DNA of 64,000 nucleotides, from the NCBI GenBank assembly GCA_003151115.1, contig PLWS01000002.1, positions 682,001-746,000 of the forward strand, read 5' to 3'. The DNA comes from Vulcanimicrobiota bacterium. GTDB taxonomy: Bacteria > Vulcanimicrobiota > Vulcanimicrobiia > Vulcanimicrobiales > Vulcanimicrobiaceae. Of this stretch, positions 1 to 64,000 are shown in pieces. Position numbers and translations under genes: made by a program. Each line of letters starts with the position of its first letter. The first letter of the stretch is position 1. A model generated the notes under the pieces. That model had not been told where the DNA came from, ran no database searches, and was given only the letters and a program-made list of their open reading frames with translations.

Positions 1-1178
1 CCCGCGTCGATGCGTCCGCGCAAAGCGTGGAAGAAGAAGCCGAGTACGAGCGCGACGACGATGTCGACGGGCAGACTGAAACGCGCTTCCATCGTGCGCG
101 ACAAAAACAAGTCGAGTAGCGCGAAGATGCCGACGATCGCGGTCGTCAGCAAGCCGTATGCCAGCGTCCGGCTGACGACGAAATTGATGTCGATGACCCG
201 TTCGCGAAAGATTGCGTAAGTGACCGTTAATGGAAAGATGATCTGAGACGCATCTATCACGGTGTGAAAGGCATATGACTCGTACGCCGGCCAAAGCAGC
301 GCATCGATCGCGTCAACGATAATCCATAGGATGAACCCGGCCGCGATCCAATGCAGGCGCTGTCGCAGCCGAAGCGCGACGTGCATATAGGCGTAAACAA
401 GTCCGGCCAGCGCGAGCGCCGCCGCTGCGATCTCGCAAAACGCGGCGAGCGCAGGCCAGCTGCCGTTCCCAGCCAGCTCGGGGTGCGCCAATTGCGGCGC
501 TACTTCGATAACGCCGAGAAGGAACGTGACGCCCAAAGCGGCCCAAATCCAAGGCGTGAACGCGCGCCGCGCAAGGCTGAACGCAAACAAGACTAAGCCT
601 ATTTTGGGGAGTATGATACCGAATGTTATGAAGCCCAGAGATAGCGCCGCGTCCGTATTCCAATCGCTTGAAAAACGCGACGTGGAAACGGAGTTGGGCG
701 GCGAGCCGCCGGCGGTTAGTGAAAACAAAAAGAAGCCCCACGTGATTGGGCTCGGCCGCAGGAGAACCAGGAAAACACCGATCAGCATCGGGATGAAAAA
801 CACGACCTCGCGAATGATGATGAACGCAGAAGCCGTAGCCTCGGGAACTGCCACGAGCGTCGCCCGGTGATAATTGCGGCCGTGCCAAAAACCGATCTGC
901 GCCGTATCGCCGGGAGAGGGCAGATAGCCGCCGATAACCGCCGAGCGTTGGGGTGACGTCAGCCGCGAAAGGTCGAGGCGATCTCCCGCGCGGATCCCTG
1001 CGCGCGACGCAGGCAGATCCGGCGTCACTATGGTCGCGATCGTCCCATCCGTCCGAAAACCGATGTCTCCATTCGGATAACCCATTGTCCGAACGAGATC
1101 CGGCAAGTTCATAACGCAGAAAAACAGCGCCAAGCCGATGACCGTAAAAATGCGCAAAGCGGCGTGAGAAGGCTTCAT
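1..1178 (-). CDS. PDZ-domain multi-helix membrane protein, likely sensor (3' end outside window)
   Basis: Partial gene: about 392 codons are open from ATG 1178, which has GGAGG five bases upstream, and no stop occurs before the window edge. Residues about 10-25 are one hydrophobic segment. Residues about 35-100 look like an extracytoplasmic PDZ-type domain (key stretch ASRAGIRAGDRL). About six further membrane helices follow. Near the edge the sequence FRERVIDINFVVSRTLAYG and a final helix pair resemble the membrane part of sensors that carry a cytosolic output domain. That output domain would lie outside the window, so a sensor role is inference. It is transcribed divergently from the small surface protein at 1291. 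Confidence 0.7.
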   Translation of the reverse strand, partial: MKPSHAALRIFTVIGLALFFCVMNLPDLVRTMGYPNGDIGFRTDGTIATIVTPDLPASRAGIRAGDRLDLSRLTSPQRSAVIGGYLPSPGDTAQIGFWHGRNYHRATLVAVPEATASAFIIIREVVFFIPMLIGVFLVLLRPSPITWGFFLFSLTAGGSPPNSVSTSRFSSDWNTDAALSLGFITFGIILPKIGLVLFAFSLARRAFTPWIWAALGVTFLLGVIEVAPQLAHPELAGNGSWPALAAFCEIAAAALALAGLVYAYMHVALRLRQRLHWIAAGFILWIIVDAIDALLWPAYESYAFHTVIDASQIIFPLTVTYAIFRERVIDINFVVSRTLAYGLLTTAIVGIFALLDLFLSRTMEARFSLPVDIVVALVLGFFFHALRGRIDA

Positions 1179-1290
1179 AAGATCCTCCGAGCGTACGTTC
1201 TTAGCGAGCGGGCGGTTAGCTCCCGTTCGTCAACCTTGCTTGGCGGGTAAGAAGCAGCATCACCGCCTTTGCTTTGGGAGGAGTTACTAG

Positions 1291-1587
1291 ATGACAGTTT
1301 CCATCGGGAAAGTCGCCGCCGGCGCAATTTTCGCGGCGGCTCTTGCGATGACACCGGGTCCGGCGTTCGCGCAGTACGCGCAGGCGACCACGGCCGCCAG
1401 CCCCGCTGCCAGTCCGGTCGCGAGTCCGGCCACCTCGACCACAACGACGGGAGCGACGACGACCACTTCGGCCGTCACCAACAATCCGCAAACCGGATGG
1501 TGGGGATTGCTGGGTCTGGCCGGGTTACTCGGTTTGCTGGGGATGCGCCGCGACACGTCGGTCACGACTTACGATACGCGTCCTTAA
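1291..1587 (+). CDS. Small secreted protein with WGxxGxxG-type C-terminal membrane anchor
   Basis: 98 residues. An N-terminal signal peptide (about 1-27, ending PAFA-Q) is followed by a low-complexity Ala/Ser/Pro/Thr linker with repeated AASP/VASP units. The end is a short C-terminal anchor with the sequence WWGLLGLAGLLGLLGMRR. This tripartite end (WGxxGxxG, hydrophobic helix, basic residues) matches the known WGxxGxxG-anchored family of small surface proteins. No catalytic domain is present. A strong Shine-Dalgarno, GGGAGGAG, lies just upstream of ATG 1291. The stop codon TAA directly abuts the stop codon of convergent selD (TAACTAG). The function of the family is not known to me. Confidence 0.75.
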   Translation: MTVSIGKVAAGAIFAAALAMTPGPAFAQYAQATTAASPAASPVASPATSTTTTGATTTTSAVTNNPQTGWWGLLGLAGLLGLLGMRRDTSVTTYDTRP

Positions 1588-2631
1588 CTAGTCGACGATC
1601 AAAATCACGGGTTCGGGCGTAAGCGATCCGATTTCGCTTGCGCCGCCGAGCCCGGCTTTTTTTAGCGCGTGCACGAGTTCGGTGGAGCGTTCGGGCGGCA
1701 CTGCGAGCAGCAATCCGCCCGACGTTTGCGCGTCGCACAGCGCGAGCCGCTGCGCCATGCTAACGCTATCTGAAAATTGGACACCGTTTTCCAAAGCCAG
1801 CCGGTAGTTCGTCCGCGTTCCGCCGGGAACCGCATCCGCTTGCGCGAGGCGGTCAACTTCGTCGAACAGCGTAACGGCGTGCGCCGAGATCTCGGCGCCC
1901 GTTCCGCCCGAAGTCATCTCGCAGAGATGGCCGATCAGTCCGAACCCCGTGACGTCCGTGGCGGCATGCACCTCAAACTGTGCGGCGATCTCCGCCGCTT
2001 CGCGATTCAGCATTAACATCGAATCGATTGCGGGCTGCAGCGCGGCGTCGTCGATCTCGTCGTTACGCCGAGCGGTCGTCAGGATTCCGGTGCCGATCGG
2101 TTTGGTCAGTACCAGCGCGTCGCCGGGTTTTCCGGTGTTGTTCCGCCAGATGCGATCGGGGTGCGCAACGCCGCTGACCGCGAGTCCGTATTTCGGCTCG
2201 TCATCTTTGATCGTATGACCGCCGATGATCGCGATGCCGGCTTCACGCGCCTTTTCAGCGCCGCCGCCCAAAATCGCGGCGATAACGCCCACATCCATAT
2301 TTTCGGGAAACGCGCCGATTGCCAGCGCCGCTATCGGACGCGCGCCCATCGCATAGATATCCGAAAGCGCGTTGGCCGCTGCGATCTGTCCGTACGTACG
2401 CGGATCGTCGACGATCGGTGTAAAAAAATCCAGCGTTTGCACGAGCGCGAGCTCGTCGCTCAGCCGGTAGACGCCGGCATCATCTGCCGTTGCGCTGCCG
2501 ACCAGCACGTTCGGATCGTCGATCTTGGGCAGCTCGCGCAGGACCTGCGCGAGGACGGCGGCGTCCATCTTGGACGCTCAACCCGCGCAGCTGGAAAGAT
2601 GCGTTAGCCGGAAGATATCGGCTCTCGTCAT
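1588..2631 (-). CDS. selD: Selenide, water dikinase, predicted selenoprotein with TGA-encoded Sec18
   Basis: SelD makes selenophosphate from selenide and ATP, the selenium donor for Sec-tRNA and selenouridine. From ATG 2568 the 326-residue frame is clearly SelD (DPNVLVG, GGHTIKDDEPKYGLAV, TDVTGFGLIGHL) but lacks the N-terminal catalytic Cys/Sec-x-x-Lys. The frame continues upstream through TGA 2578-2580 to ATG 2631 and encodes RLTHLSSCAGUASK. This aligns with E. coli RLTQYSHGAGCGCK, putting the TGA at the catalytic position and Lys21 at the conserved lysine. A SECIS-like hairpin follows the TGA (separate entry). I therefore annotate 347 residues including Sec18. Only 36 bases separate it from divergent psuK. 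The assignment to SelD is near certain; Sec decoding is a strong inference. Confidence 0.9.
2533..2553 (-). promoter_or_regulatory. Bacterial SECIS-like hairpin downstream of the selD TGA
   Basis: On the selD strand CTCGCGCA pairs perfectly with TGCGCGAG across the loop GGUCC (8 bp; a ninth G-C pair is possible, leaving a GUC loop). The apical GCA-GGUC-C-UGC closely resembles the SelB-recognised tip of the E. coli fdhF SECIS (GCA-GGUC-UGC). The GGUC begins 32 bases after the TGA, inside the range I recall for bacterial SECIS models (roughly 16-37 bases). It lies wholly within coding sequence, as bacterial SECIS elements do. I judged pairing by eye only. Confidence 0.7.
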
Positions 2632-2640
2632 GCATGGCTC

Positions 2641-2658
2641 TTCGCGCCGCCGCGCGAA
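2641..2658. repeat. Inverted repeat in the selD/psuK divergent intergenic gap
   Basis: TTCGCGC and GCGCGAA form a perfect 7-bp inverted repeat with a 4-base spacer, filling half of the 36-base gap between the divergent selD (ATG 2631) and psuK (ATG 2668). It could be an operator or a leader hairpin. No known regulator site is recognised, and in GC-rich DNA it may be chance. Confidence 0.35.
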
Positions 2659-2667
2659 GCGCCTCGC

Positions 2668-3585
2668 ATGCAGGTCACAAGCATCGGCGGCGCATGCATC
2701 GATCGCAGCTATCGCGTTGCGGGCACAGCGGTGCGCGGCTCGTCGAACCCGGCGACCCGCGCGCTTCCACTCTTCGGCGGCGTCGCGCGCAACGTGAGCG
2801 AGAATTTGGCGCGGCTGGGGACCGCATCCGCGCTTTTGACCGTAGTGGGCAAGGATACGTTGGGCGAAGCGCTACTCGACGAGCTTCGCGCGGCCGGCGT
2901 CAACGTCGATCTCGCGAAAACCATCGAAGGGTCGTCCGACGAATACGCGGCTATTCTCGAGCGCGGCGAATTGGCGTTGGGCGCGGCCGACATGCGCGCG
3001 ATTGAAAGCCTGACGGTCGGGGACCTCGACCGCCGCTGGGAAACGATCACCGGATCGGAATGGCTGTTCGTGGATTGCAACGTCAGCGCCGGCGTGTTGC
3101 AGGCGTGTCTGGCGCGCCGCTCGATCGCGCGATACAAACTCGCGGTCGACGCGGTCAGCGAGCCGAAGGCGAAGCGGTTGCCGGCGCGGCTCGACCCTAT
3201 CGACGTGCTCTTTATAAATGAAGGCGAAGCGTCGGCCTATCTCGGCGAGGACGGCGGCGCGCCGCCGGAAGAGCTTGCGGGCGGTTTGCTATCGCGCGGG
3301 GCACGCTCCGTCGTACTCACGGGCGGAGACCGCGGCATGATCTGCGGCGATGCAACTGCGCTCGTACATATTCCCGCAGCTCCGGCGAAGCGAGTCTGCG
3401 CGACCGGAGCCGGTGACGCGCTCGTCGCCGGTACGCTGTGGAGATTGATGGCCGGTGACGGTTTGCACGACGCCGCTCGCGCCGGCGCCGAACTGGCGGC
3501 GCTGACGCTGCAGACCGACCGAAGCGTTCGCGCCGATCTTTCGCCCGAGCTCTTGGACCGGCAGACCGCAGCGCGCTCGCTATGA
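2668..3585 (+). CDS. psuK: PfkB-family carbohydrate kinase, likely pseudouridine kinase
   Basis: 305 residues, the usual length for ribokinase-like PfkB kinases. The N-terminus (SIGGACIDRSYR) and GGVARNVSENLARLG are the first PfkB signature. The C-terminal RVCATGAGDALVAGTLWRL contains the second signature, with the catalytic Asp in GAGD. PsuK phosphorylates pseudouridine to pseudouridine 5'-phosphate in the cytoplasm. PfkB members differ in substrate, so the specificity rests on the neighbour: the stop overlaps the start of psuG (ATGA at 3582-3585), giving a translationally coupled kinase-glycosidase pair as in known pseudouridine catabolic operons. Confidence 0.88.
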   Translation: MQVTSIGGACIDRSYRVAGTAVRGSSNPATRALPLFGGVARNVSENLARLGTASALLTVVGKDTLGEALLDELRAAGVNVDLAKTIEGSSDEYAAILERGELALGAADMRAIESLTVGDLDRRWETITGSEWLFVDCNVSAGVLQACLARRSIARYKLAVDAVSEPKAKRLPARLDPIDVLFINEGEASAYLGEDGGAPPEELAGGLLSRGARSVVLTGGDRGMICGDATALVHIPAAPAKRVCATGAGDALVAGTLWRLMAGDGLHDAARAGAELAALTLQTDRSVRADLSPELLDRQTAARSL

Positions 3586-4505
3586 GGGAGCTCCCGGAGT
3601 ATTTCGACGTTGCCGCCGACGTTGCGAATGCGCTTTCGAGCGGAGCGCCGGTCGTCGCGCTCGAGAGCACGATCGTTTCGCACGGGATGCCGTACCCGGA
3701 GAACCTGGAGACAGCGCTTGCGGTCGAACGCATCGTTCGCAAAAGCGGCGCGGTGCCCGCGACGATCGCCGTAGTCGGCGGGCGCGTGAAGATCGGTTTA
3801 AGCGAAGATGAATTGGAACGCTTAGGGCGCGCGAGCGACGTCTTAAAGCTCAGTCGCGCAGATTTGCCGCATGCTGTCGCGAGTCGCCACGACGGCGCGA
3901 CGACGGTTGCCGCGACCATGCTGCTCGCCGATCTGGCCGGAGTGCGCGTCTTTGCGACCGGCGGGATCGGAGGCGTGCATCGCGGATCCGAACGAACGCT
4001 CGATATATCCGCGGATTTATACGAACTCGCGCGCACGCCGGTTACGGTCATCTGTGCGGGCGCGAAGGCGCTGCTCGATTTGCCGGGGACGCTTGAGGTA
4101 CTCGAAACGCTCGGCGTTCCGGCGATCGTCTACCGCAGCGATGAGTTTCCCGCATTTTGGAGCCGCGAGAGCGGCTTGCCGGCGCCTCTCCGCTACGACT
4201 CGGCGGCGGAGATCGCGCGGTTCGTTCAAACGCAGCGCACGCTCGGCTTGCGTTCCGGCGCACTCGTCGCCAATCCGATCGAAGCGGCCGACGAAATACC
4301 GCGTTCGGAAATGGAGCCGTGCATCGCCGCCGCGGCCGCTGAAGCCCAGGAGGCGGGAATCCGCGGCAAGGCCGTCACGCCGTGGCTGCTCGAGCGCATC
4401 GGCCGGCTGACGTCGGGGCGCAGCCTGGCGGCCAACGTCGCGCTGGTCAAGAACAACGCCCGCCTGGCGGCTGAAATCGCGGCGTTCATGGCGAATACCG
4501 CGTGA
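3582..4505 (+). CDS. psuG: Pseudouridine-5'-phosphate glycosidase
   Basis: 307 residues, full length for the family. It cleaves the C-glycosidic bond of pseudouridine 5'-phosphate to uracil and ribose 5-phosphate. Family-typical stretches are ALESTIVSHGMPYPENLETA near the N-terminus, ATIAVVGGRVKIGLS, FATGGIGGVHRG and ANPIEAADEIP. The final part, TPWLLERIGRLTSGRSLAAN, is also characteristic. It overlaps psuK by four bases, so the two form one operon. The next gene starts two bases after its stop, so that regulator may be co-transcribed although its job looks unrelated. Confidence 0.95.
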   Translation: MRELPEYFDVAADVANALSSGAPVVALESTIVSHGMPYPENLETALAVERIVRKSGAVPATIAVVGGRVKIGLSEDELERLGRASDVLKLSRADLPHAVASRHDGATTVAATMLLADLAGVRVFATGGIGGVHRGSERTLDISADLYELARTPVTVICAGAKALLDLPGTLEVLETLGVPAIVYRSDEFPAFWSRESGLPAPLRYDSAAEIARFVQTQRTLGLRSGALVANPIEAADEIPRSEMEPCIAAAAAEAQEAGIRGKAVTPWLLERIGRLTSGRSLAANVALVKNNARLAAEIAAFMANTA

Positions 4506-4506
4506 C

Positions 4507-6405
4507 TTGCCACTCGTACGCTCGAAGATCCAGTCGAAGGCGATTCTTTTAAGCATCGTTCCGTTGGCGTTTCTGCTCGTCTTTTTGGGCGTCGTCGTGC
4601 TGCTCAATATTCGGGCTTCCGAGATGACGGTTTGGACCCGGCACGCCGCTGCGGTTCTCGACCGGTCCGACGCAATGTTTACCTCGATTGGGAGCGCGAA
4701 CCAGGCTGCGGTCGACTATACGCTGCACCCCAATCGCACTACGCTGAAAGCCTACCAGCTGCGGTCGGCGGCGGCCGGCATTCAGGCTCGTCAGCTCGTG
4801 CAGATGGCCGACGCGCCGGCACAGAAAATGCGCGCCGCGCAATATGCGGCGTTATCCGGACGCATCTTGTCCCTGATCGGCCAGTATGTCGCCGACGTAC
4901 GAAGCGGACATCCCGCGAACGGACGCGCACTGGCCGCGACGCCCGCAACGCGCGCGCTCGGAACGAATTTTCAAGCCGCAAAGGCAAACTTCGATCGCTC
5001 CGAGCGGCAGTTGATCAGCACGCGTTTCCGCGAGCTGCGCGATCAAATCAATCTCTACGGCTACTTGCTGCTCGGCCTGACCTTCGTCGGCACCATTCTC
5101 ACGCTGCTGACGACCGGCCGTTTCGGCGTAAGCATTGCCAGCCGCTTGCGTACGCTGGCGCAAAACGCGGAAAGACTCGGTGCCGGTCAATCGACCACGC
5201 CGGTGCGCGGCAACGACGAGATCGCCGAGCTGGATCGCATCTATCACGAAATGGCACAGCGCATACACGATACGCTTTCGGCCTACCGGCGCGAGCATTA
5301 CATCGCCTCCACGCTGCAGCGGGCGCTGCTTCCCCAGGAATTGCCGCGGGTTTCGGGTCTGCGCGTGGACACGGCATATGCGGCTGCCGCGCACGCCGCC
5401 GAGATCGGCGGCGACTGGTATGACGTTTTTAAAGTTGACGAAGCGCTCGTTGGAATCAGCGTCGGCGACGTAGCCGGTCATGGATTGCGCGCCGCGGCAA
5501 TCATGGGTTCGGTCCGGCAAGCCATCCGTATCGGTGCACGCGTTACCAGCGAACCCGGGAGTGTGCTCGAACGCGTCAACAAAGCGCTCTGCGCCGACGA
5601 AGCCGGCGTGATCGTGACGGCGTTTTTTGCGACGATCGATATGCGCACCGGCCATTCGCGGTATGCCGTGGCCGGTCATCCGCTGCCGCTGGTCGTCCAT
5701 TCCGGAACGCACGTCGAGCAGTTGAAAGGCGAAGGGCTTATTCTCGGCGTCGAACCCGGCACGGAATACCGCACGTTCGATGTAGATTTGCGCACCGGCG
5801 AAGCGCTCGTCGGCTTTACCGACGGGCTCATAGAAGTGCACCGGGATTACTTCAAAGGCATGACCGACTTGATCGAAGCGGTCAAGACGGAGTATGCCGC
5901 AATGTCGGCAGAAAACATCGCCGAGCGAATAAAAGATCGCATTCTCGCCCACGTCGATCCGGTCGATGATTCGGCCGTCCTGTTCGTGGGCATCACAAAT
6001 CTTGGCGTGAACGGAACACCTCAAAAGAAAACGTGGAAGCTGGATGTGCGCGAACAGGGAGCTGCCTACCGCGTGCGCCGTGCCGTGTTATGGGATCTGT
6101 CGGCGCGTATCCGCCCCGGCTCGGACCTGTCGGGCGTCGAGTTGATCCTCGGAGAACTGCTGAGCAACGTCGCGCAGCACACCTCCGGCAAAGCGGAGGT
6201 CAGCCTCGAGTTTCACGACGGCGAAGCTCGCCTCTCGGTTAAGGACCAAGGCAAGCCCTTTGAAAACGAAGATGGCGCGATGCCTGACGCGCTCTCAGCG
6301 AGCGGCCGGGGCTTGCACCTCGTGCGAAGCTTAGCGCGTTCGGTTGAGTTCCACCATAACGGCGGCAACAGTGTCGCCGTGATCTTGCCGGTAAGCTTCG
6401 CGTAA
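4507..6405 (+). CDS. Membrane PP2C/SpoIIE phosphatase fused to an anti-sigma-factor-type HATPase
   Basis: 632 residues from TTG 4507. Helix about 12-33, extracytoplasmic segment to about 185, second helix about 190-212, then a HAMP-like region to about 270. The SpoIIE/PP2C domain (about 290-490) shows its metal-binding acids in IGGDWYDVF, VGDVAGHG, GFTDGLIE and DDSAVLF. A RsbW-like GHKL ATPase (about 510-630) has the N-box ELLSNVAQH and the G-box SGRGLHLVRSLA. In partner switching such phosphatases dephosphorylate an STAS anti-anti-sigma factor and such kinases bind sigma factors; here both activities sit in one chain. The partner protein is not in the window. It follows psuG by one base. Confidence 0.88.
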   Translation: MPLVRSKIQSKAILLSIVPLAFLLVFLGVVVLLNIRASEMTVWTRHAAAVLDRSDAMFTSIGSANQAAVDYTLHPNRTTLKAYQLRSAAAGIQARQLVQMADAPAQKMRAAQYAALSGRILSLIGQYVADVRSGHPANGRALAATPATRALGTNFQAAKANFDRSERQLISTRFRELRDQINLYGYLLLGLTFVGTILTLLTTGRFGVSIASRLRTLAQNAERLGAGQSTTPVRGNDEIAELDRIYHEMAQRIHDTLSAYRREHYIASTLQRALLPQELPRVSGLRVDTAYAAAAHAAEIGGDWYDVFKVDEALVGISVGDVAGHGLRAAAIMGSVRQAIRIGARVTSEPGSVLERVNKALCADEAGVIVTAFFATIDMRTGHSRYAVAGHPLPLVVHSGTHVEQLKGEGLILGVEPGTEYRTFDVDLRTGEALVGFTDGLIEVHRDYFKGMTDLIEAVKTEYAAMSAENIAERIKDRILAHVDPVDDSAVLFVGITNLGVNGTPQKKTWKLDVREQGAAYRVRRAVLWDLSARIRPGSDLSGVELILGELLSNVAQHTSGKAEVSLEFHDGEARLSVKDQGKPFENEDGAMPDALSASGRGLHLVRSLARSVEFHHNGGNSVAVILPVSFA

Positions 6406-6428
6406 TTCCCGCCGAAACAACAGGAGAC

Positions 6429-6453
6429 TTGCCCGCTAAGGAAAACGGGGCAA
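6429..6453 (+). promoter_or_regulatory. Leader hairpin before the sedolisin gene
   Basis: TTGCCC (6429-6434) pairs with GGGCAA (6448-6453) around a 13-base A-rich loop. Flanking GAC and GTC could extend the stem over a bulge. It ends 14 bases before the AAGGAG ribosome-binding site at 6468-6473. I compared it mentally with cyclic-di-GMP, fluoride and preQ1 riboswitch patterns and it fits none. It may be only a structured leader. Confidence 0.3.
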
Positions 6454-6479
6454 CTAAAGTCTTCGTTAAGGAGCTTCCG

Positions 6480-7790
6480 TTGTATCAGAAATTCGCACTC
6501 TCCGTTGGAGCGGTGGCCGCCTTTGCGTTGGCCGCCTGTTCGGGTGTTTCCAACAATACGATTCCGGGCGGCGCGCAATCGATGGCGCCGCAATCCGACG
6601 TTGCCGCATCATGCGGCGAAGTGGCCGAAGGTTTCGCGCGCTGCTTCTCGCTCGTCCGTACCGACGTGGGCGGCGGCGACCCCAACGGCTACCACGGACT
6701 TTTCGGCGGCCCGCCGGTCGCCGAACCTTTGAGCGTGACGCCGGACAAGAAGCCGACTCCGAAGCCTTCCTCGACGCCCGGACCGACGCCGACTCCACCA
6801 CCGGGAAATCCGCCGGGCTACGGTCCGGCCGATCTGCAGGCGGCTTACAAGTTGCCTTCGTCGACGGCAGGCGCCGGACAGACCGTTGCGATCGTCGACG
6901 CTTTTGACGACGTGACGGCCGAACACGATCTCGCGGTGTACCGCGCGCAATTCGGATTGGCGCCGTGCACGACCGCGAACGGCTGCTTCAAGAAAGTCAA
7001 TCAGACCGGCGGCAGCACGCCGCCGACGGCAAACGCGAGCTGGGGTCAGGAGATTTCGCTGGACATCGACATGGTTTCGGCGATCTGCCCGAACTGCCAC
7101 ATCTTGCTCGTCGAATCGAATAGCGCGAGCTTCGTGGATCTCGGCACCGCCGTCAACACCGCCGCAAGCCTGGGCGCGAACGCGATCAGCAACAGCTACG
7201 GCGGAGGCGAAAGCTCCGCCGAAACGACGACCTACGACGCATACTACAACCATCCGGGACATGCCATCACCGTGAGCTCCGGCGACGGCGGCTACGGCGT
7301 CGAATATCCGGCGGCATCGCGCTATGTCACGGCCGTCGGCGGGACTTCGCTTTCGCGTGCGAGCAACGCGCGCGGCTGGACCGAGACCGTGTGGAGCGGC
7401 GCCGGATCCGGTTGCAGCGCATACGAGACCAAGCCGTCCTGGCAAACCGACACCGGCTGCGCCCGGCGAACGGTTGCCGACGTGTCGGCGGTTGCCAATC
7501 CGAGCACGGGCGTCGCGGTCTACGACAGCACCGCGTATCAAAGCCGGTCGGGCTGGATGGTTTTTGGCGGCACGAGTGTGGCGTCACCCGTTATCGCGTC
7601 GGTTTACGCGCTTGCGGGCAACGGCGGTTCGGTGAACTACGGGTCGTCTCCGTATGGTCATCTGAGCGCGCTGTTCGACGTGACGTCCGGCAGCAACGGA
7701 AGCTGTGGAAGCAGCTACCTTTGCACCGGCAAGACCGGCTACGACGGTCCGACCGGAAACGGTACGCCCAACGGCGCCGCCGCTTTCTAG
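6480..7790 (+). CDS. Sedolisin-type (S53) serine-carboxyl peptidase, lipoprotein
   Basis: I chose TTG 6480 (436 residues) because AAGGAG lies six bases upstream and it gives a clean lipoprotein signal (LAAC, lipid Cys20). The same frame is open to TTG 6429. A Pro/Thr-rich linker (about 85-115) precedes the peptidase domain. Catalytic Glu191 and Asp195 are in GQEISLDID, the oxyanion Asp269 in SSGDGGYG, and Ser366 in GGTSVASP, so the enzyme should be active. S53 enzymes are typically acid endopeptidases. The usual pro-domain of about 180 residues is absent. Two hairpins follow the stop codon. Confidence 0.9.
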   Translation: MYQKFALSVGAVAAFALAACSGVSNNTIPGGAQSMAPQSDVAASCGEVAEGFARCFSLVRTDVGGGDPNGYHGLFGGPPVAEPLSVTPDKKPTPKPSSTPGPTPTPPPGNPPGYGPADLQAAYKLPSSTAGAGQTVAIVDAFDDVTAEHDLAVYRAQFGLAPCTTANGCFKKVNQTGGSTPPTANASWGQEISLDIDMVSAICPNCHILLVESNSASFVDLGTAVNTAASLGANAISNSYGGGESSAETTTYDAYYNHPGHAITVSSGDGGYGVEYPAASRYVTAVGGTSLSRASNARGWTETVWSGAGSGCSAYETKPSWQTDTGCARRTVADVSAVANPSTGVAVYDSTAYQSRSGWMVFGGTSVASPVIASVYALAGNGGSVNYGSSPYGHLSALFDVTSGSNGSCGSSYLCTGKTGYDGPTGNGTPNGAAAF

Positions 7791-7798
7791 AAGACGCG

Positions 7799-7820
7799 GG
7801 AGGGGCCGAAAGGCCCCTCC
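7799..7820 (+). terminator. GC-rich hairpin downstream of the sedolisin gene
   Basis: GGAGGGGCC pairs perfectly with GGCCCCTCC over a GAAA tetraloop, beginning nine bases after the stop codon. No U-tract follows, so it is more likely a 3'-end stabiliser or part of a tandem terminator with the one at 7836. Confidence 0.6.
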
Positions 7821-7835
7821 TGACGAAGATTTGAG

Positions 7836-7862
7836 CCCGTGAGAAACTCACGGGTTTTTTTT
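7836..7862 (+). terminator. Perfect intrinsic terminator overlapping the next gene's start
   Basis: CCCGTGAG and CTCACGGG form a perfect 8-bp stem with an AAA loop, followed immediately by eight T residues (7855-7862). This is a textbook rho-independent terminator for the sedolisin transcript. It also encodes the first residues of the GerMN gene, whose GTG start (7839) is inside the left arm. Confidence 0.9.
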
Positions 7863-8354
7863 CTGCTGGCGCTGCTGATTGCGGCCGCCGCGATCGCTTG
7901 GTATTTTACGTCGCACCGCGCGTCACCGGGCGAGGTCACCGTCTATTACACGAAAGTGGACGGGCAATCGGAGATCCCTTGGACGATATCCGCGCGTCCG
8001 CAGCAGCCGGGTGAAAGCGCCGCGGCGCATGCGCAGTATCTGGTGCTGTACGCCGCATCGCAGGCCGTAGCCGGACCGCCTTCGGATGTTTCGGCGATTC
8101 GTTTTCCTTCCGGAACCCACGTGCTCTCCGCGAGCGTTGATGGTACGACCGCTACCGTCGATCTTTCACCCGAGGTAAACCACCCCGGCGAGGGCGCTTT
8201 GAACGAAAGCGGCGAGTTCAAATCGCTGATCTGGACGCTGACCGCGCTGCCGGGAATAGACCGCGTCGCGGTGCGCGTAGCCAGCAGCAAAGTCGCGACG
8301 CTGAACGGAGGGAGTTTCGAGCTCGATGAACCGCTACGCCGTTCGGATTGGTAG
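7839..8354 (+). CDS. GerMN-domain envelope protein
   Basis: 171 residues from GTG 7839. A single N-terminal hydrophobic segment (VFFLLALLIAAAAIAWYF) acts as signal or anchor, followed by a GerMN-type domain with FPSGTHVLSASVDG, TATVDLSPE and the C-terminal stretch IDRVAVRV. GerMN domains occur in GerM and in envelope lipoproteins, often beside cell-wall amidases; their biochemical role is unclear. The next gene, an amidase, overlaps its 3' end by 29 bases, supporting a shared envelope role. The start codon lies inside an intrinsic terminator, and no better downstream start preserves the hydrophobic segment. Expression therefore needs either read-through or a promoter in the sedolisin 3' region. 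Confidence 0.82.
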   Translation: MRNSRVFFLLALLIAAAAIAWYFTSHRASPGEVTVYYTKVDGQSEIPWTISARPQQPGESAAAHAQYLVLYAASQAVAGPPSDVSAIRFPSGTHVLSASVDGTTATVDLSPEVNHPGEGALNESGEFKSLIWTLTALPGIDRVAVRVASSKVATLNGGSFELDEPLRRSDW

Positions 8355-9849
8355 CGTTCTCGCTCTTGCGCTGAGCTTTCAGCTCGGGGTCTTCGCTTTC
8401 GCCGGAGCTGCCGAAAACGCGGCCTACGCCTATGACGGCAAACGCGTTGTGTTTGAAACGCTGGTGCGTACCGGCGGAGGGCCCGCCGTTTCCGCCGACG
8501 ACGCCGGGTTGCGCCAACTGGTCCGAAATGCCGGCGGTTCGGTCACCTGGGATGCCGACAACCAATACATTCTCGTAACGTTTCTCGGTCCGACCGTCAT
8601 CAGTTTCGCGATCGGCGACGCGCACTATCTCATCGGATCCGTTTCTCACCCCGCAGCGTTCGCACCGTTCGTGCGCGACGCGCATGCGTTTATTCCGCTC
8701 AACGACGTGCTGCACGCGCTGAAACTTCCGCCGTTTTCATCTTCTGTGGCCGAAGCGGCACCGCCAACTTCGTCGCCGGCGCCCGCACCGATCTCCACGT
8801 CCGACGTCGGTCCAGCACCCACGACCCCGCCTTTTGCAACGCCGATGCCGTCGCCGCAGACCGATCAGCTCGCGCAAGTTACCGGCGTTGACGCTCAGAC
8901 CCAGCCCGGCAGCGTGACCGTGCGCATCGGCATTACCGGAAACGGCGCGTACGAATGGCGTCGTCTGCGGCCGCCGGACAACCGGTGGTGGATCGACGTG
9001 CACACCGCTAAGCTCGCAACGGCGCCGATCGATCAGACCGCAGGCACTCTCGTTTCGTCCGTTCGTGTACGCCAGCAGAGCGGCGACACGGTTCGGGTGG
9101 CGCTCTCGCTGCCCGCTGCCGAACAAGTCGACGTCACACCGGGTTCGGACGGCATAACCATCGTCGTTTCGAATCGCGTCATCGTGGCCGCCGCTCGCGG
9201 AACGGGCACGTTCGGAAGCATCGTCACGGCGAACGCGTCCCCGCTCGCGAGTCCGGGCGCTTCGCCCGCGACGCGCTATGTGCCGACAAATCCGAATCTC
9301 ATCGTGATCGATCCGGGCCATGGCGGAAGCGATCCGGGAGCCGTGCGCGGCGGACTTCAGGAAAAGAACGTAGCGCTCGACGTGGCCAAGCGCGTGCGCG
9401 ACATTCTGGTCGCGCGCGGCTGGCAAGTCGTGATGACCCGCACGGACGATCGCGACGTCTTCGCCCCCAACGATTCGGCGCACGACGAACTGCAGGCGCG
9501 CGACGACGTGGCCAACTCGCGCGGAGCTAGGCTGTTGTTGAGCATCCACGTCAACAGCTACGTGAACTCAGGGCCGCATGGCGTGGCGACCTACTATTAT
9601 AAAGCCGGCGATATGGCGTTGGCGCAGTCGGTCAGCCGGCGTATCGCCTCCGAGCTCGGTATCAACAACAACGGCGTCATCAAAGACAAGCTGTACGTCA
9701 TCAATCACGCCGTCATGCCCGCGGCGCTGGTGGAGACCGCCTACATTTCAAATCCTGACGATTTCGCGCTGCTGCAGTCGAGCAGCTGGCGGCAGAAGAT
9801 GGCGCAGGCGATCGCGGACGGCATCGTCGACTTTACCGAAAGCAACTAA
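8326..9849 (+). CDS. N-acetylmuramoyl-L-alanine amidase with AMIN domain
   Basis: 507 residues. Signal peptide about 1-29; a copper-amine-oxidase-N-like domain about 35-130 (FETLVRTGGGPAVSADD, FIPLNDVLHALKLPP); a Pro/Ser/Thr linker; an AMIN-like beta domain about 185-290; then the zinc amidase_3 domain from about 320. Zinc and catalytic residues are visible in VIDPGHGGSDPGA, the Glu of LQEKNVAL, SIHVN and VETAYISN. It cleaves the amide between N-acetylmuramic acid and the stem peptide in the periplasm, for instance during cell separation. It overlaps the GerMN gene and is followed eight bases later by murI. Confidence 0.93.
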   Translation: MNRYAVRIGSVLALALSFQLGVFAFAGAAENAAYAYDGKRVVFETLVRTGGGPAVSADDAGLRQLVRNAGGSVTWDADNQYILVTFLGPTVISFAIGDAHYLIGSVSHPAAFAPFVRDAHAFIPLNDVLHALKLPPFSSSVAEAAPPTSSPAPAPISTSDVGPAPTTPPFATPMPSPQTDQLAQVTGVDAQTQPGSVTVRIGITGNGAYEWRRLRPPDNRWWIDVHTAKLATAPIDQTAGTLVSSVRVRQQSGDTVRVALSLPAAEQVDVTPGSDGITIVVSNRVIVAAARGTGTFGSIVTANASPLASPGASPATRYVPTNPNLIVIDPGHGGSDPGAVRGGLQEKNVALDVAKRVRDILVARGWQVVMTRTDDRDVFAPNDSAHDELQARDDVANSRGARLLLSIHVNSYVNSGPHGVATYYYKAGDMALAQSVSRRIASELGINNNGVIKDKLYVINHAVMPAALVETAYISNPDDFALLQSSSWRQKMAQAIADGIVDFTESN

Positions 9850-9857
9850 ACCGCTTC

Positions 9858-10622
9858 GTGTTAGGACTCTTCGATTCGGGGCTCGGCGGACTGACCGTGC
9901 TGAAACGATTGCACGAGAGACTTCCGCAGCATGACATCGTGTTTTTTGCCGACCAGCTGCACGTGCCGTATGGCGACCGCACACCCTCCGAATTGGTGCA
10001 GCTGCTGAGCGCGAATGTCGAATTCTTGGATGCACGCCACGTGGATGCGATCGTCATGGCATGCAATACGTCGTGCGCGACGGCGGCGCGAGAAGGCTGG
10101 CCCCCAACGAAAGCGCCGGTTGTGGACCTGATCGAGTCGGCAGCGATCGCCGTAGAATCCGCCGGCTACAAACGCATCGGCGTCGTCGCAACCGCCGCGA
10201 CGGCCGCGACGCGCGCCTATACGCAGAAAATTACGGGACGCATTCCGACCGCGCAGGTTGTTGAAGTCGCCGCGCCCGCGCTCGTTCCGCTCGTGGAAGC
10301 CGGGAAACTCGAAGGCGACGAACCGCGCGCAGCCGTCGCTGCGGTTTGCGCGCGATTGCCGCGCGATCTCGATGCGGTCATCTTGGCGTGCACGCACTAT
10401 CCGCTGCTCGATAAACACTTTGCCGCCGCGTTAGGCGACGCCGTCGCACGAATCGATCCGGCGATCGTGCAGGCGGAACGTGCGGCGGCGATCGCAGCGC
10501 ACGAAGGATTCGCGGCCGGCACGGGTTCGATAACCTGCATGACGAGCGGCGACCCCGAACTGTTTCGCGCAGCGGTGACGAAGGTGCTCGGCAATCTTCC
10601 GGAGCTGACATTTGAACGTTAA
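9858..10622 (+). CDS. murI: Glutamate racemase
   Basis: 254 residues from GTG 9858. It interconverts L- and D-glutamate, giving D-Glu for peptidoglycan stem peptides. The N-terminal GLFDSGLGGLTVL, the first catalytic cysteine in ACNTSCA and the second in LACTHYPLL are all present, as is HVPYGDRT. The length is normal for the family. It sits directly behind a cell-wall amidase, a fitting peptidoglycan context, and its last 11 bases overlap the TTG start of the following FAD enzyme. Confidence 0.96.
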   Translation: MLGLFDSGLGGLTVLKRLHERLPQHDIVFFADQLHVPYGDRTPSELVQLLSANVEFLDARHVDAIVMACNTSCATAAREGWPPTKAPVVDLIESAAIAVESAGYKRIGVVATAATAATRAYTQKITGRIPTAQVVEVAAPALVPLVEAGKLEGDEPRAAVAAVCARLPRDLDAVILACTHYPLLDKHFAAALGDAVARIDPAIVQAERAAAIAAHEGFAAGTGSITCMTSGDPELFRAAVTKVLGNLPELTFER

Positions 10623-11820
10623 GGTCGCGATTGCCGGCGGCGGCCCGGCGGGCATGGTGCTGGGATTTTTGCTGGCTCGTGCCGGCATCGAAGTCGCCGT
10701 CTTGGAGAAGCACGGGGACTTCTTGCGCGATTTCCGCGGCGACACGATCCATCCGTCGACCCTCGATATCATGGGGGAACTCGGCTTGCTTGATGCGTTC
10801 CTCGCGCTGCCGCACAGCCAAGTCACGCAATTCTCCGGCGTCGTTAACGATAAGGTCTATCCGTTCGTCGACTTGAGCCACGTGCCGACGCACTGCAAAT
10901 TCTTGGCCTTCATGCCGCAATGGGATTTCTTGAATTTCTTGGCCGAGCGCGGCCGGAGCTATCCCGCCTTTCATCTGTTGATGGAAACTGAAGCCGTGGA
11001 CACGCTGAAAGAGGGAGGGCGAATTGCGGGCGTACGCGCCGTGAGCCCGCAAGGCGAGATGGAGATTCGTGCGGAGCTCACCATTGGCGCCGACGGCCGC
11101 CACTCGACGCTGCGCAATGCCGCGCAGCTGCCGGTGAAAGAATTCGGAGCACCAATCGACGTGCTATGGCTGCGCGTTCCGCGCGAACCTTCCGATCCGG
11201 GCCAGGTTTTCGGCTACATCAAAAACGGCAAGATATTCGTGATGCTGATGCGCGACACGTACTGGCAATGTGCGTACGTCATTCCGAAAGGGTCGTTTGA
11301 GACCATCAAAGCGCGCGGACTGCCAGAGTTCCGCTCCGGGATCGCGCAGCAGGCGTCCTTCGTTGCCGATCGCGTCGGCGCGCTGCAGAGCTGGGACGAC
11401 GTCAAATTGCTGACCGTGCAAGTCGACCGGCTCGAGCAATGGTACCGCGAGGGCTTGCTCTTTATCGGCGACGCCGCGCACGCAATGTCGCCGATCGGCG
11501 GCGTCGGGATCAATTTGGCCGTTCAGGACGCCGTCGCGGCCGCCAACATTCTCTATCCCGCGCTGGCTGCCGGAAGCGCCCCTGATTTGCAGGCCGTGCA
11601 GCGGCGGCGAACCTTTCCGACGGTGATGACGCAGAATTTACAGCTGCTCATCCAAAACACGTTTATGTCGCGCATTCTGCGCGACGGCGTCTCGAAAGCG
11701 CCGCCGAAGCAGCCGATATTCTTGGAGTTATTCAGGTACTTTCCGCTGCTGCGGCGCGTTCCGGCTCGTCTGATCGGCGTCGGCTTTCGCCCCGAACACG
11801 TCCGGACGCCGGCCGCTTAG
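10612..11820 (+). CDS. FAD-dependent monooxygenase (PHBH-fold)
   Basis: 402 residues from TTG 10612. The dinucleotide-binding motif (VAIAGGGPAGMVLGFLLARAG) is N-terminal, the middle carries the GADGRHS motif, and LLFIGDAAHAMSPIGGVGIN is the C-terminal FAD ribityl motif. These three define the p-hydroxybenzoate-hydroxylase-like flavoprotein family. The substrate cannot be read from sequence; members hydroxylate aromatics, quinone precursors or polyketides, and some are reductases. Position 11818-11820 is its stop and forms TTAG with the stop of the convergent gene. Coupling to murI is through an 11-base overlap, without obvious functional logic. Confidence 0.85.
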   Translation: MNVKVAIAGGGPAGMVLGFLLARAGIEVAVLEKHGDFLRDFRGDTIHPSTLDIMGELGLLDAFLALPHSQVTQFSGVVNDKVYPFVDLSHVPTHCKFLAFMPQWDFLNFLAERGRSYPAFHLLMETEAVDTLKEGGRIAGVRAVSPQGEMEIRAELTIGADGRHSTLRNAAQLPVKEFGAPIDVLWLRVPREPSDPGQVFGYIKNGKIFVMLMRDTYWQCAYVIPKGSFETIKARGLPEFRSGIAQQASFVADRVGALQSWDDVKLLTVQVDRLEQWYREGLLFIGDAAHAMSPIGGVGINLAVQDAVAAANILYPALAAGSAPDLQAVQRRRTFPTVMTQNLQLLIQNTFMSRILRDGVSKAPPKQPIFLELFRYFPLLRRVPARLIGVGFRPEHVRTPAA

Positions 11821-12332
11821 ATATACGAGGTTATCTGCCCGACAAACTTGTCGGTGTTGCGGATGCTGCGCAGCACGATCGTGATTGCCTCCGGAGGAAA
11901 TCCGGACTCAAGCGTGATCGTGTAGCCTGAAAACACATCTGAGGTGTCGTCGGCGCCCCAGAACAAAAAGTTCTGATCGCTGAAGTATAGCAACTTGCGC
12001 ATGAGCGCATTCGGGTTCTTGGCTCTGCCGAGGTTGATGTATCCGCCCTTATAATGGGGGTAAACGCGAAAGCCGATCGTGTTCGACTTCGATACGCTGA
12101 CCACGATTTCCAACGAGTCGGAATATGTCAGCCCGGTGGTCATCAGCCCGACGAAGTTATACGGATTCTTCGTGCTCTGGCGGAAGGAAACGTTTACGTC
12201 GTCGCGCGCACCGGCCGTTTGCAGCAGCTGGCCGAGCTGCGTACGGGTCGCGTCGCGAGCCGAATCTTGAGCGTTGGCCGCCAGCGGCGCGATGAGGAAA
12301 AAGCAAAGAACAGCGAAGATTGTAAGACGCAT
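11817..12332 (-). CDS. Secreted hypothetical protein, YbjN-like features
   Basis: 171 residues from ATG 12332, chosen because it begins a clean signal peptide (MRLTIFAVLCFFLIAPLAANA). An upstream in-frame ATG at 12392 would add 20 residues without signal character and would collide with the divergent gene's start. The mature part is a mixed alpha/beta domain of about 145 residues, with NPYNFVGLMTTGLTYSDSLE and FLFWGADDTSD. It recalls YbjN-type sensory or chaperone-fold domains, but I cannot confirm membership. No catalytic motif is seen. The stop codon is shared with the convergent FAD monooxygenase. Confidence 0.65.
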   Translation of the reverse strand: MRLTIFAVLCFFLIAPLAANAQDSARDATRTQLGQLLQTAGARDDVNVSFRQSTKNPYNFVGLMTTGLTYSDSLEIVVSVSKSNTIGFRVYPHYKGGYINLGRAKNPNALMRKLLYFSDQNFLFWGADDTSDVFSGYTITLESGFPPEAITIVLRSIRNTDKFVGQITSYI

Positions 12333-12353
12333 GATCGTCCGCTTCGCTGTGAC

Positions 12354-12382
12354 TGGACGCGGGGCCCTTGGCATGCTACAAT
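12354..12382 (+). promoter_or_regulatory. Sigma-70-like promoter with extended -10, apparently leaderless
   Basis: TGGACG (12354-12359) and TACAAT (12377-12382) are separated by 17 bases, and TG precedes the -10 element (extended -10, TGCTACAAT). The predicted transcription start falls about 6-8 bases after the -10, which is at or next to ATG 12391. The mRNA would have no room for a Shine-Dalgarno and be leaderless. Confidence 0.55.
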
Positions 12383-12390
12383 AACTTTGC

Positions 12391-12876
12391 ATGACAAAGT
12401 TACTAGTGGGCGCGGCATGCCTGGCCGCGTTCTGCCTCGTTATCGCCGGCGCTTATGCGGCGTCGATCTTTGGGCGGCCGCCGATGCCCGTACCGCTCGG
12501 CACCGTCCTATGGGGTTATGAAACCGGTTTTACGGTAACCAAGGTCGTACGCCGTCCCGCTTCGCGTGGGATTGTCGCATACGAAGTAACGGCTCGAGTG
12601 TACTGCCCTTTCGGTGAGCGCTACCGGTGGACGCCGTGCAGCGCTCACATCTTCGACAATGCGGGACGCACGTATTATGCGAGCGCGGGTATCGCTGCGC
12701 ACAAAATTCTTGGCGCGACCGATACCGAACACGTGACGTTTCTGCTGCCGGCGGACGTGGAACAGCCGGCGCTTGTTTTTGACGATACGCTCGGTCTGTG
12801 GTCGATGCTCGGCGCGTTACGGGCTGGGCCGCCCGAACTTTACGAACCGCATCGCTTCAACCTACGGTACGATTAA
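12391..12876 (+). CDS. Secreted hypothetical protein
   Basis: 161 residues. A hydrophobic N-terminus (LLVGAACLAAFCLVIAGAYA) is a signal peptide or anchor. The remainder looks like one beta-rich domain with two cysteines (VYCPFG, TPCSAH) that could form a disulfide in the periplasm. I recognise no family. It is divergent from the gene ending at 11817, has a plausible promoter only ten bases upstream, and its TAA stop forms TTAA with the stop of the convergent PAP2-like gene. Confidence 0.6.
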   Translation: MTKLLVGAACLAAFCLVIAGAYAASIFGRPPMPVPLGTVLWGYETGFTVTKVVRRPASRGIVAYEVTARVYCPFGERYRWTPCSAHIFDNAGRTYYASAGIAAHKILGATDTEHVTFLLPADVEQPALVFDDTLGLWSMLGALRAGPPELYEPHRFNLRYD

Positions 12877-13514
12877 AGCGCGACGATATGGAAGGCCCAG
12901 AAGAAGATGCCGACGCTGAATGTTGCAAGCACGGCGCCTGCGACGACTTGGCCGACGGTGTGCGCGCGCAAATACACGCGGGCCCAGCAGACCATCGGAA
13001 TGAGCACGAGAAACGGCAGCGGCTGGCGGCCGTAGAGCAGACTGAGCGCGACCAGCGGCGCCGTGATCCCGACGGCATGCGTGCTGATCTTCCAATAGCG
13101 TGTGATGTACTGCACGAGCGCGGTCGCAAGCGTGTATCCGGCCATCGATGCGACCAGCAGCTTCGGCGCGTGGATCAGCCATAACGTGGCGGTGCCGGCC
13201 AGATAGAACATGACGAAGATAAAAAATACCTGCTCGCGCTCTTCGCGGATCGACATGTCGAGATCCGATATCCGGTCGGTCGCATAGAGCCAGAAGATGA
13301 AGAGCATGGGTCCGATCGACGTAAAGAACGTGCTCAGGAAAAGCAGGCGCCAAAAGTCGTCCGTACTGCTGGCGCGCACGTGGGACAATATGACAAAGAG
13401 CGCCAGCGCCGTGAGGAACGGATTGAAGATGGTTGAGAGGATGCGCGCCAGGTCGCGCCAGACTCGCCGGTTCTTTATGGGGGTGGGAGTCAGCGCGGGG
13501 TGCATGTGGACCAC
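12873..13514 (-). CDS. PAP2-like integral membrane phosphatase family protein
   Basis: 213 residues with about six membrane helices. Two stretches resemble the later motifs of the PAP2/phosphatidic acid phosphatase superfamily: ISTHAVGI (second motif, usually PSGH-like) and RVYLRAHTVGQVVAG (third motif, Arg and His with spacing near SRxxxxxH). The first motif (KxxxxxxRP) is not obvious and the Asp of the third motif is Gln, so catalysis is uncertain. Likely substrates of the family are lipid phosphates or undecaprenyl diphosphate. ATG 13514 is used; its N-terminal 20 residues are basic and cytosolic. Confidence 0.6.
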   Translation of the reverse strand: MVHMHPALTPTPIKNRRVWRDLARILSTIFNPFLTALALFVILSHVRASSTDDFWRLLFLSTFFTSIGPMLFIFWLYATDRISDLDMSIREEREQVFFIFVMFYLAGTATLWLIHAPKLLVASMAGYTLATALVQYITRYWKISTHAVGITAPLVALSLLYGRQPLPFLVLIPMVCWARVYLRAHTVGQVVAGAVLATFSVGIFFWAFHIVAL

Positions 13515-13553
13515 CGTTCCTACTAGGTTCGCCTGCCTGCCTCGGTCCTGCCG

Positions 13554-13586
13554 CAGTGAGGGGCTCCGCGCAGGAGCCTGTCGAAA
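13554..13586. repeat. Diverged copy of the TTCGACA/TCAGGATGA palindromic repeat
   Basis: The stretch has the layout of the better copies at 52351-52431: a CAGTGAG edge, a hairpin (GGCTCC at 13562-13567 with GGAGCC at 13573-13578) and TGTCGAA at the other edge. It ends one base before the GGAGG ribosome-binding site of dxs (13588-13592), so it forms the dxs leader. Confidence 0.5.
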
Positions 13587-13598
13587 CGGAGGCCCTTC

Positions 13599-15524
13599 AT
13601 GGTGCTAGAGCGGATCAACACCCCCGCCGACGTCAAAGCCCTGCTTCGCCCGGAGATCGACCTGCTGGCTCGCGAGATCCGCGAGCAACTGGTGGAGGTC
13701 TGCGCGCAAAACGGCGGGCATTTGGCTCCCAATCTCGGCGTGGTCGAGCTGACGCTCGCGCTTCATCGCACGCTCGATCTGCCGAAAGATCGCATCGTGT
13801 GGGACGTCAGCCACCAAACCTACGTGCACAAGCTGCTGACCGGGCGGCGCGATCGTTTTGCAACGCTCCGTAAAGGCGGCGGCATCTCCGGCTTCGCGAT
13901 GCGCAGCGAATCCGATTACGATTGTTTTGGCGCCGGACACGCCAGCACAGGCGTCTCGGCGGCGCTCGGCATGGCGCAAGCGCGCGATCTCACCGGCGGA
14001 AGAGAAACGATCGTCGCAGTGATCGGAGACGGCGCTCTCACAGGCGGCCTCGCCTATGAAGCGCTCAACAACGCCGGCCAGATGCGTACAAACTTTATCG
14101 TCATTCTCAACGACAACGAGATGTCGATCGCGCCCAATGTCGGCTCGATGGCGTCGTATCTTTCGGTGCTGCGCAGCAAGCCGTTTGCCAATCAGGTGCG
14201 CGCGACCGGCAAACAGGTGCTCGGCCACTTGCCGCTGGGCGGCATGGCGAAGAAAGCCTTTGAGTCGGCCGAACTCGGCGCAATGCGCTTTATCGCGCCG
14301 TCGGAAAAAGCCGCGGTCATCTTCGAAGAACTCGGCTTCCGCTATATCGGAGCAATCGACGGGCACAACTACGACGCGCTCGTCGATGCGTTAGAAACGG
14401 CCAAAGCCATTCCGCGTGCCGTGTTGCTGCACGTGCGCACCGTCAAAGGCAAGGGGTACGAACCGGCGGAGCGCGACTCTCGCACCTTCCACGGCATAGG
14501 AGCCAATGCGTTCGAACCGCGCGACGGCAGCAAGAAAGCCGCGGCACCTTCCGCGCCAAAATTCCAAGATGTCTTTGCCGACGCGATGATTGCGCTGGCG
14601 GAAAAAGATCCTCGCATCATCGGCATAACGGCGGCGATGCCCGACGGAACCGGACTCTCGAAGTTCGCCAAAGCTTTTCCCGAGCGGTATTTTGACGTCG
14701 GCATCGCCGAAGCGCACGCGGTTTGCTTTGCGGCGGGCGCGGCCACCAACGGTCTCAAGCCGGTCTGTGCGATCTACTCGACATTCTTGCAGCGCGCCTA
14801 TGACCAAGTCGTGCACGACGTCTGCGTTCAGAATCTTCCCGTTGTCTTTTGTATGGACCGGGCGGGCGTGGTCGGTGACGACGGACCGACGCATATGGGC
14901 TTGTACGACATCGCTTACATGCGCACGCTTCCGAACATGACATGCATGGCGCCGCGCAACGAAGAAGAGCTCTATCCGATGCTCGCACACGCGCTGTCGC
15001 TCGACGGGCCGGCCGCGATCCGCTACCCGCGCGGATCGACGAGCGGAAAACACCGCGATCCGGTCGCTCCAATCGTGCAGGGCCGCGGCGAAGTTTTGCG
15101 CACCCTTCGACAAACTCAGGATGACATCGGCGTTGCGATTCTGGCCTACGGTAACACCGTCGACATCGCACTCGACGCGTATGATTTGCTGCCGTCGGCA
15201 ACGGTCGTCAATATGCGGTTTGTAAAACCGATCGACGAAGCGCTGCTGCTCGAGCTGGCCGCAAACCATTCGCACTTCATTACGCTGGAAGAACATTCGC
15301 TCGCCGGCGGATTCGGCTCCGCGGTTGTGGAGTTCGTCGCCGACAATACTTTGAACGTCACGGTCGAACGCATCGGCATTCCTAACGTGCTCGTGCAGCA
15401 CGATTCGCAGCCGAAGCAGCGCGCGCTCTTCGGTCTGACGGCGGAAGAAGTTGCGCAACGCGTGCGGCGGGCTTGCGAATCTGCACCAAAGCGCGAACGC
15501 GAACTGATCGAGGAACCCGTATGA
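13599..15524 (+). CDS. dxs: 1-deoxy-D-xylulose-5-phosphate synthase
   Basis: 641 residues, slightly longer than the usual 620-640. It condenses pyruvate and glyceraldehyde 3-phosphate with thiamine diphosphate, the first step of the MEP isoprenoid pathway. Motifs: GAGHASTGVSAALG, the ThDP/Mg motif GDGALTGGLAYEALNNAG...NDNEMS, the catalytic-Glu region DVGIAEAHAVCFAAGAA, and C-terminal VNMRFVKPID with LEEHSLAGGFGSAV. GGAGG lies six bases before ATG 13599. Around residues 501-509 the sequence TLRQTQDD is encoded by a copy of a genomic repeat (separate entry). The stop overlaps secG (ATGA). Confidence 0.97.
   Translation: MVLERINTPADVKALLRPEIDLLAREIREQLVEVCAQNGGHLAPNLGVVELTLALHRTLDLPKDRIVWDVSHQTYVHKLLTGRRDRFATLRKGGGISGFAMRSESDYDCFGAGHASTGVSAALGMAQARDLTGGRETIVAVIGDGALTGGLAYEALNNAGQMRTNFIVILNDNEMSIAPNVGSMASYLSVLRSKPFANQVRATGKQVLGHLPLGGMAKKAFESAELGAMRFIAPSEKAAVIFEELGFRYIGAIDGHNYDALVDALETAKAIPRAVLLHVRTVKGKGYEPAERDSRTFHGIGANAFEPRDGSKKAAAPSAPKFQDVFADAMIALAEKDPRIIGITAAMPDGTGLSKFAKAFPERYFDVGIAEAHAVCFAAGAATNGLKPVCAIYSTFLQRAYDQVVHDVCVQNLPVVFCMDRAGVVGDDGPTHMGLYDIAYMRTLPNMTCMAPRNEEELYPMLAHALSLDGPAAIRYPRGSTSGKHRDPVAPIVQGRGEVLRTLRQTQDDIGVAILAYGNTVDIALDAYDLLPSATVVNMRFVKPIDEALLLELAANHSHFITLEEHSLAGGFGSAVVEFVADNTLNVTVERIGIPNVLVQHDSQPKQRALFGLTAEEVAQRVRRACESAPKRERELIEEPV
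15103..15126. repeat. Short copy of the repeat family inside dxs
   Basis: CCCTTCGACAAACTCAGG followed by ATGACA matches the edges of the palindromic repeat (CCTTCGACA ... CTCAGGATGACA) with the internal hairpin missing. It lies in frame in the dxs C-terminal third, between the transketolase pyrimidine-binding domain and the C-terminal domain, and contributes a few extra residues. Confidence 0.65.
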
Positions 15525-15886
15525 TTTGGCTCCTGGCCGCAGCCGCGGCCGCAAAACCCGTGGCGGTGCCGACCCCCAATCCGCTGCAAGTCCAGCAGCC
15601 GGTTCCGCAAGCGCCGCCCGCTCCACCCGCCGAAACGTGGTTCCAGCTGCATGCAAGCTGGCTGACGCACGGACTGGCCGGACTCTTTCTGATCGCGGCG
15701 ATCGGGCTCATTATCATGCTGGCGATACAGACGACGAAACAGGAAGGGCTCTCCGGAACGATCGGCGGCCGCGTCGAGTCTGCCTATAGCCGCATGGGGG
15801 CGGACGAACAGCTCAAGCGCATCACGGGTATCTTCGCAGTGATGTTCGTCGTCATCGGCACCATTCTGTCGCTGACCGGAATTTAG
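15521..15886 (+). CDS. secG: SecG-like preprotein translocase subunit
   Basis: 121 residues from ATG 15521, which overlaps the dxs stop. SecG is the small two-helix subunit that assists SecYE. Here two helices (about 50-70 and 100-118) flank a polar loop with QTTKQEGLSGTIGG, the family's typical connecting motif. Before the first helix is a 25-residue Pro/Ala/Gln-rich stretch that is unusual for SecG, and the chain begins with another short hydrophobic segment (MIWLLAAAAAAKP). Identification rests on length, topology and the loop motif. Confidence 0.78.
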   Translation: MIWLLAAAAAAKPVAVPTPNPLQVQQPVPQAPPAPPAETWFQLHASWLTHGLAGLFLIAAIGLIIMLAIQTTKQEGLSGTIGGRVESAYSRMGADEQLKRITGIFAVMFVVIGTILSLTGI

Positions 15887-15889
15887 CTC

Positions 15890-16930
15890 TTGCCGCTGCT
15901 CGAAGTCAAGAACCTCCGGACGACATTCAATACCGAGGACGGCTTGGTCACTGCCGTCAACGGCCTGTCGTATTCGCTCGAAGCCGGTTCGACGCTGGGC
16001 ATCGTGGGCGAATCGGGATCGGGCAAGTCGGTCAACGCGCTTTCGATCATGCGTCTTATCCAGCGGCCCGGCCGGATCGATCCGCAAAGCGAGATATTCT
16101 TCGAAGGCGAGAACCTGCTCGAAAAATCCGAATCCGAGATGCGCAAGATTCGCGGCCGCAAGATCGCGATGATCTTTCAAGACCCCATGACCTCGCTCAA
16201 CCCGGTCCTGACGATCGGCGAACAGATCTCTGAAGCGGTTCAGCTGCATTTGGGACTAAACAGGAAAGAAGCGTTCGACAAAACGGTCGAGATGCTGAAA
16301 AAAGTGCGCATCCCGCTTCCCGAAAAACGTTTCAAGGATTACCCGCACCAGTTCTCCGGCGGCATGCGCCAGCGCGTCATGATCGCGATGGCGCTCTCGT
16401 GCGACCCGCGGCTGCTGATCGCCGACGAGCCGACGACCGCGCTCGACGTCACCATTCAAGCGCAGATCCTCGAACTCATGAGCGAAATGCAGCGCGAAAC
16501 GGGCGCTGCTATTATTTTGATCACGCACGACCTGGGCGTCGTTGCCGAAGTCTGCGAAAACGTGCTCGTGATGTACGGCGGCAACATGGTCGAATACGGG
16601 GATGCGCCGCAAATATTCGACACGCCGAAAATGCCGTACACACAAGGCCTGCTCGCTTCGCTGCCGCGTTTGGACGTTCGCGAGCGCCAGCGCCTCGAAC
16701 CCATCCCCGGACAGCCGCCCAATCTGCTACGCTTGCCTCCCGGCTGCGCGTTTGCGCCGCGCTGCCGCTACCGCATGCCGATCTGCGCCGAGCCGGTTCC
16801 GGTTTACGATTTTGGCGCGGGCCACGTCGCACGCTGCTTCCTCTATGACGAGCGCGCAAAAGATCAGCGCACCATCGAAGTGGAAACGGCGCCGATCGTC
16901 AGCGCTGCCCCGGAGGCCGCCAAAACGTGA
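15890..16930 (+). CDS. Oligopeptide/dipeptide ABC transporter ATP-binding protein, OppD type
   Basis: 346 residues from TTG 15890. Walker [10 protein letters not shown]-loop [10 protein letters not shown], signature FSGGMRQRV, Walker [13 protein letters not shown] and the H-loop LITHDLGVV are intact. The C-terminal Cys-containing motif ([15 protein letters not shown]) is the oligopeptide-family extension, which can bind an iron-sulfur cluster in some members. It energises uptake of peptides or related solutes through inner-membrane permeases. The partner ATPase follows with a 4-base overlap. No permease or binding protein is in the window, so the substrate is unknown. Confidence 0.9.
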
Positions 16931-18042
16931 GCGCTCAAGAGATCGCGACGGAAACGAAAACGGAGAACCTCCTCGAGGTTACCGGGCTTTACAAGTATTT
17001 CCCAATCCACGCGGGGCTGATGTCGCGCCACATCGGCGACGTGAAGGCGGTCGACGGTGTGGATTTCACGATCCCGCGCGGTGAAACGCTGGGACTCGTC
17101 GGCGAGTCTGGTTCAGGCAAGACGACCGTCGGCCGCGTCATCTTACGGCTGCTGCCGGCAACCAAAGGCGAAGTCTGTTTCGACGGCCGTCCCATTCTCG
17201 ATCTTTCGCGCGGCGACATCCGCCGGCTGCGGCGCGAGATGCAGATCATCTTCCAAGATCCGTTCGCGTCGCTCAATCCGCGCATGACGGTAGGCGACAT
17301 CGTCGCCGAGCCGCTGAAGATCCATCACCTGGCGGCGGGCAAAGAAGTGGACGAGCGCGTGCAAGAGCTGCTGCGCCTGGTCGGCTTGCAGCCATATCAC
17401 TCGAACCGCTATCCGCACGAATTTTCCGGCGGGCAGCGCCAGCGCATCGGCATCGCGCGCGCGCTCGCTGTCGATCCGAAGTTCATCGTCTGCGACGAGC
17501 CCGTCTCCGCGCTCGACGTTTCGATCCAAGCGCAGGTCATCAATCTGCTCGAAGATCTGCAGTCGAAGCTCGGTCTGACCTATCTTTTCATCGCGCACGA
17601 CTTGTCGGTCGTGCGGCACATCTCGACGCGCGTAGCGGTGATGTACGTCGGAAAATTGATGGAGATGGCTCCGCGCGACGCGCTCTACGAAGAACCGCTG
17701 CACCCGTATACCATTTCATTGCTCTCCGCGATTCCGATTCCCGATCCGCACGTCGAGCAGCGACGCAAGCGCATCGTTTTGACAGGCGACATTCCCTCGC
17801 CCGTCAATCCGCCGTCCGGCTGCCGCTTTCATACGCGTTGCCCGATCGCGTTCGAGCGCTGCAAGATCGAAGTGCCGGCGTTTAACGAATACCGGCCGGG
17901 GCATTTCGCCGCATGCCATTGGGTCGAAGAGCATGACGGGGCGCAGCCGGACATCACGGCGGCGCTCGCCGCTAAGGATTCGGCAGGCGGATCCGTCGTG
18001 GTCGCGCCCGGCTCGCTTACGGATTCAGTTCCGCCCGCTTAG
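16927..18042 (+). CDS. Oligopeptide/dipeptide ABC transporter ATP-binding protein, OppF type
   Basis: 371 residues from GTG 16927, overlapping the OppD-type gene by four bases (GTGA). The ATPase motifs are complete: [48 protein letters not shown] and IAHDLSVV. The oligopeptide C-terminal region [15 protein letters not shown] is present, with a further roughly 45-residue tail. OppD and OppF type subunits form the heterodimeric engine of peptide importers. The absence of permease genes next to the pair is unusual; they may be elsewhere or shared. Confidence 0.9.
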
Positions 18043-18121
18043 CTCGGCGGGTAAGCGGCGGCTTCGGATCGCTTTCTGTAAAGCCAAGGGATTTCTCAGG
18101 CAGCCACTGTAGCGTTGCGGC

Positions 18122-18589
18122 ATGCGTAAAATTCTTTTCGCCCTTTCTTTAGCGCTTTTCGCGGCGCCCATTGCGGCTGCGGCTCAAGGCTTCCCGGGCA
18201 TGACGCCCGAGCAGCAGGTCCAGGTGCAAGCGCTCCGCGACACCGCAAAAACGACCAGTTTCAACGCACTGAGCGCGGATCACCGCAGCAAAGTGCAAGC
18301 CATCATCACCAATTTCAATAGCGGTTCGGTTGCCATCGCCGACGCGGTGACGCAAATCGACGCCGTTCTTACTCCCGACGAATCGACGGCCGTTCTCGCT
18401 GCCGGTCAAACGATGCGCGACGCGATGCGTAAGATGTATCAAGACGCTAACGGCGGTTCGCCGCCGCCGGGACGGCAAGGTCCGCCTCCGGGAGCTGGTC
18501 AAGGCCAGCGGCGCGCCCCGGATGCGGGACGAACTCTGCTGCAACTCGCGGCTTCGCCGGACGCATTGCGTGCGGCAAGGCAGCCGTAG
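18122..18589 (+). CDS. Small secreted helical protein with Pro/Gly-rich tail
   Basis: 155 residues. Signal peptide about 1-21 (LALFAAPIAAAAQ). The mature part to about 105 is mostly helical and Ala/Gln/Thr-rich, with MTPEQQVQVQALRD and VLTPDESTAVLAAGQTMRD. It has the flavour of Spy/LTXXQ periplasmic proteins but without a clear LTxxQ pair, so I do not assign it. A proline/glycine-rich stretch (about 110-135) follows. Its 3' 143 bases overlap the 3' end of the convergent acyltransferase reading frame. Confidence 0.6.
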   Translation: MRKILFALSLALFAAPIAAAAQGFPGMTPEQQVQVQALRDTAKTTSFNALSADHRSKVQAIITNFNSGSVAIADAVTQIDAVLTPDESTAVLAAGQTMRDAMRKMYQDANGGSPPPGRQGPPPGAGQGQRRAPDAGRTLLQLAASPDALRAARQP

Positions 18590-19745
18590 CGAATACTACG
18601 TCAGGTGACGCAAACTGCGTCACCTGACGTATTCCAAGCCATCTAAACAGCTCGGCTATGCGTGGGGTTAGCGCCGCAATCGAGCGCGACTTCACCGCTC
18701 CATACATCCAGGCGCGTTCGAAGGCGTACCAGAACATGATGCCTGCGATAACGGCGGCGCAATAACCGCCGGCCAATCGCCACGCCCCAGGCAGGAGCAC
18801 GTGTTCCTGAAAGAACGCAACGACCGGTTCGTGCACGAGATAAATGCTGTACGAAGCTGTCCCGATCGCAACCAGCGGCCGAAACGAAAGTGCGCCGCGC
18901 AGCCATTGCGTATTGCCGGCGATGACCACCAGCGCAAACATCGCAATCTGCCAAGCCGGATTGGTCTGCACAAACGTCGCGTTCTCGACGCCGAACGGGC
19001 TCGGCATCCACACGAGCGGCTCGACGAAAACGCCGATGACGATGCAGGCGGGAACGAGCAGCCAGAACCCGCGTTCGAGACGGCGTCCCGTCGCATGGAA
19101 GTCTGCAGCGACGATTCCCAAGAGGAACGGAAGCAGAACGCCTACGTCGGGCGCATGCATACGCGTGAAGCCGTAAGCAATTGACGAGGCCGCAGCCAGC
19201 GCGAGAAACGCGCGCGGAGCGCGAATCCACAGCGCGAGCGCGAGCGGAAAAAGAAGGTACCAGCGCAGCTCCACGGCGAGCGTCCAGAACGACGCGTTCA
19301 AAAAATTGGTGTGCCAGTCCAAGAACAGCGCCTGCTTCAGGACGTCCCAACCCGTGAACGGGAAGTTGGGCATGCCGCCCGGTAGCGGAATGTGCGCGGC
19401 GCTCAATCCGAGCGCGGCAAGCAAAAGTACCGCGAGCGCCGCATAGTACGGCGGAACGATGCGCACGATTCGCTTTGCAAAGAAGCGGTGCACTTCGAAT
19501 GACGCGAGTCCGTCGCGGCGCAGTTTGTGCAGTAGCGGATAGGACAGACAGAAACCGGAGAGCACGAAAAAAAGATCGACGCCGTGCGCCCCTTCGCGTA
19601 TGATGCGCGCGCCAGCAGTCCAGCCCACCGTTGTCAATGTCGTGCGGCCTACGGCGTGGTCCGCGAGCACCAGCAGCACGGCCAGGGCGCGTAAGCCGTC
19701 CAGGTATGCCACACGGCCAAGCAGGCCCGACTGTTGCCGATCCAT
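18447..19745 (-). CDS. Acyltransferase 3 family membrane protein
   Basis: 432 residues with about ten membrane helices. Family marks are YLDGLRALAVLLVLADHA with its catalytic-type His, HGVDLFFVLSGFCLSY, RFFAKRIVRIVPPYYAA and FWTLAVELRWYLLFPL. Such enzymes move acetyl or other acyl groups onto cell-surface sugars such as peptidoglycan, O-antigen or exopolysaccharide. The last 60 or so residues after the final helix have no family similarity and run through a long inverted repeat and antisense to the convergent gene. The tail may be real read-through or the protein may effectively end near 18640. Confidence 0.88.
   Translation of the reverse strand: MDRQQSGLLGRVAYLDGLRALAVLLVLADHAVGRTTLTTVGWTAGARIIREGAHGVDLFFVLSGFCLSYPLLHKLRRDGLASFEVHRFFAKRIVRIVPPYYAALAVLLLAALGLSAAHIPLPGGMPNFPFTGWDVLKQALFLDWHTNFLNASFWTLAVELRWYLLFPLALALWIRAPRAFLALAAASSIAYGFTRMHAPDVGVLLPFLLGIVAADFHATGRRLERGFWLLVPACIVIGVFVEPLVWMPSPFGVENATFVQTNPAWQIAMFALVVIAGNTQWLRGALSFRPLVAIGTASYSIYLVHEPVVAFFQEHVLLPGAWRLAGGYCAAVIAGIMFWYAFERAWMYGAVKSRSIAALTPRIAELFRWLGIRQVTQFASPDVVFATAALPHAMRPAKPRVAAEFVPHPGRAAGLDQLPEADLAVPAAANRR
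18597..18631. repeat. 16-bp perfect inverted repeat, candidate bidirectional terminator
   Basis: TACGTCAGGTGACGCA and its exact complement are separated by three bases (AAC). It lies seven bases after the stop of the secreted gene ending at 18589, between it and the body of the convergent acyltransferase. No T-tract follows on either side, so a role in termination, mRNA end protection or protein binding is open. Confidence 0.7.
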
Positions 19746-19828
19746 CTTTGTAAATGTCGGCAGAAAGGGCCGTTTGCTGAGGGCGGCTCCGGAGGGCGCT
19801 CTTGCCGCCGCGCGAATGATGCGCCTCG

Positions 19829-21865
19829 ATGCTGCATGTATTGCTCGCCGCGTCGCTCTTCACGATGTCTCAGGTGCTCTCGGCGCCGTTCGCCGGCGAT
19901 CTCACGGCATCGCCCGACGGCACGGCGGTTGCGTTTACCGCGAACGAACGCGGCCTGCACAACGTCTACTTCGCGTCCGGAATGACCGGTGCGAAGCGCA
20001 TCACGGCCTATTCTCGTGACGACGGACAGATCGTAGGATCGCTCGCGATCGTGCCGGGCGACCGCGCCGTCGTGTATGTGCGCGGCGAAGGTACCAACCG
20101 CCGCAGCGAGTATCCGAACCCGCTCTCACTTCCGATCCCGCCGAAGCAGACGATTTGGGCCGTTTCGGCAGCCGGCTCGCCTCCGGTGCACATCGGTGAA
20201 GGTTACTCGCCGCTTGTTTCTCCGCGAGGCGATCGCGTCGTTTGGCTGTTGCGCGGTCAGCCCTATTCGGCTTCTCTCAATACGAAAGGCAACAGTCCGC
20301 AAGTCGGAAACCCGGTGCGGCTTTTCTCAATCCGCGGATCGCTTTCCGATCCGGTCTTTTCGCCGGACGGGTCGCGTTTGGCGTTCACCAATTCGCGCGG
20401 CGACCATAGTTTCATCGCGATTTATGATCTCGGATCGCGCGCCCTTTCCTATGTCGCACCGTATTTTGCGAGCGACTTCGCGCCCGCGTGGTCACCCGAC
20501 GGAAAGCAGATTGCGTTCGTGCGCACGCCGGGAACCTTGGAAAACGAAGATCCGTACGTGCATTACGTCAAAGAACCGTGGAGCATTTGGACCGCTAATG
20601 CCGATGGGAGCAGCGGCCGCCAAATCTGGCAGGCGGATCGCGGAATGGGCAGCGAGTTCTACGGAACCGACAGCGGTGCGCAATTGTTTTGGTCGGGCGA
20701 TGGCCGTATAGCCTTTCCTTGGGAAAAGGACGGCTGGCGCCATCTGTATTCCATTTCCGCGAGCGGAGGGACCGCCGGGTTGCTGACGCCCGGAGACTTC
20801 GAAGTCGAGAATGTTTCGGCTTCGCCCGATCATTCGCAGCTCGTGTTTTCCAGCAATCAAGGTGACATCGATCGCCGGCATATTTGGAGCACGGGATTTG
20901 CAGGCGGAACGCCGTCGCAACTGACCGCTGGGCCGGACAGCCAGTGGACGCCGGTGGCTTTGGCATCCGGAATTGCGGCATACGTCGATGCCGGTTACAA
21001 GAATCCACCGGCCGTGTACGTCCTGCACGGAGGCGAAGCAATGGCGGTCGGGGGACCCGCCGTACCTTCTGAATTCCCGGCCGACGCCCTCGTGGAACCG
21101 CAACTCGTAACATTTCATGCGCCCGACGGTCTGCTTATTCACGCACAACTCTTCGTTCCGCACGACGATGCCGGCAAGCACTGCGCGATCATCTTCGATC
21201 ACGGCGGATCGCAGCGGCAAATGCTTCCGGGTTTTCATTATCTCGAGTTTTACACCGACCTTTATGAATCGAATCAATACTACGCAAATCACGGCTGCGT
21301 GGTTCTTTCGATAAACTACCGCAGCGGTATCATGTACGGGCACGACTTTCGCGAAGCGAAAAATTATGGCGCCGAGGGCGGAAGCGAATACCAGGACGTG
21401 CTCGCCGGCGCGAGCTTTCTGCAAAACCGGTCCGACGTCGACCCGTCGCGCATCGGCATCTATGGCCTCTCGTACGGCGGCTATTTAACGGCGCTTGGAT
21501 TGGCGCGTAATTCGGATATCTTTAAAGCCGGGGTTGACATGGCGGGCGTACACAATTGGGCGACCACGCGTGACGCGGATTATGGCCGCGCCGTCGGAAC
21601 GCCCGCCGAACGAAAGATCGCCGAGGACTCGTCGCCGGTTTCGGCCGTCGATACATGGCGCTCGCCCGTCTTTATGAGCCAGGGCGACGACGACCGCAAC
21701 GTCGAGTTCTCGCAAGGCGTGGATCTCGCGACGCGGCTGCGCGCAAAAGGCGTTGAGGTCGTCGAGATGGTCTTTCCAAACGAAACGCACGAGAATCTAA
21801 GGTTCGCGCACGTGCTGCAACTTTACGACACGTCGGCGAACTGGCTGCTGCAGAAGCTGAAATGA
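19829..21865 (+). CDS. S9-family prolyl-oligopeptidase-like serine peptidase
   Basis: 678 residues. A short hydrophobic N-terminus (MLHVLLAASLFTMSQVLSA) suggests export. Residues about 20-420 form a beta-propeller with WD40/TolB-like repeats (SPDGTAVAFTANERG, SPDGSRLAFTNSRGD, SPDGKQIAFVRTPG). The C-terminal alpha/beta-hydrolase domain has the nucleophile in IYGLSYGGYLTALG, the acid in MSQGDDDRNVEF and the His in NETHENLRF. Overall it resembles dipeptidyl-peptidase IV and acylaminoacyl peptidases. It degrades short peptides. Its stop overlaps the next gene (ATGA), so it is co-expressed with a GH20 hexosaminidase. Confidence 0.92.
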   Translation: MLHVLLAASLFTMSQVLSAPFAGDLTASPDGTAVAFTANERGLHNVYFASGMTGAKRITAYSRDDGQIVGSLAIVPGDRAVVYVRGEGTNRRSEYPNPLSLPIPPKQTIWAVSAAGSPPVHIGEGYSPLVSPRGDRVVWLLRGQPYSASLNTKGNSPQVGNPVRLFSIRGSLSDPVFSPDGSRLAFTNSRGDHSFIAIYDLGSRALSYVAPYFASDFAPAWSPDGKQIAFVRTPGTLENEDPYVHYVKEPWSIWTANADGSSGRQIWQADRGMGSEFYGTDSGAQLFWSGDGRIAFPWEKDGWRHLYSISASGGTAGLLTPGDFEVENVSASPDHSQLVFSSNQGDIDRRHIWSTGFAGGTPSQLTAGPDSQWTPVALASGIAAYVDAGYKNPPAVYVLHGGEAMAVGGPAVPSEFPADALVEPQLVTFHAPDGLLIHAQLFVPHDDAGKHCAIIFDHGGSQRQMLPGFHYLEFYTDLYESNQYYANHGCVVLSINYRSGIMYGHDFREAKNYGAEGGSEYQDVLAGASFLQNRSDVDPSRIGIYGLSYGGYLTALGLARNSDIFKAGVDMAGVHNWATTRDADYGRAVGTPAERKIAEDSSPVSAVDTWRSPVFMSQGDDDRNVEFSQGVDLATRLRAKGVEVVEMVFPNETHENLRFAHVLQLYDTSANWLLQKLK

Positions 21866-23460
21866 TCGCGGCCGTGCTGCTTGCAGCGCTGCCTTCGATC
21901 GTACCGTGGCCGCGATCGGTCCGCATGGGGAGCCATACCTTCACGTGGCAAGCGCAGCAGCTTGCAACGCACATCTACGTTCACCGCGATCCGGCGCTTG
22001 GTGACGAAGGCTATGCGTTGTCGGTAACCGCGCGGGGCGCGGAGGCGTGGGCAAATACGCACGCCGGATTGTTTTACGCCGCGCAGACGTTTGGGCAGCT
22101 TGGTCTCCGCGCCGGCGCATCGGCGCACTCCGTACAGGTTCGCGACGTGCCGCTCTATCGTTGGCGCGGTATACACCTCGATACGGCGCGGCATTTCTTC
22201 GACGTGCGCACGGTCGAGCGGTACATCGACGTGGCGGCGCACTACAAACTCAACCTCTTCCATTGGCATCTCACGGACGACCAAGCCTGGCGGCTCGTGA
22301 TTCCGGGCTATCCGGCGTTGACCGCACGCGGTTATTCCTACAGCGACGCGCAGGTGCGCGAAGTCGTCCGTTATGCGGCGCAACGTTACGTGACGGTTTT
22401 GCCGGAAATAGAGATGCCCGCGCACGCGGCTGCCGCGATTGCCGCTTACCCGCAATATGGCTGCGGGCGCAGCGGTCTCTTTTGCACCAACCGAGGGACG
22501 TACGCGTTCTTGGGAGCGGCCCTAAACCGCGTCTTCGCGCTCTTCCCTGGAGATTACGTGCACATCGGCGGCGACGAAGTCCCGCGATCGTTCGACGAGC
22601 CCTCGTTCTTGGGGCCGATTGAAGCATACGTCCGCGCACACGGCCGAAGAATGGTTGGCTGGAACGAGATCTTGAGTCCACGCCTTTCGATGGGCACGGT
22701 CGTGATGGCGTGGAACTCGATGCGGTATGCGGCTGCCGCGGCGAGGCGCGGAAACGACGCCGTGGTGACCGGATGGCCGCTCTATTTCGATGCCGCGCAG
22801 GGCGATTGGGCGCAAGAGCCGCGCGCAACTCGGCACATGAGCACGCTCGCCGAAGTCTATTCGTGGAGCGTCATGCCCGCCGGATTAACGCCGGAGCAGC
22901 AGGCACACGTTCTCGGCGGCGAAGCGGCGCTCTGGACGGAACGAATTCGCACCCCGGCACATCTCTTTTACATGCTCTTGCCGCGCGAACTCGCGCTGGC
23001 CGAGATCCTTTGGACGCCGCACGAAAATAAGAGCTGGAGCCGCTTCTTGTGGATTCTGCCCGCGCAGTTCGCGTGGCTCGACGCACACGGTTACGCTTTC
23101 CGGATACCGAACGCGGAAGTCGACGTCGCTGGCGGACATGTCGTCTTTACGGCCGTTCCGGGACAAGTGCAAAGCATCGACGCGTGGACCGATGCGCGGC
23201 GCGTCGCCGTGCAGCTGTCGTCGCCGATCGACGGAACGGTGCGTTATACGCGCGACGGCACGATGCCGGGCCCGGGCGCACCGGCCTTCACCAAACCGCT
23301 CGTGTTCGATCTTTCAACCGGCGGCACCGCGATCGTGCGCGCCGTAACGACGTTTCACGGCCGGGCCGGAGCGACGACCGAATGCCGCATCCATCGCGTC
23401 CGCGCCGCGATGCTTCCTAAAAACGGAGCGCGCTCTTGGAACGTGCTCGTTTCACCTTAG
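21862..23460 (+). CDS. Glycoside hydrolase family 20 beta-N-acetylhexosaminidase
   Basis: 532 residues. A GH20b-like N-terminal domain (about 15-95) precedes the catalytic barrel, which starts at YRWRGIHLDTARHFF and contains NLFHWHLTDDQAW, LPEIEMPAHA and the catalytic Asp-Glu pair in HIGGDEV. It removes terminal GlcNAc or GalNAc from chitin-type or peptidoglycan-type oligosaccharides by substrate-assisted catalysis. The C-terminal region (from about 420) resembles a chitobiase/beta-hexosaminidase C-terminal domain (DGTVRYTRDGTMPGPG). A weak N-terminal hydrophobic stretch suggests export. It is coupled to the S9 peptidase. Confidence 0.93.
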   Translation: MIAAVLLAALPSIVPWPRSVRMGSHTFTWQAQQLATHIYVHRDPALGDEGYALSVTARGAEAWANTHAGLFYAAQTFGQLGLRAGASAHSVQVRDVPLYRWRGIHLDTARHFFDVRTVERYIDVAAHYKLNLFHWHLTDDQAWRLVIPGYPALTARGYSYSDAQVREVVRYAAQRYVTVLPEIEMPAHAAAAIAAYPQYGCGRSGLFCTNRGTYAFLGAALNRVFALFPGDYVHIGGDEVPRSFDEPSFLGPIEAYVRAHGRRMVGWNEILSPRLSMGTVVMAWNSMRYAAAAARRGNDAVVTGWPLYFDAAQGDWAQEPRATRHMSTLAEVYSWSVMPAGLTPEQQAHVLGGEAALWTERIRTPAHLFYMLLPRELALAEILWTPHENKSWSRFLWILPAQFAWLDAHGYAFRIPNAEVDVAGGHVVFTAVPGQVQSIDAWTDARRVAVQLSSPIDGTVRYTRDGTMPGPGAPAFTKPLVFDLSTGGTAIVRAVTTFHGRAGATTECRIHRVRAAMLPKNGARSWNVLVSP

Positions 23461-23511
23461 CGCCGCCTGCGGCACGAAGGCTAACCTTGCGGCGAAGCGA
23501 ACGCGAACCAC

Positions 23512-23829
23512 ATGGCGGACGATAATGAGGATCTGCGGCAGCAAATTCTGGAAGGCCGGACCGCGGTTTCCGATCTCGGCTCGGCGATCATCGAGTATCT
23601 GGCGACGGTCGAACGCGTCACCGAGAGCGCGTCCATAGCGAGCAGCAAATATCAAGACCTGATCGGACTGGCCGACGTACCTTTATCAGAAGAACTCGGT
23701 GGAAAACTGCGCGAATCGGTCGCGCAGTTCGCGCGCGGTTCGATCGCGATGGCCACGACGTTCTCTCAGATTATGCGGACGATGCAGGAAGCGTACGAGA
23801 AACTCGAAGCCCAAACGAAAGAGGGCTAG
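23512..23829 (+). CDS. Small helical hypothetical protein
   Basis: 105 residues, acidic and predicted almost entirely alpha-helical with possible coiled-coil character (LRQQILEGRTAVSDLGSAI, IMRTMQEAYEKLEAQTKEG). It has no signal peptide, so it is probably cytoplasmic. I recognise no family. Its TAG stop is embedded in CTAG and is shared with the stop of the convergent TonB-dependent receptor. The uninterrupted helical pattern argues for a real gene rather than chance. Confidence 0.55.
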   Translation: MADDNEDLRQQILEGRTAVSDLGSAIIEYLATVERVTESASIASSKYQDLIGLADVPLSEELGGKLRESVAQFARGSIAMATTFSQIMRTMQEAYEKLEAQTKEG

Positions 23830-26624
23830 AAGCTCCGTACCAGCATAAAGCGGAGCGCCGCCGGTCCGTACGGTATCGAGCTGCGAATCCCGAACTGGCC
23901 GTTTGCCAACGGTGCCCCGATTCCGGTGCCGTACGTGACGTAAGGTGCCGAATTGCTGTTGAAGAGATTGTCCGCCGAGACTTGCAAAGCCAGCGACGGT
24001 CCCAAGATCGGCTGGCGGTACGTCGCGTTTGCGATGACGAACGCCGGGATGTTGTAGGTGTTGTTCGACCCGTAGAGGTTGAAGCCGAACTCGGCGTATT
24101 GTCCGTACGATCCACGATAGTGAATCGCGGCATAGCCTTGCGAATACGCCTCGCTCTTGTTCGAGATGCCGTTGAAGAACGGCGAGTTAAACGCGTAGAA
24201 ATTCGTACCGTTGACCACACCCAGGTTCGTCGTGAACGGTCCGGCGGCGCTCGAGTAGAACGACGGCGGCAAGTTGTACGCAAACGCTCGCTGCAGCGCC
24301 ACGGAGAAAGTATAGCCCACGCCGCGCGCCGGATCGCGCCGCCACATTGCGTCGATGCCTTCAAAACGGCTCTGCGAGAGATTTTGGTTGGTGCTGATGT
24401 ACACGGGTATCTGCGCGGTCGTTCCGGGCGGATTGTAGGTCGTGCCGCTCGGGTAGACCACGGCCACGAACTGGTTGCGAAGGTTTGTGAGATAGGCGTC
24501 GACCGAGACGATGTCGCCCGAAGGCATACGCCAGTCGGCGCCGAGATCGTAGCCAAACGACGTCTCGGGCAGCAAGCCGCCGGAGTTGTTGGCGATGGTA
24601 ACGTTTTGCGCGCCGGTGGTGAAGACTTGCGCCGGCGTCTGCGTCAGATTGTCTATGAGCGCCGGATAGGGCGGCGCGATCGCCGAGCCGACGGAAAAGC
24701 GCAGCGAAACCGCGGCGTTCGGCCGGTAGGTGAGGCCGAGACGCGGATCGTCGTGGGTCGAGTCGTTCGTCACGAAGACGAAGTTGCCGGCCACGAGCTG
24801 CGGCGTGTACGTATTATGGTAGGTGTTGTAGTAGTTCGCCAGCGTCAGCTGCAGCTTGTCGCTCAGTGCGAATTGCCCGCGCAGCAAATAGGTCGTGAAG
24901 TCTTGGCGCGTGCCGGCGGCGATCGTCGTCGAAAGGTTGCCCTGCGGGTTGGTCGCGCTGCCCGTAATGCTGTACGCGTTTGTGAGCGACGAGTTCCGGT
25001 CGAAGGCGAACGTATAGACGTTCGGGCCGGCTGGATGATCGTACTCAAACGAAATGCCGCGCAGCGCGTCGTGTTCGACGGTGTTGGAATAGGGCGTGGG
25101 AATCGTCAGCGAGGCGGCCGTTCCGTTGAACGCGGTTATCGTACCGCCGACCGTCGCGGTTCCGTACAGCGCAATCGGTCCGGTGACATAGTTTGCCGAC
25201 GGCGCGGTGAGGTCGGACGTCGTCTGGCGAGCCAGAATCGCGCTATAGAAGCGCGCGAGCACGGTATCCTGATGCAGCGTGGTGCGCAGTTCGGCTTCGA
25301 ACATCGGCTCGTTATCGTAGAGCCGTTGATCGGGCAGCGTGGTGCGGTTGTTCAGCAGAATCGTTTGTCCGGGGGCGAACGCCGATCCCGAATATGCGCC
25401 CGTGGGCGCGAAGACTGAGCCGATCTGCGTGAAGCCGCTGGCCGGACCGTCGTACTGCGATTGAATGCCGATGTAGGCGACGGTGAGCTGTGTAGACGGC
25501 GAGAAGCGGTACTGGAGCTTCGCGAGTTCGCCGTGGTTGAGGAAGCTCGAACTGACGGCTTGGCAGCATCCGAAGAGCGTGACGTAGGCGTTGGCCGGAT
25601 TGCCGAGCGCGCCCGCAATCGGATAGATGCCCCGCTGTCCGTTGATCGGGTTGCCGCTGGTGGTCGAGCCCGATACCGCGCTGCCGTTAATTCGTGTGCC
25701 CGCGGGAAGCGCGAAGTTGCTCTGGTAATTGTTGAGCGGTCCCTGCGATCCGTAGCTTGCAAATGTGATCAGGTATCCAAGTTTGCCGTTGGCGATGGTG
25801 TCGGAAAGCCGCAGCTGCGCGATCGATCCGGACATATTGTCGATACCGTATGTCACGCGGCCGCTGCGATGCAGCGTTGGATTCCCCGTTACGAAGTTCA
25901 GCGTCCCCCCGATGCCGTAGTTGATCTGCGGGGCGAAAGCCGTTGGGCCTTCGACGACCTCGACGCTGTCGAAGAGCAGCGAGTTCACGAGCATGGTCGG
26001 ATAATCGCCGTTTCTTCCATTAATGAGCGGCCGGCCGTCGAGCAGGGTGGACTTCTCATAATCGAGCGCCCCGCGCAGGTTCGGCGACGTAATCGATCCC
26101 GGAACGGCGGCGTCCGCGGACGAAGGCCGTGCGGAAATCACGCCCGGAATTTGATCGAGCACGTGCCCGATCTGAATTTGGCCCGCATCCGCGAAGCGCT
26201 GTTGCGGAAGGACAGTGATCGCCGAGGGGCTGTCGTTGAACGTTCCGGCAATGCTGCGCACGGCCGCAATTTGTTTGAGAGTAGAAAAGGTGGCCGGTTC
26301 GAGAACTACGTCCACGCGGATCGTGTCTAAGCCGACGGTAACGTCAACGGCCCCCGCGATGAACCCCGCTTTGTCGGCGCTCAGCACGTAGTCGCCGGAC
26401 GGAAGATTTGGGAATTGGAAGGATCCGGCTGCGTCACTCCACTCTTGCGTGTGCGCTTTGCCGCTCAAGACCAGACGCGCCCCCGCGATGGGGCGGCCGT
26501 CAGGATCGTGGACGAAACCCGAGAGCGTGGCGCCGGCCGCGCGGGCCGGGCCGAAGCTGGAGAGGGCAAGCCCCAGGGCTAGGGCTGCTATTCCAAACGA
26601 GCGCATGCGGTAATAACGCAACAT
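23826..26624 (-). CDS. TonB-dependent outer-membrane receptor with carboxypeptidase-regulatory-like domain
   Basis: 932 residues. Signal peptide about 7-30, then a CarboxypepD-reg-like beta domain (about 30-110, DPDGRPIAGARLVL, FQFPNLPSGDYVLSADKAGF), a TonB plug (about 125-250, with LDQIPGVISARPSS and VEVVEGPTAF) and a long beta-barrel that ends in Phe (FMLVRSF), the usual outer-membrane insertion signal. It imports a large or scarce nutrient using TonB energy; no SusD partner or other hint of substrate is nearby. A TAAAAT element seven bases before ATG 26624 suggests a near-leaderless transcript; ATG 26606 is an alternative start. Confidence 0.92.
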   Translation of the reverse strand: MLRYYRMRSFGIAALALGLALSSFGPARAAGATLSGFVHDPDGRPIAGARLVLSGKAHTQEWSDAAGSFQFPNLPSGDYVLSADKAGFIAGAVDVTVGLDTIRVDVVLEPATFSTLKQIAAVRSIAGTFNDSPSAITVLPQQRFADAGQIQIGHVLDQIPGVISARPSSADAAVPGSITSPNLRGALDYEKSTLLDGRPLINGRNGDYPTMLVNSLLFDSVEVVEGPTAFAPQINYGIGGTLNFVTGNPTLHRSGRVTYGIDNMSGSIAQLRLSDTIANGKLGYLITFASYGSQGPLNNYQSNFALPAGTRINGSAVSGSTTSGNPINGQRGIYPIAGALGNPANAYVTLFGCCQAVSSSFLNHGELAKLQYRFSPSTQLTVAYIGIQSQYDGPASGFTQIGSVFAPTGAYSGSAFAPGQTILLNNRTTLPDQRLYDNEPMFEAELRTTLHQDTVLARFYSAILARQTTSDLTAPSANYVTGPIALYGTATVGGTITAFNGTAASLTIPTPYSNTVEHDALRGISFEYDHPAGPNVYTFAFDRNSSLTNAYSITGSATNPQGNLSTTIAAGTRQDFTTYLLRGQFALSDKLQLTLANYYNTYHNTYTPQLVAGNFVFVTNDSTHDDPRLGLTYRPNAAVSLRFSVGSAIAPPYPALIDNLTQTPAQVFTTGAQNVTIANNSGGLLPETSFGYDLGADWRMPSGDIVSVDAYLTNLRNQFVAVVYPSGTTYNPPGTTAQIPVYISTNQNLSQSRFEGIDAMWRRDPARGVGYTFSVALQRAFAYNLPPSFYSSAAGPFTTNLGVVNGTNFYAFNSPFFNGISNKSEAYSQGYAAIHYRGSYGQYAEFGFNLYGSNNTYNIPAFVIANATYRQPILGPSLALQVSADNLFNSNSAPYVTYGTGIGAPLANGQFGIRSSIPYGPAALRFMLVRSF

Positions 26625-26654
26625 ACGCTTATTTTATCGTCACCCGCCGGAGAT

Positions 26655-26999
26655 TTACTTTGGACCGGCCCGGTCGCACTTGGCCGCAAAGATGAAGTCG
26701 CTCTCGGTCAGCCCTTTGATTTTGTGGGTCCAGACGCTGACGGTCACCTGGCCCCAGGCGAGCGCTATGTCCGGATGGTGACCTTGTTCCTCGGCGATCG
26801 CGCCGGTGCGATTGACGAAGGCTAACGACTCCGCAAAGTCCTTGAACCGGTAGGTTTTTCGCAAACCGGTAACGCCTTGCGAGACTTCCGCGAGCTCCCA
26901 ACCGCCGCCAAGGTGCCGCAGCAAATCTTCCGCTTCCGGACGGGGCATCGGAGGTACACCGCCGCGGCACGGAACGCACGAACGCTGCGCGAGATCCAT
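26655..26999 (-). CDS. phhB: Pterin-4a-carbinolamine dehydratase
   Basis: 114 residues from ATG 26999 (TTG 27005 is also in frame). The fold's active-site residues appear in EEQGHHPDIALAWGQVTVSVWTHKIKGLTESDF, cited here as separate motifs: EQGHHPDI with its His pair, and the WTHK segment. The N-terminal CVPCRGGVPPM is typical of the family. It dehydrates 4a-hydroxytetrahydrobiopterin after aromatic amino acid hydroxylation; many bacteria carry it without the hydroxylase, for other pterin or molybdopterin chemistry. It starts a few bases after the stop of the upstream gene at 27002, suggesting an operon. Confidence 0.9.
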   Translation of the reverse strand: MDLAQRSCVPCRGGVPPMPRPEAEDLLRHLGGGWELAEVSQGVTGLRKTYRFKDFAESLAFVNRTGAIAEEQGHHPDIALAWGQVTVSVWTHKIKGLTESDFIFAAKCDRAGPK

Positions 27000-27001
27000 C
27001 G

Positions 27002-27508
27002 TCAATCGCCGGTCCCGAGCAGCCGGTAGCGTGCCAGGGCGAGTTCGCGGTTCTCGACGCGCGCCGCGATCGCTTCGGTGAGATCGGCAAGAAAGTTCTC
27101 GAGCGTCTTCGCAGCGGCGTTGCCCGCGACGACCTTGTCGAAAAAGGCCCCGAGCCCGCTCATCGGCAGCTCGTAGTCGCCGGCGAGCCAGACCTGCGCG
27201 CTCGAAGGGCCGGAGCTGTCGATGCCCAGCGTGCCCTCAAGAACGGGAAAGAGTTCCGCATTTTTGCGCGCGTGGATCGTAAACCGGATTTGGTGGCGCG
27301 GCTCGGTCTCTTCGGCGCCGATCTGCAGTTTGATCGGTATCGCGACGTACCCGACCTCGGGCAATCCGAGTGCCCCTAAATTGAGATGCAGCGCAAAGCC
27401 TTTCCACTCGGCCGCATCCGCGGCGATGTCACGCAGGATCTGCGCCGCGGCTTCGCGTGCGGCAACCGCAGGAATGTTAAGTGACTTTTCGAGATTGATT
27501 TTCGGCAT
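27002..27508 (-). CDS. Hypothetical cytoplasmic protein, possibly SRPBCC-like
   Basis: 168 residues, no signal peptide or membrane helix. The alternation of beta strands in the middle (VGYVAIPIKLQIGAEETEP, RHQIRFTIHARKNAELFP, AQVWLAGDYELPM) followed by a long C-terminal helix (AKTLENFLADLTEAIAARV) recalls the SRPBCC/START ligand-binding fold, but this is a pattern impression, not a family match. It lies between an aspartic protease and phhB on the same strand with short gaps (9 and 2 bases), so the three are probably one operon. Confidence 0.6.
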   Translation of the reverse strand: MPKINLEKSLNIPAVAAREAAAQILRDIAADAAEWKGFALHLNLGALGLPEVGYVAIPIKLQIGAEETEPRHQIRFTIHARKNAELFPVLEGTLGIDSSGPSSAQVWLAGDYELPMSGLGAFFDKVVAGNAAAKTLENFLADLTEAIAARVENRELALARYRLLGTGD

Positions 27509-27517
27509 AAGAACCTT

Positions 27518-28921
27518 TCACGAGCGTTTCGGCAGCAGCGCCATGCGCTCTCGCGGATAATCCAGCAAGACCAAGAAATTCGAAAGGAAACCGGCGCCCA
27601 GATGACCGTTCGCGGTGCCTCTGAGCGTCTTGGTCGTTCCGATCGCTTGCGGCCCGGTCGAGAGCGGCCCGATTTGGAGCGTTGGAATCGTTCCCATCAT
27701 CTCGACGCTGTCGCCGCCGATTCCGCCCACGTTCTGGACGTGCGTCGGTTTGAATATCTGCGAGTGCAGTGCGTAAAACTCGTCGGCGAGATTGATCGTC
27801 GACTGATCGCCCGTATCGACGGCGAGACGAGCGGGCTCGCCGGCCAGCAAGACGTCCACGACCGGAACAAAGTTATCGAACCCTAGCGCGATCGACGGCG
27901 CTGCCTGCCGTTCGTCGACGCCAAACGAAAGGACGTGATGCTCGTAGTCGAGCGTGAGCGGCGCGGCGGCGGCAAAGACGTCGGCGCCAAGCACCAAATC
28001 GTATCCGTAGCGGTGGATATCGCTGAGCACCACGTATTCCGCATCGCCAAAACGCGCACCGCCGATCTGCAGGGGACCGGCTCGCACCACTTCAGTGGCG
28101 TACGATCCGAGTCCGCTGACGTTGAAGACGCCGACCGGATTGAGGTTCAACTGCTCGGCCAATTCCAAACTCATCGCCACTCCGGAATTGCCCGTGTCGA
28201 AAAGACAGTGAACGGTTATTCCTCCGAGCGTACAGTTCGCGCCGGGCGTCGCACTGTCGAGATCGAGTGCGACCGTCGCGGGCTTTGATGCGAACTGAAC
28301 GGTCAGTCCATGCGGGGGCTGGAGCGGCGTCGCTACGACGCTGCGCGTCGCGTACTGTTCGATCGGCACCCGGTCGCGATCGAGCCGGAACGGCAACATG
28401 TATGAACCAACGCGCCGGTAGTCGCGCATCGCGTAGATAGCACCGCCGGGGCTGCGCGCCGCGGCGACCAGCCATGTGCGCGGATCGACGTCGACCTCCA
28501 TCGGAACCGCGTCCGGATCCGTTACGAAGAGCCGCCGGCACTGGCAATCGCCAACCGTGATTGCGCCGCCGTCGAGAATGCGTCCGCCTTGCTGCGCGAA
28601 ATCCGCAGCGAGGAAATCGAGGGAACCGACGATGCGCAGCGCCCGCAAGTACGAATCCGCCGGTTCGATCCGCGGCAGCGCAGTGCTGTTGATCGTTACG
28701 CCGAAAAGGCGCCGGCCGTCGAAATACGTGCCGGGACAGACCGCGCCGCTGCACTGGCGCAGGAGAAAGCGTAAACCTTGGCTGTCGGTTTGCTGCGTCG
28801 CGGCTTGGCCGTCGACCGTGACTGCGGCCGTGCTGGCAACATGCGCGGCATACACGTCACCGTTGACCTGGCGCATGTGCGCCAACACGGAGAAGAGCGT
28901 GAGCGCCACGGCGAACTTCAT
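27518..28921 (-). CDS. Secreted retropepsin-like aspartic protease with two DTG halves
   Basis: 467 residues with a weak signal sequence at the N-terminus. Two successive retropepsin-type domains are visible: the first has CLFDTGNSGVAMS (about 240-255), with the hydrophobic-hydrophobic-glycine partner GYDLVLGADVF; the second has LAVDTGDQSTIN (about 366) with GHLGAGFLSNF. Retropepsin-type bacterial proteases normally need two DTG motifs, usually by dimerisation. Here both are in one chain, so it could act as a pseudodimer. The N-terminal 220 residues are an uncharacterised domain with several cysteines (DCQCRRLF). Substrate unknown. Confidence 0.78.
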   Translation of the reverse strand: MKFAVALTLFSVLAHMRQVNGDVYAAHVASTAAVTVDGQAATQQTDSQGLRFLLRQCSGAVCPGTYFDGRRLFGVTINSTALPRIEPADSYLRALRIVGSLDFLAADFAQQGGRILDGGAITVGDCQCRRLFVTDPDAVPMEVDVDPRTWLVAAARSPGGAIYAMRDYRRVGSYMLPFRLDRDRVPIEQYATRSVVATPLQPPHGLTVQFASKPATVALDLDSATPGANCTLGGITVHCLFDTGNSGVAMSLELAEQLNLNPVGVFNVSGLGSYATEVVRAGPLQIGGARFGDAEYVVLSDIHRYGYDLVLGADVFAAAAPLTLDYEHHVLSFGVDERQAAPSIALGFDNFVPVVDVLLAGEPARLAVDTGDQSTINLADEFYALHSQIFKPTHVQNVGGIGGDSVEMMGTIPTLQIGPLSTGPQAIGTTKTLRGTANGHLGAGFLSNFLVLLDYPRERMALLPKRS

Positions 28922-29225
28922 TCCGGTGGACTTCCCCTTGCTCGACCGCTACCTTCTCGAAGGCAAACCGCCCAAGGAAGACGTCGTCTCGGCCCTGCTC
29001 CGGACGCGACCCGAGGCGCCCGGCGCCGCACCATTTTACGAGGGGATGAAGATCCTCGGACCGCGTACGCCCGATCTCTCGCTGATGGCGCTCAGGCTGG
29101 TTTTGGCCGGTAAAAAGGCCGACGACGGTTCGGTCAAGAGCTTCCGGGCGATAGTTGAGCGCGCCCGGAAAGGAGGCGAGGACGCCGCCGCCGCTATCGC
29201 TTCATATAAGGAAGCGCTGGAGTGA
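28899..29225 (+). CDS. Hypothetical small cytoplasmic protein
   Basis: 108 residues from GTG 28899, which has GGAGAAG about six bases upstream. The frame is open much further upstream but that part is antisense to the aspartic protease, so I reject the longer version. The sequence is helical and charged (DRYLLEGKPPKEDVVSALL, AIVERARKGGEDAAAAIAS) with no recognised domain. The first 23 bases overlap the start of the divergent aspartic protease, so the two genes share promoter DNA and might be regulated together. Confidence 0.6.
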   Translation: MSATANFIPVDFPLLDRYLLEGKPPKEDVVSALLRTRPEAPGAAPFYEGMKILGPRTPDLSLMALRLVLAGKKADDGSVKSFRAIVERARKGGEDAAAAIASYKEALE

Positions 29226-29314
29226 GAAGGCAAGCGAGCTTTCGGCGGGATGCCGGCCGTGCCGGTGCGTCGAAAGGGGAACGCCGACTTGGGCTCATCC
29301 GTTGACATAGCGAC

Positions 29315-29671
29315 ATGGTTTGGCTGCGATTTTTTGCAACGGCGGCACTTGCCGCGGTTCTTGGAGCCGCCGGTACGGGATTTGCCGTCGCCGATCCGCC
29401 GCCGTGGGCGCATGCCTTACCGCTCGCAGACGGAACGGCGCGCTCGCACGCCGTCGTTTCGGGCCGCATCGTCGGCGTCGATTTTGCCAGCGCCAGCATC
29501 TTGGTCGAAACGCCGCACGGACGCGTTCCGATTGCGGTCACGCCGAGCACGAGCATCTTTCGCGGTGAAGACTTTGCTTCGTTCGCCGAGTTGTCGCGCG
29601 GTTCGCGCGTCGACATCGACGTCAGCGACATCGGCGGAAGGCTCGTCGCACAAATCATCCGCATCCGCTAG
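29315..29671 (+). CDS. Secreted small beta-domain protein, DUF5666-like
   Basis: 118 residues. Signal peptide about 1-27 (LAAVLGAAGTGFAVA-D). The mature part is one small beta-barrel-like domain with VSGRIVGVDFASASILVET, VAVTPSTSIFRG and a basic-hydrophobic end (LVAQIIRIR). The pattern (value over base, then metal-salt-like T-x-I-F/Y-R-G) is like DUF5666 or OB-like periplasmic domains. Function unknown. The following ABC ATPase starts 16 bases later on the same strand. Confidence 0.6.
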   Translation: MVWLRFFATAALAAVLGAAGTGFAVADPPPWAHALPLADGTARSHAVVSGRIVGVDFASASILVETPHGRVPIAVTPSTSIFRGEDFASFAELSRGSRVDIDVSDIGGRLVAQIIRIR

Positions 29672-29687
29672 GAAAAGCTAACGCGTC

Positions 29688-30665
29688 GTGGCCCTTGCCG
29701 CACGCGAGCTGACCAAACACTTTCACCTCAACGGAATCCGCCGGACCGCGCTCGACGGCGTCTCTTTTTCCGTGCGCGATCGCGAGCGGCTCGTCATCTT
29801 GGGACCCAGCGGAGCGGGCAAGACGACGCTGCTGCGCGTCATTGCCGGATTGGAGCGCGCCGATGACGGTTCGATTCTGGTCGATGAGCGCGACGTCGGA
29901 AACGTGCCGGCGGAAGATCGGCGCGTGGCGATCGTCTTCGACCGTGACGGACTCTTTCCGCATTTGACGCTCCGGAAAAATCTCGCTTTCGCGTTGCGCG
30001 GAGACAAGGGCGCAAACGAACGCATCGATGCGGCCGCGCACGATTTCGGCATCGCCGCCCATCTGCAGAAGCGGCCCGGTTCGCTCTCGGCCGGCGAACG
30101 GCAGCGCGCTTCGCTCGCGCGCGCGATGCTCAGCGATCCGCGTGTCCTCTTGCTGGACGAACCCCTTTCGCATCTGGAACCGTCCCTGCGCTCGCAGGTT
30201 CGGCGCACGTTCTTAGCGTTTTCGAAGGCGTTCCGCGGCGCGGTCGTCCACGTCACACACGATCATGCTGAGGCGCTTACTTCGGGCGATAGGCTGGCGA
30301 TCATGATTGACGGCAAGATCTTGCAGTGCGACGCGCCGCAGCGCGTCTACGATTATCCGGCGAGCACGAGCGTGGCGAGGTTTTTCGGAACGCCGCCGAT
30401 GAATCTGCTCGACGACGGCATGGAAACGCTCGGAATTCGTCCCGAAAACATCTCGCTGCAAAACGGCGGTCAGCTGCGCGGGCGCGTGATGGCGATTGAA
30501 TCGACGGGACCGGACGCGTTCGTGCACCTACAGACGCCCAAAGGTGAGTTGATTGCGCGCGTTCCGGCCGCGGCGATGCCCGAGATCGGGGAAGAAGTTG
30601 CGGCAACGTTGCCGCAGGAGCACGTGCGCCGCTTCGATCGATCCGCCGGAGGGGCAATCACGTGA
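29688..30665 (+). CDS. MalK/UgpC-like ABC transporter ATPase with altered Q-loop
   Basis: 325 residues from GTG 29688. Walker A GPSGAGKTT, Walker B VLLLDEP and switch His in VHVTHDHAEAL are present, followed by a TOBE-like C-terminal domain (from about 240, GIRPENISL). Compared with sugar-importer ATPases the Q-loop glutamine is Asp (VFDRDGLFPH in place of VFQ), and the signature is LSAGERQ rather than LSGGQRQ. No permease or binding protein is adjacent; instead the stop overlaps nagZ (GTGA), tying it to muropeptide recycling. It may drive uptake of a sugar or muropeptide through a permease located elsewhere. Confidence 0.85.
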   Translation: MALAARELTKHFHLNGIRRTALDGVSFSVRDRERLVILGPSGAGKTTLLRVIAGLERADDGSILVDERDVGNVPAEDRRVAIVFDRDGLFPHLTLRKNLAFALRGDKGANERIDAAAHDFGIAAHLQKRPGSLSAGERQRASLARAMLSDPRVLLLDEPLSHLEPSLRSQVRRTFLAFSKAFRGAVVHVTHDHAEALTSGDRLAIMIDGKILQCDAPQRVYDYPASTSVARFFGTPPMNLLDDGMETLGIRPENISLQNGGQLRGRVMAIESTGPDAFVHLQTPKGELIARVPAAAMPEIGEEVAATLPQEHVRRFDRSAGGAIT

Positions 30666-32185
30666 GCGACGTGCGTCAGCTGGCGGCCGGCGTCGTTTGC
30701 GCCGGATTTTACGGGATGCGCGTCAACGCGGAGCTGAAAACATTTCTCCGCGAGATGCCGCTCGCCGGCGTCGTGCTATTCGGCGGCAACGTCGAGAACC
30801 CGGCACAGGTTCGCACCCTCACGGACGAGGTGCGCCGGCTGCTTTCGCAACCGATCGTCGCGATCGATCAGGAGGGTGGACGCGTCGCCAGGATCCGCGA
30901 GGGAGTGGAAGAGATTCCGTCGGCGCTCGCGATTGCCGCGGCTTGTGCGGGAACCGGAAGCGACGAACTTGCGCGTGAAGCCGGCGAACAGGTTGCATTC
31001 GATCTTCGCCGCATCGGCGCGAATCTCGATTTCGCGCCGGTCGTAGATTTGGCGCTCACGCGGATGAACACGGTGATCGGCACGCGCGCTTTCGGCGACG
31101 ACCCGCACCGGGTCGCGCAGCTCGCGGGCGCCTTTGCGGACGGCTTGGAACGCGGCGGTGTTGCCGCCACGTTGAAACACTTTCCCGGGCACGGCTCGAC
31201 GTCGGCCGACTCCCACTTGGAACTTCCCGCCATCGATGAAGACGAAGCGACGCTGCGGGCCCGCGATCTCATTCCCTTCGCAGAGCTGTTGCCGTCCGCG
31301 CGCGCCGTGATGACCGCGCACATCGTGACGCGTGCTTTCGATGCAGATCGCCCGGCGACGGTTTCACGCCGCATTCTCACGGAATTGTTGCGGGGCGAGT
31401 TTCATTTCGATGGCGTGTGTTTTACCGACTGCCTGCAAATGGATGCGATCGCCAAAGGCATCGGCAGCGAACGCGCTGCCGTCGAAGCGATCGCGGCCGG
31501 CGCCGATTGCGTGCTGGTGAGCCACGACCTGGAGCTGGCTGCACGCGCGGTCGACGCGATCGCGCTCGCCGCCGGAAGCGGCGAGCTCCCTGCGGCGCGG
31601 CTTGAGGAAGCCGCCTCCCGGGTTTCACGCTTGCGCTCCGCATTGAATGCGCCTCTTCCTTTAGAAGCTCCGGCGCCGTTTCCGGGGATCGGCAATCGCA
31701 TCGGGCTGGCTGCGGTGACGGTCGTTCGTGGCGAAGCGCGAGCCGGCGCGGCCGACGTCGCCGTCAGTTTTGAAAGCCCAACTACGGAGGGCGCGCAGGG
31801 CGCGCACGTCCGGCACGCGGCGCTTTCAGATTACGCGAGCGTGCGCGAGATTCGCGCGCCGCTAGATCCGCCGGAAGAAGAAACAGCTCGCGTGCTCGCA
31901 GAGATCGGCCAGCGCCGGCCGATCGTGCTGATGCGGCGAGCGCACGTTTACGCAAGACAGAAGGCCGCCGTCGACCGCATTCTGACCGCGCATTCCGACG
32001 CGCTGCTCGTTTCGGCGCGGGAACCTTTCGATGCATTCGATTTTCCACAAGCGCGTAACGTCGCGTGCACCTATGGTGACGACGCTCCGAGTATTGCCGG
32101 GCTGGCAGCCGTGCTGTTTGGCGGAGAACCGGTGCGAGGCGTCTTTCCGTTAAGCTCCAATGGCGCGGCCCTTGCTCGCGGTTGA
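30662..32185 (+). CDS. nagZ: Beta-N-acetylglucosaminidase (GH3, NagZ type)
   Basis: 507 residues from GTG 30662. The GH3 domain (about 1-330) has IDQEGGRVARIREGV, NLDFAPVVDLAL, the KHFPGHGSTSADSH catalytic loop (with the NagZ-type His) and the nucleophile region FTDCLQMDAI. It releases GlcNAc from GlcNAc-anhydroMurNAc or GlcNAc-MurNAc muropeptides. The C-terminal extension of about 160 residues resembles the second domain of longer Gram-positive-type NagZ. No signal peptide is seen, so it is probably cytoplasmic. Coupled overlaps on both sides (4 and 26 bases) place it in the recycling operon. Confidence 0.93.
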   Translation: MSDVRQLAAGVVCAGFYGMRVNAELKTFLREMPLAGVVLFGGNVENPAQVRTLTDEVRRLLSQPIVAIDQEGGRVARIREGVEEIPSALAIAAACAGTGSDELAREAGEQVAFDLRRIGANLDFAPVVDLALTRMNTVIGTRAFGDDPHRVAQLAGAFADGLERGGVAATLKHFPGHGSTSADSHLELPAIDEDEATLRARDLIPFAELLPSARAVMTAHIVTRAFDADRPATVSRRILTELLRGEFHFDGVCFTDCLQMDAIAKGIGSERAAVEAIAAGADCVLVSHDLELAARAVDAIALAAGSGELPAARLEEAASRVSRLRSALNAPLPLEAPAPFPGIGNRIGLAAVTVVRGEARAGAADVAVSFESPTTEGAQGAHVRHAALSDYASVREIRAPLDPPEEETARVLAEIGQRRPIVLMRRAHVYARQKAAVDRILTAHSDALLVSAREPFDAFDFPQARNVACTYGDDAPSIAGLAAVLFGGEPVRGVFPLSSNGAALARG

Positions 32186-33197
32186 TCGCGCCTTCGCGCG
32201 GGCGGACGCCGTTTTGCGCGAAGCTTGCGGCAAGCAGTTTACCGGAGCTGTCGCGCGGATCGAGCAGGCCGGCAAGCTTCGTTTCGAACGCGCCTACGGG
32301 GTGACGCGTCTCGATTCGCGCGGCCGCGCGGTCGCGGTGGATACGCTCTTCGATTTAGCGTCGATCACCAAGCCGTTCGTGACGACCCTGGCACTGCGCG
32401 CCGTCGCGGAAGGCCGGATCGATCTGGACGGCTCGCTGACGCACGTCTTTCCGGAGTGGAGCGGCAGACCGCAGGCGGCGATCACGCTGCGCATGCTGCT
32501 CTCGCACACGTCCGGAATGAATTCGGGCGCGGATTACCGCGAGCTGCTCGATCACAACGTCGTGCAGTTTTCGCTGGAACGCGAGCTCGCAGCGGTTCCC
32601 GGAGAGCGCGTCATCTATAGCGATCTGGGTTTCATCGCCGTGGGCGAACTGCTGCAGCGGCTGGCCCATCGCAGTCTGCGAGCTTTGGCGCGTCCTGCGA
32701 TTTTTGCACCGCCCGCTCGCATGCGCGACGGTATTCCGGCAACGGAAGACGACGGCTGGCGGGGGCGCGTGCAAGGAGTCGTGCACGACGAGAAAGCCTA
32801 TCTCATGGGCGGCACGGCGGGACACGCCGGACTCTTCGGCAGCGCGTCGGACGTCGCGCGCTTGGCCGAGCAGTACTTGCCGGCGCGTGCGGGACAGCAT
32901 AAGCTTCTGCCGCCCGAGCTTGCACGCGAGGCCATCTCGGAGCAGGCGTTCGATCCGGTTCTGCGCCGCGGCCTGGGCTGGGCGCTGAAAACCACGGACG
33001 AAAATTCGTGCGGCCGCTACCTTTCGCGCGAAACGTTCGGGCACACGGGATTCGTCGGTACGTGCGTTTGGGCCGATCCCGAACGCGATTGCAGCGGTGT
33101 GCTGCTCACAAACGCGGTCTATTTCGGCAGAAACGACACGCGCGATCTGCGCGCGGCATTTTACGAAGCCATGGTGGAAGACTTGGGCATGCGATGA
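32160..33197 (+). CDS. Class C beta-lactamase-fold serine hydrolase, AmiE-like
   Basis: 345 residues. Serine-hydrolase motifs: SxxK as SITK (Ser about 69), YxN variant as YSDLGF, and HTGF in place of KTG. No signal peptide. Family members include esterases and D-aminopeptidases. In Bacillus subtilis a beta-lactamase-fold protein, AmiE, acts beside NagZ as a MurNAc-L-alanine amidase in muropeptide rescue. By position between nagZ and anmK the same role is likely here, although this is inference. The overlap with nagZ is 26 bases and with anmK four. Confidence 0.82.
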   Translation: MARPLLAVDRAFARADAVLREACGKQFTGAVARIEQAGKLRFERAYGVTRLDSRGRAVAVDTLFDLASITKPFVTTLALRAVAEGRIDLDGSLTHVFPEWSGRPQAAITLRMLLSHTSGMNSGADYRELLDHNVVQFSLERELAAVPGERVIYSDLGFIAVGELLQRLAHRSLRALARPAIFAPPARMRDGIPATEDDGWRGRVQGVVHDEKAYLMGGTAGHAGLFGSASDVARLAEQYLPARAGQHKLLPPELAREAISEQAFDPVLRRGLGWALKTTDENSCGRYLSRETFGHTGFVGTCVWADPERDCSGVLLTNAVYFGRNDTRDLRAAFYEAMVEDLGMR

Positions 33198-34342
33198 TTG
33201 CGGTCGGATTGATGAGCGGCACCTCGCTCGACGGCGTGGATGCGGCGCTCGTCAGGATCGTCCCGCGAGGGCGATCGTACGAAGTCGACGTCCTCGATTT
33301 TCAGACGACGCCGTATGGCGAAGACGAGCGCAACGCGCTGCATGAGGCTTTGCCGCCGAACGAGGGCTCGACACGCGCCGTCGCGCGTCTGCATCGGATG
33401 CTGGGGAAAACATTTGCCAAAGCGGCGCTCGCCGCGGCTGGCGAAACCGCCGTGGATTTCGTGGCTTCCCACGGCCAAACGATCTATCACGACGGAGACG
33501 CGCACACGACGCTGCAGGTCGGCGATCCCTTCGTCATCCGTCAAGCGATCGGGCGAACCGTCTGTTACGATTTTCGCAGCGCCGATTGCGCGGCGGGCGG
33601 CCAAGGAGCGCCGCTCGTCCCGTACGTGGATGCGCTGCTCTTGGCGAGCGATGCGGAAGATCGCGTCGCGGTGAACATCGGCGGTATCGCTAACCTGACG
33701 GTCATTCCACGCCGCTCCGCTCCGCAAGACGTGATCGCATATGACAGCGGGCCCGGAAACATGCTGATCGACGCCTTCGTTTTCCGGCGCACGAACGGAC
33801 GAGAGCATTACGACCGCGATGGCAAAGCGGCGCTGCGCGGGACGGTCAACCAACCCGTTCTCGAAGCGATGCTGGCCGATCCCTATTTTGCGCTCGCGCC
33901 CCCGAAGACGACCGGGCGCGAACGTTTCGGCACGCAGTTTTTGGACGAGCACGAAGCCGGGCTGGCCGCGCTTTCACTCGAAGACGGAGCGGCCACGCTT
34001 TCGGCGCTGACCGGCGCGGCGCTCGCTTCGGCAATAAACGCATCGGCGGCCCGTGCGGCGCGCGTGTTCGTCAGCGGCGGAGGGGCCAGGAACCCGGCAA
34101 TAGTGCGCGAGCTGCAGCAGCGTCTGCCCGATCGCCGGGTCGAATCGTCGGACGTCATGAACATTCGGGCCGACGCGAAGGAAGCGGCCGCTTTTGCGAT
34201 TCTGGGATACGAAACGCTGCGCGGACGCGCCGCCAACGTGCCGCGATCGACCGGCGCGACCGAACCGGCCGTGCTCGGCGCGATCGCTCCGCATGATCTC
34301 AGCGCACTGCTCGAAAAGTTGCGGGCCGAATGTCGCGGATAG
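33194..34342 (+). CDS. anmK: Anhydro-N-acetylmuramic acid kinase
   Basis: 382 residues from ATG 33194 (overlapping the previous stop, ATGA). The frame is open further upstream but that part lies within the hydrolase gene. Motifs: VGLMSGTSLDGVDAALVRI, FVASHGQTIYHDG, GIANLTVI, YDSGPGNMLID and FVSGGGARNP. AnmK opens and phosphorylates 1,6-anhydroMurNAc to MurNAc 6-phosphate in the cytoplasm. The substrate comes from lytic-transglycosylase products, and the product feeds MurQ, encoded two genes downstream. Overlap with the next gene is 13 bases. Confidence 0.96.
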   Translation: MIAVGLMSGTSLDGVDAALVRIVPRGRSYEVDVLDFQTTPYGEDERNALHEALPPNEGSTRAVARLHRMLGKTFAKAALAAAGETAVDFVASHGQTIYHDGDAHTTLQVGDPFVIRQAIGRTVCYDFRSADCAAGGQGAPLVPYVDALLLASDAEDRVAVNIGGIANLTVIPRRSAPQDVIAYDSGPGNMLIDAFVFRRTNGREHYDRDGKAALRGTVNQPVLEAMLADPYFALAPPKTTGRERFGTQFLDEHEAGLAALSLEDGAATLSALTGAALASAINASAARAARVFVSGGGARNPAIVRELQQRLPDRRVESSDVMNIRADAKEAAAFAILGYETLRGRAANVPRSTGATEPAVLGAIAPHDLSALLEKLRAECRG

Positions 34343-35229
34343 CCGTCGGCGTCGACGCCGGCGGATCGAAGACCGCCGTCACCTACTCAATTGACGGGCA
34401 CTGCAAAGGCGTATGGTACGGCGGCTCGGCAAGTCCGACCGTACATGGCGCCGAACGGGCCGGCGACAGCATTGCAAAAACGATCGAGCTGGCTTTGGAC
34501 GGCGCGCTTCCTGGTGCGATCTTCGTCGGCGCGGCCGGAGCCGGACGCGAAAACGTTGCGGGCGAACTGAGGAATGCGCTCGAATCTCGCTTTGCGGGCG
34601 CGAACGTAGAGGTGCGCGACGACGCATTTATAGCGCTGCGCGCCGCCGTGCCCGAAGGCGACGGCGCCGTCGTCATCGCGGGAACGGGCGCGATCACCTA
34701 CGCGGAAAAGGACGGCGTGGGATTTCGCAGCGGCGGTTACGGATATCTGTTCGGCGATGCGGGATCGGGATTCGGAATCGGCGCCGCTGCGGTCGATCGC
34801 CTTTTACGCGCCTACGACGGACGCGCGCCGCGCGATGCTTTCGTGGACGAGATCGAAGCCGCTCTGGAGGTCCGCTCGCTGAACGAAACGCTGCAAAAGA
34901 TCTATGCCGCCGAATCTCCGGCGCGTGTCGTAGCCGCGCTCGCTCCAATCGCGATCGAATCGGCCGGACGCGGCGACCGGACCGCCGCCAGAATCGTGCA
35001 GCAGGCCGCGCTGGAGCTCAACAGTTTGGTGAAGGCCGCGATCGCATCGGCAGGCTTGGCCGGTTCGGGAGCGCCAATCGCATTTTCGGGCGGGCTACTC
35101 TCCGCGAGCAGTTTGCTGACCTATCTGCTCGAAACGCGCTTGCTTAACGATTTTCCCGACATGCCGATTTTGAAAGACAATCCCGCACCGTCGGCGGGCG
35201 CGTTGTGCGCGGCGGAGCGTTTGCTGTGA
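34330..35229 (+). CDS. BadF/BadG-type sugar kinase, likely N-acetylglucosamine/MurNAc kinase
   Basis: 299 residues. ASKHA-fold motifs: phosphate-1 VGVDAGGSKTAVTYS, adenosine region AFSGGLLSASS, and GAAGAGRENV, DDAFIALRAAV and IAGTGAITYAE in between. The family holds N-acetylglucosamine kinases and the clostridial GlcNAc/MurNAc kinase MurK. In this operon it would phosphorylate the GlcNAc freed by NagZ, or free MurNAc freed by the amidase. It is tightly coupled to anmK (13-base overlap) and murQ (GTGA overlap). Exact substrate not decided by sequence. Confidence 0.85.
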   Translation: MSRIAVGVDAGGSKTAVTYSIDGHCKGVWYGGSASPTVHGAERAGDSIAKTIELALDGALPGAIFVGAAGAGRENVAGELRNALESRFAGANVEVRDDAFIALRAAVPEGDGAVVIAGTGAITYAEKDGVGFRSGGYGYLFGDAGSGFGIGAAAVDRLLRAYDGRAPRDAFVDEIEAALEVRSLNETLQKIYAAESPARVVAALAPIAIESAGRGDRTAARIVQQAALELNSLVKAAIASAGLAGSGAPIAFSGGLLSASSLLTYLLETRLLNDFPDMPILKDNPAPSAGALCAAERLL

Positions 35230-36116
35230 ACGATTTGCCGCAGACCGAAGCGCGCAATCCGCGCACGGATTCGCTGGACCGGCTGCCGACCGGCGAACTC
35301 GTCGAAGTGCTTGCCCGCGAGCAGAGCCAGGCCGTCGCAGCGGTCGTCGCGGCCGGCCCAACGATCGCGCAAGCGGTGGACGAAATCGCGATGCGGTTAG
35401 CTTCGGGCGGCACGTTGCATTATGTCGGAGCGGGCAGCAGCGGACGCATTGCCTTCCTGGACGCATCAGAGATGCCACCGACCTTTGGCACGGATCCGTC
35501 GCTGGTGTGCGCGCACATCGCGGGCGGGCGAGACGCGCTGACGCGCGCGATCGAAGGCGCGGAGGACGACGGCGACGCAGGTGAGCGTGAAATGCACGGT
35601 CATGTTCAGGCAGGCGATGCGGTGATCGGCTTGAGCGCTAGCGGCGGTGCGGCATTCGTCGTGCGCGCGCTGCTGGCGGCGCGCGAGACGGGCGCATGGA
35701 CGCTCGGTGTGACGAGTAACTCCGGCACGGACCTATGCGCGGCTGCGGACCTGACCATCGAGTTGAACACCGGGCCCGAACCCGTGGCGGGTTCGACGCG
35801 ATTGAAAGCCGGCACGGCGCAAAAAGTGCTGCTCAACACGCTTTCGACCGCGACGATGGTCAAACTCGACAAAGTCTACGATAACTTGATGGTGGACGTC
35901 GTCGCGACCAACAAAAAATTGCGCAAGCGCGCGCTGCGCCTGGTGATGCAACTCGTTTCGATCGACGAGAAGGCAGCTACCAAACTGCTTGAAGCCGGCG
36001 ACGGGCGCGTAAAAGTCGCCGTGCTCATGGGCCGCGCCGCGCTGACGGCGCAAGAAGCGCGCGCACTGCTGGAGTCGCGCGGCGGCTCGCTGCGCCGCGC
36101 TTTGCATCAGCCATAG
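35226..36116 (+). CDS. murQ: N-acetylmuramic acid 6-phosphate etherase
   Basis: 296 residues from GTG 35226, overlapping the kinase stop (GTGA). It cleaves the lactyl ether of MurNAc 6-phosphate to GlcNAc 6-phosphate and D-lactate. Family marks: ARNPRTDSLDRLPTGELV, the SIS-domain YVGAGSSGRIAFLDASEMPP with the catalytic Glu, GLSASGGAAFV, and VVATNKKLRKRALRLV followed by LLEAGDGRVKVAVLM. The family's GAGTSGRL appears here as GAGSSGRI. It completes the NagZ, AmiE-like, AnmK, MurQ route. Confidence 0.95.
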   Translation: MNDLPQTEARNPRTDSLDRLPTGELVEVLAREQSQAVAAVVAAGPTIAQAVDEIAMRLASGGTLHYVGAGSSGRIAFLDASEMPPTFGTDPSLVCAHIAGGRDALTRAIEGAEDDGDAGEREMHGHVQAGDAVIGLSASGGAAFVVRALLAARETGAWTLGVTSNSGTDLCAAADLTIELNTGPEPVAGSTRLKAGTAQKVLLNTLSTATMVKLDKVYDNLMVDVVATNKKLRKRALRLVMQLVSIDEKAATKLLEAGDGRVKVAVLMGRAALTAQEARALLESRGGSLRRALHQP

Positions 36117-37633
36117 TGTTTGCCGCGCTGGCGCTCGCGACGATCGCGTTCGTTCCACTGGACGATCGTCCGGTCACGAGGCAGCTCCCGCAGCTGCTTG
36201 GGCGCATCGCAGGCGTGCCCGTGGCAGAGCCGCCGCTCGATCTGCTCGGGAATTATCTCGATTCGGGAAAACCCGACGCCATCATCGCGTGGCTCAACGG
36301 CCCGCAGGCAAAGCGCACAGATCGGTTTGTCATTAGCGCGGACATGTTGGCTTACGGCGGCCTGATCGCGTCGCGCGTTCCAGATACGCCGTATGGCGCC
36401 GCCTATTTCCGTTTACGGTCGCTGCAACGGCTGCGCGAGCAGCATCCCGCCGCCTGGATCGGTGCGTTCGGCACCATCATGCGCCTCGCGCCGACCGGCA
36501 TTCCGGCAGTCGGACGGGCGCAGACGTTCTTCGCGCCCTATCCGATCTGGTCATACATACAAGAGTATGCCAATCTACACGATCCGCCGCTGACCAAAGA
36601 AGAAGCGCGCGCGGCTCAGCTGCGAGCGCTGATCGGCGAACAGACCCTGCAGCAATACTTAAATGCACGCTACCGGGATTACGCAGTCGACGATCTGCTG
36701 ATAAAGATGACGGCCGGCGGCGCCATCGACCGTTTGGTGCTCGGCCAGGACGACGCCGGCCCCGTCGGCCTGCACGTCAAGGACGTTCGTGCACTGCAGG
36801 CGTCTGTCGCGCAAGCCGGGCTGGAAGATCGCGTCGCGATCGAACCGGGTGCCGATGAACTCGGGATGGCGATGGTCGCGCAAGCGATCGCGCGCAGCAC
36901 CGGATGGACGCCGCGTGTCGCCGTGAGCTATTCAATGCCGGACGGCGCCGCGATCAGCGATCCGCTCGAATTCGCGCCGATCGAAACCGCCATCAATGGA
37001 TTAATCCGTCTTTGCGGTGCGGCCCGCGACGATGCGCAGCCCGACATCATCCTGTTCGTGCGCGTTCCCAATACCGATGCGGTGCATGACGACGCGCTGC
37101 TGACGGCGATGCAGGCTCAGGAGCAAGCCGGACATTCGGTCGCTTTTGCGGATCTGACCTTTCTGCAGAACACGTTTACGGTTCAGGCGGCGTTCGCGCA
37201 GCGGCTGCTCGACAGCGGCGTTGCGAGCAAGTTGGATTCCTACGCGTCTTGGAACACGAACGCCAACACGGTCGGCACAGCGGTGGCCGAAGCGGTCGCC
37301 GCAGGCGCCGGGCGCCGCGCGGGCACCTACGATGCGCTCGCACACGCCGAGTTCACGTTCGACCGGATCGTCGATGACTACGCATTCCACGACTTCGTTC
37401 GCCCGCAGATAAACGCGGCGCTGACCGCGCAAGGCATTACCGACCACACGTATCTGCTGGCCGAGCAAGCGGCGCCGATCGCCGAGCTGAATCGCGCCGC
37501 GCTGTGGAACCGGGCGGCGGGCATCCTCAAGCAACTCTATCCGTCCTACCACATTGCGGCGATCCAAATCACGCTGCCGTGGAACCGGACCTTTGAGACC
37601 GGAATCGAAGTCGGCTTGGCGCCGAACCTTTAA
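36116..37633 (+). CDS. DUF4127 family protein
   Basis: 505 residues from GTG 36116; TAG and GTG share one base (TAGTG). The opening FVPLDDRPVTRQLPQLLG and then ISADMLAYGGLIASR, GAFGTIMRLAPTG and LGQDDAGPVGLHVKDV are the characteristic DUF4127 blocks. A short hydrophobic N-terminus (MFAALALATIAFV) may be an export signal. Function is not established. Coupling to murQ suggests a role in cell-wall sugar metabolism, perhaps outside the cytoplasm, but that is only context. The stop abuts the stop of the convergent efflux adaptor (TAACTAG). Confidence 0.88.
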   Translation: MFAALALATIAFVPLDDRPVTRQLPQLLGRIAGVPVAEPPLDLLGNYLDSGKPDAIIAWLNGPQAKRTDRFVISADMLAYGGLIASRVPDTPYGAAYFRLRSLQRLREQHPAAWIGAFGTIMRLAPTGIPAVGRAQTFFAPYPIWSYIQEYANLHDPPLTKEEARAAQLRALIGEQTLQQYLNARYRDYAVDDLLIKMTAGGAIDRLVLGQDDAGPVGLHVKDVRALQASVAQAGLEDRVAIEPGADELGMAMVAQAIARSTGWTPRVAVSYSMPDGAAISDPLEFAPIETAINGLIRLCGAARDDAQPDIILFVRVPNTDAVHDDALLTAMQAQEQAGHSVAFADLTFLQNTFTVQAAFAQRLLDSGVASKLDSYASWNTNANTVGTAVAEAVAAGAGRRAGTYDALAHAEFTFDRIVDDYAFHDFVRPQINAALTAQGITDHTYLLAEQAAPIAELNRAALWNRAAGILKQLYPSYHIAAIQITLPWNRTFETGIEVGLAPNL

Positions 37634-38773
37634 CTAGAAGGGCGCGAGCAGCGCGAACCCGCCCTGTGCCGCGACGCGCTCGCCCGCGCGTAAGCCGCTT
37701 GCGATGAGCGCTTGCGTAGCATCCCGCCGCGCGACGACCACATCGCGCTGCGCAAATTTAGAGGCGCCGTCTTTGCCCGTGGTTTGCACGAATACGAGCG
37801 TCTTGCCGGTTTGCGGATCTTCGACAATCGCGCTTTGTGGGATCACGACTCCGCGATCGCGCGCGACGTCGATTGTGGCTTGCACCGCGCTTCCGCCGGG
37901 CGCTCCGCTTGGGATTCCGCTAACGACGACGGTGGCCGCTTCCGTCGTTGGATCGAGCGCCGGAGAGACCCCGGCGACGCGGCCCACGGTCTGCAGACCG
38001 GTACCCGGGACGGTAACCCGCACCGGATCGCCACGACGCACGCGCGCCGCGTCGGTCGACGTAACGTCGAGCGTGACGTCGCCGGAGCTGCCGGGCGCGA
38101 TCGCGATCACCGGCGTCACCGTATCGACCGACTCTCCGGGGCGCTTATAGATTGCGGTAACGACTCCGTCGATCGGCGAGCGGAGCGTTCCGTTGGCGAG
38201 GTCGCGCTGAGCTAATGCGGCTCGCGCCTGCGCGCTCTGCACCTGCGCTCCGGCCGAGCGCACCTGCGCCGTCGCAGTTTGCGCTTCGGCGAGATCGGCG
38301 GCCAGCTGCGCGCGTGCGCTTTGCGCGTCTTTGAGCGGCGCGACTCCGGCCGCATATAACGATTCGGCGCGCCGCACCGCGGCGCGATCGACGGCGATCT
38401 TCGCGCTCGTGCGGTCGACTGCCGATTGCTGCGCGTTGGCAGCCGCCACGTTTGCATCGGCCTGCGCCTGCGCAGCGGAGAGCGACAGGCCGCTAACGTC
38501 GAGCTGCGCCAGAGCCTGGCCCGCGCCGACGTGCTGGCCGATCGTAACCGTCGTGCTCGTGAGAATGCCAGGCTCGGCGAAGGACAGTTTCGTCACCGCG
38601 CCTGCGGGCGCGCCGATCCGGCCGGTCGCGGAAAGCGTTTCTACGAACGTGCCGATTCGCACGGTTGCCAATGCGACCGCCGGCGCCGATTTCGGCGGCG
38701 CGTTGGTGCTACGGGCGCAAGCGGCACAAGCGAGCAAGAGGCACATCGCGGCCGGCAGCGACGATCTCTTCAC
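37634..38773 (-). CDS. RND efflux periplasmic adaptor (membrane fusion protein), lipoprotein
   Basis: 379 residues. Lipoprotein signal with lipobox LACAAC near residues 13-19. The order is as in MFP adaptors: barrel-sandwich halves (ETLSATGRIGAPAGAV and NGTLRSPIDGVVTAIYKRPG), a long Ala/Gln-rich alpha-hairpin coiled coil (about 95-190), a beta-barrel domain, then the membrane-proximal domain. It bridges the inner-membrane RND pump and the TolC channel. It is the last gene of the pump operon and overlaps the TolC gene by four bases. Confidence 0.93.
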   Translation of the reverse strand: MKRSSLPAAMCLLLACAACARSTNAPPKSAPAVALATVRIGTFVETLSATGRIGAPAGAVTKLSFAEPGILTSTTVTIGQHVGAGQALAQLDVSGLSLSAAQAQADANVAAANAQQSAVDRTSAKIAVDRAAVRRAESLYAAGVAPLKDAQSARAQLAADLAEAQTATAQVRSAGAQVQSAQARAALAQRDLANGTLRSPIDGVVTAIYKRPGESVDTVTPVIAIAPGSSGDVTLDVTSTDAARVRRGDPVRVTVPGTGLQTVGRVAGVSPALDPTTEAATVVVSGIPSGAPGGSAVQATIDVARDRGVVIPQSAIVEDPQTGKTLVFVQTTGKDGASKFAQRDVVVARRDATQALIASGLRAGERVAAQGGFALLAPF

Positions 38774-39954
38774 GGTCCCAGCGACTCTTCCAGTGCGGCG
38801 GCCGCTTGGTCTCGCGCGTACATGGCCGTCAGCTCGTCAAGCGCAGCTTGGACGTATGTGCGCCGGGCGTCGGCCACATCCAAACTCGAGCTCGCTCCGC
38901 TGCGGTATCCCGTTTGAGTCGCCGCCAGTTCTTGCTGCGCGGCGATGCGCACCCGCGTTGCGATCTGCGTCGCGCGAACCGTTTCGGTGTACGTGCGCGC
39001 GGCGTTGCCCACTTCAACGGAGACATTCTTGCGGAGCGATTGCACTCGCGCTTGCGCTTGGGCGAGGCGCGCGCGTTCGGCGTCGGCCCGGTTTGCGGTC
39101 GCGCGCGATACCGGAAACGTTAACTGGACGTTCGCCGACGGACCGCGTACGAATATTCCGGTGTCGGTTCCGGCGGTGTATCCGGCGTTGATAACGATCG
39201 CCGGCAAGTTTCCGCGTTGTGCGACCCCGACGGCCGCTGATTCCGCGGCAACGGCGCGCTCCGCGGACGCGAGGTCGCTGCGCCGGCTCAGTGCGCGCAG
39301 GATAAAGGTCTGCGGATCGGCAGCGGCCATCGGCGGCGGGAACATCTCAGAAGAATCGAGTTTGACCGGTTCGTCGAGCTCGATGTCCAAAGCCGATTGC
39401 GCGTTGAGCAAGCCCGTCGCTGCTGCATTCCGGTCGCCTTGCGCGCGTGCGAGTGAAACTTGCGCCCGCACGATGTCGAGACGCGGAGCGTCGCCGGCTC
39501 GGTAACGCAGCTCCGCGGCGTGGAGGTCGCTTTGCGCCCCTGCCACGAGCTGATCGCGCAGACTCAGTTCCGCGCCGGCGCGCAGTGCCGAAAAATAGAG
39601 CCCGGCGGTCTTGGCACGCTCGGCGCGTTGCGATTCCAACAGGTCGAATTGCGCCGCATCGACATTGGCTTGTGCTTGGCGCACGACCGGCGAGTAAGCG
39701 AAATAGTCGCCGAGCGTAATCTGCCCGCCGACCGTGACAAAACGCTGAGCGATCGTTTCGTTGTTGTTTCCGGCTTGCGGCGTTTGCGCGTAGTTTGCGG
39801 TGATCGCCGGCGAAGCGGACGCACGTGCTGCGGCGAGCAGTGCGGCTTGTTCGCGAACGCGCTCGCGAGCTTGCGTGACGTCGGGCGAAACGGCGACGGC
39901 TCGGTCGAGCGCCGAAGGTAGTGATAGCGCCGCAAGCAGGACCGCTGCGATCAC
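38770..39954 (-). CDS. TolC-family outer membrane efflux channel
   Basis: 394 residues. Signal-like N-terminus (MIAAVLLAALSLPSALDRA). Two similar halves of long helices and short strands are visible, rich in Ala, Arg and Gln, with family stretches such as DYFAYSPVVRQAQANVDAA, LRYRAGDAPRLDIVRAQVSL and GYRSGASSSLDVADARRTY (the latter two are the repeated YxxGxxxxxDxxxA pattern). It forms a trimeric outer-membrane tunnel. ATGA overlaps join it to the RND pump upstream and the adaptor downstream. Confidence 0.93.
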   Translation of the reverse strand: MIAAVLLAALSLPSALDRAVAVSPDVTQARERVREQAALLAAARASASPAITANYAQTPQAGNNNETIAQRFVTVGGQITLGDYFAYSPVVRQAQANVDAAQFDLLESQRAERAKTAGLYFSALRAGAELSLRDQLVAGAQSDLHAAELRYRAGDAPRLDIVRAQVSLARAQGDRNAAATGLLNAQSALDIELDEPVKLDSSEMFPPPMAAADPQTFILRALSRRSDLASAERAVAAESAAVGVAQRGNLPAIVINAGYTAGTDTGIFVRGPSANVQLTFPVSRATANRADAERARLAQAQARVQSLRKNVSVEVGNAARTYTETVRATQIATRVRIAAQQELAATQTGYRSGASSSLDVADARRTYVQAALDELTAMYARDQAAAALEESLGP

Positions 39955-42900
39955 TGCACTACCGCGCTCTTTCCCGCAAAGCCGGCGTAGAGTACGGGAA
40001 TGACGATGAGCGTAAATGCGGTGGCGGTGGAAAGCCCGCCGATTACGGCGATGGCCAGCGGCTGTTCCATCGCCGAGCCCGATCCGATGCCGAATGCGAG
40101 CGGCAGCAAACCGCCGATTGCGGCGAATGTGGTCATGACGATCGGCCTCAGGCGCGTACGTCCTGCGGCCACGAGTGCGTCGTGCACGTTGGCGCCTTCC
40201 AGGCGGCGCTTGTTGGCTACGTCAATGAGCAAGATGCCGTTCTTTACGACGATGCCGACGAGCAGCAGTATGCCCATGAAGGACGAGACATTGAACGGCG
40301 TCCCCGTGACGAACAGCGCGACGGCCACGCCGATAATCGCGAGCGGAATAGCGGTCAAAATGACCAACGGCAGCCGGAATGATCTGAATGCCGCGAGCAT
40401 CACGAAGTAGACGAGCGCGATCGCAATCAGAACGACTTGGATGAACTCATGAAACGATTGCTGCTGGGCTTCGTACGCTCCGCCGATGCCGGCTGAATAA
40501 CCGGGCGGCAGCGATATCCCTTGCAGCGTTCGCTGAACGCCGCTGATGACGGAGGAAAGTGTCACGCCTGTATAATTGGCCGTGATCACGATCGCGCGCG
40601 CGCCGTTGATTTCACTGATGTCGGTCGAGAGTTTACTCGGACTGACCTGTGCGACGGAGTTCAGCGCGACAACGCCGGCGGGCGTGGAAACCAGACCCGT
40701 GGCCGCATCTCCCTGCGGCGAGACGACGCTAACGCGCACGGGAACGCGGTTGAGCGATCCGGCCACATCGGTTGCGATGCCGCCCTGCGCGGAGGCCTGC
40801 AGCGCGTTTCCGAGATCGGCCGCCGTAATATTCAACGCTGCCAGCCGTCCGCCGTACGGCGATATACGGAGCGTGGGATCGTCGTAACTGACGCCGGAGA
40901 AGGCGTCGGCCAGGCCGGGCACCGTCGCTATCTTGTCGGTAATCCGGTTTGCGAGCGCAATCAGCGTGTCCTGATCGGGGCCGCGTACCGTGATCTGAAT
41001 CGGCGACGGCGCGCCGGACATGTCATTGATCATGTCTTCCAGGATCTGGTGAAAGTCGAATTGCGCGGCCGGAATCGCCGTCGTATACGCATCGCGTAGG
41101 CGCTCGCTGACCACGTCATATGAGGGACGCCCGCCTGACCGCAGCCGCACGCGTATCGTGCCTTGCCGCGCTTGCGTCGGCGAGAATCCGTTGGTGTCGA
41201 TCCCGGTGAAACGTCCGACCGATTCGACGGCAGGATCGCGGAGCGCGATGCGTTCCATTGTGGTAGCCGCCGTGTCGGTCGCTTCGATCGTCGTGCCAAC
41301 GGGCATCGCATAGCGGATTTCGAACTGGCCTTCATCGAGATGCGGAAGAAAGTCGCTTGGCAACTTGGCGAGCAACAGCACCGTTACGATGAGCACGAGG
41401 ACGGAACCGCCGTACACGGCCGCGCGATGGCGCAGCGCCCACCGCAGCAGCGGTTCGTATCGTGCAAGCAGTCTCGCGATGAGGCCGGTGTCTTCGGCGT
41501 GCTGCGTATTCTCCGGAATCAGACTTTGCGCGAGGATCGGCGCGACGAAGAGCGCCAGGCAAAGCGAGACGATCAGCGAGGCGGCCAGCGTGAGCGCCAG
41601 CGCGCGGAAGAAGAATCCGCTCACTCCCGTCAGGAGCAGTAGCGGTACGAATACGACGACGGTAGTGAAGGTCGATGCCGCCATTGGCGCCGCCAGCTCT
41701 CCCATCGAAATGGTGATGACGTCGGCTTTGCGCATCTCGGGGTAGACGCGAAAATTCCGCGCAATGTTTTCGACCACGACGATGGCGTCGTCGATGATCA
41801 ATCCAACTGCAACGGCTAATCCGCCCACGCTCATGAGGTTGAGCGTTTGACCGAGGCGGTTCATCACGAAGACCGCGATAGCCATTGCGATGGGAATGAC
41901 GATTGCGGCGACCAGCGTCATGCGCAGATTGCGCAGGAAGACGAAGATCACCAATATGGCCAGAAAGGCACCCGCGAGGATCGCATCGCGAAGGCTGCGC
42001 TGAGATTCGACGACGAGATCGGTCTGATCCCAGAAACGAGAGACCGTGATGCCGGCCGGCAGCTGAGCCGAAAGCGCGGTCATCTTGGCTCTGACTTCGG
42101 AACCCATCTTGACGGCGTCGGCGCCGGGTAAACCGAAAAAGTTGAGTACGACCGCATGTTGCGCATCGTAGCTGACTTGAGTCGTCAGCGGCGCGACGCC
42201 CAACGTCACCGATCCGAGCTGTCCGACCGTCACCGGCGTACGGCCCCCGGTTGGGACCACGATCGACGCGATCGCTGCCGCGCTCTTGACGTTGGCGTCG
42301 AGAACGAGCACGTTGCGCCGGTAGTACTGCTGCGCTATCCCGAGCGAATTGACGCCGTTGGCTCCCGATATGGCGTTGGCCACGTCTTGCGCGGCGAGCC
42401 CGTGTGACGCCAGCGCCGCCGGATCGAGCGTTACGTGATATTCGCGCTGCGGCCCGCCGACCATGAGAATGCGCGCGAGGCCCGTGGTGCCGTAGAACTC
42501 CGGAACGAGCGATTGCTGCGCGAGTTCGCGCAACATGGTCTGCGACATGGAGTGCGCGACAAGCGCGTAAGAAACGACCGGCTCGCTGTTCGGATTGACG
42601 ATGACGGCTTCTACTCCGGTAAGCGCCGGAATCGATGCGCGCACTTGCGCGACCGCCTGGTTAACGTATTGCAGGTCGAACCGCACGTCGGTCTTTGAGT
42701 CGAAGGTCACCAAGAATTCGGCGCTGCCCTGCGCCGAATTCGCGGTGACTCGTGTGACTGAGGGCAATCCGAGAAACGCGTTTTCTAAAGGAACGGCGAC
42801 CGCCGTGCGCACCTGGTCGGGCGGAAGGTCGCCCGCCTCCGCAACGACGTCGATGCGCGCGAACGACATGTCCGGGAAGATGCTCGCGGGCGTGGCAGCA

Positions 42901-42986
42901 TAGGCCCAGACGCCGATGACGGCGAGCATGGCTACCAAGAACGCGATCGTTTTGCGGTGTCGCAGCCCGAACGACGAGATAGGCAA
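39951..42986 (-). CDS. Inner-membrane RND efflux pump (AcrB/CusA superfamily)
   Basis: 1011 residues, twelve predicted helices with two large periplasmic loops. Starts FGLRHRKTIAFLVAMLAV, then IFPDMSFARIDV. The proton-relay Asp pair is in GLAVAVGLIIDDAIVVVENI. Helix 10-12 region reads LLLVGIVVKNGILLIDVANKR. It exports a substrate by proton antiport. Drug and metal subfamilies share these features, and I see no clear methionine-cluster path for copper or silver, so the substrate is open. Regulators and a PepSY protein lie upstream in the same operon. Confidence 0.95.
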   Translation of the reverse strand: MPISSFGLRHRKTIAFLVAMLAVIGVWAYAATPASIFPDMSFARIDVVAEAGDLPPDQVRTAVAVPLENAFLGLPSVTRVTANSAQGSAEFLVTFDSKTDVRFDLQYVNQAVAQVRASIPALTGVEAVIVNPNSEPVVSYALVAHSMSQTMLRELAQQSLVPEFYGTTGLARILMVGGPQREYHVTLDPAALASHGLAAQDVANAISGANGVNSLGIAQQYYRRNVLVLDANVKSAAAIASIVVPTGGRTPVTVGQLGSVTLGVAPLTTQVSYDAQHAVVLNFFGLPGADAVKMGSEVRAKMTALSAQLPAGITVSRFWDQTDLVVESQRSLRDAILAGAFLAILVIFVFLRNLRMTLVAAIVIPIAMAIAVFVMNRLGQTLNLMSVGGLAVAVGLIIDDAIVVVENIARNFRVYPEMRKADVITISMGELAAPMAASTFTTVVVFVPLLLLTGVSGFFFRALALTLAASLIVSLCLALFVAPILAQSLIPENTQHAEDTGLIARLLARYEPLLRWALRHRAAVYGGSVLVLIVTVLLLAKLPSDFLPHLDEGQFEIRYAMPVGTTIEATDTAATTMERIALRDPAVESVGRFTGIDTNGFSPTQARQGTIRVRLRSGGRPSYDVVSERLRDAYTTAIPAAQFDFHQILEDMINDMSGAPSPIQITVRGPDQDTLIALANRITDKIATVPGLADAFSGVSYDDPTLRISPYGGRLAALNITAADLGNALQASAQGGIATDVAGSLNRVPVRVSVVSPQGDAATGLVSTPAGVVALNSVAQVSPSKLSTDISEINGARAIVITANYTGVTLSSVISGVQRTLQGISLPPGYSAGIGGAYEAQQQSFHEFIQVVLIAIALVYFVMLAAFRSFRLPLVILTAIPLAIIGVAVALFVTGTPFNVSSFMGILLLVGIVVKNGILLIDVANKRRLEGANVHDALVAAGRTRLRPIVMTTFAAIGGLLPLAFGIGSGSAMEQPLAIAVIGGLSTATAFTLIVIPVLYAGFAGKSAVVQ

Positions 42987-42989
42987 CGC

Positions 42990-43301
42990 TTAGTCGGGGT
43001 TTTTGCCCTCGAGGGCGTTTTCGAGGATTTTACCGGTCTTCGCGTCGATCCCGATTTCGCGCGTCTTGCCGCCCGACTTCATGTCGAAACTGTAGCGCAG
43101 GCCGCTTCCGCCGGGTTCTTTTTCCAGTTCTTCCGCAACGATTTTGCCGTTGGGGACTGCGCGAAGCGCAATTGCGCGTGCCTGAGTAAGAGTAATGGTC
43201 GCCTGCTTGGCAAACTGCTGGCCGGGATAAGCGGCGGCCGTTGCGATGGCCAGGGTGAACGCGGAGGCGAGGGCCGCCGCGGTGAGCGTGCTGTTTTTCA
43301 T
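42990..43301 (-). CDS. Small secreted PepSY-domain protein
   Basis: 103 residues from ATG 43301 (an ATG at 43313 is also in frame). Signal peptide ends near AAAYP; then one PepSY domain: ITLTQARAIALRAVPNGKIV, YSFDMKSGGKTREIGIDAKT, GKILENALEG. PepSY domains inhibit or sense peptidases and often accompany two-component systems. It lies between the histidine kinase and the pump gene with gaps of 43 and three bases, so it may be a periplasmic regulator of that kinase or a pump accessory; both are inference. Confidence 0.88.
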   Translation of the reverse strand: MKNSTLTAAALASAFTLAIATAAAYPGQQFAKQATITLTQARAIALRAVPNGKIVAEELEKEPGGSGLRYSFDMKSGGKTREIGIDAKTGKILENALEGKNPD

Positions 43302-43344
43302 AGGCCACAGCATACATGCCGAATGTTACTGCAACATGAACGGC

Positions 43345-44565
43345 TTACGCGGCTGGGAATACCAGGCGCGTTTCCGCTTGCCCCTCCACATTCGAAAGCC
43401 GCACCGTTCCGCCGGAAGCCTGCACGATGGAGTCGGCGACCGCCAGACCTAGGCCACTTCCCGGGCCTGAAGCGTCGCCGCGCCAAAATCGTTCGAGGCC
43501 ATGTTCCAAAGCCTCAGGCGAAAAGCCGGCGCCGTTGTCGCGGACGCTCAATTCGACGGTGCCGCTCGTACCGTTGGCGCGGACTTCTATGCGTCCGCCG
43601 GCAGGAGCGTGCTTTACCGCGTTATGCAGAACGGCGAGCACCGCGCGCTCCAATTCGGAGGCGTTCCCGTTGACCTGCGTGCGCCCTGAAGCCGCGAAGT
43701 CCAACTGGACCATTTTCGCGGCGGCCGCTCCGGCGACGCGCGCACAGGCTTCGCGTGTTATGTGATCCAGATCGACCCGCGCGATTTCGAGCACGCCTGC
43801 ATCCGCACGCGCGACGGAGAGCAGATCGCCGATGAGAGATTCCATGCGTTCGGCTTCCTGGGAGATCGTCGCAAGCGATTGCCGGTAAGCATCGGGGTCG
43901 CGTTCTTTGGTCAGCGCGAGATCGGATTCCGCTCGAATGACGGCGAGGGGCGCGCGCAAGTCGTGTGAGGCGTCGGCCGTAAAACGGCGCTGACGTGACA
44001 CGACCTCGTCGAGCGCTCGGTGCGTAACCGCGTTGCCCGCAAACCACGCGAGCGCAGCGATGACGAGCGCGGCGAGCAAGAAGGCAACGGCGGCTTGGCG
44101 ATCGGTTTCGTCAATCCAATCGCTCGGGCGCCAAACGACGATCTTTCCAACATGGCTTCCTTTGTTCGTGATCGGAAGTACGAACGCGCGCAGTTCGGCT
44201 TCCCCGCTTCCGGTGGTGATGTATGAAGCGGTTGCCGCCGGAACAGCCAGCAAGGCGGCCGGCGGAACCGAAACGTTCGACAAGACGATCTTGCGCGAAC
44301 CGTCGACGACCAGGCCGCTGGTTTGCGCGCCCAGCACGGTTAGGAACTGACGCCGGTCGTCGCGATCGATCGTGGGCCGGCCGCTGCGAAGATCCAAGAG
44401 GGCGCTGACAGCCTGTGCCGCCGCGCTTAAATGGGAATCGAGGGCGCTGCGCTCGCTGCGATCGATGCCGAAAACGGCCGCGGCTGCGAAACAGACGAGG
44501 CCCGCAAAGAGCGCTCCTACGTAGGCCGCGATCAAACGCAGGCGCAGAGCGCGCGTGTACGTCAT
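43345..44565 (-). CDS. Two-component sensor histidine kinase
   Basis: 406 residues. Two membrane helices (about 10-32 and 160-180) bracket a periplasmic sensor of about 125 residues. The H-box FTADASHDLRAPLAVI carries the phospho-acceptor His. The ATPase domain has the N-box LHNAVKHAP, G1 DNGAGFSPE and G2 GSGLGLAVADS. There is no clear HAMP domain. Overlaps the upstream response-regulator gene by four bases, so they are a cognate pair, and probably control the efflux operon downstream. Confidence 0.95.
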   Translation of the reverse strand: MTYTRALRLRLIAAYVGALFAGLVCFAAAAVFGIDRSERSALDSHLSAAAQAVSALLDLRSGRPTIDRDDRRQFLTVLGAQTSGLVVDGSRKIVLSNVSVPPAALLAVPAATASYITTGSGEAELRAFVLPITNKGSHVGKIVVWRPSDWIDETDRQAAVAFLLAALVIAALAWFAGNAVTHRALDEVVSRQRRFTADASHDLRAPLAVIRAESDLALTKERDPDAYRQSLATISQEAERMESLIGDLLSVARADAGVLEIARVDLDHITREACARVAGAAAAKMVQLDFAASGRTQVNGNASELERAVLAVLHNAVKHAPAGGRIEVRANGTSGTVELSVRDNGAGFSPEALEHGLERFWRGDASGPGSGLGLAVADSIVQASGGTVRLSNVEGQAETRLVFPAA

Positions 44566-45239
44566 TCTGCTCCGAACCGGTACCCGGCGCCGCGTATGGT
44601 TTTCAGCAACGGCGGTTCGCCCGCGATCACGAGTTTGGAGCGAAGCCGGCTGACGTAGACGTCCACGACATTGGACGTCGCCTCGCTTGCACGGTCGAAC
44701 ATCGCATCTTCGATCGATCGCCGAGTGACCAAGCTGCCGGCATTGCGCAAGAAATACTCCAAGAATGCGCTTTCGCGTGGCGTCAGTTCGATGCGGCGAT
44801 CGCCTCTCCGCGCTATGCGTGTTCGCAAGTCGAGCACCACATCGCCCGAGCGCAGTTCGGCATTCGTCGTCTCGACCGGAAAGCGGCGGCGTGTGATCGA
44901 ACGAAGGCGTGCTTCGAGCTCGCCGAAGACGAACGGTTTGCGCAAATAGTCGTCGGCACCGGCGTCAAGGCCTTCGATAATATCTTCCGCCGTGTCGCGT
45001 GAGGTAAGCAGGAGCACCGGAGTCGGGAAGTTTTGTCCGCGCAGCGATCGGAGCACGTCGAGGCCACTCCGCTTTGGGAGATTCACGTCGAGCACGATCG
45101 CGTCGTAGATGGGTGACGACGCAACCTGCTCGGCGTCGTCTCCGTCGGCGCTCTCGTCCACGATGTGTCCTTGCTCGGTGAGGCCGCGCCGCAATACGTC
45201 GCGGAGGCGCGGATCGTCCTCGACCACTAAGAGTCGCAC
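44562..45239 (-). CDS. OmpR/PhoB-family response regulator
   Basis: 225 residues. Receiver domain (1-120) with acidic pocket VVEDD, phospho-acceptor Asp in DAIVLDVNLPKRSGLD, Thr/Ser in LLLTSRD and Lys in LRKPF. The C-terminal winged helix (about 130-225) is of OmpR type (ELTPRESAFLEYFLRNAG, VVDVYVSRLRSKL, TIRGAGYRFG). It is the first gene of the minus-strand operon encoding its kinase, a PepSY protein and the RND pump, and is likely autoregulatory. Confidence 0.96.
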   Translation of the reverse strand: MRLLVVEDDPRLRDVLRRGLTEQGHIVDESADGDDAEQVASSPIYDAIVLDVNLPKRSGLDVLRSLRGQNFPTPVLLLTSRDTAEDIIEGLDAGADDYLRKPFVFGELEARLRSITRRRFPVETTNAELRSGDVVLDLRTRIARRGDRRIELTPRESAFLEYFLRNAGSLVTRRSIEDAMFDRASEATSNVVDVYVSRLRSKLVIAGEPPLLKTIRGAGYRFGAE

Positions 45240-45326
45240 CGGAGCGCCGTTCTTTGACGGGACGGCCGGGCCCCGCAGCCGAAGGACCCTACCGCCAATC
45301 GCACATCCGCTTTAGGAGACGGTCTC

Positions 45327-46037
45327 ATGATGTTTATACGCCGTACCTTGATCGCCTCGGCCGCATTTGCGATGCTTGCCGCTGCGCCCGCGCTGGCGGT
45401 GGATTACGGCAGATGGTTTTTCTCAACCGCAAACGATCCCAAGCCGCAGCCTTTCAGTACGTGTGTCAGCCGCGCGCAATCTGCAATGGCGTCGCAGGGG
45501 TTCGGAGCGCGAGTCGGCGGGACGAATCCCGCGTATTTGGACGCCACCTCGGGACTGGTTTCGGTAACCGCGTTTTGCATCGGGCAGCCGAAGGGATTCT
45601 ATTACATATTGGTCGTGATGAGCGACGACGGTTCCAAGAGCGCGCTCAGCGTCGGCAACGCGATCAACGCGGCATTCTTCGCCTCGGATGCGAGCGCCGC
45701 CGGTGCCGGCACCGCCGCAACAGGCGCCGGCGGCACGTGGCAGTTGACCTCGACATGCGGTTTCACCGGAAGCGGTTGGCAGAGCACGATCGATTTGACG
45801 CAATCCGCTAGCGGCGCATTGACGGGCATGGTGCGAAACGATCCGCTGACGCCGGTCGTTGTGGGCGGACAATTCACCGGCACCACGATGACGCTTACGC
45901 TGCGCCCGGCCGACTGGGCCGACAACATGACGATGACCGGCGAACTGAACGCCGGAAAAATAGCGGGCAAGGTGCATCACCTCGGCGGCGACGACTGCAC
46001 CTTCACGATGGTGCGCACCGCAAGCTCGAGCGCTTAA
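45327..46037 (+). CDS. Secreted hypothetical protein
   Basis: 236 residues with AGGAG about seven bases before ATG 45327. Signal peptide about 1-24 (AMLAAAPALA-V). The first half is a compact domain with cysteines FSTCVSRAQ and TAFCIGQ. A Gly/Ala linker (about 118-132) leads to a beta-rich C-terminal domain (WQLTSTCGFTGSGWQ, LTGMVRNDPLTPVVVGG, KVHHLGGDDCTFTM), reminiscent of small lipocalin-like or avidin-like periplasmic domains. No family is recognised with confidence. It is divergent from the response regulator and may be one of its targets. Confidence 0.6.
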   Translation: MMFIRRTLIASAAFAMLAAAPALAVDYGRWFFSTANDPKPQPFSTCVSRAQSAMASQGFGARVGGTNPAYLDATSGLVSVTAFCIGQPKGFYYILVVMSDDGSKSALSVGNAINAAFFASDASAAGAGTAATGAGGTWQLTSTCGFTGSGWQSTIDLTQSASGALTGMVRNDPLTPVVVGGQFTGTTMTLTLRPADWADNMTMTGELNAGKIAGKVHHLGGDDCTFTMVRTASSSA

Positions 46038-46931
46038 CTAACGCGCGAGTTCCGAGGCGAGCACGAAGCGCACGCCTTCGCCTTGCATTTTCTGATAAAC
46101 CGCAGTGAGCGCGGCCAGCGTCGTCGGCCTGGGATGGCCGATCGCAATTGCCGATCCGTTGCGCTTGGCGTATTCTACGGTTTGTTCCAGCGCCTGCTCG
46201 GTGAACGCCTGATCCGCGCGATCGTCTAGGAATACGTTGCGCGACGATTCGGGAACGCCCGCATCGCGCGCCGTTTGCGCCGCCACGCTTTGCGCATTCG
46301 TGCGCGAGTCGATGAAGAAAAGATCGCGGGCTTTGGCGACTGCAATAACGTCTTTCATCACGCGCGCGTCGGCGGTGGCCTTGCTGCCCTCGTGATTGTT
46401 CATGCCTTCGGCCGCCGGAACTTGCGCGATGTCATCTTCGGTCTGCGAAGCGATCTGCGCGTCGCTCATTGTCGTCGTTATTTCGCCGGGTCCGGCAGTA
46501 TCGCGTCCCAGCGGTTGCATAGGCAGGTGCAGCATGATGCCTTTCCCGGCCGCAGCCGCGTCGTTTGCGATCTCCGCGGTGTAGCGAACGTGCGGCAGAA
46601 TGGAAAGCGTCAGCGGAATCGGCAGCGCCAGAAAGCCACGTTCGGTCACGGGCCACTGTCCACAGTCGTCGATGATGATCGCAACGGTTATGGTTCCGGA
46701 CGCGGGCGCGGGCGCGGGTGCTTCCGGTGAAGTGGTGGCCTCCGGTAGGGAAGATGCGCGCCGGAGCGGCGGAGCTTCCGTGGGCGCGGGTTGCGGCGAA
46801 CTCGGTTGGTATGCAACGGCCGGACGGTGCGGCATGCGATAGAACTGGCCGAAGAGCGCCCAGGCAACGAAGAGCGCCAATAAAAACGCGATCGCAAGGA
46901 AGAGGAGACGGCGGCCCATTGCGGCGGGCAT
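46038..46931 (-). CDS. Divergent polysaccharide deacetylase family protein (YibQ-like)
   Basis: 297 residues from ATG 46931 (ATG 46919 also in frame). An N-terminal membrane helix is followed by a Pro/Ala/Glu-rich linker (about 30-78), then a NodB-related domain: TVAIIIDDCGQWPVT, PLTLSILPHVRYTAEI, GIMLHLPMQPLG and LFFIDSRTNAQSVAAQ, ending AIGHPRPTTLAAL. This is the divergent deacetylase family (YibQ-type) found in envelope gene sets beside murein hydrolase activators. Substrate not proven. Its stop abuts the convergent gene's stop (TAACTAA). Confidence 0.85.
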   Translation of the reverse strand: MPAAMGRRLLFLAIAFLLALFVAWALFGQFYRMPHRPAVAYQPSSPQPAPTEAPPLRRASSLPEATTSPEAPAPAPASGTITVAIIIDDCGQWPVTERGFLALPIPLTLSILPHVRYTAEIANDAAAAGKGIMLHLPMQPLGRDTAGPGEITTTMSDAQIASQTEDDIAQVPAAEGMNNHEGSKATADARVMKDVIAVAKARDLFFIDSRTNAQSVAAQTARDAGVPESSRNVFLDDRADQAFTEQALEQTVEYAKRNGSAIAIGHPRPTTLAALTAVYQKMQGEGVRFVLASELAR

Positions 46932-46960
46932 TCTGCGGCCGTGCGTCGGATACCTGAGCG

Positions 46961-47539
46961 ATGGCGCTGAAAGTTCCCGTGCTGTTCGGATCCGTGCGAA
47001 CCGAACGCCAGGGCATTAGAGCCGCGCGATTTGTGGTCAACGAGCTGAAGAACTACGGCTGCGATCCGGTGCTCGTGGATGCCAAAGAATACGACCTGCC
47101 GCTACTTGACAAGATGTACAAGGAGTATGACGCCGGCACTGCGCCGCCGAAGCTCGAAGAACTTGCGGACCTCTATCACTCCGCCGATGGTTTTGCCATC
47201 GTTACGGGCGAGTACAACCACGGCGTGCAGCCGGGGTTGAAGAACCTGCTCGATTACTTCTTGGAAGACTATTTCTGGCGGCCATCGGCCATCATTTCGT
47301 ACTCCGGCGGGTACTTCAGCGGCGCTCGCGCCGCAATTCAGCTGCGCGAAATCGTCGCCGAGCTCGGGATGCCGGCGATTCCGTCCGCCTTACCGATCGC
47401 ACGCGTCGCGAGCGCGTTCGACGACGCCGGCGAGCCCACGGACCCGAAATTCCGGGATCGCAACGTAGAATTTTTCAAGGAATTCATTTGGTACATGGAA
47501 GCGCTGCGCGCACAGCGAGCTAAGGGCGTTCCTTACTAG
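46961..47539 (+). CDS. NADPH-dependent FMN reductase family protein
   Basis: 192 residues. Flavodoxin-like fold: the phosphate-binding loop LFGSVRTERQGIR at the N-terminus, YDLPLLDKMYKEYDAG, the flavin-binding GEYNHGVQPGLKNLLDY, and YSGGYFSGARAAIQLREI. It reduces FMN, quinones, azo or chromate-type compounds with NADPH. It lacks a signal peptide and is cytoplasmic. Its TAG lies in CTAG, shared with the stop of the convergent repeat protein. Confidence 0.9.
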   Translation: MALKVPVLFGSVRTERQGIRAARFVVNELKNYGCDPVLVDAKEYDLPLLDKMYKEYDAGTAPPKLEELADLYHSADGFAIVTGEYNHGVQPGLKNLLDYFLEDYFWRPSAIISYSGGYFSGARAAIQLREIVAELGMPAIPSALPIARVASAFDDAGEPTDPKFRDRNVEFFKEFIWYMEALRAQRAKGVPY

Positions 47540-49263
47540 CTTTTCGGCTTGAGTTCGAAGAGATCGATGCCGGCCGGCGGACCCGGCGTGGCGGTCGTCG
47601 ACGTCGTCGTGCCTTTTCCGTTGCGCCCCTGGTAATCGAATTTCTTCCCGTGCCCGTAACTCATCACGGAAAAGCTGCCGCCGGCAGTTTGTCCCGACCA
47701 GGAGCCGGTCGGAAACGTGGCGCTGCACATCATCGAGGCCGCGCTACGTTTTGTCGCGTTGAGCGAACACGTTGCTGTGCCTTCGCGGGCGGTCCATATG
47801 GCGTTGCCGCCGCCAAGCACTTTTCCAGTAAACGTGAACGCGCTGGGGCCGCCCGAAACCGTTCCGATAAAGTCGACCGATGTCACCGACCACGTCCAGA
47901 TGAAAACCCACTGCCCTGAGAGATCGAACCCTGATGGTTTCTGTCGCAAGTACAGAACGTATCGCGTTTCGCCGTTCGCAAGGTGCGATGCGGAAACCGT
48001 TTGCACGTTCGGATTGTAACCGGCCTCTGCAGCTCCAACGCGAGCTTCGCCCTGTAATTTCGCCGAGGCGATTTCTTCGGCTGTGAATGCAACCTCTCCA
48101 CTTGAGTTTGTCGTGCCGCGTCCGATCGTCGTTTTAGGGAAATGGTTTGGTTTATAGAGCGTCACGGTCGCACCGGCGATCGCTTTGTCGGAACCGTGAT
48201 CGAGGACCTCGACCGTGAGTGGCGCTGCTTCGGCCCCGCCTTCCGGTTCCAGCACGAAGGCCACGTGATCGTTGCCCGAGGTCAGCCGGCCGCTTTGCGC
48301 CGCACCGACGGTGACCGGCTCGCTCGCCGGCTTCCAGTGATTCGCTTCTGCGTGCAGCACGTAGCTGTCGCCCACCGGCAGATCGAAAACTTTGGCGACG
48401 GCGGTCCCGTCGTAGCCGGTCATCACGACCTCATGACCTTGCGCGTCGTAGATCATCGCGTAATGAACGGGTACGAGCGCGCCCGCCGCACTGCGTCCCT
48501 GCACGCGAATGCTGACGTCGTGGCGGCCCGGCGGCTCGTTGGAATTCAGGAGGAAGTTGATGTAATCGTCGGCCCGGGTCAGGCGGCTCCCGCTTTCGGA
48601 AGCACCGGCGATGAATGAAGCGGTTGCCGGTTCCCACCGCGTCGCCTCGGCGCGTAACGAGTACGTTTCGCCCAGCGGTACGTTTTCGAAGACGACGGCC
48701 GTTCCGTCATAACCGGTCATGACGACGGATCTGTCGCTTCCGATTCTGTAGATGGATGCATAGCGTACCGGAACGATGGTGCTGTTCGGCATCCGGCCTT
48801 GCACGCGGATGAACAGCTGGCGCTGCCCTGGCGGAGTGAGCGGCAAATCGCGCGACGTATAGCGCCCGGAGGACGGTTTTAACGGTAAGGCGACTTCGTA
48901 ACTGCTTTCGCCCGGACGAATCGTCAGTGCGGCCGATGCGTTGTCGAACAGCAAACCGCCGTAGACTTCGACGGTCCAATAACCCGGCATCAAGGGACCC
49001 GAGAGAGTGGCCGTCCCCTCGGTATTGGTTTCTTCGCCCTCGAAATAGGAAAAAGGCCGTGTGTCGCCCGTGATACGCCCTTCATTCCGGACGAGATAGA
49101 CCATGCGTCCCGGCACCAGCGTTCCGTTGCTTTCGTTTTTCACGTGCACGAGAACGCGCACGGTCGACGGATCCAGATCGGGAAACGGGCGCGCGTCCTG
49201 CGCGCTGGCAATTGCTGCGAAACCCAATGATGCGGCCAGGAAAAGGGCCGAAAATAGCTTCAT
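47536..49263 (-). CDS. Secreted protein with tandem Ig-like/carboxypeptidase-regulatory-like repeats
   Basis: 575 residues. Signal peptide about 1-21. Three beta-sandwich modules of about 100 residues follow. Modules two and three are clear duplicates: both contain IRVQGR, VMTGYDGTAV, LRAEAT/LHAEAN, W-x-PA and a final D-x-x-x-FLL/FVL. Module one is a more distant relative (VRVLVHVKNES, NTEGTATLSGPLMPGYW). A fourth CarboxypepD-reg-like domain (about 345-420, DHGSDKAIAGATVTLY, NSSGEVAFTAEE) precedes a beta-rich C-terminus. Such modules are structural or adhesive. No catalytic domain seen. Confidence 0.72.
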   Translation of the reverse strand: MKLFSALFLAASLGFAAIASAQDARPFPDLDPSTVRVLVHVKNESNGTLVPGRMVYLVRNEGRITGDTRPFSYFEGEETNTEGTATLSGPLMPGYWTVEVYGGLLFDNASAALTIRPGESSYEVALPLKPSSGRYTSRDLPLTPPGQRQLFIRVQGRMPNSTIVPVRYASIYRIGSDRSVVMTGYDGTAVVFENVPLGETYSLRAEATRWEPATASFIAGASESGSRLTRADDYINFLLNSNEPPGRHDVSIRVQGRSAAGALVPVHYAMIYDAQGHEVVMTGYDGTAVAKVFDLPVGDSYVLHAEANHWKPASEPVTVGAAQSGRLTSGNDHVAFVLEPEGGAEAAPLTVEVLDHGSDKAIAGATVTLYKPNHFPKTTIGRGTTNSSGEVAFTAEEIASAKLQGEARVGAAEAGYNPNVQTVSASHLANGETRYVLYLRQKPSGFDLSGQWVFIWTWSVTSVDFIGTVSGGPSAFTFTGKVLGGGNAIWTAREGTATCSLNATKRSAASMMCSATFPTGSWSGQTAGGSFSVMSYGHGKKFDYQGRNGKGTTTSTTATPGPPAGIDLFELKPKS

Positions 49264-49329
49264 GAGCGCCTCCTAAAGGCCACGCCTCGCGTTGGTATTT
49301 TCCAGGGCCGCTCGCGTGACCCTGGGTGG

Positions 49330-49728
49330 TTAGTGTGCCTTTTGGCACAGCTCCACGAGGACGCCGGCCGTGCTCTTCGGATGCAGAAACGCGATCAGGT
49401 TCCCGTGCGCACCGCGGCGAGGCTCTTCATCTATAAGGCGCACGCCGGCAGCCTTGAGGCGCGCGAGTTCGGACCGCAGATCGGCGACGCGGTAAGCCGT
49501 GTGATGGAGCTTCGTTTCAGCTTCGCCGCGATAGCGCGCGACCGGCGAATCTTCGCTTAGCGGGCGCATGAGTTCGATGACCGATGAACCGGCTTGCAAC
49601 CCCAGCACCTCCACGCCCTGATCGGCCAGCGTTTCGCGGTAGATTTCCTTGAAGCCGAGAGTTTTCGTGTAGAGATCGAGTGTCTTCGCGAGATCGCTCA
49701 CGACGATCGCGACGTGATCGATCTCCAT
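49330..49728 (-). CDS. mce: Methylmalonyl-CoA epimerase
   Basis: 132 residues from ATG 49728, sharing one base with the mutase stop (TGATG); the frame is open upstream, but that part lies within the mutase gene. Vicinal-oxygen-chelate fold with two beta-alpha-beta-beta-beta units: [18 protein letters not shown] and KLHHTAYRVADLRSELARL. Metal ligands His5, a His in the second unit and Glu in LVELCQ are present. It interconverts (S)- and (R)-methylmalonyl-CoA between propionyl-CoA carboxylase and the mutase, both encoded nearby. Confidence 0.93.
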   Translation of the reverse strand: MEIDHVAIVVSDLAKTLDLYTKTLGFKEIYRETLADQGVEVLGLQAGSSVIELMRPLSEDSPVARYRGEAETKLHHTAYRVADLRSELARLKAAGVRLIDEEPRRGAHGNLIAFLHPKSTAGVLVELCQKAH

Positions 49729-51305
49729 CAAGCGACGATCTCTTTCGCGCGGTAGACTCCGAAGATGTCGCGGAGCACATTGCAAATCTCGCCCAGGGTC
49801 GCGCCTGCATCGACAGCCGTGATGAACGTCGGCATGAGGTTCTCCGTGCCTTGGGCCGCTTGGCGCACGGCCGCGAGCGTTTTTTCTACGCTCTTTGCGT
49901 CGCGGCTTTCGCGCAACTTTTGCAGCCGCTTGGCTTGCGCCGCTTCGATACCGGGATCGTGGCGCTGCAATGGAATCTTCGCTTGCGCCGATCCGTCGGC
50001 AAACTTGTTCACGCCAACGACGATCTGTTCGCCTTTTTCGATCGCTTGCTGGGAGCGGTAGGCGGAGTCTGCAATGCGGCCTTGCATCCAACCGCTTTCG
50101 ATCGCGGCGACGCTGCCGCCGAGCTCGTCTATCTCATGAATCAGTGCTTGCGCGCGTTGGATCAATTCGTTGGTAAGCGATTCGATGTAATACGAACCGG
50201 CCAGCGGATCGACGACGTTGGGAACGCCGCTTTCGTAAGCGATGATCTGCTGCGTGCGCAGCGCGACTTTGGCCGACTCTTCGGTCGGCAGCGCGAGCGC
50301 TTCGTCTTTTCCATTGGTGTGCAGCGATTGGGTACCACCCAGTACCGCCGCCAACGCCTGCAGCGCGACGCGCACGACGTTGTTCTCGGGCTCCTGCGCG
50401 GTGAGCGTCGAGCCGCCAGTCTGCGTGTGAAAACGCAGCATGTGCGAGCGCGGATCCTTGCAGCCGAAGTCGTCGCGCGTGATGTGTGCCCATAAGTATC
50501 GCGCCGCTCGAAACTTAGCGACCTCTTCGAACAGGTCGTTGTGCGCGTTCCAGAAGAACGAGATGCGCGGCGCGATGGCGTCGAGACCGAGGCCCGCGGC
50601 GCGCGCTGCTTGCAGATACGCTTTGCCGTTGGCGAGCGTGAACGCGAGTTCTTCTAGTGCAGTCGAACCTGCTTCACGGATGTGGTAGCCGGAAACGGAG
50701 ATCGCATTCCAGCCGGGCACGTTCTGCGCGCAGTAGCCCATGACGTCGGTCACCAAGCGCATTGAATGGGCCGGGGGGTAGATGTAGGTGCCGCGCGCGA
50801 CGTATTCTTTGAGGACGTCGTTCTGAACCGTGCCGCCGAGCTTTTCAAATGGAATCCCGCGGCGGCGCGCGACCGCGAGCAGCATCGCCAAGATGATGGA
50901 AGCGGGCGCGTTAATGGTCATCGAAATCGTGACGCTGTCGAGCGGAATGCCGTCGAGCAGCGTTTCCATATCGGCGATGCTGTCGATTGCGACGCCCACT
51001 TTTCCGACCTCGCCGAGCGACTGCGGCGCGTCCGAATCGTAGCCCAGTTGCGTCGGCAAGTCGAACGCTACCGAAAGCCCGGTCGTCCCGTGCGCGAGCA
51101 GGTAACGGTAACGCGCGTTTGACTCGGCCGCGCTGCCGAAACCCGCGTACTGCCGCATGGTCCACAGGCGTCCGCGATACATATCTTTGCGCACGCCGCG
51201 CGCGAATGGGAAACCGCCGGGCGCGCCCAGGTCGTGTGGCGGTCCCTCAATACGCTCGTACGCCGGTTCTAACGGGATGCCGCTGCCGTTTTCGTCGCGG
51301 GCCAT
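49728..51305 (-). CDS. mutA: Methylmalonyl-CoA mutase, catalytic (alpha) subunit without B12 domain
   Basis: 525 residues, the length of the TIM-barrel catalytic part only. Motifs: [62 protein letters not shown] and [18 protein letters not shown]. It rearranges (R)-methylmalonyl-CoA to succinyl-CoA with adenosylcobalamin. The cobalamin-binding DxHxxG domain is absent, so a separate small subunit must be encoded elsewhere, as in many archaeal and some bacterial two-subunit enzymes. The stop overlaps mce. ATG 51305. Confidence 0.95.
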
Positions 51306-51364
51306 GCTGGCGGTATTCTCTGCCCACCGCGCGAACCCGCCGACAGGAGGGTCGTGATAAGACT

Positions 51365-52003
51365 GTGCGGCGAGTTGTTGCGGGTGCGGCCATTATTCTT
51401 GCTCTGGCCAGCTGCGGCCGGACCCTAGAACGAATACAAAAAATACTCGTTTACCAATCCGACCACCCAAAAGCCGTGTTGCGCGCGTATTCGTTTAGCA
51501 CGTACGCCATGAGCCCGGCGATCAAACCCGGCGATGCGGCGCTGGTCGACATTGCAGCGTACGTCAACGCCGGTCCGAAGCGGGAAGATGTTGTCCTATT
51601 CGTTCCGCCCAAGTCCGACAGAGTGTCGCAACGCCTCGCTGCGCAGCATCCTTTCGTCAAGCGAGTCGTCGCCATCGCAGGCGATCGTGCGAGCATTACC
51701 GGCGGGTGGCTGTACCTCAACGGCCGCTTACGGCACGAACGTTATATCGTGGGCGCTATCAACTATGACTTGCGGATACGCGACTATCGCATCGAATGCC
51801 GCTACCCGGATATGCGTGAATGGACATTGGTCAAACCCGTACAAGGGGCTCGTACTCCGCGCTCCGCGTGGCAAGCGCCGGATCGGGTTCCCATGGGATA
51901 TTATGTTGTTCTTGGAGACAACAGAAACGACTCGGAAGACTCTCACGTTTTCGGATTCGTCCACCGCAGCCTAATACTAGGCAAGGTCGTTGAAGTAATT
52001 TAG
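51365..52003 (+). CDS. S26 signal-peptidase-like protein lacking the catalytic serine
   Basis: 212 residues from GTG 51365; AGGAGG lies 14 bases upstream, an unusually long spacing. The N-terminus is a lipoprotein-like signal (IILALASCG, Cys17). The signal-peptidase I boxes are recognisable: [12 protein letters not shown] (box B), [17 protein letters not shown] with general-base Lys99 (box D) and [17 protein letters not shown] (box E). The nucleophile that should precede Met49 is Ala48, and the DNA (GCC ATG) leaves no ambiguity. It may be a pseudoenzyme or use a different residue. Its stop forms TTAG with the stop of the convergent carboxylase gene. Confidence 0.82.
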
Positions 52004-53763
52004 TCGGAAATTGTTACGAGCGCCGAGTTTGACTCAACGGTTTCGCCGGGCTGCGCGTGAACTTTCGAAACCGTACCCGATTTGTGGGCGCGGATTTCAT
52101 TCATCATTTTCATCGCCTCGACAACTGCTACGACCTGGCCTTCCGTCACTGTAGCTCCCTCGCCGACCGGCATTTCAACCACGGCGCCGTGCATTGGAGA
52201 TACGACGTCATTTCCGGTTACGGCCGACGCACGCTCGTTACGTGCCGCCCGACGCGGTTTTCGTGCACCGGCAGCCCTGTTCGGTCGATCAAACACGCGC
52301 ACATGGTAAAGCTTGTCGTCAACTTCGACGGAAATTGCTTCTGAACGCTTCCCTTCGACAGACGCGCTTACAGCGCGTTGCTCAGGGTGCCCTTCGACAG
52401 GGCGCGCGTCCGCGCGCCGCTCAGGATGACAAGTGGCAGCAAACGTTTCGAGTGTCGACGTCGTGTACGTCGCGTCCATCACCGGCGCATGATCGCAAAG
52501 CTGCCGCAGAAGAGGGAGTGTCGTCGGGACGCCTTCGATGACGTATTCATCGAGCGCGCGGCGAAAACGCGCGAGCGCCTGCGAGCGGTCGGGCGCCCAC
52601 ACGACGAGTTTGGCGATTAGCGAATCGTATTCGGAGCCGATCGTGAAACCGGGAAAGGCGGCGGAATCGATCCGCACACCCAAACCTCCGGGCTCTCGGT
52701 ACGTGGTGACGGTGCCCGGCGCGGGACGAAAATCGTTGGCCGGATCTTCGGCGTTGATGCGCCCCTCGATCGAATGTCCGCGGAAAGCGATCGCATTTTG
52801 GTCGTAGCCGAGCCGCTCGCCGGAAGCCGATCGGATCTGCTCGCGGACGAGGTCGAGGCCGCTGACCATTTCGGTCACGGTATGCTCGACTTGGATGCGC
52901 GTGTTCATCTCGAGGAAGTAGAACTCGTCGCCGCTGACCAGCCACTCGATCGTGCCGGCGCTGTCATAGCCGATCGCTTTGGCGGCTCGGATTCCGGCTT
53001 CGCGAATCCCTTCGCGAACGCGAGGCGAAACGGCAGGCGGCGTCTCTTCCCAAAGCTTCTGATGGCGGCGCTGCAGCGAGCAGTCGCGTTCACCGACGTC
53101 GAGTACCGTGCCGTGCTTGTCGGCTAAAATTTGGAGCTCGATGTGTTTGGGATTCTCCAGATACCGCTCGGCGTAGATTGCACCGTTTTTAAAATAGGCT
53201 TCGGCTTCGCGTTTGGCGGTGGAGAGCGCGGCGCCAAGTTCGTCAATCGTATAGGCGACCTTGAGGCCTTTCCCGCCGCCGCCTCCCGAAGCTTTGAGTG
53301 CGAGCGGCAGCCCGTATTTCTTTGCGGCGGCTTTTGCGCCTTCGGCGTCGATGATTTGCTCCGTCCCGCCCGGCACGATTGGAACGCCGGCGGCGATCAT
53401 CGCCTGCCGCGCGCGCATTTTGTCACCCATCGCATCGATCGCGTCTGGATGAGGGCCGACCCATGTAAAGCCCGCATCGGAAACCGCGCGCGCAAACGAC
53501 GCGTTTTCCGCGAGAAAACCGTAGCCGGGGTGGATGTATCGCGCGCCGGCGCGACCCGCGATCTCTAGAATCCGCTCGATATTCAGGTAACTTTGCGCCG
53601 GGCTTGCGGGGCCGAGCAGATAAGCTTCGTCGGCCAGCCGTACGTGCATCGCGTCGCGATCGATTTCGGAGTATACGGCGATGGTTTGCAAGCCCATCTC
53701 GCGGGCCGTGCGCATGACGCGTACCGCGATTTCCCCGCGGTTGGCGACTAAGAGTTTTTCCAA
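52000..53763 (-). CDS. Acyl-CoA (propionyl/acetyl) carboxylase alpha subunit: biotin carboxylase plus BCCP
   Basis: 587 residues from TTG 53763. Biotin carboxylase domain about 1-440 (VANRGEIAVRVMRTAREMG, the ATP-grasp loop KASGGGGGKGLKVA, EMNTRIQVEHTVTEMVSG). C-terminal biotinyl domain with VVEAMKMMNEIRAH (the Lys is biotinylated). Between them about 34 residues (about 444-477) are encoded by two tandem copies of a palindromic repeat. It carboxylates biotin for transfer to acyl-CoA by the beta subunit at 54760. With mutase and epimerase nearby, propionyl-CoA is the likely substrate. Confidence 0.94.
   Translation of the reverse strand: MEKLLVANRGEIAVRVMRTAREMGLQTIAVYSEIDRDAMHVRLADEAYLLGPASPAQSYLNIERILEIAGRAGARYIHPGYGFLAENASFARAVSDAGFTWVGPHPDAIDAMGDKMRARQAMIAAGVPIVPGGTEQIIDAEGAKAAAKKYGLPLALKASGGGGGKGLKVAYTIDELGAALSTAKREAEAYFKNGAIYAERYLENPKHIELQILADKHGTVLDVGERDCSLQRRHQKLWEETPPAVSPRVREGIREAGIRAAKAIGYDSAGTIEWLVSGDEFYFLEMNTRIQVEHTVTEMVSGLDLVREQIRSASGERLGYDQNAIAFRGHSIEGRINAEDPANDFRPAPGTVTTYREPGGLGVRIDSAAFPGFTIGSEYDSLIAKLVVWAPDRSQALARFRRALDEYVIEGVPTTLPLLRQLCDHAPVMDATYTTSTLETFAATCHPERRADARPVEGHPEQRAVSASVEGKRSEAISVEVDDKLYHVRVFDRPNRAAGARKPRRAARNERASAVTGNDVVSPMHGAVVEMPVGEGATVTEGQVVAVVEAMKMMNEIRAHKSGTVSKVHAQPGETVESNSALVTISD
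52351..52431. repeat. Tandem palindromic repeat pair inside the carboxylase alpha gene
   Basis: Two units: 52351-52389 (CCCTTCGACA, hairpin ACGCGC-TTACA-GCGCGT, TGCTCAGGGTG) and 52390-52431 (CCCTTCGACA, hairpin GGCGCGCG-TC-CGCGCGCC, GCTCAGGATGACA). They are read in frame on the minus strand as peptides beginning CHPERRADARPVEG and HPEQRAVSASVEG. That HPER/HPEQ plus VEG peptide signature is commonly seen where such intergenic-type repeats are translated. Confidence 0.85.
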
Positions 53764-53969
53764 GTACGCTTTCGCTCTGGCCTCGACAAGCTCGGCCGTG
53801 GTTCGACCGGGGCGCCTTGTGGCGCCCGCTCACCATGACACCAATCGGTGCGCGCCGACCAATCGCGGCCGGATTCTTTCCAACGCGATTTGGGCGCCGG
53901 CGCGTCGTCGCGCGATTCCAGGAATTCGAGCGCGGCGACGATCGCGAGGATGTCGTCCTCGTCGCTCAT
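53748..53969 (-). CDS. Small protein upstream of carboxylase, possible accessory subunit
   Basis: 73 residues. An acidic helical N-terminus (MSDEDDILAIVAALEFLES) and a linker lead to SRWKESGRDWSA. The pattern of a helical start plus a W-x-x-x-GR motif resembles small accessory subunits found with acyl-CoA carboxylases, and the gene overlaps the carboxylase alpha start by 16 bases and the fabI stop by four. This fits but does not prove such a role. Its last 27 or so residues (CHGERAPQGAPVEP...) are encoded by a degenerate copy of the palindromic repeat, so the original C-terminus has probably been replaced. Confidence 0.6.
   Translation of the reverse strand: MSDEDDILAIVAALEFLESRDDAPAPKSRWKESGRDWSARTDWCHGERAPQGAPVEPRPSLSRPERKRTWKNS
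53781..53840. repeat. Degenerate palindromic repeat in the small gene's 3' end
   Basis: Contains CCTCGACAAGCTCGG and then GTTCGACCG, a hairpin (GGGCGCC 53810-53816 with GGCGCCC 53821-53827, loop TTGT), and GCTCACCATGACA. The order and edges match the copies at 52351-52431 with several substitutions. Confidence 0.65.
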
Positions 53970-54745
53970 TGGGGCGGCGGGTACATTCCCATGGCATGGA
54001 ATCCGCCGTCGACGAAATGCACGTCGCCCGTGACGGCAGCCGAAAGATCCGATGCGAGGAAGACCGCCATCTTGCCGACGTCGTCGATTGTCATGTTGCG
54101 CTGCAGCGGCGCGGTTGCGGCGACGACGTCGAGCATTTTCGAAAGGCCGGCGACTTGCCGGGCGCTCGCGGTCTTAATGGGCCCGGCGGAAATCGCATTG
54201 ACGCGAATTCCGCGATCGCCCAAATCGAACGCCAGGTAACGCACGGCGGATTCGAGCGCGGCTTTAGCGATGCCCATCAGATTATAGTTGGGGACGATGG
54301 CCGTCGCGCCGAGATAGGTAAGCGCCATAATTGAAGAGCCGTCTGCGAGTTGTTCTTGCAGCGCTTGCACGAGCGCGATCAGCGAATACGCGGAGACGTC
54401 GAGGGAAAGGTTGAAGTCGGCCCGCGAGGTTGCATACACTTTCCCGGTGAGAACTTCTTTGTTGGCGAAGGCGATCGAATGAACGACCGCATCGAGTTTG
54501 CCGAAGTTCGCGAGCGCCGGAGCCAAGCGCGCCAGCGATTCGTCCGAAGCAACGTCGCACTCGATAACGGGGCCGCCGCCCAGTTCGGCCGCAAGCTTGG
54601 CAACCTCGTCTTTAACGCGCTCGCCTTGATAAGTGAAAGCGAGTTCGGCGCCGTGTGCGTGCATTTGGCGCGCGATGCCGGTCGCGATGGACCAGCGGTT
54701 GGCCACGCCGGTGACGAGCGCGCGCTTTCCTTTTAATAAGGCCAA
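53966..54745 (-). CDS. fabI: Enoyl-[acyl-carrier-protein] reductase (NADH), FabI type
   Basis: 259 residues from TTG 54745 with GAGGGAGAG just upstream. SDR fold: cofactor motif VTGVANRWSIATGIARQM; catalytic Tyr-x6-Lys in NYNLMGIAKAALES; substrate-loop ISAGPIKTASARQVAG. It catalyses the last step of each fatty-acid elongation cycle. It lies between the carboxylase beta gene (14-base gap) and the small protein (4-base overlap) on the same strand, linking fatty acid synthesis to acyl-CoA carboxylation. Confidence 0.97.
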   Translation of the reverse strand: MALLKGKRALVTGVANRWSIATGIARQMHAHGAELAFTYQGERVKDEVAKLAAELGGGPVIECDVASDESLARLAPALANFGKLDAVVHSIAFANKEVLTGKVYATSRADFNLSLDVSAYSLIALVQALQEQLADGSSIMALTYLGATAIVPNYNLMGIAKAALESAVRYLAFDLGDRGIRVNAISAGPIKTASARQVAGLSKMLDVVAATAPLQRNMTIDDVGKMAVFLASDLSAAVTGDVHFVDGGFHAMGMYPPPQ

Positions 54746-54759
54746 TCTCTCTCCCTCAC

Positions 54760-56313
54760 TTACAGCGGAATGTTCCCGTGTTTGCGTTTGGGGCGTTCGA
54801 CCCGCTTGTTCGCCAGCATCTCCAGCGACTTGGCGATCACGCGGCGGGTCATGTGCGCCTCCACGACGTCGTCTATATAGCCGCGTTCGGCTGCGATGAA
54901 CGGATTGTCGAAACGCTCCCGGTAATCTTCAACGAGCTCTTGCATTTTGGCGTCCTTGTCTTTGGCCGCCGCGAGTTCGCGCTTGAAGATCGTTTTGACG
55001 GCGCTCTCCGCGCCCATGACGGCGATCTCGGCCGTAGGCCATGCGACGTTGACGTCGGCGCGGATATGCTTGCTCGCCATGACATCGTATGCTCCGCCAT
55101 ACGCTTTGCGCGTAATGATCGTGATCTTCGGAACCGTGGCTTCGGCGAAGGCGTAAAGCAATTTTGCGCCGTGCGTGATGATGCCGCCGTATTCTTGAGC
55201 CGTGCCCGGCAAGAATCCCGGAACGTCCACGAACGTGACCAACGGAATATTGAAGGCGTCGCAAAAACGCACGAACCGGGCGGCTTTGATCGAACTCTTG
55301 ATGTCGAGCACGCCCGCCAGCACGTTGGGCTGGTTGGCGACGATGCCGACGCTTTGTCCGTTGACGCGGCCGAACCCGGTGATGATGTTGGGCGCGTAGA
55401 GCGGCTGGATTTCGAAGAAGTCGCCGTCATCGAGCACGGGACCAATGACCGCGTGCATATCGTACGGCTTGTTGGGCGACTCCGGAATAATGCTGTCGAG
55501 CTCGGTGACCAAACGCTCGGGGTCATCGTCGCACGCGAAGCGCGGTGCGTCGTCCATGTTATTCTGCGGCAGATATGAGAGAAGCGTTTTGGCCAGTTCG
55601 TTCATGTCGTCTTCGTCCGACGCGACCAAATGCGCGACGCCGCTCTTGGTGGCATGCGTGGTCGCGCCGCCGAGTTCTTCGAACGTGACCTCTTCGCCGG
55701 TAACGGTTTTGATGATCTCCGGACCGGTGATGAACATGTGGCCGATGCCCTCGGTCATGATGATAAAATCTGTTATTGCCGGCGAGTAGACCGCGCCGCC
55801 CGCGCAAGGTCCGGCGACCAGACTGATCTGTGGAATCACGCCGCTTGCCTGGACGTTCCGCCAAAATATTTCCGCATAACCGCCCAGACTGACGACGCCC
55901 TCTTGGATGCGCGCACCGCCCGAGTCGTTGATCCCTACGATTGGTGAGCCGGTGCGTAAAGCCAGGTCCATAACTTTACAAATCTTCTCCGCAAAAACTT
56001 CGCCCAGGGAACCCCCGAGGACGGTAAAATCCTGCGAGAAGAGGAAGACTTGGCGGCCGTCGATGGTGGCGCGGCCGGTTATGACGCCATCGCCTAAGAA
56101 TTCCCGTTCGCCCAGCCCAAACGCCGTCGTGCGGTGCACGGCAAAACGATCGAGTTCGATGAACGACTTCTCGTCAACCAGAGCTTCCACACGCTCGCGC
56201 GCCGTGCGCTTGCCGCGACGGTGCTGGGCTTCGATTGCGTCGCCGCCGGCAGGCGCGGCGGAAAGCTCGCGCTTGCGCTGCAGCTCCGCGTACTTCGCTT
56301 GGTCGCTCCTCAC
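54760..56313 (-). CDS. pccB: Acyl-CoA carboxylase beta subunit (propionyl-CoA carboxylase type)
   Basis: 517 residues from GTG 56313, normal length. Two crotonase-fold carboxyltransferase halves: [39 protein letters not shown] and [16 protein letters not shown] in the first; [36 protein letters not shown] in the second. It transfers CO2 from carboxybiotin to acyl-CoA. The neighbourhood (mutase, epimerase) points to propionyl-CoA. It heads the minus-strand cluster pccB, fabI, small gene, carboxylase alpha. Confidence 0.94.
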
Positions 56314-56367
56314 CGATTCTGGGCTTGAACGGATGAGCGTTTTCTCCTATAAGGCGGCCGTTCTGAG

Positions 56368-57555
56368 ATGATCGAGCTCGGCGCGCAGAGCCTCCTGCAA
56401 TTGATTCTGACCATCGAGAGCGTGGCGATGGCCATCATCGCCGGGTTCTTCCTGCTGCTGATGGGCGCTACCAAGGACGAGCGCGGCCGCTGGTGGTTCC
56501 GCGGATGGACGCTATTCGCATTCGCGCTCGCCGCCGAAGCGATCGGCCAACGCAACGCCGGCATCGAGAGCGCGATGGCGTACGTTGGGACGCTGCTGTG
56601 CATTGCGGCCGGTTACGGAGCGGTTGCCGGGTGCTACGAGTTCGCCAAGGCAAAAGGCGTCGCGTTGTGGGTGAATATCGCGGTAGTTGTGGGTGCGGTT
56701 GCCGCGCTGCTTGTGACCTCTCGCGCCGATCTCACGGCCGATCTGATCGGCCCCGAGGTGACGCTGTTCGTGGCGATGATCGCCGTCTGCGTCGCGATCT
56801 ATCCGTTCCTGCGCGAGCGGCGCCTCAGCGGCGTGCGTCCGATCTTCATTTCGGCGCTGCTGCTGGCGATCATGATGGGGCGCACGCTTTTTGCCTCGGC
56901 GGTTTTGGGTTTTCAGCACGCCGAACTCAATGCGCTGTATTGGTCGGCTGAAGTCGTGGGCGGCGGCATCCTGGCGACGATGCTCGCGATGGGACAGCTG
57001 ATCACGCTGCTCGACGAGCTGCGGATCGATGTCGAAGACGGAAATGCGGCGCTCAGCCGCGCGCTGAGCAGTTTGGAAGTCGCGGCGAAAGTCGACGCGC
57101 TCACGGGTTTGCACAATCGCTACGCGTTTTACACGATCACCGATGGCTTGCGCAACCGAGGCGATCGCGGGAACGTCGTTCTTCTGGATCTGAACAACCT
57201 CAAACGCATCAACGACACGTACGGCCACCATAACGGAGATCGCGCGCTCTTGAGCGTCGCACAGCGGCTGCGTGAAGTCGCCGGCGCGCAGGACTACGTG
57301 TTCCGCTGGGGCGGCGACGAATTCGTCTTACTGCTTTTTGGTTTGTCGCCCGAGGAGACGCGCGACCGCGTCACGCGCATGGAGCCGCCGAAGTCGCTCG
57401 ACGTGGTGGAAGCGCACGAACCGGTCCCGCTCTCGGTGTCGTGGGGAATCGCCCCGTTCAATCCGCTCGACGTGGACGGATCGCTGCGTCAGGCCGACGC
57501 GCAGCTCTACGCGCAGAAGCGCTTGCTCGGCAGCGCCGCGAGGTTTCCAAGATGA
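56368..57555 (+). CDS. Membrane-bound diguanylate cyclase (GGDEF)
   Basis: 395 residues. About six membrane helices in residues 10-225 form an uncharacterised sensor region. A short helical linker leads to the GGDEF domain (about 235-390): DALTGLHNRYAF, LLDLNNLKRINDTYGHHNGD and the intact active-site motif RWGGDEFVLLL. It should make cyclic di-GMP from GTP. No I-site RxxD is obvious five residues upstream of GGDEF. Its stop overlaps the start of the following lipoprotein gene. Confidence 0.93.
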   Translation: MIELGAQSLLQLILTIESVAMAIIAGFFLLLMGATKDERGRWWFRGWTLFAFALAAEAIGQRNAGIESAMAYVGTLLCIAAGYGAVAGCYEFAKAKGVALWVNIAVVVGAVAALLVTSRADLTADLIGPEVTLFVAMIAVCVAIYPFLRERRLSGVRPIFISALLLAIMMGRTLFASAVLGFQHAELNALYWSAEVVGGGILATMLAMGQLITLLDELRIDVEDGNAALSRALSSLEVAAKVDALTGLHNRYAFYTITDGLRNRGDRGNVVLLDLNNLKRINDTYGHHNGDRALLSVAQRLREVAGAQDYVFRWGGDEFVLLLFGLSPEETRDRVTRMEPPKSLDVVEAHEPVPLSVSWGIAPFNPLDVDGSLRQADAQLYAQKRLLGSAARFPR

Positions 57556-57911
57556 TTCACGCGCTGACGTGTTTGTTGTTTCCGCTCCTGGGCGGTTGCG
57601 GGCCGTTTGTAGAGTACGCGGCCACACCTGATGCGCTCATCGCCAATCCGGCCTACTATTCCGGCCGGCCCGTCATCGTGACCGGCAGCGTCGCACGCAG
57701 GCGCCAATTGCGCGGCGCCTCATTCGGAACGCTCGCCGAGACGTTCTCCTTATGCGACGGGCGTTGCGTGCAGGTTTTCATGCGCGAGCATACCGCGATG
57801 TATGAAAGCGAGCGCGTTTCGGTACGCGGCTTTTTCTCGATCGAACAGCACGTCGGCAAACTGCTGTTGCACGACAACATCGACGCGTCAGAGATTTTCC
57901 CACGCGTCTAA
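57552..57911 (+). CDS. Small predicted lipoprotein with OB-like domain
   Basis: 119 residues from ATG 57552, overlapping the diguanylate cyclase stop by four bases. Lipobox-like LLGGC (Cys16) near the N-terminus, then a small beta domain with YYSGRPVIVTGSVARRRQL, FSLCDGRCVQVFMRE and RVSVRGFFSIEQHVGKL, which looks OB-fold-like. Two cysteines in CDGRC may be disulfide-linked. No family recognised. Coupled translation suggests it works with the cyclase or the next membrane protein. Confidence 0.65.
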   Translation: MIHALTCLLFPLLGGCGPFVEYAATPDALIANPAYYSGRPVIVTGSVARRRQLRGASFGTLAETFSLCDGRCVQVFMREHTAMYESERVSVRGFFSIEQHVGKLLLHDNIDASEIFPRV

Positions 57912-58174
57912 TGGCAACTCTGCTGTTCGTTTTACTTGCCGTCGTGCTGGCGCTGCCGATGATAGCCGTCATCGAGACCGGCTTTGTGGTTACACGCTCG
58001 GATCAAACTCGCCGGGCGTTTTATGCGCTTGCCGCCGTTTGGTATGCGACCTTTCTGATACTGTTTGCACACAGGTCGCCCGTTGCCGGCTGGTTTTACG
58101 CGATCCCACAGTTAGTGGCGGGAGCCATCTACGCCGTTACCAGATTCCGAGCAGCGCCTTCACGTCGTCGCTAG
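57911..58174 (+). CDS. Small membrane protein, hypothetical
   Basis: 87 residues with three predicted helices (about 3-24, 38-55, 62-77) and a basic C-terminus (RFRAAPSRRR). ATG 57911 shares its A with the preceding TAA (TAATG). No family recognised. The last 38 bases overlap the 3' end of the convergent DUF59 gene. Confidence 0.55.
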   Translation: MATLLFVLLAVVLALPMIAVIETGFVVTRSDQTRRAFYALAAVWYATFLILFAHRSPVAGWFYAIPQLVAGAIYAVTRFRAAPSRRR

Positions 58175-58448
58175 CCATTTCTTTTGGATCCCACGGCGGC
58201 GTAAACGTGATGTCGACGACGACGTCTTTCACGCCGTCGACGGCTTTGACGCGATCTTCGACCGATTGCTTGAACATCGGACCAACCGGACACATCGGCG
58301 ACGTGAGGGTCATCGTCACGACGACGTGCTCGCCACCCTCGCCTTCGACCGCGACATCGTAGACGAGCCCGAGCTCCAAAATGCCGAGCTGCAGCTCGGG
58401 ATCTTTGACTTCCGCGAGCGCTTCGCGAACCTGATCGACCGTTGGCAT
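58137..58448 (-). CDS. DUF59/MIP18-family iron-sulfur assembly factor
   Basis: 103 residues from ATG 58448, chosen because AAAGGG lies six bases upstream. Sequence VREALAEVKDPELQLGILELGLVYDV with the conserved DPE, then TMTLTSPMCPVGPMF with the conserved Cys, and ITFTPPWDPKEMASDDVK. This is the PaaD/SufT-type DUF59 family that helps iron-sulfur cluster maturation of target proteins. No suf or isc genes are adjacent, so a specific client is not indicated. Confidence 0.92.
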   Translation of the reverse strand: MPTVDQVREALAEVKDPELQLGILELGLVYDVAVEGEGGEHVVVTMTLTSPMCPVGPMFKQSVEDRVKAVDGVKDVVVDITFTPPWDPKEMASDDVKALLGIW

Positions 58449-58508
58449 CGTGACCCTTTCTTGCTGTCCTGCGAGGCCCTCGCCTTCGAGTGGCAAAAAC
58501 TCCGCCCC

Positions 58509-58958
58509 ATGCGTCCTACACTGTTACTGGCTGCAACCCTCGCGATGCTCGCGGCGTTGCCGCTTGAGGCCTCGGCCTCGGTTTCGGTAGCGGCCGGCGG
58601 CTTCACGACAAATGCGCCTACTTCCACCGGCGGCGCCGTCATCTTGAGCAGCGGCGCGTCGATTCCGGCCGTCCCGCTCGAAGTGCAGGTCTCCCTCCTG
58701 ACCGCGCTCGGCGGCACCGGAGGGTATGCCCTGACCGGCGAGATTCGCGGTTTTACGGGCGGTGGCTTCGGCGGAGCGTATATCGGGGCCGGCGGAGGAG
58801 TCGCCAACCTGTCGCGCGACCGCAAGGCGGGTACGGTATTCACGGTCTTTGCCGGTAAGTCGGTGGCGCCGTTTACGTCGGTCGAACTTCGGATCTACCG
58901 CCAGACCGGCGACTTTGGGGCGACGGCCGGCTTCGTGGGGCTACGGTTCAGTTTCTGA
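58509..58958 (+). CDS. Secreted glycine-rich beta protein, hypothetical
   Basis: 149 residues from ATG 58509. Signal peptide about 1-24 (LAMLAALPLEASA-S). The mature part alternates hydrophobic strands and Gly turns (VPLEVQVSLLTALGGTGGYALTG as an example of the pattern, then FGGAYIGAGGGVANL and AGFVGLRFSF). It ends in Phe, a common signature of small outer-membrane beta-barrels. A barrel is inference. Divergent from the DUF59 gene. Confidence 0.6.
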   Translation: MRPTLLLAATLAMLAALPLEASASVSVAAGGFTTNAPTSTGGAVILSSGASIPAVPLEVQVSLLTALGGTGGYALTGEIRGFTGGGFGGAYIGAGGGVANLSRDRKAGTVFTVFAGKSVAPFTSVELRIYRQTGDFGATAGFVGLRFSF

Positions 58959-59050
58959 GCAGAGTGAGCGCAGCTGGTAACATCGGAACCGTGTTAATAG
59001 TTCAACCTCTAGGAACCCGGACGGGTATAGGGCAGTAGGAGAGACAGAAC

Positions 59051-61549
<2,499 letters not shown>

Positions 61550-61557
61550 CGGCCCGC

Positions 61558-62313
61558 ATGCGCAAAGCCTCCGCGTGTGCATTTGTTGCTCTGTATTGTA
61601 TGGTACAAGCCGGCGCCGCGCTGGCGCACGGAATGGCTTTTACGACGCCGATCGCGCAACCGGCGTCTCCGCTTCAGCTCAAAGACTGCTATCTTGGGAC
61701 GGACTTTATGTTTGGGGATCCCAAGCTCGTTAGCGAAGAGACTAAGTTACAGCTCAGCGCCGATCTCGACAAGCCGGCGCCCGCGCAATATCAAGAAGTT
61801 GGTTTACGCTTCGAATTTGGTCGAACGGAAAGTAAACACAGCGCTGATATCGTCGTGTTTACAGGAGCCGGCGAGCACACGCATGACGTGATGGCAGCCC
61901 CCGTTGGCTTGGATCCCTCGGGCTATCTCCCTCGCGTGTCCGGCTACGAAGACAGTCGTTGCGGCGTAGACTTTGTCACGTCTTTCGATCGTAAGGCGGC
62001 ATGGTTTGACGCGGCAAGTGACATGGTTCCATGCCCCGGCCAGCCTCCGATAGCAACGCCGGCCGATGTCTGGCTGACGGCGCTGGAGCTGCTGCCGATG
62101 CGCACCGACGCCGTATTTTTGCTGACAGGCAACAGGCAATCGCGTGTTTATTGGCAGCTCGACTCCGGAAGCATCGGAATGGGAAAGGACGATGGCTTTG
62201 GACGCGTCGTGGCGCCGCTAGAAACTTCAGGGAGTGGAACGTACACGCTCCACTACGGACCAAACGAACAGAGTCTTGGCCAAGAGGTTTGCTTTCACGC
62301 GTTTCGCCCGTGA
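61558..62313 (+). CDS. Secreted hypothetical protein with cysteines
   Basis: 251 residues. Signal peptide about 1-23 (MVQAGAALA-H). Mature residues include DCYLGTDFMFG, DSRCGVDFVTS, DMVPCPGQP and a C-terminal VCFHAF: four cysteines that could pair in the periplasm. Mostly beta-type alternation. No family recognised. It begins eight bases after the clpC stop on the same strand and may be read from the clpC transcript. Confidence 0.55.
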   Translation: MRKASACAFVALYCMVQAGAALAHGMAFTTPIAQPASPLQLKDCYLGTDFMFGDPKLVSEETKLQLSADLDKPAPAQYQEVGLRFEFGRTESKHSADIVVFTGAGEHTHDVMAAPVGLDPSGYLPRVSGYEDSRCGVDFVTSFDRKAAWFDAASDMVPCPGQPPIATPADVWLTALELLPMRTDAVFLLTGNRQSRVYWQLDSGSIGMGKDDGFGRVVAPLETSGSGTYTLHYGPNEQSLGQEVCFHAFRP

Positions 62314-62356
62314 GGGCGCTCTCGTATCCAAATCCCAGCGCCGACACTAATGTTAC

Positions 62357-64000
62357 GTGATCGTGCTGCAGTCGCTTATAGCTAGTTTGCTTGCCGCGCT
62401 GCTGCAAGTGCCGCCTTCGCCAACGCCGTTGCCGAGTGCGTCACCGACGCCCGTCGTCTCGCCGACACCGCTTGCTTCACCGACGCCCGTGGCGCAGTTG
62501 AGCGCGCAGCCATTTGTGGCCGATCATTTGTATCCGGGCGGCGTGCTGTCGATCATGATCGCAAACTCGACCGGAACGATCAACGCGTCAATCGATAATC
62601 CGATCGTGACGTGGAACGTCGACCAGAACGCCCACGTTGTCACCATCACAGCCGGTCAGACTCTCGGTCGAGCCGTCCTGACGATTTCAGATGGAAGCGG
62701 ACAGCGCGTCCTCATTCCCGTTCGCGTTGCAGTCGACGCGGCCAAGCTCTTGTCGCAAACGCTGACGCTTCAGTACACGGGCAATCCCGTTGATCAAGGA
62801 TGGCTGCAAAAAACCGTACAGCAAACGGTGCTGCGCAACATGCAGCTACAGCCCGGGGCCGCCCAGGCGCAAACCAATTTCAATCTTCCGGCGCTCGCGC
62901 CGGGCAGCATCGGGGCGTTCGATACTCAGATTCAAGTGCCCGGCAACGACAGCTACTATCCGGTGAACGCCGTCGTCAACGTCAACCTTCAAAACGTCGC
63001 CGCGCAAGCGTTTACGCCGCCCGTACTTTTTTACGACGACGACCCGGAGCATATCGCCACCGAGGGCGTTCTGTACCGCGGGCATATCGAGCCGGGCGGG
63101 CCGGTGCGGCTGTACTACTACCACGACAACAACGCGCAGCCGCGCGATCTTGCCGTGGTATTTTCGGCGCCGTCGGGTTCTTCCACGGTGCAGTTGATCG
63201 ATGCGTCGGCCGGCCCGAGCATCGACGTAATGACGGTCGGCCACAACGTCACGCGCGACTTCCTCACCCGTAAACCGAACAACCAAGGGATCATCCAGAC
63301 GATCGTTCCTGGATCTCCGTACATAGCCGAGATAGTTGCGATGAAACCCTTGGACGGAGCGGCGGGAAATATCGATGTGAGCATTCTTTCCGGCAGCGCG
63401 CTCGACGTGGCGGTGCTCTCGATCGCGCCGAACACGCCGGACTCCGCAATTCCCGGATTGCTGGCGCAGGCCAAACTTCCGGGCGACGGCCATCACCGCA
63501 CGGGCGTCTTCAATGTCAGCGGGTACGCGCAGGACACGCTTGCGTACCGGGTTGGCGGCGACGACGTCTCGCTCGATTACGGCTTGCACAGCCCGCCGAC
63601 GCTCGAACCGCCGGATGGACGCGACTTCGGCGAGTACGGCGTGTGGCGTACGTTGAATTTTGCCGTCACCAATCCAACGGATCAACCGGCGACGCTCTAT
63701 CTCTACGAGCAGCCGATGGGCGGACCCGTGCGCAGCAGCTTCCTGATTAACGGCACGCCGCCATTAGCTGATATCCAGTGTGCCCGGGCCTCCGAACGCT
63801 ATCAGATCGCGCCGATCACTGCGCCGCCTGGAGCAATGACGATTCAACTCCAGACGATGACCGACGGCGGCTCGTTCTATCCGCTTGAGGTTGGCTTGAC
63901 CGCGACGCCCCCCTCGCCCGTCCCGCCGCCCATCTCGGCGCCGAATGGGTGCTTCCCCAAACCGCAGACGACGGCGACTCCAGCCGCGTCGCCGCAACCG
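62357..64000 (+). CDS. Secreted protein with Pro/Ser/Thr linker, 3' end outside window
   Basis: Partial: 548 codons open from GTG 62357 to the window edge with no stop. The N-terminus is a short hydrophobic segment (LQSLIASLLAALL) followed by SPTP repeats (about 18-40), then long beta-rich domains (AQPFVADHLYPGGVLSIMI, LFYDDDPEHIATEGVLYRG, GSPYIAEIVAMKPLDGAAG). A second Pro-rich stretch appears near residue 520 (PPSPVPPPISAP). It looks like a large cell-surface or periplasmic protein of beta sandwiches. No family recognised. A GTG at 62363 is an alternative start. Confidence 0.6.
   Translation, partial: MIVLQSLIASLLAALLQVPPSPTPLPSASPTPVVSPTPLASPTPVAQLSAQPFVADHLYPGGVLSIMIANSTGTINASIDNPIVTWNVDQNAHVVTITAGQTLGRAVLTISDGSGQRVLIPVRVAVDAAKLLSQTLTLQYTGNPVDQGWLQKTVQQTVLRNMQLQPGAAQAQTNFNLPALAPGSIGAFDTQIQVPGNDSYYPVNAVVNVNLQNVAAQAFTPPVLFYDDDPEHIATEGVLYRGHIEPGGPVRLYYYHDNNAQPRDLAVVFSAPSGSSTVQLIDASAGPSIDVMTVGHNVTRDFLTRKPNNQGIIQTIVPGSPYIAEIVAMKPLDGAAGNIDVSILSGSALDVAVLSIAPNTPDSAIPGLLAQAKLPGDGHHRTGVFNVSGYAQDTLAYRVGGDDVSLDYGLHSPPTLEPPDGRDFGEYGVWRTLNFAVTNPTDQPATLYLYEQPMGGPVRSSFLINGTPPLADIQCARASERYQIAPITAPPGAMTIQLQTMTDGGSFYPLEVGLTATPPSPVPPPISAPNGCFPKPQTTATPAASPQP

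Follow-up and report, generated by a model that had tools for sequence, protein, structure and literature searches.

Repetitive extragenic palindromic sequences (REPs) with a CGTC tag were described by Di Nocera et al. (2013; PMC3733652) as short palindromes with an unpaired CGTC, TGTC or CCTC tag and without a dedicated transposase. According to these authors they occur in five phyla including Bacteroidetes, near the 3' ends of genes and in gaps between convergent genes, the latter being reported there for REPs in general. They are characterized by a stem of 8-9 bp with complementary A-T at the first and second position, a loop of 4-5 nt and an unpaired tail that is mostly CCA; their dimers are predominantly head-to-head, with a negligible number of head-to-tail dimers. 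CGTC-tagged REPs also decorate proteins, where linkers and loops are named as tolerant places and insertions into linkers may be neutral (PMC3733652). REPs and REPINs of another type carry a GTAG tag and flank a RAYT gene (PMC3733652). The Rickettsia palindromic elements (RPE), as outlined in PMC10969869, are about 150 bp long, contain an open reading frame for a conserved peptide and are located in frame in unrelated protein genes; RPE-4 and RPE-6 are themselves listed as CGTC repeats in PMC3733652. The text of PMC3733652 already covers REPs inside proteins, the argument from linkers and the lack of a dedicated transposase, so these aspects of the locus presented here are not new. In-frame insertion is ordinary for REPs, while the repeat represents a variant whose orientation bias deserves attention.

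The window, i.e. the whole stretch of 64,000 nucleotides that was analysed, contains a pair of palindromic units antisense to a gene for a biotin-dependent carboxylase (Table 1). On the plus strand unit A reads CCCTTCGACAG-hairpin-GCTCAGGGTG and unit B CCCTTCGACAG-hairpin-GCTCAGGATGACA. The units are arranged in tandem and in one orientation and comprise 81 nt, which corresponds to 27 codons. The first-pass annotation had described two tandem units with different hairpins and identical edges. The tandem and the differing hairpins stood, and the left edge CCCTTCGACAG is exactly common to both units, whereas the right edges (CTCAGGGTG and CTCAGGATGACA, respectively) are near-identical only. Single-strand folding compared with shuffled sequences gave z -2.79 for unit A and -0.22 for unit B alone; both units together yielded -1.43 on the plus strand and -1.99 on the coding strand. 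Thus only unit A folded clearly better than shuffles. With Rfam 15 at gathering score no matches were obtained in the window or in L073, L093, L094 and L120. We consider it probable that this 81-nt pair represents a copy of a palindromic repeat, REP-like in kind, which belongs to the genus; it would have resided in the linker of the carboxylase since before the genus split, and its encoded peptide would be a by-product.

Table 1. Positions of the repeat copies and of the genes that host them, numbered from the first letter of the window
Feature	Position	Strand	Length	Remarks
dxs, 1-deoxy-D-xylulose-5-phosphate synthase	13599..15524	+		TIGR00204, 763 bits; hosts short unit
Short unit CCCTTCGACAAACTCAGGATGACA	15103..15126	+	24 nt	in frame inside dxs
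Biotin carboxylase + biotinyl domain fusion	52000..53763	-	587 aa	ORF and Pfam
Unit A (stem-loop 1)	52351..52389	+	39 nt	minus strand encodes HPEQRAVSASVEG
Unit B (stem-loop 2)	52390..52431	+	42 nt	conserved 3' end CTCAGGATGACA; minus strand encodes CHPERRADARPVEG
Third copy, GGCCTCGAC..GCTCGGCC then GGTTCGAC..CTCACCATGACA	53779..53840	+		just upstream of carboxylase gene

The edge pattern given by the first-pass annotation matched once in the window and never in 100 shuffles of it; in the genome there were 14 matches, and none for the reversed control. The right end CTCAGGATGACA was present in 100 copies (77 on the plus, 23 on the minus strand; complete list) in 2,555,168 bases with again no hit for the reversed control, which confirms a dispersed repeat. 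The anatomy of the repeat was studied in a sample of 808,976 bases made up of 40 stretches chosen around CTCAGGATGACA copies and the window, where CTCAGG[A/G]TGACA was encountered at 100 sites. Inspected by eye, a common composite consists of stem-loop 1 followed by stem-loop 2 (TCCTTCGACAAGCTCAGGATGACA), and the pair in the window has this genome-wide form. Stem-loop 1 is composed, also by eye, of CCCYTCGAY, a GC-rich hairpin and CTCGGGG, or of a version such as GGGCCTCG..CTCGGCC. Sometimes a complete extra hairpin unit is nested between the arms of stem-loop 1 (L039-L058 and L071-L090, e.g. L048 and L071). At one copy (G000:C8 about 167396-167478; L075:12397-12479) four full TCACCATGACACACTTGGG plus a partial one follow behind the element, as growth by slippage would give.

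Short units with the core TTCGACNNGCTCA showed pairing of two flanking positions in 32/35 and 33/35 cases in the own genome and in 36/38 each in congeners; the pairs used C-G as well as G-C, with shuffle means of about 19. A corresponding analysis of stem-loop 1 with a loose pattern (1,003 sites, probably mostly chance) revealed no clear pairing excess. The second position of the repeat stem was T-A in 29/35 units of the own genome and 34/38 of the congeners, the first mostly G/T (30/35 and 31/38). The stem is interrupted by a bulge, and many foreign loci read AT at the first positions when inspected by eye.

Gene context of the 100 sites was taken from a home-made gene caller: 16 sites were inside called genes, 82 between two genes and 2 at the edges of stretches. 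Convergent gaps held 31 of the 82 intergenic sites, yet they accounted for 39 of 305 gaps overall. A design of the repeat that is friendly to coding was not supported, as 3.38 of 6 frames were open compared with 3.29 in shuffles. The length of the composite was divisible by three in 3 of 13 cases.

Compared with CGTC-tagged REPs, the repeat has a tag complement of the TGTC type at +5 to +8 in 70 of 77 distinct short units, units inside coding regions (carboxylase and dxs), and no transposase as far as Y1_Tnp was searched. On the other hand, a variable inner part, often with a second hairpin, replaces the loop of 4-5 nt; in the own genome the tag strand mostly has a CCC tail, with G prevailing at positions -5 to -7 (24/35, 26/35 and 21/35); and in the stretches sampled from own genome and congeners a head-to-tail order was seen for 100 of 104 neighbouring pairs spaced by up to 150 nt. 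Composites of two stems and an orientation that follows GC skew in one region are further differences. Because loop length, tail and head-to-head pairing deviate, we do not file the repeat as a CGTC-tagged member, even though it works like one. A genome of another genus of the same family (G040, genus g35) holds 409 short units with AGG/AGC arm variants and had no Y1_Tnp match; unlike in the sampled own and congener stretches, many neighbours listed there are opposite in orientation.

Pfam placed Biotin_carb_C at residues 333-439 and Biotin_lipoyl at residues 519-585 of the 587-aa protein. The repeat occupies codons 445-471 between them and the frame stays open, so that the location assigned by the first-pass annotation, in frame between the biotin carboxylase and the biotinyl domain, was correct. 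Its count of about 34 inserted residues has to be replaced by 27 according to the coordinates. Moreover, the residues do not constitute a net gain in length: the linker comprises 79 aa in the window and 65-91 aa among the 19 linkers without element motifs (see below). Since the window protein is not longer than its relatives, the units form part of a length-variable linker. An AlphaFold2 model from the single sequence had a mean pLDDT of 37.9 and was not used.

The carboxylase was searched in 78 genomes, the own and 77 relatives, and the best loci were fetched. Of 31 linkers tried 29 were readable, the exceptions being L029 and L035. All seven linkers examined from the same genus (L009, which is the window, L010-L014 and L250) carry element motifs; L250 is the second copy from G005, a genome marked as 5% contaminated. 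L010 holds the left motif only and lacks exactly the 39-nt unit. In G002, the remaining genome of the genus, the search yielded no close carboxylase orthologue. Among the 22 linkers from other genera 3 contain element-derived DNA of their own and 19 do not. The element is in opposite orientation in L015 (G033), while elements in mixed orientation are found in L023 (G015) and L020 (G007); residues and unit make-up of all three differ from the genus version. The linkers of the 29 orthologues (6,645 nt) contained 24 element motifs, whereas the gene body next to them, 36,250 nt in total, contained 1. Thus the view of the linker between the domains as a tolerant place is supported by the domain positions and the motif content of the orthologues. 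We read the distribution as a tolerant linker that would have captured element DNA several times, in addition to inheritance within the genus.

Orthologues of unit A were identified in G006, G001, G003 and G005:C20 with arms that had changed in pairs. The hairpin was different in each of the five linkers. Both sides had changed in 5 of 14 pairs, a covariation that rests on five sequences; this value was reached by 1 of 500 shuffles, and slid controls gave 0-2. Further pair types amounted to 6 with a shuffle mean of 5.8, hence there was no excess. The second unit is GTTCGACAAGCTCACCATGACA in L011, L012 and L250 and a variant of GTTCGACAAGCTCACCATGACA in L014, and its frame varies in the genus: it is read as VMVSLSN.. 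in these four linkers versus CHPE... Judged from these linkers, the copy inside the gene is still changing like intergenic repeat DNA, in that pairing appears to be kept and residues do not. RPE likewise are palindromic repeats in frame in unrelated protein genes. Yet here the insert is 81 nt, congeners use two different reading frames for the second unit with no conserved peptide, and the number of open frames does not exceed that of shuffled sequences.

As all seven same-genus linkers carry units, the carboxylase copy is old in the genus and does not represent a recent jump. The first-pass annotation had taken it as a demonstration that the repeat is mobile. The repeat family does turn over between related species (see below), but the carboxylase copy itself is no proof of movement. 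The sequence of events may have been as follows. Insertion of a copy into the linker would have preceded the split of the genus. This copy would have been stop-free and a multiple of three, and it was presumably kept because the linker is unconstrained. Later, units in the linker would have been lost, replaced or mutated as at intergenic copies. In G005:C9 a single unit of exactly 39 nt is missing, an outcome that would be expected from recombination or slippage at the direct repeats CCCTTCGACAG. The encoded peptide would be a by-product with no function.

Turnover was evaluated in C8:75000-182471, which has 34 element clusters and allowed 65 cluster-by-congener comparisons with five congeners. 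The motif was present in 35 and absent in 30 of them, although 3 of the absent cases span 1.6-2.4 kb between the flanks and are not clean. Empty sites were recognized by eye, for example in G001, where the site is flanked by TTTCCGGT and GTGAAAG, and in G002 and G006, where it lies immediately behind CGTACGTAG. No target-site duplication was visible at the junctions read by eye. Because neither a mobiliser nor a target-site duplication was identified, movement rests on presence and absence only, and at any given site loss would look the same as gain.

The window holds two further copies beyond the finding of the first-pass annotation (Table 1). At the short unit, the dxs of the window exceeds that of G003 and G005 by six codons; the site is a replacement of 27 nt versus 9 nt in G003/G005 and not a bare insertion. 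The third copy is absent from the spacer of G005:C20, while G005:C9 has a match at the corresponding place (73398-73459). Apart from the repeat, 314 nt of the window (42989-43302) are absent at the matching place in G005:C9, and at about position 23472 G005 and G003 are longer by 292 and 270 nt, respectively. By eye, the additional sequence may hold a minus-strand coding region for a protein rich in Lys, Arg and Ala, which the window genome could have lost or failed to acquire.

The orientation of the copies was uneven between contigs. Ratios of plus to minus strand for CTCAGGATGACA were 35:1 on C8, 8:0 on C7, 16:0 on C4 and 13:17 on C6, and for CTCA[CG][CG][AG]TGACA in the sampled stretches 65:1, 19:0, 19:4 and 21:22, respectively. 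Called genes there are on both strands with a plus share of 55% on C8, 57% on C7 and 48% on C4. Stretches syntenic to C8 with positive skew had ratios of 35:0 in G006, 22:0 in G005 and 12:0 in G001, while G002 with negative skew had 0:20 and G003 with weak skew 6:3. The stretches involved are C8 and C7 of G000 and the syntenic G002:C2, G005:C13, G006:C87 and G001:C61. With elements masked and an absolute skew of at least 0.03, the G-rich strand held 47/51 clusters in the own genome and 61/63 in congeners, in total 108/114, in a set that is largely one syntenic region with non-independent congeners and stretches chosen around copies. Below 0.03 there was no bias (own 35:34, congeners 26:30). 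In the strong-skew region the occupied sites differ between species (own and four congeners) even though nearly all copies lie on the G-rich strand. The dnaA gene is located on C5, which has only 3 copies.

A supposed strand switch of the elements in G003:C1 was rejected as local counts showed both strands. No tRNA was detected near this position in four stretches scanned, and neither parS nor exact DnaA boxes in G003:C1:600-800 kb. For dif-like sites, even the best matches in the stretches sampled from the own genome deviated at 9 of 28 positions. Neither 'leading strand' nor 'replichore' is used in the main text of PMC3733652, and a search of open-licence literature for palindromic repeats oriented by leading strand or GC skew returned only titles that looked unrelated. 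The orientation result fits insertion coupled to the replication fork and selection on orientation alike.

The first-pass annotation had suggested looking for a transposase-like gene with matching ends, and in the Y1_Tnp family, the one that was searched, none was found. The window genome yielded no Y1_Tnp hit even with a cutoff of E<=10, nor was the family found in any of the seven genomes of the genus, one of which (G004) has a completeness of just 56%. Of the 78 genomes, 26 carried the short unit with its tag, and all 26 belong to the same family; Y1_Tnp was present in 18 of 78. G026 and G032 were the only genomes with both. The longer pattern of the first-pass annotation was present in 18 of 78 genomes and overlapped with the Y1_Tnp set in G026 only.

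The exact 23-mer CCTTCGACAAGCTCAGGATGACA, the core of the repeat, was found in at least 116 stretches of a contig collection, while with equal base frequencies 257 Gb would be expected to contain about 0.007 occurrences. Among 80 loci listed, sorted by title, 41 belong to Bacteroidota, 16 to Eremiobacterota/WPS-2 and 7 to Verrucomicrobiota; ten other groups contribute one or two loci each, and 4 loci are unassigned. Many of these loci are from metagenome assemblies with possible contamination, but isolates (Pedobacter, Mucilaginibacter, Flavobacterium) are included. Y1_Tnp was present in 25 of 36 genomes taken from the 23-mer scan. However, the 21-mer was near Y1_Tnp in none of 42 fetched loci (30 from 23-mer genomes, 12 from relatives) within the fetched flanks. 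Thus Y1_Tnp/RAYT as a mobiliser found no support in the genus in spite of the 25 foreign genomes with the family. The repeat resembles the published GTAG REPs and REPINs with RAYT, which are seen as non-autonomous mobile DNA, in that it forms extragenic hairpins of high copy number; unlike them it has a TGTC-type tag, no Y1_Tnp found in the genus and no copy at the 42 Y1_Tnp loci. Among the papers listed by searches of open-licence literature with exact 12- to 16-mers of the repeat, all looked unrelated by title, and nothing was retrieved on repetitive extragenic palindromic sequences in Eremiobacterota.

Other origins of the 81 nt have to be weighed against a resident copy of the repeat. Chance similarity or local slippage with no dispersed element could be imagined from two units in tandem 39 nt apart, but the absence of the pattern from 100 window shuffles and its 14 genomic matches, with 100 for the right end and none for the reversed controls, have already refuted it, and we attach practically no weight to it. 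An ancestral functional protein segment that merely resembles the repeat would explain why 7/7 same-genus linkers keep unit-like sequence and why the edges of unit A are kept as residues, HPE..VEG in most and HPEQGAVGARDEG in G003. We searched for what the first-pass annotation had named as its hallmark, the same residues in distant homologues: 19 of the 29 readable linkers are free of motifs and the 3 with elements from other genera differ, so the annotation's reading as an insertion was not refuted. As, in addition, the frame of the second unit differs among congeners (CHPE.. vs VMVSLSN..), the arms change with pairing kept and the same DNA exists about 100 times elsewhere in the genome, a protein segment of this kind is very improbable.

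The nature of the repeat itself also permits different views. In a RAYT/Y1-transposase REP a single-strand hairpin would be pasted into the lagging-strand template, which would leave an orientation bias and no target-site duplication. Hairpins, junctions with no visible duplication, an orientation that follows GC skew and Y1_Tnp in 25/36 genomes with the 23-mer agree with this, and lagging-strand targeting is described for the enzyme class in PMC6006769. Nevertheless, the failure to find Y1_Tnp in seven genomes of the genus, the coincidence of short unit and Y1_Tnp in G026 and G032 only (26/78 and 18/78 genomes), the 409 copies in G040 with no Y1_Tnp match and the 0/42 fetched Y1_Tnp loci make it unlikely. 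We are less dismissive of, yet still doubt, an element under selection that serves the host as a terminator at convergent genes or as a strand-oriented chromosome signal and is not selfish. It would account for the excess in convergent gaps (31/82 vs 39/305), the 108/114 clusters on the G-rich strand at an absolute skew of at least 0.03 and the covariation of the arms. However, high turnover among congeners (absent in 30/65 comparisons), a balanced orientation where the skew is weaker (35:34 in the own genome, 26:30 in congeners) and copies inside genes argue against it, and convergent gaps are reported for REPs in general in the text of PMC3733652. It may be envisaged that the way in which the repeat spreads or is retained is coupled to replication direction, with no Y1 transposase involved, a notion that we put forward tentatively and regard as somewhat improbable. 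If true, it would mean either a fork-coupled mobile element that uses another enzyme or a widespread strand-oriented chromosome signal.

Taken together, we favor the view that the palindromic pair is a long-resident copy of the repeat of the genus. The carboxylase adds an example to the REPs in proteins, as one linker has element-derived DNA in four genera of one family. The orientation along the skew, the genus with no Y1 transposase found and the 23-mer across phyla bear on a question left open in the text of PMC3733652, namely how REPs without a transposase spread.
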